This document shows, one piece after another, positions 1 to 64,000 of a stretch of DNA of 64,000 nt. How positions within the stretch are numbered: the stretch's first letter is position 1; each line of letters opens with the position of its first letter. The notes beneath the pieces were generated by a model. It was given only the letters and a program-made list of their open reading frames with translations, was not told the DNA's origin and ran no database searches. Made by a program: the position numbers and the translations under genes. Source of the stretch: Pisolithus tinctorius (Eukaryota; Basidiomycota; Agaricomycetes; Boletales; Pisolithaceae); assembly GCA_024663395.1 (NCBI GenBank), contig JANFAH010000009.1:1550001-1614000 (forward strand), in the 5' to 3' direction.

Positions 1-858
1 GTCGTGCGATGAAGTTCGATAGCGTGCATGAACGTCCTGCAGTGAGGGTTTAGCATTGGCGCACTGGATACAAGAAAAAAGTACCATAGTCAGGGTGTAT
101 AACTGCCGCAAGGATGTCATGGTTTTGAGAAGTAAAACAACAAGACCACCACCCTCCACGGTCTCTATGGTGCGTGCTAGGAGATTGGGCGTAATGGCTT
201 CGAAATCTTGTAGTACACACATGCCAAAGGTGTTGCCCAAAATCTTATGAGACTCCTTATAGTATCTATGACGATGGTCGAGTGAACAAACAATCAGAGA
301 GTTGGCCTGGCTTACGTGTAGCGGATATCGGTGACAGTGACGAAGATCTCAAAGGGGCTTTGCTCGTTGGGCTCGCGAATGCCGCGCTTGACATCGCGTT
401 TTATCTTGGCTTCCCGTTTTTTTCGATGGCTGAAAAACCAATATTAGCATCCGACTGGGTGGATACGGCATACATAAGAGGATGCGCCTTAAAGCTTCGA
501 ACAGTCAGCTCTACAACACATAGGAGATTGTTGCAGACGAGCGGGAAGGATCCAGCGTTTTGACTAAGGTATCCGCATATCACAGACCAAAGACTCACGT
601 TGTGAACCCCAGTTCTTTTTTGTAGCACCACAGCACAGAGGGACGGGCGGATACCCTTGCTTGAGACAGCAAAAAATGCAAGTTCACAATCTAGAACCAG
701 AACGACACGCATGGTCAGCCCGGTGACATCTTCGGAGGGTTGTAACGACACACCTGGTCACGTCCCTTGTCCCCGACCAAGACAATAAATGAGCGATGAT
801 TTTCCTTTACATTGTTGTTGATAAGGATCGGTATACGTGGGTCGAGCTGCTTGCGCAT
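1..858 (-). CDS. KRE33: RNA cytidine acetyltransferase KRE33/NAT10, N-terminal part (runs off the left edge)
   Basis: Five exons read leftwards from an ATG at 858: 858-754, 690-599, 429-316, 265-85 and 36-1, all with GT-AG introns and matching phases. The start reads MRKQLDPRIPILINN, followed by GDKGRDQ, RPSVLWCYKKELGF, KIKRDVKRG and NTFGMCVLQDFEA, which are the conserved N-terminal blocks of the Kre33/NAT10/TmcA family as I know it. The family acetylates cytidine in 18S rRNA and tRNA and acts in small-subunit ribosome biogenesis in the nucleolus. Only about the first 170 of roughly 1,000 residues are here; the helicase and GNAT domains lie outside the window. No frame damage seen. Identification is from motif memory, but several consecutive blocks agree, so I am confident. 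Confidence 0.92.
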
Positions 859-1701
859 CTTGAACTTGATGATCCCACAAGGGGCTGAGCTTGTCAGGGA
901 TTCGAAAGAAGGTGAAAAAGCAGGCAGGCTATATATGGAAGTTATGTCTCACAATGTTGGATCCTGCTTCCGGCCCGCGCTGCCCCGGTCCATGCTCAAC
1001 GAACAAACCAGCATTTTCGTTTCCCCGGAGTTGGAATATCTGATTCTCATCGGACCCACAACGTGGCGCGAACGCCTTTCTCAGGTGAGCATATAATATC
1101 TGTGAACAGTCGTGACTGCGGCGGTTACTAGGCCCCAATGGCATTAGCTTTGCTTTAAAACTTGAACCAAAGCAAGCGGCAGATATCACGGAGCTTTATC
1201 GTCCATCTGCGCCTTATTGTGTGATTTCGCGTGATTCTAGTGATTGTGGAATGTCACTGAATAAATCCACCAATGTGGTCCACCTCACCGAAAGTCGTCA
1301 TTATGCTTATGGGATGCTTTTCATCCTAGATCGAGATGTAAACTTGCTTTGTCCCTATGGCACGTACCGAGGTATGTTTTGTGAAGTCCGTTTTGACCTA
1401 AATATTGCGTCGCGCTCATGTTGAACATTTTAGCGACCACTATTATCGTGGTTAGGCACAAGCGATACCACCGGCCATTTAGGAGTCCCATTTGGTTCTC
1501 CTCGTTTCGATTGTATTGACTATGATGTCCACAGACGTGCGTGCCACAGGAACGCAGGAGGTGAGATAAAAAGCTCGTCCTTGGGACACCTCTCAGTTGT
1601 ACCCTCACCCAAGCTCGTTTGCTCGAAAGCTATCCGTGCTTTCCAAACGTGTGCGTACTATATCCTGCGATTACTCTCCTATCTCCAATTTCTTCGTGAA
1701 A
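859..1701. other. Intergenic region between KRE33 (-) and the hypothetical gene (+)
   Basis: About 840 bp lie between two divergent starts and presumably hold both promoters. I find no open frame here that resembles a known protein; the short open frames on both strands look incidental. An in-frame upstream ATG of the next gene at 1597 falls inside this stretch. Confidence 0.5.
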
Positions 1702-2763
1702 ATGGCCGAGATCTATCAACCGTTTGCACTCGAACGACTTCGTGGAAGCCTTTGTTCCTGCGGAGCACCAACCATAGCAGAACACGAATTTTGTTTCTGT
1801 TCCCCTCGATGTGCTCGTGAAGATGCCCTCCGTGCTCTTGGCGCCTCTGAATCCCATTATCGAAAGGTTTTCAAACGTGCTTGTGTACCCCCGGAGCCGA
1901 GCCTCCGCCGGTTGGCATCCTCCGGGGTGCTTCGCCCCGACCCATCCATCCAACCGGAATGGACGACGAAGTCCAAACCCGCAAAGCCAGAGCTGCGGAC
2001 AGGGAATTCTCAACCATATAGAAACAATGTTGCACATGGGACTCTTCCGACGCTTGAACAGGTCACTGAAGCTGTCCTAGCGAAGACTGCTAGGAATGGG
2101 GGGCATCTTGGCTCGGATCGTGATCGCGCCAGGAGGGGCGGTCCGGGAAGCGGTCAGAGAGGGGATATGTGGCAATCTACGGTGCACCAAGAAAAACCAC
2201 GGGGAAACCTTCATGCAATGCCTACACAGATATCTCTATACCCGATACCTATGCCCCAAGATGTCCAGTTTCGACCCGTGCTGAGGGAACAGCCATTGAC
2301 GACAGGACTGAGGGACACTACCAACAAGCCGGGCGTGCAGTATTCCAATAAAGGGAAAACGAAGGCTCAAGGGAACACAGTCGAGTTTGGTTCCCAGAAA
2401 CATTCAAATGCATCAAAGGGAAATCAAATGTTCGGACGTCCTGTTAACCCCAGTTATGCTCCTGCGACTTATTCGAAACCTCCCCCTCGGCTACTTCCCC
2501 AAGCACCTCCTGTCATCCGCCCCCTTCCCCCCCTTCCCCCTCCAAATCCCGTCATTCTCGCTCCGGCTGAGAAGCGAAGGTCACAAACTCTGCGGAGGTC
2601 CGCTTCGTTTGCGGGGTGGGATATTCCTACTGGAAGTCCGCACATTGGTGGCGACGAGGCCCTCATGCGCGCATTTGCTCAAGTGAGAGCAGAGTTGAGG
2701 GCTGTTGGAGATGAAGAGTTCGATATCAGTGACTATTTTAGGGATGAGGAAGACGACTATTGA
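1702..2763 (+). CDS. Hypothetical basidiomycete protein with N-terminal Cys cluster
   Basis: Single-exon frame, 353 residues if it starts at MAEIYQP (1702); an in-frame ATG at 1597 would add 35 residues, but that leader looks non-conserved, so I prefer 1702. The N-terminus carries a compact cluster C-x-C-G ... F-C-F-C-S-x-x-C (residues about 17-40) that could bind zinc, followed by ARxDALRALG and a tyrosine-rich helix (SHYRKVFKRA). The middle is low complexity, with a proline-rich run near residues 260-290 (PPLPPPNP). The C-terminus is strongly acidic (DISDYF...DEEDDY). I recall similar short Cys-cluster proteins in other Agaricomycetes, all of unknown function. No function is proposed. Confidence 0.75.
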   Translation: MAEIYQPFALERLRGSLCSCGAPTIAEHEFCFCSPRCAREDALRALGASESHYRKVFKRACVPPEPSLRRLASSGVLRPDPSIQPEWTTKSKPAKPELRTGNSQPYRNNVAHGTLPTLEQVTEAVLAKTARNGGHLGSDRDRARRGGPGSGQRGDMWQSTVHQEKPRGNLHAMPTQISLYPIPMPQDVQFRPVLREQPLTTGLRDTTNKPGVQYSNKGKTKAQGNTVEFGSQKHSNASKGNQMFGRPVNPSYAPATYSKPPPRLLPQAPPVIRPLPPLPPPNPVILAPAEKRRSQTLRRSASFAGWDIPTGSPHIGGDEALMRAFAQVRAELRAVGDEEFDISDYFRDEEDDY

Positions 2764-3061
2764 TCACACTAGCCAGGTTCCCCGTGACCGTCATATAATC
2801 CCAGGAGTTTTATTAGCAATTTTATTCAGCCCAACTCGTAGTATGAACGGTCGTTGACGTGTCTATGATATTTAAATAATGTAACCTTCGATACAGTCCT
2901 TACCAGCGTTCAAATCATAGTTTCGAATTTCGGGGTCGCCGGCTGAGGAAAGTCTCCTAAGTTTGCGGCCGGCACTAGTAGAACCGAGCTCTTATATGCT
3001 ACGTCAATTGGAAGCAGCGCCCTGCTAACGACTACCACCATCATCCTCCGCTGTCACTAAG

Positions 3062-5238
3062 ATGTCCACTAACGACGCACTGTTGGAACAAATCCTTGCA
3101 CGACTCAACTCACTGCAGGTGTCTCAGCAGGCACTCCAGGCAAAGGTATGGGTTATGTCCTGTCGCGAACCGAACTGGTCTCCTTACCCCGTCGTCCGTC
3201 GCTCTGATTTGGGTCTCGCCTTCAGTTGGACTCACTAACCACACCTACGTCGCCTGTATCACCTCCCCGTATCGAGCCTTCAACTCCAGGTCGACAACCG
3301 GGCTCACCAACACCTCAGAGTCTTCTCTTATCACCATCTACGTCTCTAGCTCAGATTGTATCTTCTCCACCCGTCGGGACTTCTGCAGAGCAGATAATTT
3401 CTGACAAAGACCGCGAGAGGGCACTATATCCTGGTCGTGTGCTCCTGACGAGTGAGTATCTCCCATCCTTCCGATATGTTATCTCCTTGCCTTCGGTACC
3501 ATTGAGCACGATACGGGCACGTGCATATCGCATGCTCCGGATCTTAGCCAGTACTTACTAGCTGCGGTGACCTTGCTTCCTTTGTACATAAACTTGATGC
3601 TTAAGAAGTGTCATCGAAGAAGCGAAGAAATTACTAACCCCTGGGTCATTTAGCTTACCCAGACCAACACGGTATCAAGCCGTATCCTCTTCAATGGGGA
3701 ACCTCCGACCCTTCAAACCGGGGCCCCGTCATTTGCTCCCGGTTACCCACCTCCATCAAGCAACGTAATGCGATTGGAGCGCATTCTGGCTCTTACTCGA
3801 TTTACCGCGCGCTTTCTATTGCAATGGGCACGTTATCTCCATCTCACAAGCCCGACTATTCTAAGACCGAACCGCCGGTGCCAATTCCTCCTCAACCTGC
3901 ATGGTCCGACCCTCACAAAATTGTATCATTTGATCCATGGGGTCACCTTGTTCCCCAAGTGTTCAAGCGTGAAATAGAGGAACTTGGTCTAGATGTGCGC
4001 CCCAGTATTGCTGTTACCAAGGCACATATCAAACTGAGCGAGATGGACGAGTCCGCGAGGCGGGGTGATATCGTAGTCGATGGACACATTGTTCTCCGTA
4101 CAAGACCTCTGAAGAATCCAGATGGTACTGACAGCGACATGGACCCCGGTGTAGAGGTCACGACAAGTAAGGCGGCTGTCGAGCCAGTTTGGTACCTTCC
4201 TGGTGTTGCAGAGCGCTTTGGCATGTGAGTGACGATTGGGGTTCGCTTAACTTTTGGTTTATCAGGCACCTAGTTCTGAGAGTCTCCTCCGCCGTGCTCT
4301 TTTTGAGGACACTGGAGGAATGTACCCCGAGCTCATCACTCGCCCTGACATCAAAGTTTTCCTTCCTCCCATCGGCAACCTCACCGTGTACATCTGTGCG
4401 TGGGATGGTCATTGTTCGTACTATTGAGACTGACTCTCTTTTAGTTGGAAACCCTGAATACCTGACGGATGAGAGCAAAGAACTTACACTACGTGTTCAC
4501 GACGAATGTACATCTTCGTTCCGCGAGGACTTGTTTGTGGTACTGATGTTCGATGTTTCAGGCAATGGGTCGGATGTATTCGGCTCAGATATATGCACGT
4601 GTAAGCCCTACCTTGTCTTCGCTATCGAGGAATGCGTTCGCTGTGCGCAACGCGGGGGTGTCGGTGTAGTGGTGTATTTCCGCAAGGAAGGAAGAGCTCT
4701 GGGTGAAGTTACCAAGTAAGTAACTTTGACCTTGAGCTACTCATTTTCCTGCTAATCCTGATATGCTAGATACCTCGTGTATAATCTCCGCAAGCGCGGT
4801 GGTGACACTGCCGACAAATACTTCAGGGCTACGGAACTCATCGCCGGCGTGAAGGATATGCGGTTCCAAGCACTTATGCCCGACGTTCTTCACTGGCTCG
4901 GTATTAAGAAGATCGACAATATGGTGTCTATGAGTGACATGTGACGTTGACTTTCCTTTGACCAGTACTATATATCTGACAAAATGTAGGAAATACAATG
5001 CCATCGTTCAGTCTGGAATACCCATCCTCAAACGATACGATTTACCTGGTAATTTCTTTTCGAATGTATCAAGGGCGTTCTCACACCTTACCTTGTTACA
5101 GAGCACCTTATTCCCCCAGACTCACGGGTCGAGATTGATGCGAAAATCGCAGCTGGCTATTTCACCAGCGGAAAGAAGATTACTGAGGCAGATTTGATCA
5201 AAACTGTAGGAAGGACCTGGGAGGAAGCAGAGCACTAG
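3062..5238 (+). CDS. URC1: GTP cyclohydrolase II-like uracil catabolism protein URC1
   Basis: Nine exons: 3062-3145, 3226-3451, 3654-4224, 4274-4395, 4445-4507, 4562-4715, 4770-4940, 4990-5048 and 5102-5238. Together they give a 528-residue protein with all phases consistent. The N-terminal 100 residues are low complexity. The C-terminal half is a GTP cyclohydrolase II fold: RVHDEC ... DICTCKPY keeps the three zinc-ligand cysteines (around residues 355-368), followed by VVYFRKEGRALGEVTK, which replaces the usual L(R)QEGRGIGL loop. The tail KKIDNMVSMSDMKY ... VEIDAKIAAGYF is typical of fungal Urc1. Urc1 belongs to the yeast-type URC pathway of pyrimidine-ring degradation for nitrogen; the exact reaction is less certain than the family. 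It converges on the Dicer-like gene, with 188 bp between the stops. Confidence 0.88.
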
Positions 5239-5426
5239 GCCGGATGCCTTGCAGTCCAGATCGTGAACCATGTCATTTGTTTTGCATTTTCTTTTTGTTC
5301 TATTCCCTACATGCATAGCAGAGTAACAAGAATGACAAAGCTTCCTTCCTTACAAGTACAGGTTGAGTACGTATTGCGGAGTCTGGTATATCTTCCTTTT
5401 CTACGACCCCCGATCTAGATGACACT

Positions 5427-8400
5427 TCACAACTTCGATATGCTCCACATATCACCAACACCCCATTCTGCTATCGCTTTCTCCGCCGCTGCAAACCTAG
5501 CTTCTTCTTGGCTGGCACGTCCTCTCTTCTCCGCCTCTGCCTGGACAGATTCCAGGCCCTCGACCTTAATGGTACAGACCACATTGCCCTTCTCATTTTT
5601 GAACTCGTAATTGATCTGCTTGTGTTGTTGGGAAACCCAAATCCCAAGGCGCGAGACGGGATGCAGGACGTCGACCTTCTCCCTAACGACCCGTTCTAGA
5701 CAATCCATAATTCCCAGCGTCCGAAGTAGCGTCCGAACGGTCTCGATGTTACCACCCGAATCGAGGTATACAGCACCAATAATGCTTTCAATCATGTCAC
5801 TGAGGAATTTGGGTGGTTGCAAACGTGTGAGTGCGGCCCACGGGAAGACTTTGCCCACATTGAGCGCCTCTTCGATCTCCGCGCTGTAGTTCTCAAAACG
5901 TCTGAATGACAACTTTTGGTCCTCCAGGACGACTGTGGAAGAATGCAGGAGACACTGGTACAGATGGACACGGTTTGTCTTGTGCTGTAAAGTGATCCGA
6001 CCTCTCGCATCCGGCATAGGCATGCTGGCGTCCACCTCGACAGAGAGCTGCAGACAACGGTAGGCAAGAGAGTACGTGTTAACCGTCGCAGCCTTGAAAA
6101 TGTGCATTTGACCAGGGGTGAACGCCCGACCGGGGAAGTGGTACAAATAGTCAATGACGAACATGTCGAGAAGTGCGTCACCCAGGAATTCCATACGCTC
6201 GTATGACACGGTTTGGGTATCGAAGTGGTAGCTTGCATGGGTGAGTGCCTCAATCAGCAGAAGTTTGCGTTGGAAAGTATACCCAATCATCTGTTCGACG
6301 TGGACAAGCTGACCAGAGAGGTCGGCCGAAGGTTCAACGCGGCCGAGGATCTTTTCAACGTTGTCCTCAAGCCCGGTGAGGCTCAAACCAAGTTGAAACA
6401 GCCGAGCGCACTCGATGCCGAGGTTAAATCCTCCATGAAGGTACGCGGCACCGATCAAAGATTCGACCACGTCAGCTAGCATCTTCGTAGATAATTGTTC
6501 AGTTTCATTATTGGACTTTCCGCTCTCTGCAACGGGTTCCTCGCTTGGGGGTACCTCCATGCGGCTGACATCTATAGGTTCCGTGAGGTATAGGGGTGTG
6601 TATTTCCTAGGGGTAAACTTGGTTCGGATGATCCATTTGTAAAGTGCGACTTTGGTTGCTGCCTTGGCGAGGCGTCCGTTATTCACAGTTTGGTCTTTAC
6701 GCTGGGTGAGATAGCCCTCCGGCCACAGTGGGTACTGTGCCATAAGATTTACGGCAACAACGAACTTGAGGACGGCATCTCCAAGGGACTCTAACCTCTG
6801 ATAATTTATGTGATCATCCGCAGCAGGAGCAGTGATTGCCGGAATAAGGAGAGAGGTAGGTATGCTGGCTAGTCCAGGAGTTTTCACGAATAAGGTGCGC
6901 CGAAGTGACTCAACGGTCATAACGACTGTAAGGTGACGAAGGATAGAGGGAAGCATGTAGGAATATTCACATTCTGCAGGCGAACAGAGTTCGACGCAGC
7001 AATACTTGGGTATAACGATTGTGTGCTTTCCGGGTTTTGCGACTGGTTGCTGAAGTAGAAGGTCGATCTTCTTAGGGATGGGTTCCACGATGAGGAGTGG
7101 GTATGTCACTTGCAAATCTTCGATCCGCGAGTACTTTCGCAAAGTGCGCAATTCTTCTTCGTCTTCAGGTGACAGTTTCTCGAACTGCCATCCGATGAAA
7201 CGACACGCCTTTCCGTGTGGACCTTCACGGACGTAGGCAATGTCGGTTGGATAGTTATAGACCTTGCCGAAGGACTCAGCATTGGCTAAGAGAACCCTCT
7301 CGGAGTCAACATCTCCGTTCTCACTCTTGCACCATTCACGACGTCCTTCCCAGACAGCGGCATTTGGGTCAGCGAAGGACATGAAAAGATACGCGAAGTC
7401 GAGGTGTTCCCATGTCATCCGAGAGCCAACCCGAGTCCAAAAAAGTCTTCTAGTGCAATGACGGGCCATTTCCCCGTCTTCCGCAGCGAGTTCAACCAGT
7501 TTTGCCGGAGAAATGGTGACTTTCAGTGGCCCCTTTACAGGATGGTAAAGGGTAAGCCGAGTGTCGTTGTTGAGGGTTGGCATTTCCACTTGCGCGAACA
7601 ATGTGAGGGAAGGGAGGCCGTGGACAGTTATGTCCGCTGACCACCAGGTATCCCGAACTTCAGTTGGCTGCCAGGGGTTGAGCTGCCTCGCGACAGAAGC
7701 CAGGCCTGAACGCTTGTCGATAAGAGCGCGCAATAGCTGTTCATCTTCATCCAAGATGCGCTCCTTTATGCTCACCAAAGGGAGGAGATGATCATTAAGG
7801 AGACCGGCCCTATACAAAGCCACATAAGCCTGAAATGCAGCGTGCTGGTAGGCTGAACGTTTTGAAAGATGCACCCGCTCGACAACGTGGACGCGGAGTT
7901 TAGCATCTATGACCTTCGGTAGCGTCAGAGTGCAGCCGAAGGGTCCCTGCCAAGGTAAGATATCCTCGGGGCGCGATTCGAAGGAGTGCCAGCCTTCAGG
8001 CATGTCCGGCGGATCTATGTCATAGAGAGGTTGGTAATTCTCATGTCGAGTAGCTGGTAGGATTGAACAGAAATGGTTCAAATGACTGATGGCTGCTGAA
8101 AGAGTGAGCACCGCTCTGAGTGAGTTTATGTTAGCGTGTGCAGCAACGATATAGGACTCTCACTTACCCTGTCGATTCCACTCTGAACACGGTGTCGGTG
8201 TCTTCACCATCGACTTCCAGTCCAAGCTGATGCGTTGTCGCACCAATTTTTTCGCGTTCCTTGTTATACATCTCTTCCATTGCCCTCTCCTGATTCTCGA
8301 ACTCCCCAACGCGGCTGTCATCGAACGCGGCCTCAAACATGAGCACAAAGGAGCTGCGCTTCCTTCTCGCCCGACCTCTACTCTGAACCCAACTTGCCAT

Positions 8401-10038
8401 GTTGGACGGGAGGTCCCAACGGATCACGTTTCCGCAGGCCTGAATGTCCAGGCCTTCTTCTGCAACCGCGGTCGCCACCACCAGATTTACGTCACCAGAC
8501 CGAAATTCGGTCAAAGTATCGCTTTGTGACTTAGAAACCATTTTCCGGGTAATATCAAGAAGGGTAGTTCGGTAGGAGCTTTCGGAGGTTCCAACAAGGG
8601 TGCCAATCCTAAAAACATCCCGCGTGCGTGGGTGGCATTTCAAAATGCCGGACAATGCAAGGACAGCGTCGCGGCGGGTAACAAAGAGGAGGCCACTATA
8701 TGGTTCGTTGGAGCTTTCAGAGCGGGCTTTCTCCTCAGCAAGTGTCCGAAGCAGCGCTTGCACTTTGTCAGAGATGCGAAAATCGATAGTTTCAGGGTCA
8801 GGGGGCACAAGGGAGAGCTTGATCTTGTTGAGGTGCTCGATGAGATAGGCTTTCTCTTTGTGCTGCCAAGCCGAGATGATTTCGCTGTACGGAGAGGCAC
8901 TTTGCAAGGCGTGGTCTACGACCTCTTGAACGAACCAATCAGAAGCCCAGGGTCCTAGATCATAGCAGATATCATGTGCCGTCTTTTCGAGGTTCCGTAG
9001 TCCTTTGTGAGTGTAAGAATCCTTCTTATGTATGACTTTGGACAACTTTTGGTCCAAGCGTTGCCGCTCAGGTCCCGGAGGTCGTTCACAAAGATTCTCG
9101 CGGAGCCTGAGAACATAGGGATCTTGTTCAATGTCCATCGCATCCACAACTCGTTTAAGGGCTTGCAGATTTGGCGAAGCTAAATGACACGTGAAGTAAT
9201 GTTCGTGCTGGCTGTACATGACGTGTCGAAAGGTTGGCCGATGAACGTAATCAGCAAGGTTTTCCAGGTGTCGCCTTGGCCTCCGAATGACGCTGTCGAG
9301 ATTCATCTCCAGTTTTCTAAGGAAGTATATGAGGGAGCAAAAACCACGCGATCAGTCGGACAAAACTCCACCTGAAAGCTTCAGCTACGTCATGACCACC
9401 AAACATGGGGCTGGCAGTAAGGCCTAAAACCATAGGTCTTTCCTCCCTGACAGGCCCATGGCTGGAGGATATTGCAGGTTGGCGCACCGGGAGAGAGAAG
9501 TAATGGTCTCTCATGATACAATTCATAGGGTGATTATCGACGGCGTGGTGTGCCTCATCGAAGACCAGAAGAGCGATTTGTTTACCGAGGCTAACGTATC
9601 CGTGGCTGAGAGCATCTAGGAGAACTTGCGGGGTGGAAACGATCACACGATTGTTCTTCATAACTGTGTTCCAGAGCTCTGGGTCCGTCCATTGCTTTGG
9701 TTCAAGGCCGCCATGGATCAACCCCACTAACCCAATGGCCTTGGAGATAACGTCGTGCTGTTGTTCGCAGAGAGTGACAGTAGGGGCCACAAACCACGAG
9801 ACCTGTGCTCGAGGTGTTACAAGAAGGATACACAAAGAAAAGTGTGGTCAACCTTGTGAGGCTGGCGCTCGCACTCGGTTTTTATCCTGAGCACTGCGAT
9901 ATGCGTCTTGCCAGATCCCGTATCCTGAGCAACGATGATGTTTTCAATGAGGCTAGCTTCAAGCATTTCCAGTTGATAGCTGCGTGTCACTACGTTGTCG
10001 GAGGGAGGTGTTGACGTGGGTTGCGGCACATGTTTCAT
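5427..10038 (-). CDS. Dicer-like ribonuclease III (RNA interference)
   Basis: Four exons on the minus strand: 10038-9853, 9802-9372, 9316-8168 and 8115-5427. They give a 1,484-residue protein with matched phases. Order: DExD/H helicase (Walker A QDTGSGKT, residues 38-45; DEAH at 144-147; motif [12 protein letters not shown] near 517), a Dicer dimerisation region after the third intron ([15 protein letters not shown]), a weakly defined PAZ-like stretch, RNase IIIa ([12 protein letters not shown] near 1028, with a second acidic motif [13 protein letters not shown]) and RNase IIIb ([14 protein letters not shown] near 1232, with [16 protein letters not shown]). A dsRBD-like tail ends the protein. 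All catalytic acidic residues of both RNase III domains are present, so it should cleave dsRNA to siRNA. The domain order and length fit fungal DCL proteins; I cannot say DCL-1 versus DCL-2 without a tree. Confidence 0.93.
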
Positions 10039-10552
10039 ACTTGCAAGCGGATGACAGTGTGTGTCGATCTGAGCAACGGTCCCATCAGCTCAAGTACCTA
10101 ATCAAAAGAAAAAAAGTGGTGTGGGAAGGTCCAGAAAGGACGGGCCTCTGGCTTGGGGGCGATGGGCCAGGAATCGAGATGACTTACGTGGTGATGGTGA
10201 GAGTGATAACGATGAAGGGTCAGACGCCCGCAGCTCAATCGTAACCTCTTAAATAGCCATCGAGGGCGGTCCTTCGACGGCCGACTGCACCCGACCCGGG
10301 ACAGGAATCCCCTAGTTTCCGGAGGGCCTCTGAGATCGCCGTAGTCTGAAAGAGTTTAGGGAATACATAGAAACAGACTGTCAAATTCAATTATACAAGA
10401 ACCCTGCGCCCGGGCTGGAAGTTCCAATCAAGTTGTAACATGGCATGATTGATTGCTTCCGAATTCTATAGCCAATACTGTTTCGGCGCAGTAGTACCCT
10501 GCGGATTTTGCCTGAAATTTCTATCTTGGTCTCTTGCTACATACTTACATAC
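10039..10552. other. Divergent promoter region between Dicer-like gene and Kv channel
   Basis: 513 bp between two start codons transcribed away from each other. No open frame or RNA gene recognised. Confidence 0.5.
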
Positions 10553-12171
10553 ATGTCGCAACCAATCCCGCTTCCTCGCATTCGGTCACCCATATCCAAT
10601 CGGTTTCTTACTGAAGACCCTCCCTCGTCGCCTCAGAACATCGATGATGTTTTTCCCAACTCCACCTCGTTCGATGAGCCTCCTGATCCAATCAAATCAC
10701 CTCACAAGCGCGCTGCCTTCGACCTGCTCGAGAGGCCCACTTCGTCCTCCTCCGCGTTCTTGGTCCACTTCGCTTCGACATCTTTAATTGTCTTTTCTGC
10801 GATAGTCACGATATTAGAAACAGTCCCAAGTTTCCACACAATTTCCCCTCGCGTGTGGTTTGGACTGGAAACGAGTCTCGTCGCATTATTCACCGTGGAA
10901 TACAGTGCCCGTCTCTTTGCTTGGAGTTCTTCGTGGATAACTCTCGTCAAATGGATTTTTTGTACGTTCCATCTCACTACCCCTAGTCAATATTCATGAC
11001 GACCCATGCAGCATTTTACGGCGTGATCGATGCTTTGGGAATACTACCTTATTATATAGAAGTAATGCTGCACCAAGATACCGTATGCTGCCAGCTCTAT
11101 ACTTCGCAACCTAATACCAATAAAACCACTCCCAGACTGTTATGTTCCGTTTCTCCATTCTCAGGATGTTTCGGCTGCTGCGGGTTTTCAGACCCTTCAG
11201 ATACAGCAGCACCATACTCTTGTGAGCCAGTCTAAGTTAACCCGTGAAGAAAATTCCTCTCACACAAATCTCTCTAAGAACCATTGAAGTCATGTATTTG
11301 GCCGTCAGGAGATCGCACCATGCATTACTTGCTCTGAGTTTCTTCATAGCCATGGTACTCACTGTGTTCAGTACTCTACTGTAAGAACCCACACCTCTTC
11401 CTATACTTGGTTTGACCACCTCACAGATACTTTGCTGAGCGAGGCACCTGGGATGACACGCTAGAGACATTCATCAATCCCGACGGAGATCCATCTCAAT
11501 TCCCTGTAAGCATTTGCTGGATGTTGCAACACACCTACTGACCCGTTGCAGTCCATCCCAGCTGCAGCTTGGTAAGTGCACCTAGTTGCTCAGAATACTC
11601 TATCTCACCAACTTTGAAATAACAAGGTTCGTCCTCGTTAGTAAGTCTGACCTGTACATCTTAGGGAACGATCTCGCTTGTTGACATACCGGTATGACAT
11701 AGCAATCACCACCGTTGGATATGGGGAGATCACCCCACGCTCTTTTTTGGGTCGATTGATCACGGTGCCGTTGCTCGTGTTTGGGCTTCTACTTATCGCC
11801 TTGCCATCTTTCGTATTGGGGAGGGAGTTTAGCATTGTGTGGGAGTCGATGACGAAGCACGAAGTAGGCCCCGTTTATCATGTCACGATCACTTATCATA
11901 TCTTTGGTTATTTTAGAGTGACCCACAGGTCTCGGCTTCCGTCCTTACACCTTTCATGTCGCATCGCCTCGACTCTCAATTGGAGCCGCGAGATCTCTCG
12001 AACAGAAAATTGGCCCAGAATCAGACGGAGCTGAGCCGACAGATTTCCGAGTTGCGCATGACGGTGGAGCTGCAGAGCCAAATGATGAAACAGTTACTGA
12101 CCATATTAGAAGGACAAGACGAGGGTAAACGAAGAGAGAGTGTCAGCACGACAAGGAATTCCATCAGCTAA
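10553..12171 (+). CDS. Voltage-gated (Kv-type, six-TM) potassium channel
   Basis: Nine exons: 10553-10961, 11012-11082, 11136-11221, 11279-11380, 11427-11505, 11552-11571, 11627-11640, 11703-11863 and 11929-12171 (the last may start at 11917, also in phase). They sum to 394 residues. S1 is the hydrophobic run after residue 70. S4 is a charged helix with arginine every third position (FSILRMFRLLRVFRPFR). The pore carries ITTVGYGEITP, the canonical K+ selectivity filter, followed by S6 (VPLLVFGLLLIALPS). The cytoplasmic tail (LSRQISELRMTVELQ...) looks like a coiled coil. This is a plasma-membrane Kv-like channel, not the two-pore TOK type usual in yeasts. Two microexons of 20 and 14 nt lie immediately before the filter exon. 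Confidence 0.9.
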
Positions 12172-12331
12172 ACAAAAACCATCATTTCGATTAGATTTTT
12201 TTTGGGTTCATCGGGTGCGGATAGATAGGTCTCTCTACACATCCCTTTCTCATGGCTCTGTTACATGATTATGTAATAATTGAGTGCCCTGCCGTGGCGG
12301 ACTGTCGAGAACTACAAAATACAGAACTGAC

Positions 12332-15168
12332 ATGGCTGATTCTTTCGCTGATCTGTGGACTTCATCTGCGCCTGTGAAACAAACGCAACAGCCCCAAAGG
12401 CTAGGCGCGTCTTCCGCTCCAAAACCCAACCCGCCGAGTCAACGCCCGCAGTGGGATGCGTTCTCCGCCCTTTCGGCATCACAACCAACATCACGGACAC
12501 ATCTACCCCTTCAGGCGCAGATACAACAGAAGCCAGTGGCGGTTTCACAAAGACAGAATGTCTCCTCTGACGCTTTCAGTGGACTTTTCGATGCTTCCAT
12601 GGGTTTCGGGAGCGGGAGTGCTAAGGAAGCTACTAACATGTCTATGGCCGAGAAGGCCACTTTGGCACAGAAAGGAAAGGCGCAACAAGCGCAGCTAGAG
12701 AACGGGAGGATATCTTCACAGTCAGCTATACCATCGGCGTGGGATGGCCTCGATTCTCTTGCACAAACCACTATTCCCGTTATGTCCTCTGCGGTCAAGT
12801 CGCCACCGCAAGATGATTTTGATTTCACATTTGGGTGCGCAAAAGCTACCCAGAAAATTGACTCTGGTGTCAGTCAAGATGAAGGTGACTGGGGATTGTC
12901 AGACTTTTCTTCTCCTCACCCATCTGCGCAGTTGAAAGCGCAGCCCAAGGTTCAGTCTTTATGGGATATAGACGATTTTGCTTCTCCTTCCCCTCAGCGC
13001 TCCCAGACAGACAGCCCTGTTTCCTCCAATCTCACCGTTCGGAACGACCGCGAGAATGCTCTTTTTGACGGGAATGTACGCGAAGATGATATCCTTGGCG
13101 ACCTCTGCAAGCCAGTCGTACGTACCATTTATTCATGTTTATATTTGCAAATTTCGGCTTCACATTCTTTCTATCTAAGTCTGGTGCTGTATTCTAACCA
13201 TCGCTAAAACCCCAGCAGAACCATTCTATTCGGCCATCGCCTCCTCCACAACTTGCCCCCGTTCCTTCTACAGCTCAACAATTATCACGCACCCCCACAA
13301 CCTCTCCACCGCCTCATATAACTGGTCAATTAGTTGAAATGGGATTTTCACCCCAAACAGCTCGATCGGCCCTGGTATCTACCTGTACGCCCGATGGTTT
13401 TGACGTACAGGCGGCCTTGGACTGGCTTCTAGCTCATAGAGAAGCATCATCTCCTTCCGAGTCAGACAACCGCCGCTCTGAGGGCTTGGACTCGGAAACG
13501 GTCCATCGTACATCCAGGGGACCTCCGACTCGCGCGACCCGCAAACCATCTCATTTGGGTTCTCGGAACGCTCAGCAGAGACAACCCAACTCTGACACTG
13601 CAGATTTTCCCGCTTCCACTGAGCGGTTCCTTTCCCAGGCAGGTGAAATTGGGCGTGGCATGTTTAGTCGCGCAAATGCCTTGTTTAAGGAAGGGAAAGA
13701 GCGGGCCGTGAAGATGTACGAGGAACGGACCGGTGCTTCCTCTACTCGGGTTGCTGGCAGTGCCAATGGAAGACCCCGTTGGATGCGGGAAGGCTCTGGT
13801 GAGGGGGAATTACGGGAAGACAAGCCGCAAGGAGATTTCAAAGATGAAAACCACGAATCCAAGTCATGCAAGTCCAGATCATTACGCAGCTCCCCTGGCG
13901 ACATCCAATTCCAAGCATCACCGCCTGCGACCACTGAAGAAGTTGATTTGTTTAGCAATGATGCTTCTCAAATAGTACACCAATCTCTCCCCCCCAAGGG
14001 GAAGCCGAACGCGGAGCTAACGCCGTCCACCTCGAATTCAACATCCTCCCTGCTTACCGACCCGCAGTCCACCACATGTCCCTCCGCGCAAATTGACTGC
14101 TACGATTTCCTCCGCCGTCTTTGGGACGTACCAAATCTCAAAAGTCAGCAGGCACTGAAGCGTACAAGCTTGGTCAGTATCCTGCCGCTGCCGCTGCTTA
14201 CTCGCGTGCACTCGCATCAGTACCGGAAGGACACGTGCTGCGCCTTCCTCTTCTTACAAACCGTGCTGCAGCGCTATCCAAGGTCGGCGAACTTTCCGGT
14301 GTTGTAGAGGATTGTAGTGCAGCAATTGCACTCACGGAAAGATACATGAGTAAAGCGGATACTGCGAACGCAAAGATTGGCCGGATGCATGTTGTCGTTG
14401 AGGCCACTAGTGGAACAGAGGAGGGTACGGAGGTCGATCTCGCTGGCGGGCTTACGAAGGCATATCAACGTCGTGCAGAAGCATATGAGGGTCTTGAAAA
14501 GTGGGCACGGGCACTCGCAGATTGGAAGGTGTTGGTCGGGTGCGGAGTGGGCTGGTGCAGCACGATCATTGGCCACAAGTGGTATAGCACGGTGCCGGCG
14601 AATGGTGGATGGTGGGGATCAATCTGCACCAGACGGAACTAAGAGGAGGCCCGGAATCCGACCATCTGTCTCGCCCACCGTAGTGCCCCAGCTATCGAAG
14701 CCGCGTCCCAAACATTCCACGGTTTCTCCCTCTATTGGGACGGGCGAATCATCGGCGGTTGTAGCACTCCGCGCAGCAGCGGACGTTGCGGCCTCTGAGG
14801 ATGCCGAACGTTGCGCTCACTAAAGATGTTGTCGACGCGCAGTTACTCGCTTGGCGGCAAGGAAAGGAAACGAACATCCGCGCGTTACTGACTACCTTGG
14901 ATAGTGTGCTTTGGCCGGAACTTGGATGGAAGAAGGTGGGCATGGCCTGAAGGTTGTTGGCAAAGGACAGGTCAAGGTCGCATACATGCGCGCGATTGCT
15001 CGGGTGCATCCCGATAAGGTGAGTGTCGTCGAAAACGTGTTTACGAATACTGATCTATCGGTTACATAACAGCTAAACGCGGATAATACCACCATTGAAC
15101 AGCAGATGATTGCGAGCGGCGTATTCGGAACTCTCAACCAAGCGTGGAACGCATTTCTACAGCAGTAG
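12332..15168 (+). pseudogene. SWA2: Auxilin-like clathrin uncoating factor (UBA-TPR-J domain, SWA2-like), reading frame broken
   Basis: Starts MADSFADLW at 12332; first intron about 13118-13215. Domains in order: a disordered clathrin-adaptor-type region, a UBA domain (QLVEMGFSPQTARSAL, near 13330), TPR repeats (GTEAYKLGQYPAAAAAYSRAL, near 14155), and a C-terminal J domain with IARVHPDK (near 15005) split by an intron from LNADNTTIEQQMIASGVFG. This is the Swa2/auxilin layout: it recruits Hsc70 to strip clathrin from vesicles. The frame breaks: frame 1 to 0 before the TPR (14060-14150, perhaps an unseen intron), then clear single-base shifts near 14546, near 14820 and near 14948, which no intron can explain. 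Either this allele is dead or the assembly has indel errors here; the coding signal on both sides of each break is otherwise well preserved. Confidence 0.8.
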
Positions 15169-16038
15169 TGAATCCTAGCTTCGAACCATTCCTACGGGCC
15201 ATTATGTGACGTTAATACCCCGTCGCTATTGTTACTTTGTAGAGTGAACCTGGCAGCGGCGCTAGGGTTCTGCTGGTCAGTAACCGTCACTTGTGGGAAA
15301 ATCCGAGTAAACTTACATAAGTAACTGAATTTGACTCTCAATGAAGTATTGATTCCTTTACTCAAAGTTGCAACATTCAGTCTCCGTATTCCCGTACTCG
15401 TGTCTCACCGTAATGGAAAACAATTTTTCGTGTGAACGTGAAAAGTCAACGCCACCATCATACGTTGAGTTACGTTTTCAAGTATGGCATCCGATGACTG
15501 ATTCCATCAAGCCCCCCAGAAATAGTTCATATTTCCATCATGGATTGGTGAGTTGCTCGGCTAAATGGCGGTCCCTTTTAACTATCCACTGTCACAGCAT
15601 TAGTCAACAGTACTGAGGACGTGCAGGGTGCTAAAGGGCGCCAGTCGTGACTGGTGATTCATGGCCCTGTTGAGCGTTGACGACTCAGGTATGAAAAGCA
15701 TGCGAGTGTCTCCTGGTAACGAGGTTGATTGTAACAGAGATGACATCTCAAATATATATGATATTCGCCCAGCTGCCTTGTGCAATAGCCCTCACAGGCT
15801 CTCACCCGATGCGTTGAAGTATAATAATTCGTTCGCAAAATTTTACGGGACACAAACCTGGCCATACCTGCTACCCCGAGTCTGGGGATCCTGGAGTGTC
15901 CGATCACAGCTTTCGTAGGTCCCCACGGGCAAGTGGTGTCTGGGTGGTGATACGAGGCACATAAGTTTATCCTGCAATATTTAATCTGGCTGGTCAGCCG
16001 GCCACATCCTTTCCAACCCAACCCTTCCGTTCGTTACC
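15169..16038. other. Intergenic, upstream of the glycosidase gene
   Basis: 870 bp with no supported gene on either strand; presumably the 3' flank of the SWA2-like gene and the promoter of the secreted glycosidase. Confidence 0.5.
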
Positions 16039-17530
16039 ATGAATTCTTTCTCCAGGTTTATCCCTCTCGCCGCTCTCCTGCTGTCCACGCGCGCGCTGGG
16101 CAGCTCCGACGAGGCCAATTTTCAGGCCTGGTCAAAAAGAGGAGATGCCGTCCGTTCTGCCATGCAAGCCTCTATCAGAACAAGGTATGTTGCAAGTGTT
16201 GTCGTTTTCCCGCATCTTGCCTGAGCTCCCTATTTAGCTGGGAACAAGGGACTGCAGCCGGGGCTATTCTAGAGTGGAATGACCCAGAATATTCAGTTTT
16301 TGCGCCTAACCCATTCGTGTCGAATGGTCAATTCCCGTTGGACTCCCTTCAGTTTGCGTACAGCGCTGCCGTCCGTCAAACTCCGGATGGTAGGCTCAGT
16401 CAGAACATCAACGATGCCCTTGACGGTGCCGCTCTGGATGGAGCATCTGCGGGGTCCGTCGTTCTTATGGGTAAGGTGTCTAAACCACACTCTGTTCTAA
16501 CCAAATAGCATTAATTGTACGTATCAGGCACTTTCACGGACACTGACCGTGCCACTTACTGGGAAAATGCCGCAGACGGGGAGCTCAATTATGTATGATC
16601 ATGCCTTCTCCAGAATATTGATGTAAGTATGCTAACGAGCTCCTGCAGGTTCTGAATGTCGCACCTAGAACCAGCACAGGTGCTATCTCAGCCAGGGATG
16701 ATAGTGCCCAGTACTGGTAAGTGTGACATACACTTCTTTTCGTTCGACCTGAAGGATGTCCTTGGTAGGTCTGATGGGGTCTACATGGGCTTCCCATTCA
16801 TCGCTTATTATGGTGCAGTGAAGAACAACGGAACGCTCTTACAGATCGCATATGATCAGTGCCGCCTCTATCGAGATGCTCTCTTGATTGATGGCCCCAC
16901 TGGCAAACTTTGGGCTCACATCTACGACGACAGTACCTCTTCTTGGATCGACGAGGGCATTTGGGCTACCGGTATTACGGGCAATTTTCAGCCTTCCGTG
17001 CATGCTTCCTAACTATCACACAGGTAATGGATGGGCTGCTTTGGGAATGCTTCGTGTTGCCGTCACTATTCAAAAGAGTTCTTTCTGCTCCAGCATGACG
17101 TCGCAAGTATCAGATCTGCTCGCTTGGGTCAAGGAGATCTTGGATGGCGAATTTGCTGCCCTGGTGAGCTCGACCTTATCGAGTAGGCGTGGACGTGCTA
17201 CTGACGCCGGTCTTTCTGCTTCAGGGCAGCGATAATCTTCTTCCAGACTACTTAACTGGTGGGCCAAACTTTGGCGATGCATCCTCTTCAGCGGCCTTGG
17301 CATCCGTTGCGTACAGGGCTGCGAAATTATATCCTGACCAGTTCGGTTCCAACTACACTGACATCGCTGCGAATATTCGGGATGCCGTTCTAGGTGGCGT
17401 TACCAACCTTGGGACTGTTAGTCCCGTCGTCAATCCTTTGGTTTGGACCGAGACTGGGCTGTTGTCGACAGAAGCGCAAGCGTTTACTCTGATGATGCTT
17501 TCTGCTTGGAGGGACTGGATCGGTGCCTGA
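16039..17530 (+). CDS. Secreted six-hairpin glycosidase (GH105/GH88-like)
   Basis: Seven exons: 16039-16184, 16238-16470, 16528-16592, 16649-16716, 16769-16971, 17024-17163 and 17225-17530, totalling 386 residues. The start MNSFSRFIPLAALLLSTRALGS is a clear signal peptide, so the protein is exported. SWEQGTAAGAILEW, SDGVYMGFPFIAYYG, GNGWAALGMLR and LPDYLTGG are spaced as in fungal (alpha/alpha)6 barrel proteins of the unsaturated uronyl/rhamnogalacturonyl hydrolase type; the Asp of SDGVYMG sits where the family has its general acid. A likely job is trimming pectin or other uronic-acid side chains outside the cell. The substrate cannot be told from sequence alone, and annotation elsewhere often says only six-hairpin glycosidase. 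Confidence 0.8.
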
Positions 17531-18114
17531 CCACACCACTTTCAAATAAGAAGAGCCACCTGATGCTACACGACGTTGGCGTTAACATTGCTCACCTCTA
17601 ACCCTCGCTCCCTCACTTCACATTCGTTTGTAAGGCCCTCTCTTTTTTCTTTATTTATAATTATACCACTTTCGAAGTACCTGCTTAGACTAGTGCGAGG
17701 CCACTTGAAACTAGTGTTACAGTGGAAGTGTCACTTCCGGTACGCATCACTTGGTCGTCACTTTTGTGCTTGACTCAGAACAATATGACTACTATAATTT
17801 TGACAGTTCCATTGAATGACAAATGAGACTAAGTCTGGACAGCATGTTATTTTCTGATGGCATGCAGCATTTCATGTTCAATATCCAGACTGCGAATTCA
17901 ACGCTGTCAACTGAGTGACTAGGTGACGCACACCATCGACTCACGCGTAAATTAAACGCGTGACATCAGGCACGTGACCGCGGAACGCGACGTTACTCGT
18001 GTCATCACCCTCAGGCCAACTGCTACCCGCACATACGACTCGTACGCATGTCAAGCCACAGCCGCCGCAAGGCTAGTATTTATTAACCTCTCTGCTGTTT
18101 CGGACGACGAGGAG
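17531..18114. other. Intergenic between glycosidase and Artemis-like genes
   Basis: 584 bp; 3' flank of the glycosidase and promoter of the nuclease gene. No gene seen. Confidence 0.5.
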
Positions 18115-21100
18115 ATGCCTACCAATACGCCATACCATTCCTTTGCTCTCCCGTACCCAATACGTGTGGATAGCTTCACCGACACCGTAAATGGCTTACC
18201 CTCGCCGTACAATAGGCCGGCCCTGCATTTATTAACTCATACACACTCAGACCATCTTATTGGTCTGGCCTCGAAGTCATTTGGTTATCAGATCATTTGT
18301 TCCCCAGATGCAAAAGAAATGCTCCTGCGCCACGAAGTATATGCGGAGCGCTCGCTCTTCGATCACGAATATCGCGCACAGAAAACCAAGACATATAGTC
18401 ACTTGAAGGTCGACCCCTGTGTGATGCCAAATGGTGAAAAGTTCTACGCAGGGTCCAGGGACCTCCTCGTACGCCAGCCAACGACTCTTACCTTGCTCAC
18501 ATACTGAGACTTCCTAGCGCGCGGTGCCTCTGCATACTCCCACTGAATTTGAACTATATGATAATGAAACTGTTACTATCACTTTAATTGACGCCAACCA
18601 TTGCCCCGGCGCGGTAATGTATGCAATTCTGATACCTGATACGTTCGTTCTCCCATACCTATCTGTAGGTTCCTCATAGAAGGCCCTCGCGGGTCAGTCT
18701 TGCATACAGGCGATATGCGGGCGGAGCCCTGGTTTCTTTCCTCTCTTGCGCGGAACCCTTTTCTTCAACGGTACCTCGCGGATTCGGCAGAGAGCCTCAG
18801 TGTCCTCGTGGCTCGTAACGAGGTAATACACATGGAAGCAACGGGACTCATAAAGACCCTCGAAGCTGTGTACCTTGACACAGCCAGCCTACTCTCAATG
18901 ACCATAGTACCAAGCAAGGCGAGTCGTGTGCCGATTCTCTTCGTGGCGCAAACGTCGAGGGTGCTGATCATGATTGATAGCAGTGCGCGGTGCAAGGCCT
19001 CGTAGAACTCGTCGCTCTGTTCCCTTCGACTACCTTTTTCTTCATAAATTCTTGGACTTGGGGTTATGAGGACATCTTGAAAGGCATTGCGCTTGCCTTC
19101 CACTGTAAGGTAGGATCTGCCTCACCTCGGCTATTTCCATAGATGCCGGTTTCTGAAAAAATTGGGTCTCAACAACTCACCTTAGATTCATTTCGACCGT
19201 TATAAGTATGCCATTTATATGAATACCTCCGACCCCCTGATGCGTGCTCTTGGCACTCGCGATCCTTCGTCTACCCGATTCCATGCGTGCGAGCGTTTTG
19301 ATCGTTGTTCTTTCGTTGATGTTCCCCTTCACGAATGCGGCGGAGAGGGATTTAATCCCCCCCTCAGTGTGGAGGGGAAGAATGTTGTTTATATTAACCC
19401 TGTGACTATGGGAAGTGCGCAGTGGGACAATTACAAGGCTGAAGTGAAGCGACATCTCTTGCGAGGTAAAAGTGTGGATTCACTGGTAAGGGTGGCATCG
19501 TCCCGGGCAACTGGCATTTTTACTGACAAGATTTTTCTTCGGTGTGATCGCCAATGTGATAAACGCAAAATAAGCTTGTGCCTCTCAGTCGCCACTCTCC
19601 ATTGCCGGAACTGATGAATTTTGTCTCTCTCTTCCGCCCGCATCGTGTGATACCTAACACTTTGCATCCCCCTTTCGATGGACTCGACTGGGGTGCTATG
19701 AGTGCAATGTTTGAGAGTTGCGTCTCTCCACTGCCAGCTCCTCAAGTCCATTCCCGTTTCAGCTCTGTCACGGCCCCTCCATGCTCGATGACTTCCAACA
19801 CAATCCCCGAAAACCTTCCCCAGCCTACAATCTTCTCGTTGACATTGAATTCAGAACCTCCTTTCATAAATCCGGCACTTGGGAATGATGAGATAGATGT
19901 TACTATCCAGAATCTTGTCGGACCTTCATCCACAGCGGAAAAGTGGGCCGACATGGGGGGTAAGCGGTCAAAACTAGAGGTGATAAAAACGTGGTTGCCC
20001 AGGAGAGATAAGGGCAAAGTACGAGGGGTGCGGTGGAACTTGTTGGATAGACCGAGTGGAACTCCTGTTGCTGGGCCAAGTCGAATGGCGGACTCGAATG
20101 CTTCCAACCAGTCAAGCGTATTTCCGGGTAGACTTATTGTGCCAAAGGTAAACGAGAGTCGTCATGCCGCTGACTCCGATGACTCCTCGGACGAAGGCGC
20201 ATCATATGATCATGCACATACTGCATGGGTGCTATTCGGGTCAGGACTTCCTGACGGAGCACCTACGGGTGGGGCGCCACCTTCGCATAATGGATCTCCA
20301 CCGGGAGCGACGGATGAAATTGGGACACTCCCTACACCGGTTGCGTCGCCGGTTCCCCACTTGTCTACGGGTATCTCGCGCACAACAAATATCGAATGGG
20401 CGACTACCGAACTAATCATGCAATCGGATAGTCCATCTACACCCTTATCATTGTCCTCTCCATTAGTCCAGGACCCCTTCAGCAGCTCTTCTCCCGTATC
20501 ACTTGACAACCTTGGGTTCGTGAGCTCCAATAACGCTCCTAGAGATGAATTTCAACGACAGCATTCTCAAGGTGACGCGGGGCCATTTGCCTGCATCGAT
20601 AATGTGCTTGCCTCCCCGAAAGCCGCGGACCTTGACCCGCTGCCAAGCGACGTTCAGACCCGAACTATTCAGAGTCGGGATATTTCTGGTGGTCGGCAGC
20701 GAAAGCGGTCATTGGAGGAGACGAGGAAATTATCTCTTCAGTCTGACTCTGAAAACAGTTCTCCGTGCACGAAGCATCCCAGGTTGGACCGAGAGCGACC
20801 ACCCTCACCACTGGAGGCGGGGAAGGAGATCAAAAGAAAGGCATATAGCCAACTATCCAGTGGTTCCCCGATCGTGACCAGGAATCCCCAGAAATCAATC
20901 GACGTCAACGAGACTGCACTATTCATTATGACATCTCCGAAAGTCATAAAAAGCACGCCTACATTACCGTCGTTGTCGTTCCCAGTTAACAGCGCAGACG
21001 AATTAGGAAAGCTATTCCCCGAAGCAGCACGTCTCGCTCCTCGTCTCACCAAGGCAACTTCCACCTCTGCAAGTCTTCATTCGACTATCTTGCCAGCGAA

Positions 21101-21521
21101 GATCATTATGGCAGAGAGAACGTTTGGCACCATGTCAGCAGGAATCCACGATTCTATCACCATTTCAAGTTCTATCAGCTCGAGGACCGCAGAGCGTCAT
21201 GCACGCCGCAGAGAGCGGCAAGTCCTGACGGATAAACTCCGTCTTGCGAGGCCAGATCTCGCTCAGGCTCCTAAACCCGCGAAGCAGCGGTCAAAGGGAG
21301 CAACGACCCAAACAGAATCAGTACCATCTTCGCATTCATCTTCGGTTCTTCCATCTGCTTTGGTAGGAGGTCCCACGTGTAACTTGGGATGCACTGACAG
21401 CGAGAACACGAATATTGACTGGGAAAGAAGCTTGAGATTGGCAGAGGAAGTGAAAGAGGTGGTGAAGAAGGGCGGGAATGCAAGCCATGTTCTGCCAAGG
21501 TTGACGTGCTTAAGGCGTTGA
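18115..21521 (+). CDS. Artemis/SNM1-like DNA cross-link and end-processing nuclease (metallo-beta-lactamase, beta-CASP, DRMBL)
   Basis: Six exons: 18115-18468, 18518-18618, 18669-18927, 18981-19109 (acceptor could be 3 nt later), 19186-19485 and 19575-21521. Sum 1,029 residues, phases consistent. Metal-binding motif THTHSDHLIGL at residues 41-51, then DANHCPGAVM and HTGDMR complete the metallo-beta-lactamase site. The beta-CASP part includes ALFPSTTFFFINSWTWGYED and RFHACERFDRC. The DRMBL motif VPLSRHSPLPELMNFVSLFRPHRV follows in the last exon. The remaining roughly 600 residues are low complexity, Ser/Pro-rich and probably disordered. The catalytic domain starts at residue 1 with no N-terminal zinc finger, which fits Artemis (DCLRE1C) better than Pso2/SNM1A. 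Likely nuclear, in end joining or cross-link repair. Confidence 0.88.
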
Positions 21522-21997
21522 TGGTGGAAATGTTCTCCGTATGCATCGTTCAAGATACGTGGGCTTTAATACTGGTAATCCTCAGCCGCTCGCTAGAGCG
21601 GGGAGCTGTCGTGCGCCAAAGCGGGCTCCGTATTCGTGTGTACATCAATATGGTAGATCGGATCGTCCGTATGACGCACACCAATACGATATGCAATAGG
21701 CACTAGATTCCACCACCGCGATGAGAACGATACCTGATAGCAGGTGTAGTTAATTATAATGATAGGCGGGTAAGCGCCTGCCGGTCGACACCGGGGCCAT
21801 CAGTGAGCGCCAATTGCATGTATTTTCAATCGCTACATGTGTCATGTCAAGGGCTCTTCAACTTGGTGCCAACGTACCGTTACAACCTATGCAGCCCACA
21901 GAAGACGGTCCGTAAGACTGTTACGGGATAGAACTACGTTGTCCCAAAAATACTTACAGGATCAATCCAGGCATGACTTATTGGAGTAACCATTGAT
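21522..21997. other. Intergenic
   Basis: Nothing recognised between the nuclease stop and the glutathione transferase relic. Confidence 0.5.
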
Positions 21998-22440
21998 GCC
22001 GACTAGTGAGGCTCCTACTTGCCACCGGATGGGTAAAATGCCCTGACGTTGGGCCGCTACTCAAAACTGAAGATGTAAGCCTCAAAATCGTGGATGACCA
22101 ACACATATACACGCTACCCGTCATCGAAGACGCGACAACTGGCGCCAGCCGTGGACGACTCGCTCAATATCGATGGTCACCTCGATAAGACGTACCCTAA
22201 ACGCATTCCCAACGTGATGCAGGCGGTCACGACGGCTTTTCCCTACGCAGTGACAAGTACTGAAGGATACCGTTCGTGTTACCGACGCACGAGAGCTGAA
22301 AGGTTCAGAAGGGTGCAGACGACAGCGGGAGGAGAAACATCGAGAACAATTGGAAGTCATGCCGCACCACGAAGCATGGATGTTCCAAATTTTTCACCTT
22401 TGGGAACGGTCCCGGATTTTGTGGTCCGTGGAAGAATAAC
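21998..22440 (+). pseudogene. Decayed glutathione S-transferase (fungal Ure2/etherase-like N-terminal half)
   Basis: Translated pieces match the fungal GST pattern: GWVKCPDVGPLLK, then IYTLPVIEDATTGA (residues that normally position the glutathione), then after a one-base frame change near 22143 VDDSLNIDGHLDKTYPK, and further on YRRTRAERFRR and LGTVPDFVV, which resemble the helical C-terminal domain. No start codon in a sensible place, at least one frameshift, and the thioredoxin-fold beginning is missing. It is a relic, lying between two intact genes. Assignment rests on remembered family motifs. Confidence 0.6.
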
Positions 22441-22606
22441 GTGGAAAGTCCAGCGAGCTCAATTGCGGCCAGAGTCGTGCTTTGTAAGCACAACTAACTA
22501 GGGGTTAAGGTTACGCAAGCCGTTGGTGTATAATAGACTTGTAACCCTTCTGGCACGACTACACTGAACTGCGGAGGCAACACGGGTCACCTGCAAGACC
22601 ATCATA

Positions 22607-25600
22607 ATGCTTCCTTTGTTTGGAGATGAACGTAGGAGGCGCGCGATCAATTTGGGAGGGTCCACGTCCGCAACCTCCCAAGCTGCGATTCTGGAGCAGG
22701 CAAGGGCGCGAAGAATTGAACGTGAGGCATTGCGGAGGAGGGAAGAAAGCGCGATTAAGATTCAGTCTTGGTGGAGGGGCACCTTAGAGACTCGGAATGT
22801 CAGACGACATATGCGACAACTATTCTTGCAGGACGTAACAAGCCTCACAGGCCTCAGATGTCTTGTGTTCATCGGACAGGACGACGACCTTCTCCAGCAG
22901 TGGTCAGCAGCGATGTCCATGGATGATCGTAAGCGTCCTTATTTTAATTGCTTGGTGATGGTTTACTTTGCATACAGGCCTGTTATTTGGAGGTGCAGTG
23001 AGTCAAGATAAAGCTCATTGGGTTACATTGCTTTGTCGAGTCTCAGTCCTCCTGATTAAATCCGTGGCGAAGGCACCCTTGTGAGTTCTGATGGTATATT
23101 CTTTGTCTTCCGCTTTGACTCTCCAAAGAACATCCTCCGCGCTCACGCACCTGCAAGTGCTGTGTAAGCTGCTAGACCCATTATATGCGGCAAGAGTACT
23201 TGGGTCGCCCGAATCTGACCTACCCCGCATGTTGACTCAATATGTCATGCAACATGGCTTGTACTACAACATCCGCACTTCCATAGAAACGATTGTACGT
23301 TTTACGCGCGTTATGTTGAAATGTGACCACGCTCACATCATAGTAGGCCTTGGATTCCAAGGATGACCCGGCAATTCCATACCTCGTCAAACTTGTTTAT
23401 CTGCCATTTTCAAACGTTCCACCGTTGACGGAACTATTCACGCAGTACCTGCATGCCCTAGCTATTCACATATTGACAATTCCTCTCCTTCCATATCGCA
23501 TTCCACTTATATCTCTGTCAGAACTTTCCTCGAAACTCCCACTCGCATACCTACAAGCTCTTTCATCGTGTATAACTGACATTGTCATGCAAACATCTCC
23601 ATCGGCACAGATCAACATCATTGCAAACTTACTCGCTTTCGCTCCTCCCCGATATGCCGTTCTCCCGCTGCCTTCACTCGCAGCATACATCCAACTTCTA
23701 CGTGCATTGCTTTCGGCACTACCTGTACACGCTCTTGATCCTCCTTTTCCCGATTCAAAAAGCCAGTCCCTGTCCTGGGAGGATGATAGCGATAGGGACG
23801 ATGACGACAACGGACTCGTACCTGGAGGCTTAGTTGTGTCGCACTCCGTACTGCCCGTGTTGGACGCTAGAACACGAAAGAAACTACAGACTCTACCCTC
23901 TAGTTCCCACCTGAACACATTATTGAAACTTACTCGCCAACACCCCCAGCTATTACCGGACATAGTAGCTCTACTGATGGCTCTCAACATCGTTTGGCCC
24001 GCAGCCAAAGACAAGGTACTTGGAACGCTACTTCTGTATGGCGGCGGAGGCCTAGTACGTGAGATTTATCGTGACCAAGTCCGCCCCACGCCGCTGGGCC
24101 GCGATGAAAATATTGTTACCGTCATGGGTACGGATAACTTTTATCACCTGTATTATGCTACTGAAGGTGTGGACACGCAGACCCGTCTTTTCAAGACTGG
24201 TGGCCTCCACTACTACTCTTGACGGATCTGTACACGCACACGCTTCGCACGATGGGAGACGACGAGTTCTTTTCCAATTCACGCACACTCCTCACCGTTA
24301 ACGAACTTATTCCTTTCTCTCGTACTCTGTTTAACATTGCGTTCACCTTGTATTGGCGAGATGACCAATCGACGCTGCAAGATACCAATGTCCCAGGGCT
24401 TAACCTTCGTTGGATCAACGTGCGTGAGAGGCTGACGAAGTGTCTGCAGGCCATCCATGCTCGAGAGTAAGATTTTTGGTGTAGGTGCAAATTCATGCTA
24501 ATTGTAGTCAAAAATAGCTCCCGGCGACCATTCATGCCCCAAAATCATTGGCACGTGGACACGCAGATCGACATGAGCTCATTCATCGATGCTGCTGTGT
24601 AAGACTTTTCTCCATTTCAAACTCTACGGCCGATTGACTGGAACTATAGACACGAGGAACAGGAGACGGATGAAGTTTCTGGGCTACATGTTACCTCAAA
24701 ACGTCACCGGGCTTACTTTTCTCACCTTTCTCCGCGTCTAGGCATCCTTAGCAACATTCCGTTTGCGATACCGTTCGAGACCCGCGTACATATTTTCCGC
24801 CTTTTCGTCCAGACTGACATGGCGAAACGAGGTTTCAATCAATTTTCGCGCCATAACCGTGTGGAAGTGTCCATCCGCAGAGGCCATATTGCTCAAGATG
24901 GCTACGATAAGCTTTCAGGTGTAGATCTTCGAGCACCTATATTCATAACGTTCATCGATCAGTTCGGAGAGCCTGAGTAAGTCCAAGGAATCCCTTTACG
25001 TCTGATTGGTTTTTTGTAATCGTTGCCGTTATAGGGCCGGTATCGACGGTGGTGGCGTATTCAAGGAATTCTTTACCTCCCTGTGTAAAGAAGTGTTTGA
25101 CTCTGACCGCGGGTTATGGTTGGAGACCAAGAAAAACGAGATCTATCCGAATCCTCACTCGTATGCTTCGGAGGGTGAGTCGCCAGAGGCTGTCTTCCGT
25201 TGCTTGTGCTAAGCAAGATGTAGCATACAACCTCAGTTGGTACCGTTTCATCGGTCGCATCCTTGGCAAAGCACTGTACGAAGGAATTCTCGTCGAAGTT
25301 GCATTTGCTGGGTTTTTCCTTGCGAAGGTGGTTGCTGATCAGTGAACGGCGTATGCGTTAGCTAACTGCTCTCGGCAGTGGCTTGACAAGCAGAGTTTCC
25401 TCGACGATTTGGCCTCTCTTGACCCAGATCTGTACCAAGGCCTGATCTTCCTTAAGAATTATACAGGGAACGTAGAAGACCTTTCCGTCAATTTCACAGT
25501 TGCCACCGAAGGTAATGGCTCTTATGCGACTCCCGATATGATTCTAAACTTTCCCTCTAGAGTTCGGAGTTGCCAAAGTCGTGGATCTTATTCCGAACGG

Positions 25601-26356
25601 AAGCAACGTTCCGGTGACGCGCGAGAACAGGCTGCGATACATATACCTCGTTTCGCACTATAGATTGACGAAACAAATTAAGCTGCAGAGTGAAGCTTTC
25701 TTCGAAGGATTATCTGTGATGATAGATCCGAAATGGCTTCGGTAGGGACACCACCCTGACAGAACCGCATCAAAAACCACTAAGCTTCGTATCAGCATGT
25801 TTAATCAACAGGAATTACAAATACTCTTAGGTGGGGTCAACTCACCTATCGACCTCGGCGATCTTCGGCAACACACCCAATACGGGGGGCTCTATAATGA
25901 TCAGGACCCAACCATACGAGCTTTCTGGAAGGTGCGGTAGAACTGCTTGGTTGCGGAAATGAAGGGTCACGTCTATGCCATAGGTCATGGAAAGCTTCGA
26001 TCAGGAACAGAGGCGGGCATTTCTGCGCTTCGTCACGAGTTGTAGCAGGCCTCCGCTTTTGTGAGTGTTTCGCAATTCCGTGCTGTCCCGCATTCCCAAA
26101 ATATATTGACCGGGCGCGATACAGAGGCTTTAAGCAACTCCACCCAAATTTTGCCATTCGCGATGCTGGAGATGACCAGCATCGTTTGCCCACTGCCGGC
26201 ACGTGCGTCAATCTGCTGAAGGTGAGCAACCACTGGTCATCATAGCTTCAGTTCTGAGGAGCGTTATAACAGCTTCCGAGGTACACAAACGAGCGCGTTT
26301 TGAGGGAAAAGCTTCTCCAGGCAATTTCATCTGGTGCAGGGTTCGATCTTTCGTGA
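22607..26356 (+). CDS. HUL5: HECT E3 ubiquitin ligase HUL5/UBE3C
   Basis: Fifteen exons, 22607-22928 through 26273-26356, sum exactly 1,005 residues with every phase matched. An N-terminal IQ-type segment (EESAIKIQSWWRG, residues about 44-56) is typical of UBE3C/Hul5. The central helical region (exon 23347-24127) is followed by the HECT domain: FVQTDMAKRG, AGIDGGGVFKEFF, WYRFIGRILGKALYEG, LIPNGSNVPVTRENR, MFNQQELQILLGG and FWKVMESFDQEQRRAFLRFV. The catalytic cysteine is in LPTAGTCVNLL (codon 26204-26206). It ends ISSGAGFDLS, the usual tail. The family extends ubiquitin chains at the proteasome so that hard-to-degrade substrates are processed. It converges on the DAHP synthase gene, stops 105 bp apart. 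Confidence 0.93.
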
Positions 26357-26461
26357 GAGTTGCGACTTCACTTACATGCATTCGAACCATTCTTTCTACA
26401 TGTAATAAGATAATACATTGTTGCTTCTCTTAGAAGTATGTAACACTTCGGGGGTTTCAAG

Positions 26462-28789
26462 CTACTTCGATTTTGATCCAAGAAGGGCCTCAAAGGTATT
26501 GTGGGCTTTCGCATTTCCACATCGCTCTTCCTTGAAATAATTGGAAATTAAGAACGCAAGGTCTACGGTTGCGGGTAAGCGAACTACCCGGGGAACACTA
26601 ACTGGACGCACCGAGCGACTGCTCAAAGTTGAGCCTGGGATCGCAAAAAGACTAAATCGAGAGATGTTAGTGAGAAACAACAAATAGTATACGACAAAGG
26701 GGCACACGCACTTGGTATCGCAGCTCGAGTTGATCCTCGCTCAGCTCCATGCTACCACCGAGACACTCTGTGACACTAAAACCTTCCTCGTTCAATTCTC
26801 CCGTGAATTCGAGGCTTACCCCTCCGAGGCGTGATTGACACTCGGAGTGAATACTGATGCAGGATGTTAGCTCGCTTATAATCGTGCTAAAGTTACGCGT
26901 CTTCAGCCCGCTCGCGGAGGTGAGTGTGCTGCAAGGGTGGGTGAGGAAAGCAGGTTGATGATCATGATCCTAAGCGGAATGCCTAACGCACTTGCCATGC
27001 ATGGGATCACACACCCAGGCAACTGGGTGTCCGGAACCTCTGACTGCCTGAATGTGACCGGGGAGGTGGTCGCGGATCTTGAATCAAAAACACAATAAGC
27101 TGCAGCCAAAAAGGGAAGCACAAGAGCGCACCTTGCTAGCGCCATACCGCGTGATTAGCGTGATCCGACCAGGTTCCTTTCCAGGATTGACAGCTATTAG
27201 ACAGAAACACTGCGTAAAATGGAGGTTGAGGACAAAAGTAGACAAACATACTTTGCAACAGCTCAACGAGTTCCTCGTTGCCGAGGGATGGTCCTACTTT
27301 GATGCCTATTGGATTTCGGATTCCTCGGAAATATTCCACATGAGCTCCATCGAGTTGACGCGTACGATCGCCTATCCACAAGAAGTGGGCCGAGCTATTG
27401 TAGAACCCTGCCTTCGGTTTTTCGGGTCCTGCTGTATCCACGTCGCCGCCAACAAGCGGGAACTCGCGTGTCATAGCCTGCTCATAGCCAAGCATAAGCC
27501 CTTCGTGGCTATGTACGACAGCCGACCAATTAGCCACTTGGCTAGCGCAGCATGAGAAAACAGAGAAGCAAACCTGGTATAGAAGTCTACTTCGCCGAGG
27601 ACTCCACGATCGCCGCCACGTTCGAATGGAACGCTCTCTCGACCTGAGTCCACCCCTATCGTGTGACTAAAGTCTAATGCGTCAGCTAGACCTTCTGTGA
27701 TTCGCTCGTATTTGCGTCTATGAGAGAATCACATGTCAACAGGTTACCACGGTTGAACAATCGGTGGGAAAGCGGGGCTAACCTGAGCGAACGGGAACGT
27801 ACATGGGAGAGCGACCAATCCCGCGGATGATGCAGGGATGCAAAACCAGAGGTCAGCAGCCCCCGCACATAGTTGAGTGTGGCGCTAGAATGGAAATAGG
27901 CCCTATGATACGCATGAATTACAACAGGATGTGGGGAATTGAGGCGCGAACCTAAGCAAGCGCTCCGGATCCGGAGTCCTGTCGTTCGGGTCCAAGCTTG
28001 GCAATATTGAGAATCTAGCTGTGGGGACAGGAAATGGAGGATGTCATACCCGTTCACATTGTCACCCCTGGATTCCCCGTATTAGTATGGGATAATGTAG
28101 CACAATGCATGGGAGATAATGTGCACCGGAAACTCAAGACTTGTGTGTCCCCAATTTTCTCCGTTTGGCTACTCCTCGGCTTTGCGTACTGGCCAGCAAT
28201 GCGACCGATGCGCACCTATTAACCACATGACATGGGTATAATGTAAGATGTAAGGATGGAGGACAACGTACTACTGGGAGACGGGCGCCCCAAATGAGGA
28301 TAAGAGAGAAAGAAAGGATAAGGCCAATTTTCGCAGAAATATTTTCCTATGGAAGGGTTAGGAACTACACAACAAGACCTTGCAGTGACAGTTTACCTGC
28401 GTACAGGCATCGAAGCTCTCGGCACAATCGCCAGCATGAAGGAGGAAAGCCTCGTTCCGCTGTACTGCACTGAGCTGATAACGGAGGCGCTCGATCTTGA
28501 TATCAAGGATCAGCCAGGATCAGTATTAGATAGAACGCAACAGGGTGATATAAGACAAACTTCTGCTGGAGTCACAAGGGGAGGCAATGTGGTTATCTTT
28601 GCCAATACACTAGTGTGTTGATTAGCATTGGGTCGAGATAAGGGACGTCAATGGTTTGGACCTATCAAGGTGCTTTTGGTCAGGGTACTCTACAGACTGT
28701 TACAACGGCCGTTAGCTCCGTGACAGTGCCATCACAGGTTCTCCTACCTGGACAGCTGGTTTCGATGTCCAAGAAGAGGGTGACCACAT
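26462..28789 (-). CDS. Class II (plant/fungal-type) DAHP synthase, shikimate pathway; possible frame lesions
   Basis: About fifteen short exons read leftwards from [14 protein letters not shown] (28789-28748): 28661-28561, 28495-28397, 28346-28272, 28215-28127, an 18-nt exon 28067-28050, 27996-27952, 27902-27783, 27717-27574, 27508-27252, 27193-27132, 27077-26996, 26928-26712, 26651-26612 and 26562-26462. Signature blocks: [79 protein letters not shown]. The enzyme joins PEP and erythrose-4-phosphate at the start of aromatic amino acid synthesis. Two flaws: two extra bases at 28606-28607 break the frame before [10 protein letters not shown], and the exon ending at 26996 has a GC donor whose phase is off by one. 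Without them the protein would be about 496 residues. Either a damaged allele or sequence errors. Confidence 0.85.
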
Positions 28790-29592
28790 TGTGCCCGTCG
28801 CCATGAGATCCCACTGCGGACCCACACAATAACCTCACTCGATAGGCTTCGAGATGGTAGTTTAACAGAATACCTACAAGCGCTGATGCGACTACTTGAG
28901 TGGAGTCTGGGTAAATATTTGGTGAGGGCTCTGTCATTGCGCAAGTACTACATAAGCGGGCCGACGGGTGAGCTGACCTCGCCAGCATTACTGTAACGCT
29001 GGCTAAGGGCCTACTAGTGGTTCGCAGTGTCCAAAAGTGTCCACCGCCGGCGGTGGCCCGCGTTGGCATGTAAGTCCCAACGGTTCGGAAACGCCGTTTC
29101 ACATGTATTGAACCTCAAATATGTGACTGAACGGCGACGGGCAGGGTCGCGTTTCTTTCTACGTGTGTGAGCGTGTCAAGACTTCCCGTCCTTCCGCGGA
29201 CAAGCAGGGCCACACGTCTCGGAATGGCTGTTCCTGCGGAGTCCCTTTCTGTGATGCTGGGTTGATACTTCCACGGTAATTTCAAAACAATAACCCCGTC
29301 CACGCGATGGCAATCCATTGAACGTGCGACGACCGCCAATCGGCAAGATTTCATTGAAACCGACAAGAATGCTAATCTCAGGGCTTTGAGTATTCGGGCA
29401 GGGCACCACCAGCGACCTCCGCGGGTTCGCATTATGGTCCCAACTCCCTATTCTTATTTTTAACCGCCGGCAACCCTCCCGCCCAAGGGTCAAAGCTGAA
29501 TTTGTCTCTCATAAAAGCCCATACTCATTATTCCCTTGCCTTCAAGCTTCACCCATCGCCTCGCAATTCCTCCCCAACTGGCTCTCACCAAC
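28790..29592. other. Divergent promoter region between DAHP synthase and isoprenylcysteine methyltransferase
   Basis: About 800 bp between the two start codons, transcribed outward. No supported gene; short open frames look incidental. Confidence 0.5.
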
Positions 29593-30346
29593 ATGTCTGT
29601 ATTCTTGCGTCCCGCTCTCATCCTCGTCCAGGCAGTCTTCAACCAGGCAGCATATACTCCCCCCAATAAGACACAGGAAAAGTTCCGTTACCATACGGAG
29701 GAGCCCTTGCTCTTGCAAATCGCACCTTTGATCTTTAAGGTTTGTATACCATCAATCCTTTCCAATTACTACCCTGATCATTGTTTCGCAGCTTCACACT
29801 ATTGCATTGTGGTGGATCGCTGCATTCGAGCTAGTAGCCGCACTCAACCATCACGTTGGCACTTCTTTATCGCCGTCCCTCTCAACCTATCTTGATGCAG
29901 CACTTTTCCCGGCGTCGCGGTCCCAAAATCTCATCACCCCAATTTTTGTTGCTGGCACTTTCCTTCTCGCGATAGGCTCTTGCATCCGCGTCCGCTGTTT
30001 CAACGAGCTCGGACAACTCTTCACGTTCGATCTTACCATGCATCCTGAACATAAACTAGTCACCTCCGGCCCATACGCATACGTCCGTCACCCATCATAT
30101 TTGGGGTCAATACTCGTCGTCATAGGGTTCACTTTCTCGCATCTCACTTCCGGTAGCCTTCTTGTCGAATGTCTTCTAGGCCACGTCGGCTCGGCACTTG
30201 TGTGGGCAGTTTGGTGGATCTGGACGGCGGCGGTAGCCAAAAGCCGCGTATTGGCCGAAGACAACGAGCTTCAAAAGAAATTTGGTTCTGAATGGGATGC
30301 TTACGCCGCTAACGTCAAGTGCCGGTTCGTCCCCGGTCTGCTATAA
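29593..30346 (+). CDS. Isoprenylcysteine carboxyl methyltransferase (ICMT/STE14-like)
   Basis: Two exons, 29593-29739 and 29792-30346; 233 residues, shorter than yeast Ste14 but normal for the many fungal ICMT paralogues. Several hydrophobic segments indicate an ER-membrane protein. The conserved C-terminal catalytic region is present: RVRCFNELGQLFTFDL, LVTSGPYAYVRHPSYLGS (the RHPxY motif that helps bind S-adenosylmethionine), then EDNELQKKFGSEWDAY near the end. The reaction is methylation of the C-terminal prenylcysteine of CaaX proteins such as Ras or mating pheromone. Agaricomycetes carry several copies, so this need not be the main Ste14. Confidence 0.88.
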
Positions 30347-32438
30347 CCGCGCCAGTGCTGGGGAGGCAGAAGGATGCTTGGTTTTGCCATTTCCTACAAA
30401 TAACACCAACCAATTACCTCCCAGGTTCCGACACACGGCCTTTAGAACATGCATAATTAGGTTTTTAGACGTACATATTTCCAGAGCTTATTGCTTTGTA
30501 TTCGCATTCCTACATCTACTCTCGACATTCCCGGAGTATACGTCCCTCGTTTACGTTTTCTCTAGTATGATTGCCTACTGTGTACTTACTGATTTCTCTC
30601 CCGCTGGAGGCCGGATTGTAATTGAAATTATCATATTTGACCCTCGGAGCACTTGGGGGAAACGATAGGGAATGACCACTTAGCGTTCAAGATCCGGAAT
30701 AAGATTGTGCACGAATATCTTCAACCGGAACTAGTAGTACGATCTGCATTCCAATATTGCCCTACCGCAAGAGTTCCGCGGATGAATACATTTTCAGTTA
30801 TCTCGCATGGGCGCGCCACGTCAATATATTGCAGTCGTTCTTCGCGTCGTGGCGCAGAGGCCTTGATTTTTTCCCAGCAAGGTGGGTCCTTGAGGACGCG
30901 GTCATTTTTACGCCACCTTCGTGTCAATGCCTTTGAGCTGGACGGTTCGCGGCTAATACATACAACACCAGGAATCAGCCCTGCCTTTCGTTCGGTGATG
31001 TAATCACCACTCGCCGCATGGTCAGTCACAACCCTAAAACTCGTTGCGGAACAATGCGCTTTTTAGAACTTCATATGAAGGTTACAACTAGGTTACCACG
31101 CTAAAAAGAAGCATCGACGAGCGCAATTGCACCGCGGGGACAAATATGGCCCACAACGTTCCTCTCGCGGTAGGGAGCGGTACACGCCCAGGCTCAGTAG
31201 AGATAAGATATCGTAAATTCCAACCAAGGTGGACGTCTTGATCACGAAATCGTGCTCACCTTCCAGATGTTTAGAAAGTCGGGTTTGTACGAATCCGATC
31301 GTCGATATTGAATGCGGCGCGTTATAACAATGCTTCACACCTCACAACGTCGATAGCGACGAGAAAGGGGGCTGACGAACTTCGTCTGCACTGATCGTGA
31401 GACTGGTACCAAGGCCATGGATAAATCAGCGAGATTCTCCCAGTTGTAGTAACGTGGCACGCGTCCATGACATGACGACCTTTAACGACACATCGCCGAA
31501 GCAACGTTTTCTCGATTAATTTCCTGCAGTGCCATTGGGACTCCCAGAAACTCGTACCCGCGAAAGAAGTATGCAACTCCGCAGTGCGCTTCCAATTCCC
31601 GCACTTCGATGAATCAGAACGGAATGAGTCTTGCGGGCCGTTTCGATCGATCAAGCATATTGCATTCTTTTTTGATTCGCGGGTTCCAGACAGACGCCTA
31701 CCCGGGCAGTATCCAGCTCCATGTCGTTGGTGTGGAGCGCGTTTGAATTGGGAGGTTCTACGTCGCCCGCCACATACGTGACGCGGAGAAACCTGTCCCA
31801 TACACACTTCGCAGCGTCCGAATGGTCTCTAATCGCTGGGTTCAGGACGGTGATGACGAATCGCTAGCAACCTTCAGGCACTTTATTACGTTGCTGATGT
31901 GAAGTACACCCTGATTTAATTTATTTAGCGCCAAATCATCTCTGTTAGGCACAAAGTATCAACGGCTACCACGGCGACGATGTCTTCTTCGGCCTAGAAA
32001 AGAACGCGCTCATCCTGATAGTACGATTAAGGGCCTCTGAGCGATGAGTTGACACTCACCGTGTGTCCTTAATAGTTAGTGGTTATCCACTTGCATATGC
32101 CCAGCATAGGATACGTGGCGGACATGACGGCTCGACAACCACGGAAGTCAGCAATTTGAGGTTCTTTCCCTCGAGATGTCGATTATCGACACTCGAGGAA
32201 ACGCCAGGTACTGGCTTATGCTGATTCATGTGATGAATTCAATTAAGATAAACGCCACACGACACAGTCGCAGACAACACTTTTAGGTCAAGCTAGATGG
32301 CAGGTGGACAGAAGAACAACGGAGGAACATAGATTATAAGCCGACTATCTACAAGAGGAAGACGGAGGAATTTTGGAGGACCACGATTGAGGAGCGGGTC
32401 TGGCTTCGTCTTCATCAGAGGGACAGGGAATCATGGAA
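30347..32438. other. Two kilobases without a recognised gene
   Basis: No motif-bearing protein on either strand. A minus-strand stretch at about 31630-31850 reads well as protein in one frame (WDRFLRVTYVAGDVEPPN ...) and might be an exon of an unrecognised or decayed gene, but I see no clear splice partners. Base composition resembles the gene-rich half, not the transposon half. Confidence 0.4.
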
Positions 32439-34128
32439 TCATGGCCACGGCCAGTCAATAACAGGTTTAAACCATATATTCGCTTTTTGATGATCGATGT
32501 GGTCAGGCGGGGCGGAAGAATGTGGGGCTGCGCTTCGGATATGCAAGATAAGGCGGCAGCCAATAGTACTTGTTATGGCGAGGCCGACAGAGAGTACCCC
32601 GAGAAGCCATTCCGACTGTCAAAGATATCAGAGGTAAAGTTCGGATGACAAATTGCAACAAAAAACTTACAGGAAGAGTAAGTGACACCACAAAGTAGAA
32701 ATTTGCATAAAGCGTGCTCCTACGACACGTGTCATTTCATTACTCCGTCCGGATAAGGTGTTCGAGTATGTACGTACGCGAAAAAGTACATGACATTGCC
32801 TTCGATGAGAATGTCCCTCAGGCATTTTGCTTCGCTCCTGGCCGGGAGCAGTCCGCGTTTTTCTCGATACTGATGCACGGCAGCTGAGAGAGCAAGCGAA
32901 AAAAGTATGCTCTCGTACACTACCATAGCGCCGTAGTTGATGTAGACTTTACGGGCCGCAGCAGGAAGTGCGCTGATCTTGGTTCCGAGGACTGGTAGGC
33001 TTTGGGCTTGTGGATATCGCCCGGATTTACATAAGTTTTCATTTGATAATGGATCGGAACATGACTGACCTGCGGAAATGCTGACGAGTGTTACACACAC
33101 AATCATGACGATGGATTCCGCGATAAAGCCTAAGCTTATCACGAGTAGAACTTTTTTTGAACCGCTATAGAGAGCATAAAGCCGCAATCCCAGAATAACT
33201 AGAAGATTCGATTAGGTGTTTCCTCAGATCGCAAGGATAAACTCACCTTGCACAAACCAGACGCTCAAACAGCTGACCCACATGGAAAGGATGGGGAAAC
33301 CATAAATAACTACGACAGAATCAGTACTGCGGAACTTCACTTTCATACCTATAGCTCACAACTGTTGGTTTCAGTCAGGTGCGAAGCAAGATATCATAAG
33401 CTGCAACGCATAGATAAGTAAAACCACATACAACTAATACAGTTATTATGAAGTTAGCACGATATTCGTCAAGCGGGGGAACACTTGCATTGCTGAAAGT
33501 GTTTGTGTTCGCGATGAATTCTAATGGTAGATGAGACATTAATGCGTAACACGGCCTGAACGCTTTATAACCCACCTGCCAATGAAAACCTACAGTGGTT
33601 CTGAGCTCTGCAATAATAGTCGCAACACATATGTAATGGACGCACACTAGATATACAATCCCGAAGTATCGGAACTGACATTCGTATTTAGCCCAGGTTC
33701 AAAAACGAGTTTAAGAAACTCACTATCAGATAGGCGACTGAGACGTTTGACATTCGTTTCTTCTGCAATCACATACACATCAGTATTCTAGGATCAAAGT
33801 AAGGATATTCGCCATGTACCCAAATATAGTCGATCTTTTCAGCGAAACTCGGGAGTTAGCTACTATGAACCCAAGGATCGAGAAGAGGTACCGATACCTC
33901 TTTGTCCAAATAAAGGACTGACCGCACACATAGTCAGTTTTCATCGTTGCCGAGCACGGTATACCTACCACAGTCGTACACCATGAAAGTGGTCGGTACA
34001 ACTGATGTTTGGTACACTCTCAGCACCACGAGGATCGCGAAACCTTGAGAGCTAATACCTTGTAGAAACCTAATCATTTGAGCATTTCGTTCTATATAGA
34101 GAAGTTGGTTAATGGTCGTCGCATCCAT
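32439..34128 (-). CDS. DUF6533-type multi-pass membrane protein
   Basis: Starts MDATTINQLLYIERN at 34128. Exons 34128-34059, 34001-33969, 33917-33898, 33834-33820 (15 nt), 33762-33724, then from 33674 onward; together they read VYDCVLYLDKEIDYIWKKR, the family's diagnostic N-terminal stretch (an LD-x-E-x-x-Y/F-x-W core). Later exons give hydrophobic helices, the hallmark LRLYALYSGSKKV (near 33180) and the terminal helix exon ending WPWP at 32439. Splicing between 33590 and 33300 is not resolved. DUF6533 proteins are seven-helix-like, greatly expanded in Agaricomycetes and of unknown function; I cannot assign a ligand or role. Confidence 0.78.
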
Positions 34129-34942
34129 CCCCTCGAGTGCTTGAGGGTGAAACGAATGCCAGACTGGTTGGTGTGCACCAACATATATGCCGCACTGTGT
34201 TCCTCCATCAGCTGTGCCACCTGATGGCAGATGGAGGACCTCAGCCATCAACAAGTAATGGAGCGGCTCCTCACCGACATACCGGGTCACACAGTGATGG
34301 ACCATTGAGTTTCTATGATTTCCCCTTGAGAGCTCCTCAGGTGTCATGCTTTCAGGCTCATCAGCAAAACCCAAGTTTGCTTATGCAGGCACAGTGGAAT
34401 GTGCTTGGCACTCGGCAGTGTCTCTGCATGATTGTTGGCACTGTGTACTCGTGGAATGGATGCTGGGCATCAGTAACACGTGAGAAAGATATTGATCTTG
34501 ACCAACAATGGGCGGGTTTGATGGTAATTACCTTGCTTGAAGAGCAAGGTCTCTGCAACCCCGAAAATCGTGGGAATAACCAACGACGGAAAAAATTTAA
34601 CCCTTTTTCGGGTTCGGTCATCAGTTCTGTATATACTGCTCTACGCACGGCGCACACACTCTGGCGTCGGTAATGATCGTCAATCGCCAGAGCTTTACGG
34701 ACGAATGAACTACTTCTTGGGTGACACCATTCGAGGTACACACACACACACTCTGGCGTTGTCATCGTTGTTGCAGTCTACCTGCAGCATCTGTATGGCT
34801 TTGCAGCATCAGGAAATTAACACTTTACTATTTTTGACTTTTTTGTGACTTTTTGAGAAGGAATCTACTATCTGTACTTTTTTTTTTGACCATATACAGC
34901 ATTTTGAAGAATGAAAAGAGAACAGAATCTATTGAGACAACT
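34129..34942. other. Transition zone between genes and repeats
   Basis: Upstream region of the DUF6533 gene and flank of the copia element. A 178-codon open frame at 34137-34673 (+) has no recognisable motif. A CACACACTCTGGCG motif occurs twice, near 34656 and 34744. Confidence 0.4.
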
Positions 34943-35280
34943 TGATGGGAATGTGGTGTGTGTGGAGACTGATGTGACAACAATTAGGTATGAGCAGGGT
35001 TGTGTGTGAGGATGGTTGGCTTAGCACTCAGCATGCTCAGGCAGGACTGTGGGTCGATGAGGTGATGTTCTTGTCTCATGGGGATTCCCTCCCTTGCAGT
35101 AGCTACCTTATATCTACATCGTACATTTGATATCTCATCTGTTGGGGCATGTCTACCCTTGTTCCCACCTTTGTATTTTCATTTTGCTTATCCCCTTCTT
35201 GGGGTTGTGACATATATCCTGTGCCCTCTGCGCATCATTGTTTCCTTATTTGGGTGTGACAGCAGGTTGGTATTCCTACA
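34943..35280 (-). repeat. Copia 3' LTR (338 bp)
   Basis: On the coding strand it begins TGTAGGAATACC and ends CCCATCA. It aligns to 46590-46760 over the part that survives there. Most differences between the two are TG in one copy against CA in the other, as expected when an ancestral CpG decays on opposite strands. Confidence 0.88.
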
Positions 35281-35287
35281 CTCCCCC

Positions 35288-37843
35288 TCAAGCCAGGGTC
35301 ATGCCCAAGGCTTCTCTATTGTGTTTGTGTTTTGGTCTGGTTAATGCTTTAGTGAAAATGTTGGCTGTCATCTCGACCATAGGACAGTATTTTAAGTTGA
35401 TTATTCCTCTTTTCACACAGTTGCAAATAAAATGATTTTTAGTATCAAAGTGTTTTGATCTCTGGTGGTACTGCGCATTTTTTGCAATCGCTAGTGCTGA
35501 TTGGTTATTGCTGTAAAGCATTGTAGCCTCTAATTGCAGGCGATCTAGCTCATTCAGTAGGCTTCATAGCCATATAATTTCATGCATTGTGTTCACCATT
35601 GATATGTATTTGGCTTCTGCCATGGAGAGAGCCATGTGATTCTGTTTCTTTGAGTACCATGTGACCATGCCTTGGTTGAAGGCAGATATGTAGCCTGAGA
35701 TTGATATCTGATTGTTGTCATTAGTGAAGTTGGCATCTGAATACATAATTAATTTATTGTGTTCAGGATGAGTTGGGTCGGCCTTATAGGTAATCCCATA
35801 GCTTTTAGTTCCTGCCAGATACCTTAGTACTCTTTTTGCTGCTGTCCAATGGGACAGGTCAGGATTTGCCATAAAGGATGTGAGTCTATTGACTGCATAT
35901 GTTATGTCAGGCCTTGTGGCCACTGATGCATACATTAGGTGTCCTAGAAGTGTTGTGTAGTTGCTGCTAGGTACACCTTCAGCCTCAGTATCACGTGGGC
36001 TTAGCTGCATGCCCGGGTCGAGTGGAGTTTTGACTGGGTTTGCATCGGTCATTCCATATTTTTGTAGTAGTCCCTCTATATAGCATGTCTGGCTGAGGGT
36101 GATTGTTCCACTGGTGCAATTTTGTGTGATCTCAATCCCAACTAGTTTACTTGGGTCTCTGAGGTCTGTTACCTCGAACATATTTTGTAGTTGTATTTTT
36201 AGTTTAGTCATAAGTTTGGCAGTGTTGGTGACGAGTACTAGGTCGTCTACCCATACCATAATCATCTCGATTGTAGTCGAGGTTTTCCTTATGTATACAC
36301 AGGGATTGGAGTGGAGTTGGGCGAAGCCGACAGTCTGTAATTGGCCATTCAGCTCTTTGTTCCACTCATGTCTGGATTGCTTCAGTCTGTATAATGTTTT
36401 AATTAATTTACATAGGTGTCCGGTTTCGTCGTTGGAGCTTTCAGGCTGCTCCATGTATATTTCTTCTTTTAATTTACCATTTAAGTATGTGCCCTTTACA
36501 TCCATTTGTTGGATTTCCCAGTTTTGGGTGTTGGCCAATGATAAGATAAGGCGTATTGTTTCTAATCTAACAACCAGGGAATAGGTGTCATTGTAATCCA
36601 TTCCCAGGACTTGGGAATATCCCCTGGCGACTAATCTTGCTTTGTATTTTTGGAGTACCCTGTCCTTATTGTATTTTCAGGTGAATACCCATTTATTTGA
36701 TATGGGTTTGCACCCTTCTGGTGGATCTACTAATATCCACATCCCTTTTTCATGCAATTGTTGTGGCTCAGCTTCTATGGCTTTTTGCCATTCTGGCCAC
36801 TCAAGTGAGGCTTTAGCCTCTCATAGTGTCTTGGGATCGCCTTCCCCTAGTGTACTTTCATTAAATGCTAAGTACACTTGCTCTGCTGATGAGAGCTCGT
36901 GATTCTCCGATGTTTGATCATCATTTAGTAATTCATCCAAATTGGGTAATGGATCATTCAACATGTTGTAATTGTGTGATGTCTGGGCTCTTTTGCCTCA
37001 CCTCGTGGGCTCGTCATGTGACTCTGTTTGCTTCCATTTTGGTTCCGCTTTACTGCTGGTGGTTCTTTCTTCCTCTCCTCCAGTGTCTCCCCCTGTAGGT
37101 GGCAAGTCTCAAGGAGGCAAGTTGGTTTCTGGATGGAACCAGTAGTTTCTTGAGGTATGTATTTGTCTTGTGTGTGCATCGAAGTACTGAACAGCATGTG
37201 GGCCATCTAGGAAGCCCATGAATGGGTGCGTGTGTGATCTTGCATCTAGCTTGGAGATTGTTTGGTGTTCATTGAGGATCCACACACATGTTCCAAATTC
37301 TTGCAAATGCGATATGTTGGGCTCTTGCCCATGCCATTCCTTGTAGGGTGTTCTCTTACAGGTGCATGTCCATGTGTGATTGCACACATAAACTGCATGA
37401 TTTATTGCTTCACACCACAGAAAAAATTTGGCATGTCTCTTGCCAGTAGCATTACCTGTCCAAGCTCTATGACAGTGTGATTGAACTGCTCAGCCACACC
37501 ATTTTGGGATGGTGAGTACAGTGCCATAGGTTCTAGCAATATTCCTTTCTCTTTGCACCATGTTATCAGCATGTTGTTGATGTATTTAGTTCCATTGTTG
37601 CATCTGATTCTCTTAGGGGATATCTCTCTTTGTCTTTCCATCATCAACATGTATTCTTTGATGTGTTCTGTGGCTTCCCCTTTATGTTTCATGTAGTAGA
37701 CAGTAGCATATCTTGTTGCATTGTCTATGAATGATATGTAGTATCAATGGCCATGCATAGACATTGTTCATGCTGGTCCCCACATGTCAGTGTGAGTTAA
37801 CTCTCCCAGTGCCGAGGATCAGTGTGCTGCCTCAGACAGGTGT
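35288..37843 (-). pseudogene. Copia polyprotein, downstream part: integrase, reverse transcriptase, RNase H
   Basis: Integrase pieces lie at 37843-37109 (GELTHTDMWGPA, IRCNNGTKYINN, SPSQNGVAEQFN). RT lies at 36601-35564 (QQMDVKGTYLNG, catalytic VWVDDLVLV, GHLMYASVATRPDI). RNase H follows at 35521-35288 (SNNQSALAIAKN, KHFDTKNHFI). A TGA stop just after IIWL (near 35564) and another near 37820 interrupt otherwise continuous homology, and frames shift between integrase and RT. Domain order is copia, not gypsy. The reading frame ends immediately before the polypurine tract. Confidence 0.88.
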
Positions 37844-38689
37844 TGTCAAAGTCGGACAACACCCCTGGCTCCTTCTTAGGGCAGAGTTGGAGTGGGTTGG
37901 GCTGCGGAGTACAGTGGTCAAAGTCCGAAGCAAATCCGACCACTGGGTGGCAAGATATTCGACGAACAGTGAGCAGAGGGGTATGAAGGGAAGTTTCAGA
38001 GGCTGAGGTCAGAGTCGGAGCTGGAGGTCAGAGGTCGGAGGTCGGATGAGAGGGCATTGGGTTCAGCTAGTGCGCTGCCCCCTTGCGCGAGCTCAGCCCT
38101 CGTATTTCAGAGGTGGAGCGGACTCAGAGGAAGTGGAGACGAAACTCCGGAGGGGACTGAGAGGGAGTCAAAGGTGGGGACTTTATTCGATATTCGTACT
38201 GATTACATCGGAGTACTACGTGGCCTTATATACAATGTATCTCAAGGGCAGTGCAGTATGGAATGTAAACCAATAAGTGTATAGTGGGTTAGAGTCCTTC
38301 CGACACAAGGGATAGAGGGTAGGGACGACAGGGACCTTAACTGAGACAAGGAAACTACTACAACGAGGAAAAGAGGGTGAATACCAAAGGAGTGGAAGAA
38401 TGGAGAAAACCGACACGAGGGCGGAACCCTATCTAGGATGCAGGGCCACAAGTCTGACAGCCCATGTGACCAACCTTAGGGCGGAGTTGAGCAGAGTTGG
38501 TCAAAACATGGACGAGGGACCTCGGAGAGGTGTGGAGATGTGTCGGGAGGGTCGGAGGAGTGTGGGAACACGTCAGAGGAGGGCGGAGAAGCGCGGGAAC
38601 ATGTCGGAAGAGGGCGGAGAAGTGCAGGAACATGTTGGAGGAGGGCGGAGTAGGTGTTAGGGGCTTACGCTGGTGTCATGGCCATGACA
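37844..38689 (-). repeat. Chromovirus 3' LTR (846 bp)
   Basis: Begins on the coding strand with the perfect 16-bp palindrome TGTCATGGCCATGACA and ends CTTTGACA. Differs from the other LTR by 20 transitions and one single-base indel; 11 of the changes are CpG decays on this copy. Confidence 0.95.
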
Positions 38690-38733
38690 GTATCCCCCCC
38701 TTAGGGCCTGAACCCCTGAAGGCCATAGCAAAG

Positions 38734-41700
38734 CTACAACGGAGGTAAGTAAGGTCCAGGTTTATGAGGATAGTGAGCATGGTAAGCAGCCAACAACTCG
38801 GAGGCATGTTCTAACTCTGTTGCCAACACCCAAGAGGTCTTGTCTTCAGTATTCTCATAGCCTGCCCAGCGGACTAGATACAACAACTGACAATGACGGT
38901 GGCGGCGATCCACCTTTGAGTCGAGGATCTCTGAAATCTCGTACTCAAGGTCACCATCCACCTCAACAGGCGGAGGCGGAGGTTGGTGCCGATCAGGGAA
39001 GGGGTTCGGAGTAGCAGGCTCTAACTGCGACACGTGAAAGACAGGGTGGATGGCCCGCATCGCATCAGGTAAGCAGAGGGTGATGGAGTGCATACCAGGC
39101 CTAGCTATGATAGCATAGGGGCCCAAGTTCTTCTCCGCAAGTTTAGCCGAAGGGCGGGTGGAGCGGAAGTACTTGGCCTTGACATAAGCCTGGTCACCGA
39201 CTTTGAACTCTGGTGGCGGAATGTGTCTAGCATCAGCCGGACCTTGATAGCGGAGTTGAGCGGCAGCCATCTCAGTGCGGAGGAAGTCGTGCAGGGTGGA
39301 AAGCTCCACAACATAGTTATGGGCCTTCGGAGAGGTGAGGTCGCAGTCAGAGTAAACTGACAAGTTTGGGTGGTACCCCTTATTAGCGAAAAAGGGAGAG
39401 ACTCCAGTAGTAGCACTCGGCGCATTATTACAAGCAAACTCCGCTAGTGGGAGTAACTCCAACCAATTGTCTTGTTGATAGTTACAGTAGGTGCGGAGAT
39501 ACTGCTCGAGGGTCTGGTTCATGCGCTCTGTTTGGCCATCGCCTTCCGGGTGGTAGCCCAATGTAAAATGAAGGTGCATATCTAAGGCCTTTCCAAGGGA
39601 GCGGAAGAAGTGCGACACAAACTCTGGACCCCTGTCGGAGGTGACATGAGCGGGTACTCCATGCTTGGAAAAGATGTGGGTAAGGAAGAGTTTTGCTAGG
39701 TCAGCGGAGGTGATGGAGTCATGGGTCGGAATGAACACGGTTTGTTTAGAAAGGCGGTCTACAACAACCAAGATGGCAGAGTAGCCTGCGGAGTTGGGGA
39801 GATGCTCAATGAAATCCATTGAGATGGAGTTCCATGGCTTCTCAGGGACAGGAAGCTGCTTCAGTAGGCCGAAGGGGCGGTGACGAGGGACCTTGCTGCG
39901 ACCACAAGTGGTGCAGGACCTGACATAGTTCTTTACATCAGTGCAGAGGTTAGGCCATATGTACTCGTGGCGAACAAGCTCTACAGTGCGACTCTGCCCA
40001 AAGTGACCTGCAAGCAGATGGTCATGTTTAAACCGAAGCACTTGGAGGCGGAGACCATCAATGTCGGGGACAAAGATGCGGCCATCGAGGCGGAGGAGAC
40101 CCTCATGGTCAAATGACCAGTGGAGGTCTGTCAGAGTTGGGAGGTGGGAAGCAGAGATGGGGTCGGAGGGTAGTGCGGAGATGATGTCGGCATGGAGCTG
40201 CTCAACATCGAAGATCATGGCGGCTCGGAGTACAGGGGCCAAGAGGTGGGTAGTATGGAGGGACAAAGCGAACTGTTCCTGGGTAAACACAGGGCGGAGG
40301 TTATGAGGGTTTACCTGTGCATAGTCCTTATCCCCCTCTTTTGGGTAAACATCCCAGCGGCGGGTAAGTGCGTCGGGCTTGGCTCCAAGGCAGCCAGGGC
40401 GGAAACGGATGGCTAGGTTGAACTGGGAGAGGTACTCTGACCAATGAGCCTGATGGCAGGTTAGGACCTTAGAGGTGGAGAAATACTCCAAGTTTTTATG
40501 GTCAGTCACCACGTCAGCAGGGGTGGTGGAGCCTTCCAAGTAATGTCGCCAGTGGCGGAAGGCCTCAAAAATCGCCAACAGCTCCTTATCATGAGTGTCA
40601 TAGTTGAGCTCCAGGGCAGTGAGTGTGCGGGAGTAAAAGGCAACTGGGCGGAGTTCACCATCGGAGCAGGTAATTGAGAGGATACCCACAATGGCATAGT
40701 CCGATGCATCGGTCTCAACTGTGACTGGGGCATCAGGCACCCAATGAGTAAGGATCGGAGCAGAGGTGAAAGCGGTCTTAAGGCGGAGGAAAGCGGAGCG
40801 GCACTCTTCGGAGAAGCTCCAAGGAGTGCCCTTCCGAGTGAGGCAGGTGAGCGGAACAACTATGTCGGAGTAGTTACCAATGAACTGACGATAGAAGTTC
40901 GCAAACCCAAGAAAGGACTGGATGTCTTTAACCTTGCGTGGTTCAGGCCAATCACAAATGGACTGGACCTTATCAGCGGACATGGTCAGACCGGATGGGG
41001 AGAGGACATAGCCAAGGTACTCGACAGAGTCTTTGTGGAACTCGCACTTTTCTGGCTTAGCAAAGAGGCTATGCTGGCGGAGGCGGCGGAGGACCTCTTT
41101 TACATGTTGGCAGTGCAACTCCTCATTGTGGGAGTAGATGAGGATGTCATCAAGGTAAACAACAATGCAGACATCGAGCATGTTGGCGAAGATGCTATTA
41201 ACAAACCGCTGGAAAGCTGCTGGCGCATTAGTAAGGCTGAAGGGCATAACCAACCATTCATAGGAACCATAGCAAGTGTGAAAGGCAGTTTTCCATTCGT
41301 CACCAGCACCAACTCGGACCAAGTGGTAGGCATGGTGGAGGTCGATTTTACTATAGATTTTAGCATGGCTCGGAGAATCAAGCAAGTTGGAGATGAGAGG
41401 GAGCGGGTAGTGGTCTTTCTTGGTGATTTTATTGAGTCCTTGGTAATCCACACAGAGGCGGAGTGAGCTGTCCTTCTTCTTAACAAAGAGGACAGGAGCA
41501 CCATGGGCGGAGGTTGACTGTTTAATGAAACCGTAGCTGAGGTGCTCATCTATGAAGGTGCAGAGCGCCTCAAGCTCGGGCGGAGAGAGGGAGTAGACAG
41601 TGCCTAGAGGCGGAGAAGCCCCTTCTTCAAGATCTATATTTAAATCAAAGCTGCGGTGCGGAGGGAGTTCAGTAGCCTTTGCTTTACTAAAGACATCAGT

Positions 41701-42462
41701 GAACTCATGGTAGTCGGAGGGCACTGCAGAGAGATCAGGAGGTGCGGAGGGCATCAAAGAGGCTCGGAGTTTCATATCTTCGGGGCAGAGGTGCAAGCAG
41801 AACTGTGCGGAGCCAGGAAGGGCACATGCACGGATAAAGGCTGCAGCTCCGATGAGAGAGATATGTGGAGCAGTGTGTGGCAAGCCAGCTGTCGGAGTAG
41901 GCAGTGGAGCTGATGTCAGAGGAGTGGACGGAGCGGAGGGTGTCGGTACTGAAGCGGAAGTCACAACAGAAGGTGACGGAGGTGCCAAGGGCGTCGGCAT
42001 TCTTTGTATTGATGGTCGGAATGAGATACTGCTCAATACCCAGTCAATCGACGGATTGTAGTGGGTGAGCCAGTTGTGTCCCAAGACCAATGAACAGGCA
42101 GAATCCAACGGAGTTACATAACAGGAAACAGATGTGACATCGCCAGAGGCAAAGCGGATGGAGAAATCTACTACTTGGGAAATGGCGGTATTACTAGTAC
42201 CATCAAACAGTTGGAGAGGAATAGGCGGAGAGACATTTTTTGTTGGGATTTTATATTTTTTAACTAAAGAGGGGTCGACAAAACAGTGCGAAGAGCCTGA
42301 GTCGACCAGAGTGGGGAAAGTATCTATGGAGAAATCAGGAAGAGAAATAATCGGAAGAAGAGAATTAGGGTCAGAAAGAGTGGACGTGTTGAGGTGGACT
42401 TCTGCATGGATGGGATCAACACTTCCTCCAGGACATACAGGCTCCCTGGAGGAGCGGGTTAA
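38734..42462 (-). CDS. Chromovirus Pol (protease, RT, RNase H, integrase, chromodomain)
   Basis: The -1 frame is open from the frameshift site to 38734, about 1,240 codons. Protease active site LVDSGSSHCFVD (near 42300), RT with VVYLDDILIYS, RNase H (TVETDASDYAIVGIL ... DHKNLEYFSTSK), integrase with HHCC zinc finger (HFGQSRTVELVRHEYIWP ... CTTCGRSK) and DDE core (WNSISMDFIEHLP, TSDRGPEFVSHF, HPEGDGQTERMN). It ends with a chromodomain (EYEISEILDSKVDRR ... YLVRWAGYE). The chromodomain normally guides integration to H3K9-methylated chromatin, and this copy did land in an older repeat. No initiator ATG is needed, as it is translated as Gag-Pol. Confidence 0.93.
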   Translation of the reverse strand, partial: LTRSSREPVCPGGSVDPIHAEVHLNTSTLSDPNSLLPIISLPDFSIDTFPTLVDSGSSHCFVDPSLVKKYKIPTKNVSPPIPLQLFDGTSNTAISQVVDFSIRFASGDVTSVSCYVTPLDSACSLVLGHNWLTHYNPSIDWVLSSISFRPSIQRMPTPLAPPSPSVVTSASVPTPSAPSTPLTSAPLPTPTAGLPHTAPHISLIGAAAFIRACALPGSAQFCLHLCPEDMKLRASLMPSAPPDLSAVPSDYHEFTDVFSKAKATELPPHRSFDLNIDLEEGASPPLGTVYSLSPPELEALCTFIDEHLSYGFIKQSTSAHGAPVLFVKKKDSSLRLCVDYQGLNKITKKDHYPLPLISNLLDSPSHAKIYSKIDLHHAYHLVRVGAGDEWKTAFHTCYGSYEWLVMPFSLTNAPAAFQRFVNSIFANMLDVCIVVYLDDILIYSHNEELHCQHVKEVLRRLRQHSLFAKPEKCEFHKDSVEYLGYVLSPSGLTMSADKVQSICDWPEPRKVKDIQSFLGFANFYRQFIGNYSDIVVPLTCLTRKGTPWSFSEECRSAFLRLKTAFTSAPILTHWVPDAPVTVETDASDYAIVGILSITCSDGELRPVAFYSRTLTALELNYDTHDKELLAIFEAFRHWRHYLEGSTTPADVVTDHKNLEYFSTSKVLTCHQAHWSEYLSQFNLAIRFRPGCLGAKPDALTRRWDVYPKEGDKDYAQVNPHNLRPVFTQEQFALSLHTTHLLAPVLRAAMIFDVEQLHADIISALPSDPISASHLPTLTDLHWSFDHEGLLRLDGRIFVPDIDGLRLQVLRFKHDHLLAGHFGQSRTVELVRHEYIWPNLCTDVKNYVRSCTTCGRSKVPRHRPFGLLKQLPVPEKPWNSISMDFIEHLPNSAGYSAILVVVDRLSKQTVFIPTHDSITSADLAKLFLTHIFSKHGVPAHVTSDRGPEFVSHFFRSLGKALDMHLHFTLGYHPEGDGQTERMNQTLEQYLRTYCNYQQDNWLELLPLAEFACNNAPSATTGVSPFFANKGYHPNLSVYSDCDLTSPKAHNYVVELSTLHDFLRTEMAAAQLRYQGPADARHIPPPEFKVGDQAYVKAKYFRSTRPSAKLAEKNLGPYAIIARPGMHSITLCLPDAMRAIHPVFHVSQLEPATPNPFPDRHQPPPPPVEVDGDLEYEISEILDSKVDRRHRHCQLLYLVRWAGYENTEDKTSWVLATELEHASELLAAYHAHYPHKPGPYLPPL

Positions 42463-42468
42463 TTTTTT
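42459..42468 (-). promoter_or_regulatory. Programmed -1 ribosomal frameshift site between gag and pol
   Basis: Coding strand reads TCA AAA AAT TAA in gag frame. A-AAA-AAT fits the X-XXY-YYZ slippery rule, sits directly before the gag stop, and a one-base backward slip continues exactly into the open pol frame (TTA ACC CGC). Confidence 0.7.
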
Positions 42469-43748
42469 GACTCTGACCTCTCCGCAGGCAGAGCGGTCGG
42501 AGTGGCAGCTTTAGCAGCACAGGCCTTGGCAGCACGGGAAGTCGACCTTGGGCAGTCCTTGGCGGAGTGACCAGGTTCACCACAGAAGAGGCACAGCCCA
42601 CCAGTAAGGTGGCGGAGCCGCTCAGCTGCTGTGAGCTTGCCATCTTTTCCGAGGAGATGGTTGATGTTGGACTTTGGCACTTCGGCCTTTTTAGAGTCGG
42701 ACTTAGGGGCGGAGGATGATGCGGAGGGTTTCGGCTTTGAGTTGGAGGTGCGGAGCAGAGTTCTTTCAGCAGGAGGAGGCTTGGCAGAGTAGGAGACTTC
42801 TGACTTGCACTCCCAGTAGCGTGCATCCACTGTCTGGGCCAACTCACGGAGTGCATGAAGAGTGGCAGGCTTGCTGACACGGGACACTTCATCCTTGACG
42901 CGGTCAGGGAGACCCGAGTAGAAGCAGTGGCAGAGTGCGCCTTTGCCATAGTCCTTTACCTGAGAAGCCCAGCGGTTGAACTCCACTAAGTACCTTGCAA
43001 TACGTGAAGAGTCCTTCATGGTAAGATTTTCCAGATGCTGGATGGCATTGGCAGCAGCATCATGAGGGCCGAAATTGGTAGTGAGCTCACGGAGGAACTC
43101 ACGGTGGTCATCCATCCACAGCAGACGATTAAGGTAATCATCTGGATTGAGAAGATCTGGTTCGAACCAGGCCAATGCCATGCCCTTAAGGTAGGACTGC
43201 ACATATGTGACCTTGGCTCGGTCGGAGTGGAATGCCCGAGGGCAGTCCTGGAAATTGAGCTCACATTGGACCAGGAACTCATGGAGTTTTTTAGGGTCGG
43301 ACCCATCAAAGGTGTCCGGCTTGCGGACTTTGGTTCGCAGAGCGGAGTCTCTGGAGCACTGGTTGGAGCAGGCTAGGGCATGGATGGCCTGGGTCAGAGC
43401 AAGCACCGGGTCATCAAGGGGATCCCCAAGGTTGTCAGGATCATCCTCATCATCAGGCCCATCACCAGGATGGTAGTCAGGATCGTCAGGGTCATCATCG
43501 GGGTCGCCTGGTCCATCTCTGCCAGGGTGAATGACGATAGGAGGTGGCGGGGAGTGGAGGGTGGACTGCTGATGGATGGAGGGTGCAGCATGTGAGGCGC
43601 TGTCTGGAGCAGGGTTGGAGTTGGAGCGCCCCCTGGAGGAGAAGCTCCGGAAGGGCTCAACAACCGAAGGGAGACATCGGGGGTTTGCCAAGGCTGTAGC
43701 AAGGGCCTCGGTAGCATCCCGTTGTCGGAGACGTGTCATGGGAGGCAT
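42459..43748 (-). CDS. Chromovirus Gag
   Basis: 429 residues from MPPMTRLRQRDATEAL. The N-terminal third is acidic and low complexity (DDDPDDPDY...). A retrotransposon-gag capsid region follows (DTFDGSDPKKLHEFLVQC ... YVQSYLKGMALAWFE). One CCHC zinc knuckle, CLFCGEPGHSAKDC, lies near residue 398. It ends SESKN at the slippery site. No lesions seen, unlike the surrounding copia gene. Confidence 0.93.
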   Translation of the reverse strand: MPPMTRLRQRDATEALATALANPRCLPSVVEPFRSFSSRGRSNSNPAPDSASHAAPSIHQQSTLHSPPPPIVIHPGRDGPGDPDDDPDDPDYHPGDGPDDEDDPDNLGDPLDDPVLALTQAIHALACSNQCSRDSALRTKVRKPDTFDGSDPKKLHEFLVQCELNFQDCPRAFHSDRAKVTYVQSYLKGMALAWFEPDLLNPDDYLNRLLWMDDHREFLRELTTNFGPHDAAANAIQHLENLTMKDSSRIARYLVEFNRWASQVKDYGKGALCHCFYSGLPDRVKDEVSRVSKPATLHALRELAQTVDARYWECKSEVSYSAKPPPAERTLLRTSNSKPKPSASSSAPKSDSKKAEVPKSNINHLLGKDGKLTAAERLRHLTGGLCLFCGEPGHSAKDCPRSTSRAAKACAAKAATPTALPAERSESKN

Positions 43749-43803
43749 AACGGATGTGGTAGGGGAAGTGAGAGAGCTTGTACAAGTGAGAGTACAAATA
43801 TAC

Positions 43804-44648
43804 TGTCAAAGTCGGACAACACCCCTGGCTCCTTCTTAGGGCGGAGTTGGAGCGGGTTGGGCTGCGGAGTACAGCGGTCAAAGTCCGAAGCAAATCCGAC
43901 CACTGGGTGGCGAGATATTCGACGAACAGTGAGCGGAGGGGTATGAAGGGAAGTTTCGGAGGCTGAGGTCGGAGTCGGAGCTGGAGGTCAGAGGTCGGAG
44001 GTCAGATGAGAGGGCGTTGGGTTCAGCTAGTGTGCTGCCCCCTTGCGCGAGCTCAGCCCTCGTATTTCAGAGGTGGAGCAGACTCAGAGGAAGTGGAGAC
44101 GAAACTCCGGAGGGGACTGAGAGGGAGTCAAAGGTGGGGACTTTATTCGATATTCGTACTGATTACATCGGAGTACTATGTGGCCTTATATACAATGTAT
44201 CTCAAGGGCAGTGCAGTATGGAATGTAAACCAATAAGTGTATAGTGGGTTAGAGTCCTTCCGACACAAGGGATAGAGGGTAGGGACGACAGGGACCTTAA
44301 CTGAGACAAGGAAACTACTACAACGAGGAAAAGAGGGTGAATACCAAAGGAGTGGAAGAATGGAGAAAACCGACACGAGGGTGGAACCCTATCTAGGATG
44401 CAGGGCCGCAAGTCCGACAGCCCATGTGACCAACCTTAGGGCAGAGTTGAGCAGAGTTGGTCAGAACATGGACGAGGGACCTTGGAGAGGTGTGGAGATG
44501 TGTCGGAGGGTCGGAGGAGTGTGGGAACACGTCGGAGGAGGGCAGAGAAGCGCGGGAACATGTCGGAAGAGGGCGGAGAAGTGCAGGAACATGTTGGAGG
44601 AGGGCGGAGTAGGTGTTAGGGGCTTACGCTGGTGTCATGGCCATGACA
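43804..44648 (-). repeat. Chromovirus 5' LTR (845 bp)
   Basis: Same edges as the 3' LTR. Eight of the CpG-type differences are decays on this copy. Directly inside it is not a TGG-starting tRNA complement but a hairpin-forming sequence (TTGTAC, 8-nt loop, GTACAA; 43778-43797). Confidence 0.95.
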
Positions 44649-46395
44649 GGTGTGGTTCATGTGTCTGCTTAGTGGCAGTACACACTTCACAATTGAAATT
44701 GGGTGAGTTCAGATTGACTTCGAACCCTTTCACTAGCTTCTTACAGAACAGGTGGTGCAGTCCACTTATCCCAATATGGCCAAAGTGTTTATGCCATGTT
44801 TTCCACAAGGTTGTTTCATCAGTGAGACTGGTTTGCTCACTCCTTGTAGGTACTGTAAATTGTAGTTCATATAAGTGATTTTTCCACTTCCCCAGTGTGA
44901 TAACATCCCCTGAGGAGTTGCACAATTTGATCTGGCCTCCTCCACTGATGGAGCAACCACCTTGTGCATCTAAGTGGCCAATTGAAAATAAGTTATTAGG
45001 TGATGACAGCACATGTAACACATTGCATAGATTAACAGTGACTGTCTGGTCACCTATTTGGCTATTCACCATGACTGTGCCATGTCCAGGTATGGCAGCC
45101 AGCTTGGTACCTATTCTGGAGACTGTTTTGTCCAGTAGTACCTCATAGGTAGTGAATGCTTTGCGATGAGTGCAGATGTGCAATGTTGTAGTGCTATCAG
45201 CCAACCACACATATGCAGAATAAGTTTCTGATTTGGGAGACTTAGTATCTACACTTTTGGTAGAGGAGAATGCTACATCATCTTTGGAGTCCATATTCTC
45301 CACTGTGTGATGTGCTTTGTCTGATTGTCCAGAGTGTCTACTAGACTGCTTCCTATCCTGATCTCTATCTTGGTCTCTAGATCTCTGTCTTTGCTGTTTA
45401 TCTTTGTTATCCAGGTTGGTCCAACACTCCTGGGTAGTGTGACCAAACCATTGGCAGTGTCCACATTTAGGTTTGTTCTTGAAGTGGCACTCAGAAGTTC
45501 TATGATTGGTGTGACTGCATATGTCACACAGGCCCAGATGATTGGCCTTATGTTTATTGCTCCCACCACTCTTGGCATAGTACCCACTCTCTCTGCCTTC
45601 ATGCTTGCAGTGTTCCCACTCAGTGCGGAGTAGTGATATTATCTCTTGCATAGATATCTTGGTTGTTTGTGAGTGCAACCCTCTGAGGAAGCCAGAGGTA
45701 TAGCTATCCCACGAGGTGGGGAGTGATGACAGCAACACAGCCTGGAACTGGGGATCAGGCATGACGTCACCCATTTCATACAGCTGGTTCTGCAAGTTGC
45801 ATAGTTTAGTGGTGTGATTGGGGAGGTCCGTATCCTCCTGTGCCTTGAGGCCATAGATCTTGTGCCTAATAGTGGCGATAGACTGCTGGCCCTGGGTTTC
45901 ATGTACCATGTGTAGATTATGCCACAATGTGGCACTGGTCTCCATCTCTGATTGGGCATGGATGGTCTGATTGTTGGCAAGGTTTGCCATAAGCATCACA
46001 TATGCATGTTTGTCATGTTTATGCCAGGCATTCAATTCATCTGGCAGGGTCTCAGATGGCTGTGGGTCATCCCCTGTCACCATCTCATATAGATCTTGGA
46101 GCCGAAGTACGGTGGCAATCTTCTTTTTCCATGCTGCCCAGTTATTAGAGGTGAGCTTCTCCATCTTAACTATCTTCATCTCTCCTTCTTGTCCCCTCTC
46201 TCTCGACCTGGCTTGCCCCTTCCCTTTCAACAATGCCATCATCGACATCAAGGACCCATCGACAGCTGGGCCTGGTTCTATCAGTTGTGACGAGGGCCCT
46301 GCAACTGTGGGCAAACCTATAGGTGAGCTGGACATTACCTGGGGTGTCCTCGAGGCACCGGCTGATGCTGTTGGTGCTGCAGGTGAGGACCACAT
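44649..46395 (-). pseudogene. Copia polyprotein, upstream part: gag, protease, GAG-pre-integrase
   Basis: Open frame from an ATG at 46395; a stop lies just upstream in the same frame. Gag shows a CCHC knuckle CGHCQWFGHTTQEC. The protease region reads WLADSTTTLHIC, where the family normally has an Asp-Ser-Gly triad, so the active site may be lost. The pre-integrase zinc motif follows (HKHFGHIGISGLHHL ... CEVC). The frame runs into the chromovirus LTR at 44648 and resumes at 37843 on the far side of that insertion. Confidence 0.85.
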
Positions 46396-46574
46396 CGGTC
46401 ATGTCAGTTTGCTGGTCTGTGTGTTAGGGGTTCCATCCCCTTTGGGCATTGTGCCTTGTGGATTGGCTGGCACCCCTACTCTCAACATCTCTCTTCTCCC
46501 CCTTCTGATGGATAAGTGGGTGGATCTTCTCAGCTCTATGATGGTGGCTTGGCAATGAGGTCAGTTACAAGCAG

Positions 46575-46589
46575 GCAGGGCTCATAACC
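46575..46589 (-). promoter_or_regulatory. Copia primer-binding site (half-tRNA type)
   Basis: Directly inside the 5' LTR the coding strand reads GGTTATGAGCCCTGC. Its complement contains CTCATAACC, the anticodon loop and 3' side of the anticodon stem of initiator tRNA-Met, not the tRNA 3' CCA end. This matches the internal half-tRNA priming known for Drosophila copia. Confidence 0.7.
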
Positions 46590-46760
46590 TGATGGGAATG
46601 TGGTGTGCATGGAGACTGACATGACAACAATTAGGTATGAGCAGGGTTGTGTGCAAGGATGGCTGGCTTAGCACTCAGCACATTCAGGCAGGACTGCAGG
46701 TTGACAAGGTGACATTCTTGTCTCATGGGGATTCCCTCTCTTGTGGTAGCTACCTTATAT
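46590..46760 (-). repeat. Copia 5' LTR, truncated (171 of 338 bp)
   Basis: Matches the 3' LTR from its inner edge up to CTACCTTATAT, then similarity stops abruptly at 46760 and unrelated sequence follows. The element therefore lost its promoter-bearing outer half. Confidence 0.85.
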
Positions 46761-47847
46761 GAAGCAACCAAAGACAAGAGTCTTCTCAGCTAACACTTCA
46801 AACCAGAGAGCTTGGGAGTGGAACCTGTTGAATGAGGACTAGGCTCAAAATGAACTAGATTAGAGAAACTGGCTACAACAAGCGACAGGACTTATATACT
46901 GCCTTACTGTTTGTATGTACTGCCATGAGAGAATGTTCTAGAAAGAAGCAAACAAAAGAGAGAACTATGCTATTGGACGAACATGAACATGCATTAGTAA
47001 TGAGGCATGGCCTTACTAAGTATCATGTAAGCGTGAAGAGTAAATGAAAGGAAAAGTCCGAGATGACTAAGCATCCCTAAAGCATGACCCTAACCAGAGG
47101 GTGGATATATATAGGTGTTATGCTGTGCTCACATTGTTCCCTTTTGCAGACTCTCTTACATAACCACTCGCATGCCATCCTGCCTCTTGAGGCATTCCAC
47201 TACCCTGCAAGCCACTGTCTACACAGTTGGACTTGCATTCTGTACATTCCCCCTTTTCTCTTTCCTTTTATGGTAGACCCCTGTCTACCCCACATTGTAC
47301 TATAGCTGGACATTGCATCCATTCCCCTTCCTTCTGTGATCCGCTGGTGGCCCTGATCCACGTGGTCACATGACACATTCACCCTGGTTACCCCAGTGTG
47401 TGCATTTAACCCTGCATACATCATATACGTGGATTAATCCCTCTTCCTTCTGTTCACCCCAGTTACCCTTGCACCTGCAGACGCAGTTATACATGTTGTC
47501 CTGCTGCGCAGTGACTCACTATGACTCGTCTTGCCTTAACAAGGATGCGGGTGGACATTTAAATGTTTTTGAATGTTTGCTCCACAGGTACTTTACATAT
47601 GTATATAAACCTGCATGTATCATACCAGCTCTCCATTTGAAATCTACTTTGCAACCACCCTTAGCTCTGCTCACTGTACCCACAAGGACTCGACAGTACA
47701 ACTTCGGTTGGCCAAGACTAGTGTTCTGCCACTAGTGAAGTTAAATTACATGTCACTTCTCACACAGTCATGTGCTTATGCTCCATTGCACTCGATTCAT
47801 GATGCAATATGAGTCATTGGCATAACAGAAGATTTCGAATCACCCGG
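46761..47847. other. CpG-poor repeat-derived sequence, not assigned
   Basis: No open frame of interest. TATA-like runs (ATATATATAGG near 47107; GTATATAAACC near 47600) and short repeated phrases such as CCTGCATACATCATA and CCTGCATGTATCATA suggest one or two old LTR fragments, but I could not find edges or partners in the window. Confidence 0.35.
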
Positions 47848-48059
47848 TGTAGGAAAAGGATTTAAGAGGGAGAGGACTGGGTAGTTGGATTATCTGAGGG
47901 GAGTGAGTAGGCCGAAGGGGCTTCTATAGCCTAGGCAAGGATCCTGGTAGTCATCTGAATGCTTCTAAGGCTGTCTTGGTGCAGGGAATGACCTGCTTGA
48001 ACTCATCTCTCGTCTGTGGGTAACTCGTCTATTGTTTTTTAAAAAAACTAACTACATCC
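47848..48059 (-). repeat. Gag-only element 3' LTR, first piece (outer part)
   Basis: About 205 bp match 57210-57414 closely. The substitutions I can see are all CpG-type, besides length differences in the T/A run near the end. The last 8 bp CTACATCC are the target duplication of the inserted transposon. Confidence 0.85.
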
Positions 48060-48072
48060 CAAGAGGTGTGCA
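48060..48072 (+). repeat. Left terminal inverted repeat of the 5.6-kb transposon
   Basis: 13 bp, perfect complement of 53670-53682; preceded by the 8-bp duplication. Confidence 0.88.
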
Positions 48073-48393
48073 ATGTTAAAGTCTCATACACTAACTGCAG
48101 AAGTCAAGGGGGGGACCCCACCCCCCGTGACAGTCACAAAATTACTATGTTTAGGTCGTCATGTGTGCTTTAGAATAACAGAATTATTTTCGAATGGCAG
48201 GGACCCCATTCACTGCAATACAAGGAGAGCTACAAATGACAAGTCGGATTTTGCATCAGATGCAAACACAATGTGACAATGAAAGTACTCAAAATGATTC
48301 TAAAGCATCATGTGAATGATAGTACGGTTTTTTCAAGCATCAAGTGAGCATAATGGCAGTGGGGAAAAAAGAGAAAAAAAACTATGTGCGAGC

Positions 48394-51300
48394 TCATTTG
48401 CCTCCAGACGAACAGCTACCCTCAGCAGCAACTGCCCTTGTGCTGCTGCCCTTCCTCTTCTGCCCAGTGGAAACTGCTAAATCCCCATAGTTCTCCTTCT
48501 CAGCAATGAGTGTAAAAGCAGGGTGAGCAGGAACACTGGCTTTCTTCTCCTTGGTGGGCGTGATGTATAAGATGTCAAAGACATGGCAGGGTAAATGGCG
48601 ACCCATCACCTTTCCAGGATGAGCGTACTCTGGATGGAAGAAGCTGAGGTGCTGCTCCATGTTATAGTGCCAAACTGCATCTCTGAACTCGGTATCATGC
48701 CCACAGTGGACAGATAATGGACAGACGACAGGGACATTGCAGCATGGGCGGGCAGTGGATCCTCGCTCCCCAAATCCATATTTGAAGGGGATTTGGTAAA
48801 TGCAGCATGTATTGATCTCTTTCGTGCATTTGGTTGACTTCAACTTGACCACACAATCGGGATGACCTGAATGTCCACAGAAACCACATGGAAACAACTG
48901 ACCAACAGTGGAATACAAATCAGTCTCTCCTACCCCTTGCGATGCACAAAGGATGTGTGTGCCCATATGAGAATGTAAGTCTGCAGTTGGTTTTCGACAG
49001 AGAGGACAGTTCACTTCTACACCATTCCCACTACCAGCACACAATGCGACTCTTGCTTCTTCGCAAGACAATGCTGGACCGCCTGAAAGTATTTTAGTAC
49101 AGGTATATAGTAGTCTTGGATAATCTCACCATTCATTGAGTACAGAAAGCTTGAATTCAAGATCTGCATCAGTGTGATATTCGAGACAGCAAGCTTCGAA
49201 TCCACAATCCACTTCCACAACATGTTAACAGCTACCTCAAGTGTGTCATTACTGATAGCCCATGTGATGCCATGAGAGTTGACTTCAGCCAAGTGCTCAG
49301 AAGGCAGGTAGTTGGCAGCAGTGACAATGCTAGGATTGACAAGATGGATCAAGGCACCAAGTGTTGTCACCTCAACCACTTTCTGTGTTGAGATGTTGGA
49401 TCCGGGGAGGGGAGAACTAGCCTTCAAATACACTCCATTCCAGATCCAGAAGTGATCATCATCAGGTGTCAGTGGAGACACCAATAGAGTGAGAATCTTG
49501 CCAGTAATCTTCACCTTTCCAGCTACTGAGAGGAGAGTGTCGAGATTGATATCAGAATGTGAAATGCCATTCTCATGGATAGCTGTTGAACGAAGTAGGG
49601 CAAGATGGGTAGCATTGTCACGAAAGTGGATGAGCGTCAGGTAAGGGTTGCCAACAATGAAAGAAGTGCAGGCTGCAGTTGAGTCAGATAGCAATGACAC
49701 ACTTTCCATGGGCTTATTGACAGCTGTGTAGCCATGAACTCGAAGGAGGCAATCATGTGACTTGGGGGTGAAGTTACCATTGAAAAGAACATGACAGACC
49801 GTAGATTTGTGAACATATTTGCTGTCGACAAAGAGGTAATCGAGAGGCCAGATGCCAGGGCCAGATGGTGGAGACAACAGTGAAGAATCCCCATTTTCAA
49901 CCAATAAGGTAGGATCACCGATCTCGTCCTCAAGTTTGTCTTTGAAGCTTGGAACATCTTCACTCGCCTCCTCTGCCTCCTCTGCCTCATCTCCATGAAC
50001 TTCCTCCAGGTCCACCTCAATCTGAGCTTCGCAAGGATTGGAACGCTCTATGGTTGTAGTTGTGGTGGGAGCAGGTGTGATGGAACTTGGGTCATTGCCA
50101 TCAATGTTGTCTCCATCATCATTGATTCCTGGATACCTCCTGTGACCGAAGACAGAGAGTAAGTCCACATCAGAGTTTGTGAACAAGGTGTCAAAGGCAT
50201 AATCATCTGGGTCGAGGGTCGAGTCTGTGAGCAACCCTAGGGCAATAGCATGCCCATGGGTCCAAGCACTCGGAAGGTTGCAGTTGCATGATGTGAGGTC
50301 ACCGTTCCACATCTGACAATTGATGTGGTCGATGTGTTCTGAGTGAGAGAAATTGAGATGACGATGGCCATGACTGAGATCCAGGTTACATGCATAGATA
50401 CTCCCAACATCCCTCGCCACACACAGATGATCGATGGCTTGTTTGTAGTTAATTGTGCTGTTATGACCACCACACATCCACAGGAATGCAAAGAGTAATT
50501 CAATGGCATCGTCTCCAACATCTGGGAGATAAAAGGGGAAGGAAGCATCAAGCCACTGCTGTTTTGCAATACAAAAGATAGTGTTCTTGACCATGGTTTG
50601 AGTATCATAATACAATTGATCTGGCATGAAAGCACATCGATGTGCACGATAGAGAGCAAAGAGTAAGTGAGCAAAAGCAGAGAGGTGCATAACTTGTTCT
50701 GTGAGAGAAAGCATGGTATTGGTGAACAACTTGAGGAGGTGATGTAACAGGTTCCCTAGTGTTGAGAGTGCCTCAAAATCCATGATGGCATTGACATCAG
50801 GAGGGTAGCCCAGCTGTGCATAAAGTGCCTGTGTGGGGTTGATCTGCCCAAGCCGGGTGATTGCCTTGATGAGTTCTACTGCACGTGGGACGTCTTGTGG
50901 GTCATCAGGGTAGAGGAGCTTCTGTGCCTTGACATTGTCACAATCCTCAAGCCAGGTCAGATAGCGAAGTAGAAACTTTGCATTTATATGATGCCCATTG
51001 TTAAGCATTACCCCATGGACTGAGCAGAGCATAGTGCAAAAACCTGGGACAAGAGTCAGATGACTCCACAGAGAGAACAGAGTACTCACGCTTTATGATA
51101 TGCTTGTAATCAAAGTCCAGCATCATGTCATGGGGACCAGTTTGAAGATTAAGGCCAGGGAGACCAGAGAGTATGCCATAGAGGGGTGATGATTTGTCGA
51201 GCTTTGATTTCATGAAAATCTTGTGTCCAGCTTTTCATCTGGTGGAGTCACCATCCGTCGCAAAAGACCACAGTGGGCCAACCAGCTTCTGTGTGTCATT

Positions 51301-53366
51301 GGAGTACCATGCATCAATAACGTTCTTGATAACCTTTTCCCAGTCATTGTAGTCCTCCTCCTTGCATGACGGTGCAGTGAGAATAGGATATGTTTGATCC
51401 TCACCAAAGCAGTGCATGACGATGACAGTCATTTCCTTCCCAAGATGCACCTCACCTGATGTGAGTTTTTTGGCAATATGTGTAGCTGACTCGTAGGTAT
51501 TGAGGACAGGATTGACAGTGTGACCATGCTTCCAGCATAGGCTGCCCACCGCATTTGCAGAGGGAAAGTAAACAGCGCACTCTTCAAGTGCAACCTCATC
51601 CATCAGCAAACTGACACCACAGAGAGCTGTGCAGCCAGCTGCAACACGGGGTTCTACAACAACTCCATGGATGTTCTTGACGACGATGTCAAGAGTGATT
51701 GTTCCAATAACCGGGGTGATTGTGACAGGACTGAAGTGGTTGTGGACGACAGAGCGGAGAGACAGGAGACCAAGACAGTGGTTGAGCGCATAGAGTAAGT
51801 TAGCCCCACCAAGATGATAGACGAGAAGTGCAAGATCATAGGCATCACTGCTGTAGTTGCAGGGTTTGTAGCCGTGCTCAATTGCTTCCTCAATCTTTCG
51901 CAGGATGGTGTTGATACCAGCCCCATTGTTGAGAAGCGTTGTGAGTAGCTGCCAGAGCCATGGTAGATCAGACTGAGAGAGAGCCATGACTAACGTGGAG
52001 TGAGCCTCAATCGTTCCCAGCTTGTGGGCTATAACATGACCATCATTGAGAGACTGGATGTATTATTAGCTGGAATATCCTGACTTAAATGCACTGCACT
52101 AACCTTTAATTTCCACCTATTTAACTCATGGTCACAGCATTCAATTGTAAGCGACAGTTGCACCATGTTCTGGAGTGAGTGTCAAGTACCCAGTTGGTAG
52201 GTGGGCCAGTTTTCACCAAGCTGGGTGATCTCGGTCTCCAGACCAGCACAAGGAGGGCAGCATGGGGATCCTTGTAGTATAATACGATAACACTCAGCAG
52301 AGCGTGTGAATACTTGACCATCGAGAACGTTCAACATGAAGGGTAACTCGTTGTAATGCCCTGCAAGGGTGCAGTGCCATGGCAAGGTCATTTGCATGTT
52401 TGCTTTTTTGGGAATGTGCCAATGGAAAGGTAAGCCATAGCAGGGTGGAGGCAGTGGGCCAAAAACAGGACCAAGTGGAAAGATCAGACCATCTCCATCG
52501 GTAGTAGACTGAGAGCATGCATCATCAAGGCTATTATAATGTTCTCAGCTGAAGAAAGGAATGCAAGAGACGATGGATGAAAAGTACCTTGGATCGATTA
52601 ACATATCAGAAGTATTTGCCAGGCTAGTTAACAGTAGCAGTGCAGGCACAATGGAGGGATTCGGAGCACTGAGGTCTTGGAGGATGGATACCGACACATC
52701 CTTCTCCTTGCATTGAAGGGCTGCACAACACACTTTCTGGCGATAGTGGTTGGCAAGGGCTGTAAACTGACTGCTATGCTTAAGAGCAATGCTGCTAGAA
52801 ATGCCTGTTTTGACAGGGAGGGAGCAGCTAGGGCATTCAAGAACATGAAAACCATTATCTGGTATTAAAACTGTAAGGGCATCATGAGTGTACAGAATGA
52901 AAAATGCCCAAGGAGTCCCCATGTCGAGGAGTTCATCTATTTGATTGCGAGAAAGCGGTGCTTGAGATGCAGAACTTGGATGTGGAAGGTGAGAAGATGT
53001 GGAAGGAGAAGCAAGAGATGTGGCGGTTATGTGAAAAGTGGTCTCAAGCCCATTAGGTGATTCGAAAGGTGATAACGCAGCTGGTGCAGATAGGCTACAA
53101 TAATCAGAATACAGTTCAGGGCCTGTGTGCGATTGGTGCCATGATAGGGTAGTATTAGTTGCTGGGTATAACTGGGTTTGAGAATTCTGGGACTCAGAGC
53201 TCCGAGTGGGATTATCTAGGTTTGGTATGGAATCAGGTAACATTCTAACGTGACAGAGCGATGTCAGGGATAAATGGCAAGTGTGTCCATGCAATAGCAA
53301 TATCCTTGGTGGAGGAATGAAGGAATGAGTTGAGAAAGAGAGCAGACAAGGAGTGAATGTATGCAT
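48394..53366 (-). pseudogene. Large transposase-like protein with zinc-binding N- and C-terminal regions (uncharacterised Agaricomycete family)
   Basis: Multi-exon gene. The N-terminal exon 53366-52545 has a Cys pair (LECPSCSLPV) and is followed by a Cys-rich piece near 52230 (CCPPC). Core exons are 51987-51104 and about 51056-49130, then a C-terminal exon from about 49083 to 48394 (NCPLCRKP, PCGFCGHSGHPDC and other Cys/His pairs). Core motifs in order: LLMDEVALEE (near 51600), SFATDGDSTR (near 51255), LDFDYKHIIKR, and DDAIELLF ... CGGHNSTINYKQA (near 50500). These parallel P-element/THAP9 transposase blocks (FDE, CDG, PHLxKxxRN, ExxFGxIRxxGG), so I infer an RNase H-like DDE/D enzyme. An in-frame TGA at 51235-51237 (probably from CGA) makes this copy defective. 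I recall many homologues in mushrooms annotated only as hypothetical. Confidence 0.72.
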
Positions 53367-53669
53367 TGACTGTATCAGGGGCTATTTCCATCCTGATTTG
53401 GACATATCATACAGATCATTGAATTCCTCATATCTCAATAACAACTGCAATTGAAAAGAAACTAAGTGACTAGAATGATAGAGTATATAGTATATTGGGT
53501 CCCTTTACCGAGGCGCAGAGCAGAGAAATGCTAAATTGAATGTGCTAGGACGAAGTCGAGTGAAATCACTGCAGTAGCCTCAATTTCGCCCAAAAGGGAA
53601 TAAAAACAAGACCCCAGACACCAGTTGGCAGGATGCCTGAAGTGGGGTTGGTGTTCGGAACTCTCCAAA

Positions 53670-53682
53670 TGCACACCTCTTG
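53670..53682 (-). repeat. Right terminal inverted repeat of the 5.6-kb transposon
   Basis: 13 bp, perfect complement of 48060-48072; followed by the 8-bp duplication. Confidence 0.88.
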
Positions 53683-53690
53683 CTACATCC

Positions 53691-53826
53691 AGTACTAGGT
53701 AGTGCTGACTAAGCGACCAAAATGCGAAATTCTAAGTACCACTAGCAGAAAAACACCTGGAATCAAAACTAAATAAAATGAACAAAATAAAACAATTCCC
53801 CTAGTAGGGAAATTACATTCCCTACA
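53691..53826 (-). repeat. Gag-only element 3' LTR, second piece
   Basis: Continues the LTR after the transposon and ends on the plus strand with CCTACA, the inverted complement of the TGTAGG at the other LTR edge. On the coding strand it opens TGTAGGGAATGTAATTTC. Confidence 0.78.
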
Positions 53827-53989
53827 TCCCAGGGGTACTTGAGATATTGACTGTCCCCAGTCAACCCGAAGGCGGCTCGACTATGCAAGAATCCAAAGTC
53901 ACGAGGGAGGGGGCGAAACAACAACTCATCGACGAAAAACAGGTGCTCAGAATTCCGCGATACGAGACATGACGACACAAGGGAATGCA

Positions 53990-55340
53990 GCGAGTACCTT
54001 GCAAAACGGGAGGAGAGAATCCGCGTGCCCGATCCTGAGATATCCACAAATCTGCCTAAAGGTATCCTCATCCACCAAAAACCAAATGTAGCCACGAGTT
54101 CTGCAGCGACGACGACAGAAAAGCTACCATTCTGAAGCTGTCGAATAGTAGCATCAGGATCCCGAAAAGCGAGAGATCCGGTCGAGAAACGAGCGAGATA
54201 ATCAAAGAGTCATCTGAAAGTGTCTCTAACCACAAAAATGGGCATATCTCGACGATGGCAGTAGCGAGCATGATGTATGATATACCGTCAGAAAGCCCTC
54301 GACGAGTAGTACAAAGTCCCTGAAAAGCGAGAGGTCCAGCAGTGAAATGGGCGAGCTATCATGCATACAGCATTGTTGACTGAAGAGGGAACACTGCAGA
54401 CCAACGATGGACGCTCGGGACGCGGCGAAACTGCCAGTAATGATGGGGGGGAACGTAGCGAACACGCTGAAAAGGAGATGGAGGGAATCCGTCTACGTGG
54501 GCCTAAGATATTTGCAAAGTTGTCTGAAAGTGCCTCTAGCCACGAAAACGAGCATATCTCGCCAATGTCTGTGCGGAATTTGACAAAAGAGGCGTCCCCG
54601 GAAAGGGCTGCACGAGGGGAACGGACTGCCAGAAAAGCGAGAGGAACAGTGCTCAAGTGCGCGAGATACGACGAGAGGACCTCAAGGGCAGGGAGAAGGG
54701 GTCGACTCGCACAACAACAGCTGGGACAATGAACACGAAACTCCGGGAGACGGTAGAGGACTCACAGACGAACAGGGAGAATGGGGAAATACGCCGATTG
54801 GACCAGCCGATCCCGAGTTATACGCAAAACTGGCTCGAAGCCCTCTGGATACGAAAGCATGGATATCTCGATAACGGTTGCGCGGAATTTTACAAAATAT
54901 GTGTCCCCAGGAAGGGTTCAGCGAGCAGGATGAACGACCCAAAAAGCGAGAGGAAGGACACAGAACTGCGCAAGCGACTATGGCAAGACCTCGAGGATGG
55001 GCCTTTGCACAAAAATGCAAATATCTCCGGAGCTACCGGACCTATCAGAACAATCCTGACACCAACATGGAGCACTCGTCGTGGACTACAATCCTCCCAA
55101 AAAGCGAGAGGTGCGACGCGGAAACGAGCGAGATACGAGTACAGGACCCTGAGAATGGACCTATCCACAAAAACGCGAATATCTTCTGAACGGCTGGGCG
55201 CATGCAAACGAGCTTGGTACTGACAGAGAGCTGACGTCGAGTACTACGAGCCTGCCAAAAAGCGAGAGGAGCGGCGCAATAACGAGCGAGATACGCGCTC
55301 GGTACGAGGGAGGTAGCACTTGTGTTGACGAGCGACGAGC
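53990..55340. repeat. Diverged tandem array, about 155-158 bp unit
   Basis: The anchor AAAAGCGAGAG recurs at 54165, 54323, 54633, 54941, 55099 and 55257: spacings 158, 310, 308, 158 and 158, i.e. one or two units. A second anchor (CCACRAAAAYG ... ATATCTC) recurs with the same period, and a related start of the series is visible near 54003. Units are too diverged for a simple count, about nine in all. Long plus-strand open frames here are by-products of the repetition. Confidence 0.8.
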
Positions 55341-55627
55341 AGTGTCAACAGTGACTTCGTTGATGGCATGCCTTGTTAGGACTGTACCTGTGGATGTGAG
55401 GCGTCATGTAGAACATGGGAAGGCGCCAGGTGTGATGCGATTAGGCATTCCGTGGGGAACTCGAGCTTGGGGGTAAATGACAAAATGAAAGAAAGGAAAA
55501 GCTAAATGTGTCTAATGTACTGAAAACTCAGCATAACGATGTAGGTAAATCCATAAGAGATACTATAAGATTCATAAAACAAAAAGAAGTAAAAAACAAC
55601 ATAACAGAATTCGTGCGACACGCAGCA

Positions 55628-56984
55628 TTAACGCGCTCTTCGAGAGCGCCGGGGCGTGCAACTGCGGCTGCACGACCGCTTCGGCTCGGAACAGACATAT
55701 GAGTGCACTTTCCTCGAGTGTGAGTGAGAGTGCAAGGACAAGGACAAGGAAGAAGAGAGTGAGCTACTGGTTGAACATGAATACGAGCGTCTTCGAGCGC
55801 GACGCTGCTTCAAGCTGTGGGCGTACAACTGGACCGGTATGAATTCATCATTTGAATGCATGTATGAACCCGTTCGAGTCTGTGAGCGCGACAAGGTGAG
55901 GGCAATTGGCCTCGGCCATGTGGCCACCTTGACTGTGGCTGCGCATGCGGTGAGCTACGAGAGCGCTCGGCTGACGAGTGACGAGACTGAACAGCTGGTG
56001 GGTCGGGTACCACCAGCTCGAGCTGGATAGTAGGCAGGGACTGAGTATGTGTGATGCTCGTCTGAGCGGGTATGCACGATGGCATGTCGAACATGCTTCG
56101 AGAGGGTGCGGCTGTGGGTGAAAGCGAGCAAGTGGGCGATAAGCCCGTATGAGCCTCGAGCTGGCTTGTCAGCAAGGACCAGTTGTCAAGACAGTCTCGC
56201 AGAGTCCGTCCGGCAACTTCGTGTGGGATTTCCTGACCTGTAGGTAGAACAACGCGACCATTTACAAGTAGACACTTTCCTGAAGCTAAATACGACTTGA
56301 ATGAATGGCAACCTGCCCGAATATGGCCCGAAAGTCTGCAGAAGAAGCAGAACGAGTACAAACGGTGGGGAGAGTGATTGTCTGAGGTGTGTGATGGCTG
56401 TGTGCGTGAACTGTTGACCTTGCTGCTCTTCCAGAGGCTGCCGCTCGACCTCAGGACCTCCTTAGCTGTAGACATTAGACTGAGCACAGAATACTCTGAT
56501 GCATCGTGGTGTTCAAGCACCTCTCGCCTGAACTCTGGAGGGAACCCATACTTGAACATACTGGCCAGGTGGGGCAATGGACCCAGTAGGTTCTCGAGAG
56601 ATAACGAAACTCGATGGAAATTGCGATAATATTGCCCTAGGGATGACACCGAGACGACATCTGAACTTGCAAATCCAACCTTTAGGCTGGCAAGCTCGCG
56701 GCATGACTTCAACTCGTTTCGTCCAATTCTGGGTACTGCTGAGTGATTTCCGAGGTAAAACGAGCCCAATCTCCTTGACTACTACTGACAAAGTGGGACC
56801 AGAGGTCAGCTGACTCAAAAGGCGCATATTTGAGTGTGAATTTGATGCGTGCGAGCCCGTCCGAGAGGCCGAATCCATCACAGAAGTTGATTATGTCATC
56901 AAAATAACTTCGAAGGTCCTTGGGGCGCCCAGAGAAGCTTGGTGCTTCGGGCGAGCCTCGACATGGAATCTTGAGGCCGAACAT
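55628..56984 (-). pseudogene. Gag-like gene of the gag-only retroelement, frameshifted
   Basis: Starts MFGLKIPCRGSPEAPSFSG at 56984. The capsid-like part reads LRSYFDDIINFCDGFG and continues to YPELDE, where a one-base shift (56715-56730) moves to the frame reading ELKSCRELASLKVGF. A CCHC knuckle CFFCRLSGHIRAGC lies near 56340. The C-terminal part is Ser/Arg-rich. Similar capsid-type proteins occur in gypsy-like elements of Agaricomycetes. Confidence 0.75.
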
Positions 56985-57187
56985 GACTTCGGGAGTTTAT
57001 ACGAGTGTGAATGCTTGATAAGTGAGTGTGTGCGAGTGGGAAAACACGAAAATGCGAGCGAAGTGACTGCAAAAATGAGACCGAAAGGTGAAATCTGCTA
57101 AACAGAGCCTGAAAATTGCGAAAGCAAAGCTGGAGACTGCAAAATAAAATCTGGGAAGGTTTGGATGGGTGCCAGGCTAAGACAGAA

Positions 57188-57207
57188 GCCCCTCGCGGTG
57201 GGCTCCA
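57188..57207 (-). promoter_or_regulatory. Primer-binding site of the gag-only element
   Basis: Two bases inside the 5' LTR the coding strand reads TGGAGCCCACCGCGAGGG, starting with the TGG expected to pair with a tRNA 3' CCA. The tRNA species is not identified. Confidence 0.65.
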
Positions 57208-57209
57208 GT

Positions 57210-57414
57210 TGTAGGAAAAGGATTTAAGAGGGAGAGGACTGGGTAGTTGGATTATCTGAGGGGAGTGAGTAGGCCAAAGGGGCTTCTATAGCCTAGGCAA
57301 GGATCCTGGTAGTCGTCTGAATGCTTCTAAGGCTGTCTTGGTGCAGGGAATGACCTGCTCAAACTCGTCTCTCGTCTGTGGGTAACTTGTCTATTGTTTT
57401 TAAAAAAAAACTAA
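57210..57414 (-). repeat. Gag-only element 5' LTR, truncated by Harbinger insertion
   Basis: Starts TGTAGGAAAAGG on the plus strand and is collinear with the other LTR up to CTAA, where Harbinger sequence begins. The missing rest presumably lies beyond the right edge of the window. Confidence 0.85.
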
Positions 57415-58730
57415 GAGCCAGTTTGGAAACTGGTGTAGAGCATTGTCAAGCATTACCGACACATGTTGGCTCGCTAGAGTCCAACGGTGCATGCCAAATT
57501 TTAGTTGGAGCCATAATCTGTGCTGGGCTGCCAACAGTGATAATCAATCAGCATATACTACAGTATGTAACCCTACATGCACCCTCTCAACCTAGAACAA
57601 CACCATCGTCTGGTAAAGTATATTGCATTGGTCCTCAGCATTGTTCTCTGTGCAGTCACACATCTCCTTGAATTGGATCTTGGGCGAGAACCTCAGCCCT
57701 ACCACACTTCCCGCCTGTCTGGCAAAGACTGGGTGCTGGAACTGATTGTGGGTCACCCAGAATGCATTCGTTGCGAACTTGGGATGTGCATGGAGGTTTT
57801 CCAGCAGCTTATCATCACTTTGTGGCAGCTTGGACTCAAGAACTCAAGGTTCATTTCTCTCAAGGAACAACTCGCGATATTCCTGTATACATGCATCACT
57901 GGCCTGCCATTCAGGCATGTAGGGGAGTGCTTTCAACAATCGAATGATATGATTTCACAGTATGTATTTAACACTCCTCCAATGTAACTACTGCATGGAA
58001 TTTCCAGTTATTTCCATATGATACTCACCACACTTGCAACACAACCTTTTTATATGGACTACATTCAATTTCCAGCTGGTGATACTGTTCCTTCGAAGAT
58101 CCAAAACAACCCAAAATTCTGGCCATACTTCTGCAATGCTATCGGCGCCATCGACGGAAGCCATATACATGCATCTCCCCCCACCTACATACGTTCGAAC
58201 TACCGGAACTGCAAGGGATACATTTCCCAAAACTGTCTCTTCGCATGTGATTTTGACCTACAGTTTATATACTCTCTTATGGGCTGGGAGGGCAGTGCAG
58301 CAGATGCCCATGTATATGAATATGCGACCACACACAACTTGAGGATTCCTGAAGGAAAGTTTTTGCTTGCAGATGCTGGATTTCCTGCAGAGTGAAAGTT
58401 GCTCGTTCCATACTGTGGTGTATGCTGCCATTTAGCTGAATGGGGCCATGCTAGCGTAAGGTAAGTAATCACACCTATGATCCCCTGACCATCCTACTGA
58501 TGAAAACCGCAGGCCTGCGAACAAGCAAGAATTGTTTAACTTGCGGCATGCATCGGCTTGCAATGTTATTGAATGTATTTTTGGAGTTGTAAAGCGTCGT
58601 TTTTGTATCCTTTCACTAGTTCCACCATTTGATCTCCAGATGCAAGCACAGCTGCCAGCAGCGCTTTGTGCCCTTCATAATTTCATCTGCATCCACGATC
58701 CATTCGAAGGCGAACTTCCAGAAGACTTCA

Positions 58731-58805
58731 GGTGCCATTCACCCTCCGAAGTCGAAGTCAAAAACTTCAACTTCGACTTCGGCAATGTAGTCATGTGATG
58801 ATTAT
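58731..58805 (+). repeat. Left inverted repeat of Harbinger 2, with internal hairpin
   Basis: Contains a perfect 13-bp inverted repeat, CCGAAGTCGAAGT at 58746-58758 and its complement at 58770-58782. A 27-bp direct repeat, 58784-58810 and 58863-58889, follows at a spacing of 79 bp. Confidence 0.8.
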
Positions 58806-58950
58806 ATAAGCTGTGCACGCTCATGCGAATGCAAAGTCCAAGTTTCGGGCTTCTGCTTTAGTAATGTAGTCATGTGATGATTATATAAGACAACACCACA
58901 ACTTGTAGTTCAATAGATAACATTGTGATAACAGATCAAACAACTCTGCT

Positions 58951-60263
58951 ATGGATCTTGAAGCACAGCAGCTCCAGCACCATCGTCATCACTGTCTTGC
59001 TGCACTTGTAGTAGCAGTGATGATCCAGGTGCTATGCCTCTATGACCTCCTTTTTCATTCTGACTCAGAACCAATCCCCTACCATACCTCAATCCTGACT
59101 GGTGAGGGGTGGATGCTAGAGCTCCTGAATGGTCATCCAGACAGGATACAGACTTGCCTTGGTGTCAGCCATGGGGTTTTTGATCACCTGATGCAGGTGC
59201 TCACCCATCATGGTTTTGTGCCTTCTCACAATGGAATTTCTGTGGAGGAACAACTTGGGATATTCCTCTACACCTGTGTTACTGGGTTGTCATCCCAGCA
59301 TGTTGCTGAGAGGTTCCAACACTCACCAGGGACCATCACTAGGTAGGGAGTTCATTGGACTGTCTGATATTTTTCTCACAATTTTTTAGATATTTCAAAG
59401 CAATGTTGGCTTTCTTTTCTGGGGGACAATTCTATGCATCCCAAGTGCAATTCCCCACCAACAACACTCCCATATCAACTATGATTACTAGTGACCCACG
59501 CTTCTGATTTTTCCAGGATTGTATTGGTGCAGTTGATGGCACTCATATTCAAGCATTCACTGCTGCTGAGGACCAGCCTTACATGAGGAACTGGAAGGGC
59601 TACCTATCTCAAAACTGTCTCTTCATCTGTGATCTTGACTTCTTCTTCACATATGCCCTCACTGGCTTTGATGCATCAACTGCAGATGCAACCATGTGGC
59701 ATGATGCACACAGGAATGACTTGCACATGCCACCTGGGAAGTACCTTCTTGCAGATGCAGGGTTTGGGACCTGTGATGCACTTCTGGTTCCCTATCAAGG
59801 TGTTCGTTACCATCTGAAAGAATGGTGCCAGGCTGGATTAAGGTAAGTTGCTATTCCATTCTGCTCAGTGTTCCTGTAACTTCTATTTTATAGACCTCAA
59901 AACTGAGAGGAGTTATTCAACCTTTGCCATGCTGGACTTAGAAATGCCATTGAACGGATATTTGGTGTTATAAAACACAGGTGGAGGATTCTTCAAATTC
60001 CCCCTGAATATAGCATCCACACCCAAACTCAAGTACCTGCTGCTCTCTGTGCCCTCCACAATTTCATATGGCGCTATGATCCAGAAGAGTTCTTTGACCC
60101 TGAACTTGCCATGGACATAGGAGAGGATGATGGTATTGGAAGCCTTGGTGATGGACCAGCAGATGCTGCAGAGAGGAGAAGGGCTGATAATAGGTGTGAC
60201 AACATTGCAGAGGAGATGTGGATTGACTATCAGCACCAGCTTACAATTAGGGGCCTTCTCTGA
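58951..60263 (+). pseudogene. Harbinger 2 DDE transposase with internal stops
   Basis: Exon 1 58951-59342 (MDLEAQQLQHHRHHC ... LGIFLYTCVTGLSSQHVAERF). The next exon from about 59391 gives YFKAMLAFFSGGQF, then GAVDGTHIQAF, KGYLSQNCLFICDL and LLADAGF. After an intron near 59843-59893 it continues NAIERIFGVIKHRW and ends MWIDYQHQLTIRGLL. All three catalytic acidic residues are present. TGA stops at 59505-59507 (or an unseen intron there) and near 59904 (PQN-stop-EELFN, probably from CGA) break it. Confidence 0.87.
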
Positions 60264-60479
60264 GCCTGAACATTCAGATTTCATGGTGTACAAATATATG
60301 TTCTTACAATTGTTTCACACTCATGTAGAAAAATAACTTCCATTGTCAATAGGCAGCTAGTCATAGTCATGTACATTTTATTATGTACATGTTTGTATAA
60401 AGGGGGGGGGGACTTGAAAGGATATGCAGGGGGGGGGGTACATTTGTATATTGTACAAAAAAAAAAACAAGACAAACAC

Positions 60480-61736
60480 CTATCTCTGCCCATCCCGGTA
60501 CTTCATCGGCTGACACTGCACCCAAATCTGCTTTGCCGGCTCCTGATGCTTGAGGAAAATATTCACTTCATCTGGGGTCGCACTGAGGAAGTAGTCGCTG
60601 ATGTCGATCCAATCGTCTGTCGAGAGCTGCGGCATGCTGTTGATGTAGTCCATGGCAGCGTTGATGAGGGGATTGGTAGTGGGTGGCGGGGGCAATGGGG
60701 CAGCGATCGTGTGCATGAAATTATCAAGCCTGGAGGTGATGGTGGTGATGAATGAACTGCGATCTTCTTCAGCATGCGCTTTGGCTGACGGGGGCCGAGA
60801 GTGCTTCGATCCACCTTCAGACATTGCAACAGACTCGGCTTTCCTTTTTCTGTGACTGATGCTGGTGAAGGCCGATGATGATGACGACCTGGCTGATGCA
60901 TGCAACAAAAAACTTGATGGTGTGGACGGGGGGATGGAGTTCAGATCCATGGACTGTGTGTCCTCACGACAGTGAGCGTTGAGAGCATGTGTCATGTCGA
61001 GGAGGGAGAGGGAAGGAGGGGGGGTAGGAATGGTTGAAGCGGTGGGGGGTGTGGTAGAGGCAGGAGTATCAAAGGCAGAGGTCGTGGTTGTACAAGGTGC
61101 AGTAGTGGCATGTGGCCGGTAGATAAACTGACCTCGGCCATGCGAGGGGAGAAGGAGCTCGACACTGGCAAAGTGGGGGAACCCAGAATTGCAAAATGGC
61201 TTCGTGTCTTTGTGTGCCTGACTAGATGTTAGTGGATGATCTGACAAGAAAAAAACTACATTACCTTTACATACCGATCCCAAAGATTGGCATTGTCCAG
61301 CAAGATCATTGCACCATGCTTGTCATCGTAAGCAAAGCCAGAGGCCACCGATTTAAGATCGGCAATGGTGTAGTAGGATTTTTTAAGCTGGATAATTGTT
61401 AGCAAGGCAAAAAAAAAGAATGATACAATGACTTACTGCCTTGAACTTCCGCTCACATGATTCAGCTGTCTTATTGCCATTATCTGGACTCGGTGGATGA
61501 TTATGAGCCATGTGGGCTGCTGCGGCGTTCCACGTAGCCTTCTTAAAGTTCCCATCGCTGGCCTGTGAAAGATGAGAGGCCAAGAAATCCAATAACGCAC
61601 CTTCCTCCTCTGTTGTCCATACCACAGCTTTCTTGCAAGTCCTGGGGGGAGGCAGGGGGTTCCGTGGGTCTAGAGGATTGATTGTAAGGCCATGCGAGCA
61701 CAATGAGCGGGTTGATCCTGCAGATGAGCCAGACAT
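60480..61736 (-). CDS. Harbinger 2 Myb/SANT-like DNA-binding protein
   Basis: Three exons: 61736-61439, 61389-61265 and 61217-60480. Starts MSGSSAGSTRS; an in-frame ATG at 61790 lies close to the terminal repeat and is less likely. The SANT-like trihelix is VWTTEEEGALLDFLASHL ... WNAAAAHM, then YYTIADLKSVASGFAYDD. The Ser/Thr/Pro-rich middle has a basic patch (SHRKRKAE), and a helical C-terminus ends YRDGQR. Harbinger elements need such a partner to carry the transposase to the nucleus and the element ends. No stop or shift seen, unlike the companion transposase. Confidence 0.82.
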
Positions 61737-61794
61737 TCGATGATCATAGTAACCAGGTGACAATGGTTTGTACCTCAGGTGGATGCACATGACA

Positions 61795-61870
61795 GTTCAC
61801 ATCATGTGAACCTCTTAACCGAAGCTGAAGTTGAAAACTTGGACTTCACATTCGCAGGGTGAATGGCGCC
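61795..61870 (-). repeat. Right inverted repeat of Harbinger 2
   Basis: Outer 15 bp differ from the left end at one position; inner part matches in blocks (GAAGTC, TTCAACTTC, GCTTCGG). Confidence 0.75.
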
Positions 61871-62418
61871 TCAGCACTCTGTTTGATGCAGGTGTGCAGG
61901 GTGGTGATGGGTTGGAGGGGCCTGGTGTACTGGAAGGCAATGGAGAACATCCAGAGGCACACGTATTGCACGATCAAATTGCAGAGGCAATGTGGATCGA
62001 TTACCAGGCTATCCTGAGGGAGAGAGAGGGAGCGGGACACATGGAGCTCCTTGAAGATGAGTCTGACATGGATGTGGATGGCACTGAGGACGAGTATAGC
62101 GGTGGGGAGGAATATACCTAGGAAATACTGCCCCTCCATGTACATTTTTTAATGTGAAGATTTTATTCCAGTGATCGTTCTCAAAAAGTCGTCCAAAGCA
62201 ACATGAATTACAACAACAAATGAAAGAAATACATGGCAGTATGGAAAGTATATGCAGCTACATTGTAATTCAAAGTGGTCCCCCCTGATCAACACCACCT
62301 TCCCGCAGATGACCAGTGATAGATCGTTGATACTCTTGGTTGGCGACAGCTTGATGAAGAGTGGGATTTGTGATGGATGCGTACATCATTGCCTTCTTCT
62401 CTGTCATATCCATGACTC

Positions 62419-63291
62419 TCGGACTTGTTCCCAGTCCAGTCCGGACCCCTAGCCCCTATCTACGGTCAAGTTCGGTCCTAGTCCAGCCTAGAAAACCCAA
62501 TCCCAGCCCTAGATAACTCAACTCTGGCCTGCATAACTCAAGTCTGGTGTTTTACCCCTATCTCCGGTCCATTTCGGCCTCCTGGCCTTGCACTGCTCCA
62601 CCCTGGTCCTCCTAGGTCTATGTCCAGGTCACCCGGACATAACTCTGGTCTGTTTCCCTTTGTTTGTACTATATTTAGTCTAGCCCATTCATCAGACTTT
62701 GCTTACTGTACAATCCTGTGTCCGACCCCAGTTATGCCGGTCACCCAGACTTTGGCTATTAGCCTCTGCATAGCCACTGTGGCTATCCTCATCTTGCTAA
62801 TCATCTCACTAATAGCTTGTTCACAAGTCCGGCTCTATGTTCATTATCCCAGACCGGCCTCATGTATTTAACCCCTGTACATACTTCATAGCACCCTCAG
62901 TCAGAATATCAATTAAGTATTACCCTCGACTCCTGTCTTACCCCTCGAGACTACTCTATAGCTAAGGCCGAGCCTTAAGCTATCCCCGACCCCTGTCCTG
63001 GACCTCTCCCCGGCTTGCATAAGGGTACAGCACATAAGCTGAGACCAAGGGAGGTAGATCCAACCCCGGACTGGCTTCCCCTTGTGCGCACCCCAAGACC
63101 GGTCGGTTTCCCACGCTACCGGCCTTGTTCCCACGCTCCCGGCCTTAAGTCTGGTCCTCCGGACTTAGCCCCTAACCTCCGGCCTCAACTCCGGTCCAAC
63201 CAGACTTGGCCCCTATCTTCCCGGCCTTGACTTTGGCCACTCGGACTTGACCCCTGTCACCCGGTCTTGAAGCCTGGTCACTCCGAGGGTA
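62419..63291 (+). mobile_element. Probable solo LTR or similar repeat inserted in the Harbinger 1 partner gene
   Basis: 870 bp with no coding potential and a TATA-like GTATTTAACC near 62865, interrupting an otherwise continuous open frame. It is rich in CCGG-type phrases. Exact ends and a target duplication could not be fixed, so the class is uncertain. Confidence 0.45.
63161..63283 (+). repeat. 41-bp tandem repeat, three units
   Basis: Units starting GGACTTAGCCCC (63161), AGACTTGGCCCC (63202) and GGACTTGACCCC (63243) are spaced exactly 41 bp. A more diverged relative lies at the other end of the same insertion (near 62441). Confidence 0.75.
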
Positions 63292-64000
63292 AACCCATAC
63301 TTGACATTCTCATCTACAGTAACAGTGTGCACCATAAATGCACCTACCTCAACTGGCAGCAAGGAGTCCTCAGTGGACAGAAGGGTCAATGCCTTAGAGA
63401 GGTAGTCAACAGTATTGGTGGCAGTGGCTCCATGCTGGACGGTGGGGGCAGGGGCAGGGGCAGGTGAGGCAGCACTTGCATTTGCACTGTCATGGTATAT
63501 CAAACTGAGGAGATCGGTCATGTGATTGACAGCGCCAGTCAGACCAAACACTGCGGTCCCAGCTGAGAGTTTGGGCGGAACCAGCTGTTGATTCCTAGGA
63601 GGACCAAAGGACTGCGCAGACGACTGACCAGACCCACGAGATGGTTTACGCGATGGGGGCAGGGTAGAAGTGTACGAAGTTGGATAGGGCCCAGAAGAAA
63701 AAGTGTGTCTCTCCTTACCAGTCCTACTGACACTCCCTGAAGATGTGCCTGGTCCCTTCATTGGGAAGGGAGGGTATGCTGGGATGCTGGCTGACGGTGT
63801 GCCCACCCCCTGAGTCGGGACCACAATGGATGGTGAGATGCTGGGTGATGCAGATGGCATCAGTAGATTGGGGTGCGAAGGGTTGGGAAAAAATGTGGGA
63901 AATTCAGCCATGAAGTCGATATATGGGGGATCGGGAGCTGGGTTCATGTCACCGATATTACTGTTGGAAGGCTCGTCGAAGTTACATGGCCATGTTTCTT

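Follow-up and report, generated by a model that had tools for sequence, protein, structure and literature searches.

A DNA transposon of probable P-superfamily affinity in the mushroom Pisolithus tinctorius

Transposition in the P superfamily is GTP-dependent and involves a 17-nt staggered cut at the donor site, and internally deleted derivatives are typical of P elements. In Basidiomycota, P elements are already known from rusts, from a 2011 report by Cantu et al. That report presents P-1_PSt, P-1_MLP and P-2_MLP as P elements of rust fungi new to Dikarya, and describes 8-bp target site duplications (TSDs) and non-autonomous copies for the Melampsora elements (PMC3164196). The definition of the superfamily in PMC8230255 includes a [C/D](2)H motif right after beta5, and the P-element review PMC7776569 gives the GTP-binding residues of the P transposase as D528, K385, K400, V401, S409, F443, D444 and N447.

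This analysis concerns an element at 48060-53682 of the window, the whole 64,000-nucleotide stretch of Pisolithus tinctorius DNA that was analysed. The element is very probably a P-superfamily DNA transposon that moves by cut and paste, and its lineage was recovered here from mushrooms. It differs from the P transposase in that no THAP domain was found, and in having a conserved Cys/His set within the catalytic fold and a long C-terminal part. A literature search of titles and abstract starts, with Repbase and the key surveys outside its scope, found no paper that puts these Agaricomycete proteins in the P superfamily; it is quite possible that Repbase or the surveys already record P elements from mushrooms.

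Ends, target site and copies in the genome

A preliminary description of the element had noted perfect 13-bp terminal inverted repeats (TIRs), a perfect 8-bp TSD and exact restoration of an LTR when the element is removed. The ends and TSD were confirmed on recheck (Table 1), and the joined flanks (160 nt, with a single TSD copy) matched insert-free and at full length, at 95-98%, in all 40 scored genomic places (301 candidates), as the claim of restoration would have it. The interrupted repeat, which runs from TGTAGG to CCTACA, is LTR-like. A second piece of this repeat lies in the window at 57210-57414, and its match ends exactly at the TSD start; it belongs to a longer repeat copy (55899-57414) that breaks off at that same point, so the piece speaks neither for nor against insertion.

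Table 1. Features of the element and its target site (window coordinates)
Feature	Position	Strand	Basis
Target repeat, left part, LTR-like, starts TGTAGG	47848..48059	+	empty-site and repeat comparison
Left TSD CTACATCC	48052..48059	.	8/8 with right copy
Outer TIR CAAGAGGTGTGCA, left	48060..48072	+	13/13 with right end; CAAGAGG constant in 14/14 ends
Inner ACAC box, left (positions 29-32 of bipartite end)	48088..48091	+	constant in 14/14 ends
Exon 5: Cys/His-rich C-terminal region, stop codon	48394..49082	-	splice signals, copies; P0009 match
Exon 4: insertion domain, third catalytic acid (GDDAIELLFAFLxMCGGHN), C-terminal part	49130..51043	-	P0009 match; P0009 fold (predicted)
Exon 3: first and second catalytic acids (in LLMDEVALEE and ATDGDS), D(2)H motif (DFDYKH)	51090..52053	-	P0009 match; conserved in relatives
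In-frame TGA, exon 3	51235..51237	-	copy comparison and splice model
Exon 2	52104..52530	-	copy comparison and splice signals
In-frame TGA, exon 2	52182..52184	-	copy comparison and splice model
Exon 1: proposed start codon, N-terminal CxxC...H...C motif	52588..53243	-	C36 copy comparison; weak matches, 4 relatives
Inner ACAC box, right	53651..53654	-	cross-copy end comparison
Outer TIR, right	53670..53682	-	13/13 with left end; end comparison
Right TSD CTACATCC	53683..53690	.	8/8 with left copy
Target repeat, right part, ends CCTACA	53691..53826	+	empty-site and repeat comparison

The genome searched is a 92.5-Mb assembly of 221 contigs, with the window on contig C9. Used as a protein query, the exon 4 ORF returned eight matches at seven loci, and inspection of the ends at all seven found every locus bounded by ends and a TSD, perfect (8/8) in six and 7/8 in one; copies of the gene lacking such boundaries, which would have spoken against the original reading, were not among them. 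Besides that of the window element, perfect TSDs flank the copies on C36 (CTTGTGGC), C20 (CACAGAAC), C1 at 3.80 Mb (CTTTCAGA), C1 at 1.02 Mb (CCCATGTA) and C3 (GGTGAACC), and the C2 copy has the 7/8 pair ATTGCCCC/GTTGCCCC. Because non-partner flanks, cross-compared among five copies, match at only 1-4 of 8 positions, these TSDs are not due to chance. The C2 and C3 copies are each themselves interrupted.

The seven copies also define the ends of the family. CAAGAGG (positions 1-7), G11 and ACAC (29-32) are constant in all 14 ends compared, and the outer TIR varies between copies at positions 8-10, 12 and 13, the exact 13-bp form being specific to a subfamily. The pattern CAAGAGGNNNGC-N16-ACAC occurs at 20 places genome-wide, against one in the control. 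Thirteen of these are ends of the seven copies, two bound a further element on C13, and five are lone ends or chance occurrences (C1 at 4962 and 2557130, C28 at 522770 and 672113, and C9 at 328988, the last probably chance, judged by its letters). The C13 element is 1517 bp long, has a perfect 8/8 TSD (CCTTGACT), and consists of 730 bp (93%) and 787 bp (85%) from opposite ends of the C1 (1.02 Mb) copy with the middle absent. It is an internally deleted derivative, and shows that some copies lack most of the transposase gene.

In total, TSDs are 8/8 in seven of the eight insertions and 7/8 in the other, which counts for the P superfamily and answers the earlier call for copies elsewhere in the genome with these ends and 8-bp TSDs; this tally leaves out incomplete or fragmentary copies on C2 (338320, 354804, 735820), C12 (319132-320639) and C20 (354394-355902), as well as the lone ends on C1, C28 and C9. 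Since the C20, C1 (3.80 Mb), C2 and C3 copies form one subfamily (93.5-97% DNA identity), the eight insertions represent four subfamilies and not eight independent lineages. Six copies are depleted in CpG (observed/expected 0.26-0.68) with TpG in excess.

The exact 13-mer occurs at nine places, including the two ends of the window element (control 0+2). The other seven are probably chance: no partner end (≤2 mismatches) lies within roughly 5 kb in either direction, a range that misses a partner 5.6 kb away, and the genome DNA and protein searches found no element DNA or protein there. A one-mismatch version of the bipartite pattern (434 places versus 77 in the control) was discarded because it took in many other repeats.

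Gene, protein family and predicted fold

The gene has five exons running from 53243 down to 48394, and is placed on the minus strand because reading frames are kept between copies and splice signals are present. Exon limits were set by eye from splice signals and by copy comparison (for the outer parts of the alignment), and the C36 copy lacks some splice signals. Exons 3, 4 and 5 are 90, 93 and 87% identical to P0009 of Pisolithus orientalis over 220, 680 and 198 aa. Judged from its two in-frame TGA codons, the window copy is probably not autonomous.

Two protein searches, each scoring about 8000 candidates, yielded 130 distinct relatives (43 and 87 further), with no rust protein among the relatives listed in either. 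As stated in the preliminary description, the family is common in mushrooms and labelled hypothetical: where a source gives a name, it is hypothetical or uncharacterised protein, except that a few in UniRef take theirs from a PHD-type zinc finger, and some metagenome proteins are nameless. Named relatives span many genera of Agaricomycetes (Suillus, Paxillus, Pisolithus, Mycena, Armillaria, Pleurotus, Stereum and others). Precomputed Pfam domains are present in three relatives (P0039, P0046 and P0072) and absent from 127; to our knowledge none of these is a transposase domain, and they may reflect merged gene models or fusions. The two clades of the family are homologous across 1086 profile columns. 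Part of the C20 copy is 100% identical to P0002 of Pisolithus tinctorius, a mushroom of the Boletales, with 50% of the query covered, a match that by itself would point to Pisolithus as the source of the genome. A 29-row tree joins the window copy to P. orientalis, with C36 adjoining, and joins C20 to Paxillus, next to two Suillus proteins; given these separate branches, the genome holds two or more old lineages side by side.

In the predicted model of P0014, a strand at residues 136-144 carries D141, a strand at 249-254 is followed by D255, and a helix at 479-490 carries E482 (conserved in 35/35, 36/37 and 36/37 relatives). The predicted models thus place D, D and E on an RNase H fold in the P-superfamily arrangement, in which the first D lies on beta1, the second on or after beta4, and the E in alpha4. 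Directly after beta5 (strand 299-302) stands D303-x2-H306, conserved in 35/37 and 38/38, the [C/D](2)H trait of the superfamily. Residues 304-465 are mostly helical with two short strands, and alignments of the predicted models to the P transposase (PDB 6P5A/6PE2) extend over P residues 152-567 and 150-566, consistent with an insertion domain that is helical almost throughout, lies between beta5 and alpha4, and has the P fold. The fold score is 22.7 for the P transposase versus about 8 for Hermes (hAT), at 12-14% identity to P. The structure search proposed earlier returned the P transposase, RNase H topology is predicted, and the acidic motifs, previously said to follow P/THAP9 order, fall at D-D-E on a P-like fold in these models. 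Foldseek also returned RAG1 chains (8.7e-5 and 1.4e-4), and nothing at E ≤ 0.001 against viral models. The structure lists name no KDZ or THAP9 structure, an absence that excludes nothing.

D528 of P falls at the position of D479 in P0014 (35/37), the only one of the eight GTP residues that could be placed. Between the first two acids, C162, H165, H192 and C219 of P0014 are conserved in 37/37, 37/37, 37/38 and 38/38, and might, at a guess, form a metal site. The C-terminal half includes a portion rich in beta structure and is Cys/His-rich at its end, and the structure searches bear almost wholly on the core.

Sequence profiles recognise the family unevenly. PF21787 (TNP-like RNase H) matches 24 of 30 sister-clade members at E ≤ 1, the best at 23.8 bits (P0043), under the 24.6 cut-off. 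In set A1 it matches 2 of 26 at E ≤ 5, namely P0043 (itself sister-clade) and P0030 (E 0.023), and thus barely detects the nearer clade. The same model has no match in the genome itself, an uninformative result since the 14 controls are equally silent, and the window ORFs match no transposase model. A PDB sequence search with profiles A1 and A4 gave no P transposase match at E ≤ 10, only chance-level matches. No THAP model is among the families listed for 26 + 30 relatives (several rows lacking the N terminus) or for the window ORFs, in keeping with the protein without a THAP domain first described.

Alternative readings and proposed mechanism

The strongest alternative, though an unlikely one, is a fungal superfamily distinct from P and sister to it, which would share the layout of RNase H and helical insertion and not the GTP mechanism. 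In its favour are the low identity to P, the scarcity of Pfam matches (none passes the cut-off, and the nearer clade has hardly any), the additional C/H/H/C set conserved within the RNase H fold and the long C-terminal part. The P-superfamily reading, advanced only as a possibility at the outset, is supported by the ends, TSDs, empty site, several insertions, conserved gene and predicted catalytic fold taken together. Counting against it are the sub-threshold PF21787 scores, the absence of a PDB sequence match to the P transposase, the RAG1 chains among the Foldseek matches, the wider spacing of the first two acids, the GTP residues of P left unplaced, and the THAP domain not found.

KDZ (Kyakuja-Dileera-Zisupton) transposases are large fungal enzymes with Cys-rich parts, and KDZ-type elements can make 8-bp TSDs too. 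They are very common in this genome, where PF18758 matches 160 places, but that model has no match in sets of 26 (E ≤ 5) and 30 (E ≤ 1) relatives, none of the matches listed falls on the eight insertions, and hhalign gives a probability of 0.2% to one KDZ subfamily (three near-identical rows); a KDZ element is accordingly very improbable and was rejected. Still less probable is a hAT element, a group common in fungi that likewise makes 8-bp TSDs and whose Hermes fold appears in the structure match lists: it was rejected on its far lower fold score and on the hAT C-terminal dimerisation domain, which is not listed for window ORFs or relatives. A better match to hAT or KDZ than to P, named beforehand as contrary evidence, was not found in the fold comparison with hAT or the profile comparison with KDZ. 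Transib/RAG elements make 5-bp TSDs, and were rejected on the 8-bp TSD of this element. A host gene lying between chance repeats, for which the three relatives with other Pfam domains might be cited, is dismissed for this element by eight TSD-bounded insertions, seven of them perfect, plus an empty site in a repeat, and has almost no probability left.

Under the P-superfamily reading, transposase from an intact copy would bind the bipartite ends (outer CAAGAGG and inner ACAC, about 32 bp), pair them, cut with the D-D-E site of the split RNase H domain, and join them to target DNA at points separated by 8 bp; repair would then leave the 8-bp duplication. The window copy, with its two TGA codons, would need the enzyme in trans. 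By position and fold, the modelled insertion between beta5 and alpha4 would correspond to the GTP-binding domain of the P transposase, and the mushroom enzyme likely uses GTP. A wider proposal, in which we place somewhat less than even confidence, is that mushrooms carry their own large P-type branch, probably GTP-dependent, in which THAP was lost or never present, the 32-bp ends are bound through fungal zinc regions, C162, H165, H192 and C219 (P0014 numbering) form a structural metal site within the RNase H fold, and target choice is perhaps steered by a long C-terminal module; the "hypothetical" Agaricomycete relatives would be its transposases, some maybe domesticated.

With the P-superfamily reading, widespread nameless mushroom proteins (the 130 relatives, 127 without a precomputed Pfam domain) become likely transposases, and the range of P-type elements would widen beyond animals and rusts to take in Agaricomycetes, where the domain layout differs. 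GTP-dependent transposition becomes testable in a fungus, and the end pattern enables searches by which mushroom gene catalogues and repeat libraries can be corrected.

Comparison with known transposons

The mushroom element resembles the Drosophila P element in its predicted RNase H D-D-E, the [C/D](2)H motif after beta5, the helical insertion between beta5 and alpha4, a D three residues before the E, and the 8-bp TSD. The spacing from the second acid to E is 227 residues in P0014 and 228 in Drosophila P, whereas that from the first to the second is 114 versus 73. P0014 has about 650 residues beyond the matched core and the extra conserved C/H/H/C, and THAP was not found. The ends are comparable in length (31 bp in Drosophila P, about 32 bp and bipartite in the mushroom element) and differ in sequence. 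Hermes (hAT) shares the 8-bp TSD and an RNase H domain with a helical insertion, but differs in fold score (about 8 versus 22.7) and in its dimerisation domain, not listed here; KDZ is abundant in the same genome, with no profile match to the relatives. Vertebrate THAP9, an animal gene with a THAP domain, would share the catalytic signature, going by what PMC8230255 describes for the P superfamily. The rust-fungus elements, by their description in PMC3164196, are P-superfamily transposons of Basidiomycota, with 8-bp TSDs in Melampsora.

Repeats and a retrotransposon in the window

The P-type element of the window interrupts a repeat; the piece to its left and a second piece of the same repeat elsewhere in the window are 96% identical. 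The match between them stops precisely at the first base of the target-site duplication of the element, and the second piece forms part of a larger repeat copy that breaks off at the same position, 57414. The window also contains a 175-bp direct repeat (88% identity) and an LTR retrotransposon bounded by direct repeats of 847 bp with 97.5% identity. Judged by eye, its two long ORFs appear to encode gag and a Ty3/Gypsy-type pol with a chromodomain-like end.

Repeats and retrotransposon features, in window positions
Feature	Position	Strand
Interrupted repeat, piece left of the element	47848-48051	
Second piece of the same repeat	57210-57414	
Larger repeat copy	55899-57414	
175-bp direct repeat, first copy	34939-35113	
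175-bp direct repeat, second copy	46586-46760	
LTR retrotransposon	37844-44649	
Long ORF in retrotransposon	38734-42510	minus
Long ORF in retrotransposon	42459-43805	minus

Transposons elsewhere in the genome

Two element copies on other contigs, L020 (C2) and C3:4098390-4115590, each carry an interruption in turn, of roughly 0.8 kb in the former and 11.5 kb in the latter; overlaps of 13-14 bases at the breaks may contain duplications from these later insertions. The same genome holds at least 160 matches to KDZ (Kyakuja-Dileera-Zisupton) transposases (150 scored of 463 candidates). Among the top matches, three share 99% identity with one another, which hints at a recent KDZ expansion.

Relatives of the transposase

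Three of the 130 protein relatives (P0039, P0046, and P0072) carry further precomputed Pfam accessions, presumably of TPR or alpha/beta-hydrolase types; these could result from the merging of gene models, from an insertion within a gene, or from fusion. A near-invariant Cys/His set lies within the RNase H fold (C162, H165, H192, and C219 of the relative P0014) and is not mentioned in the portions of the P-element literature examined. The sister clade keeps this set (P0044 numbering): C533, H536, and C594 are each present in 30 of 30 proteins, and H563 in 28 of 29.
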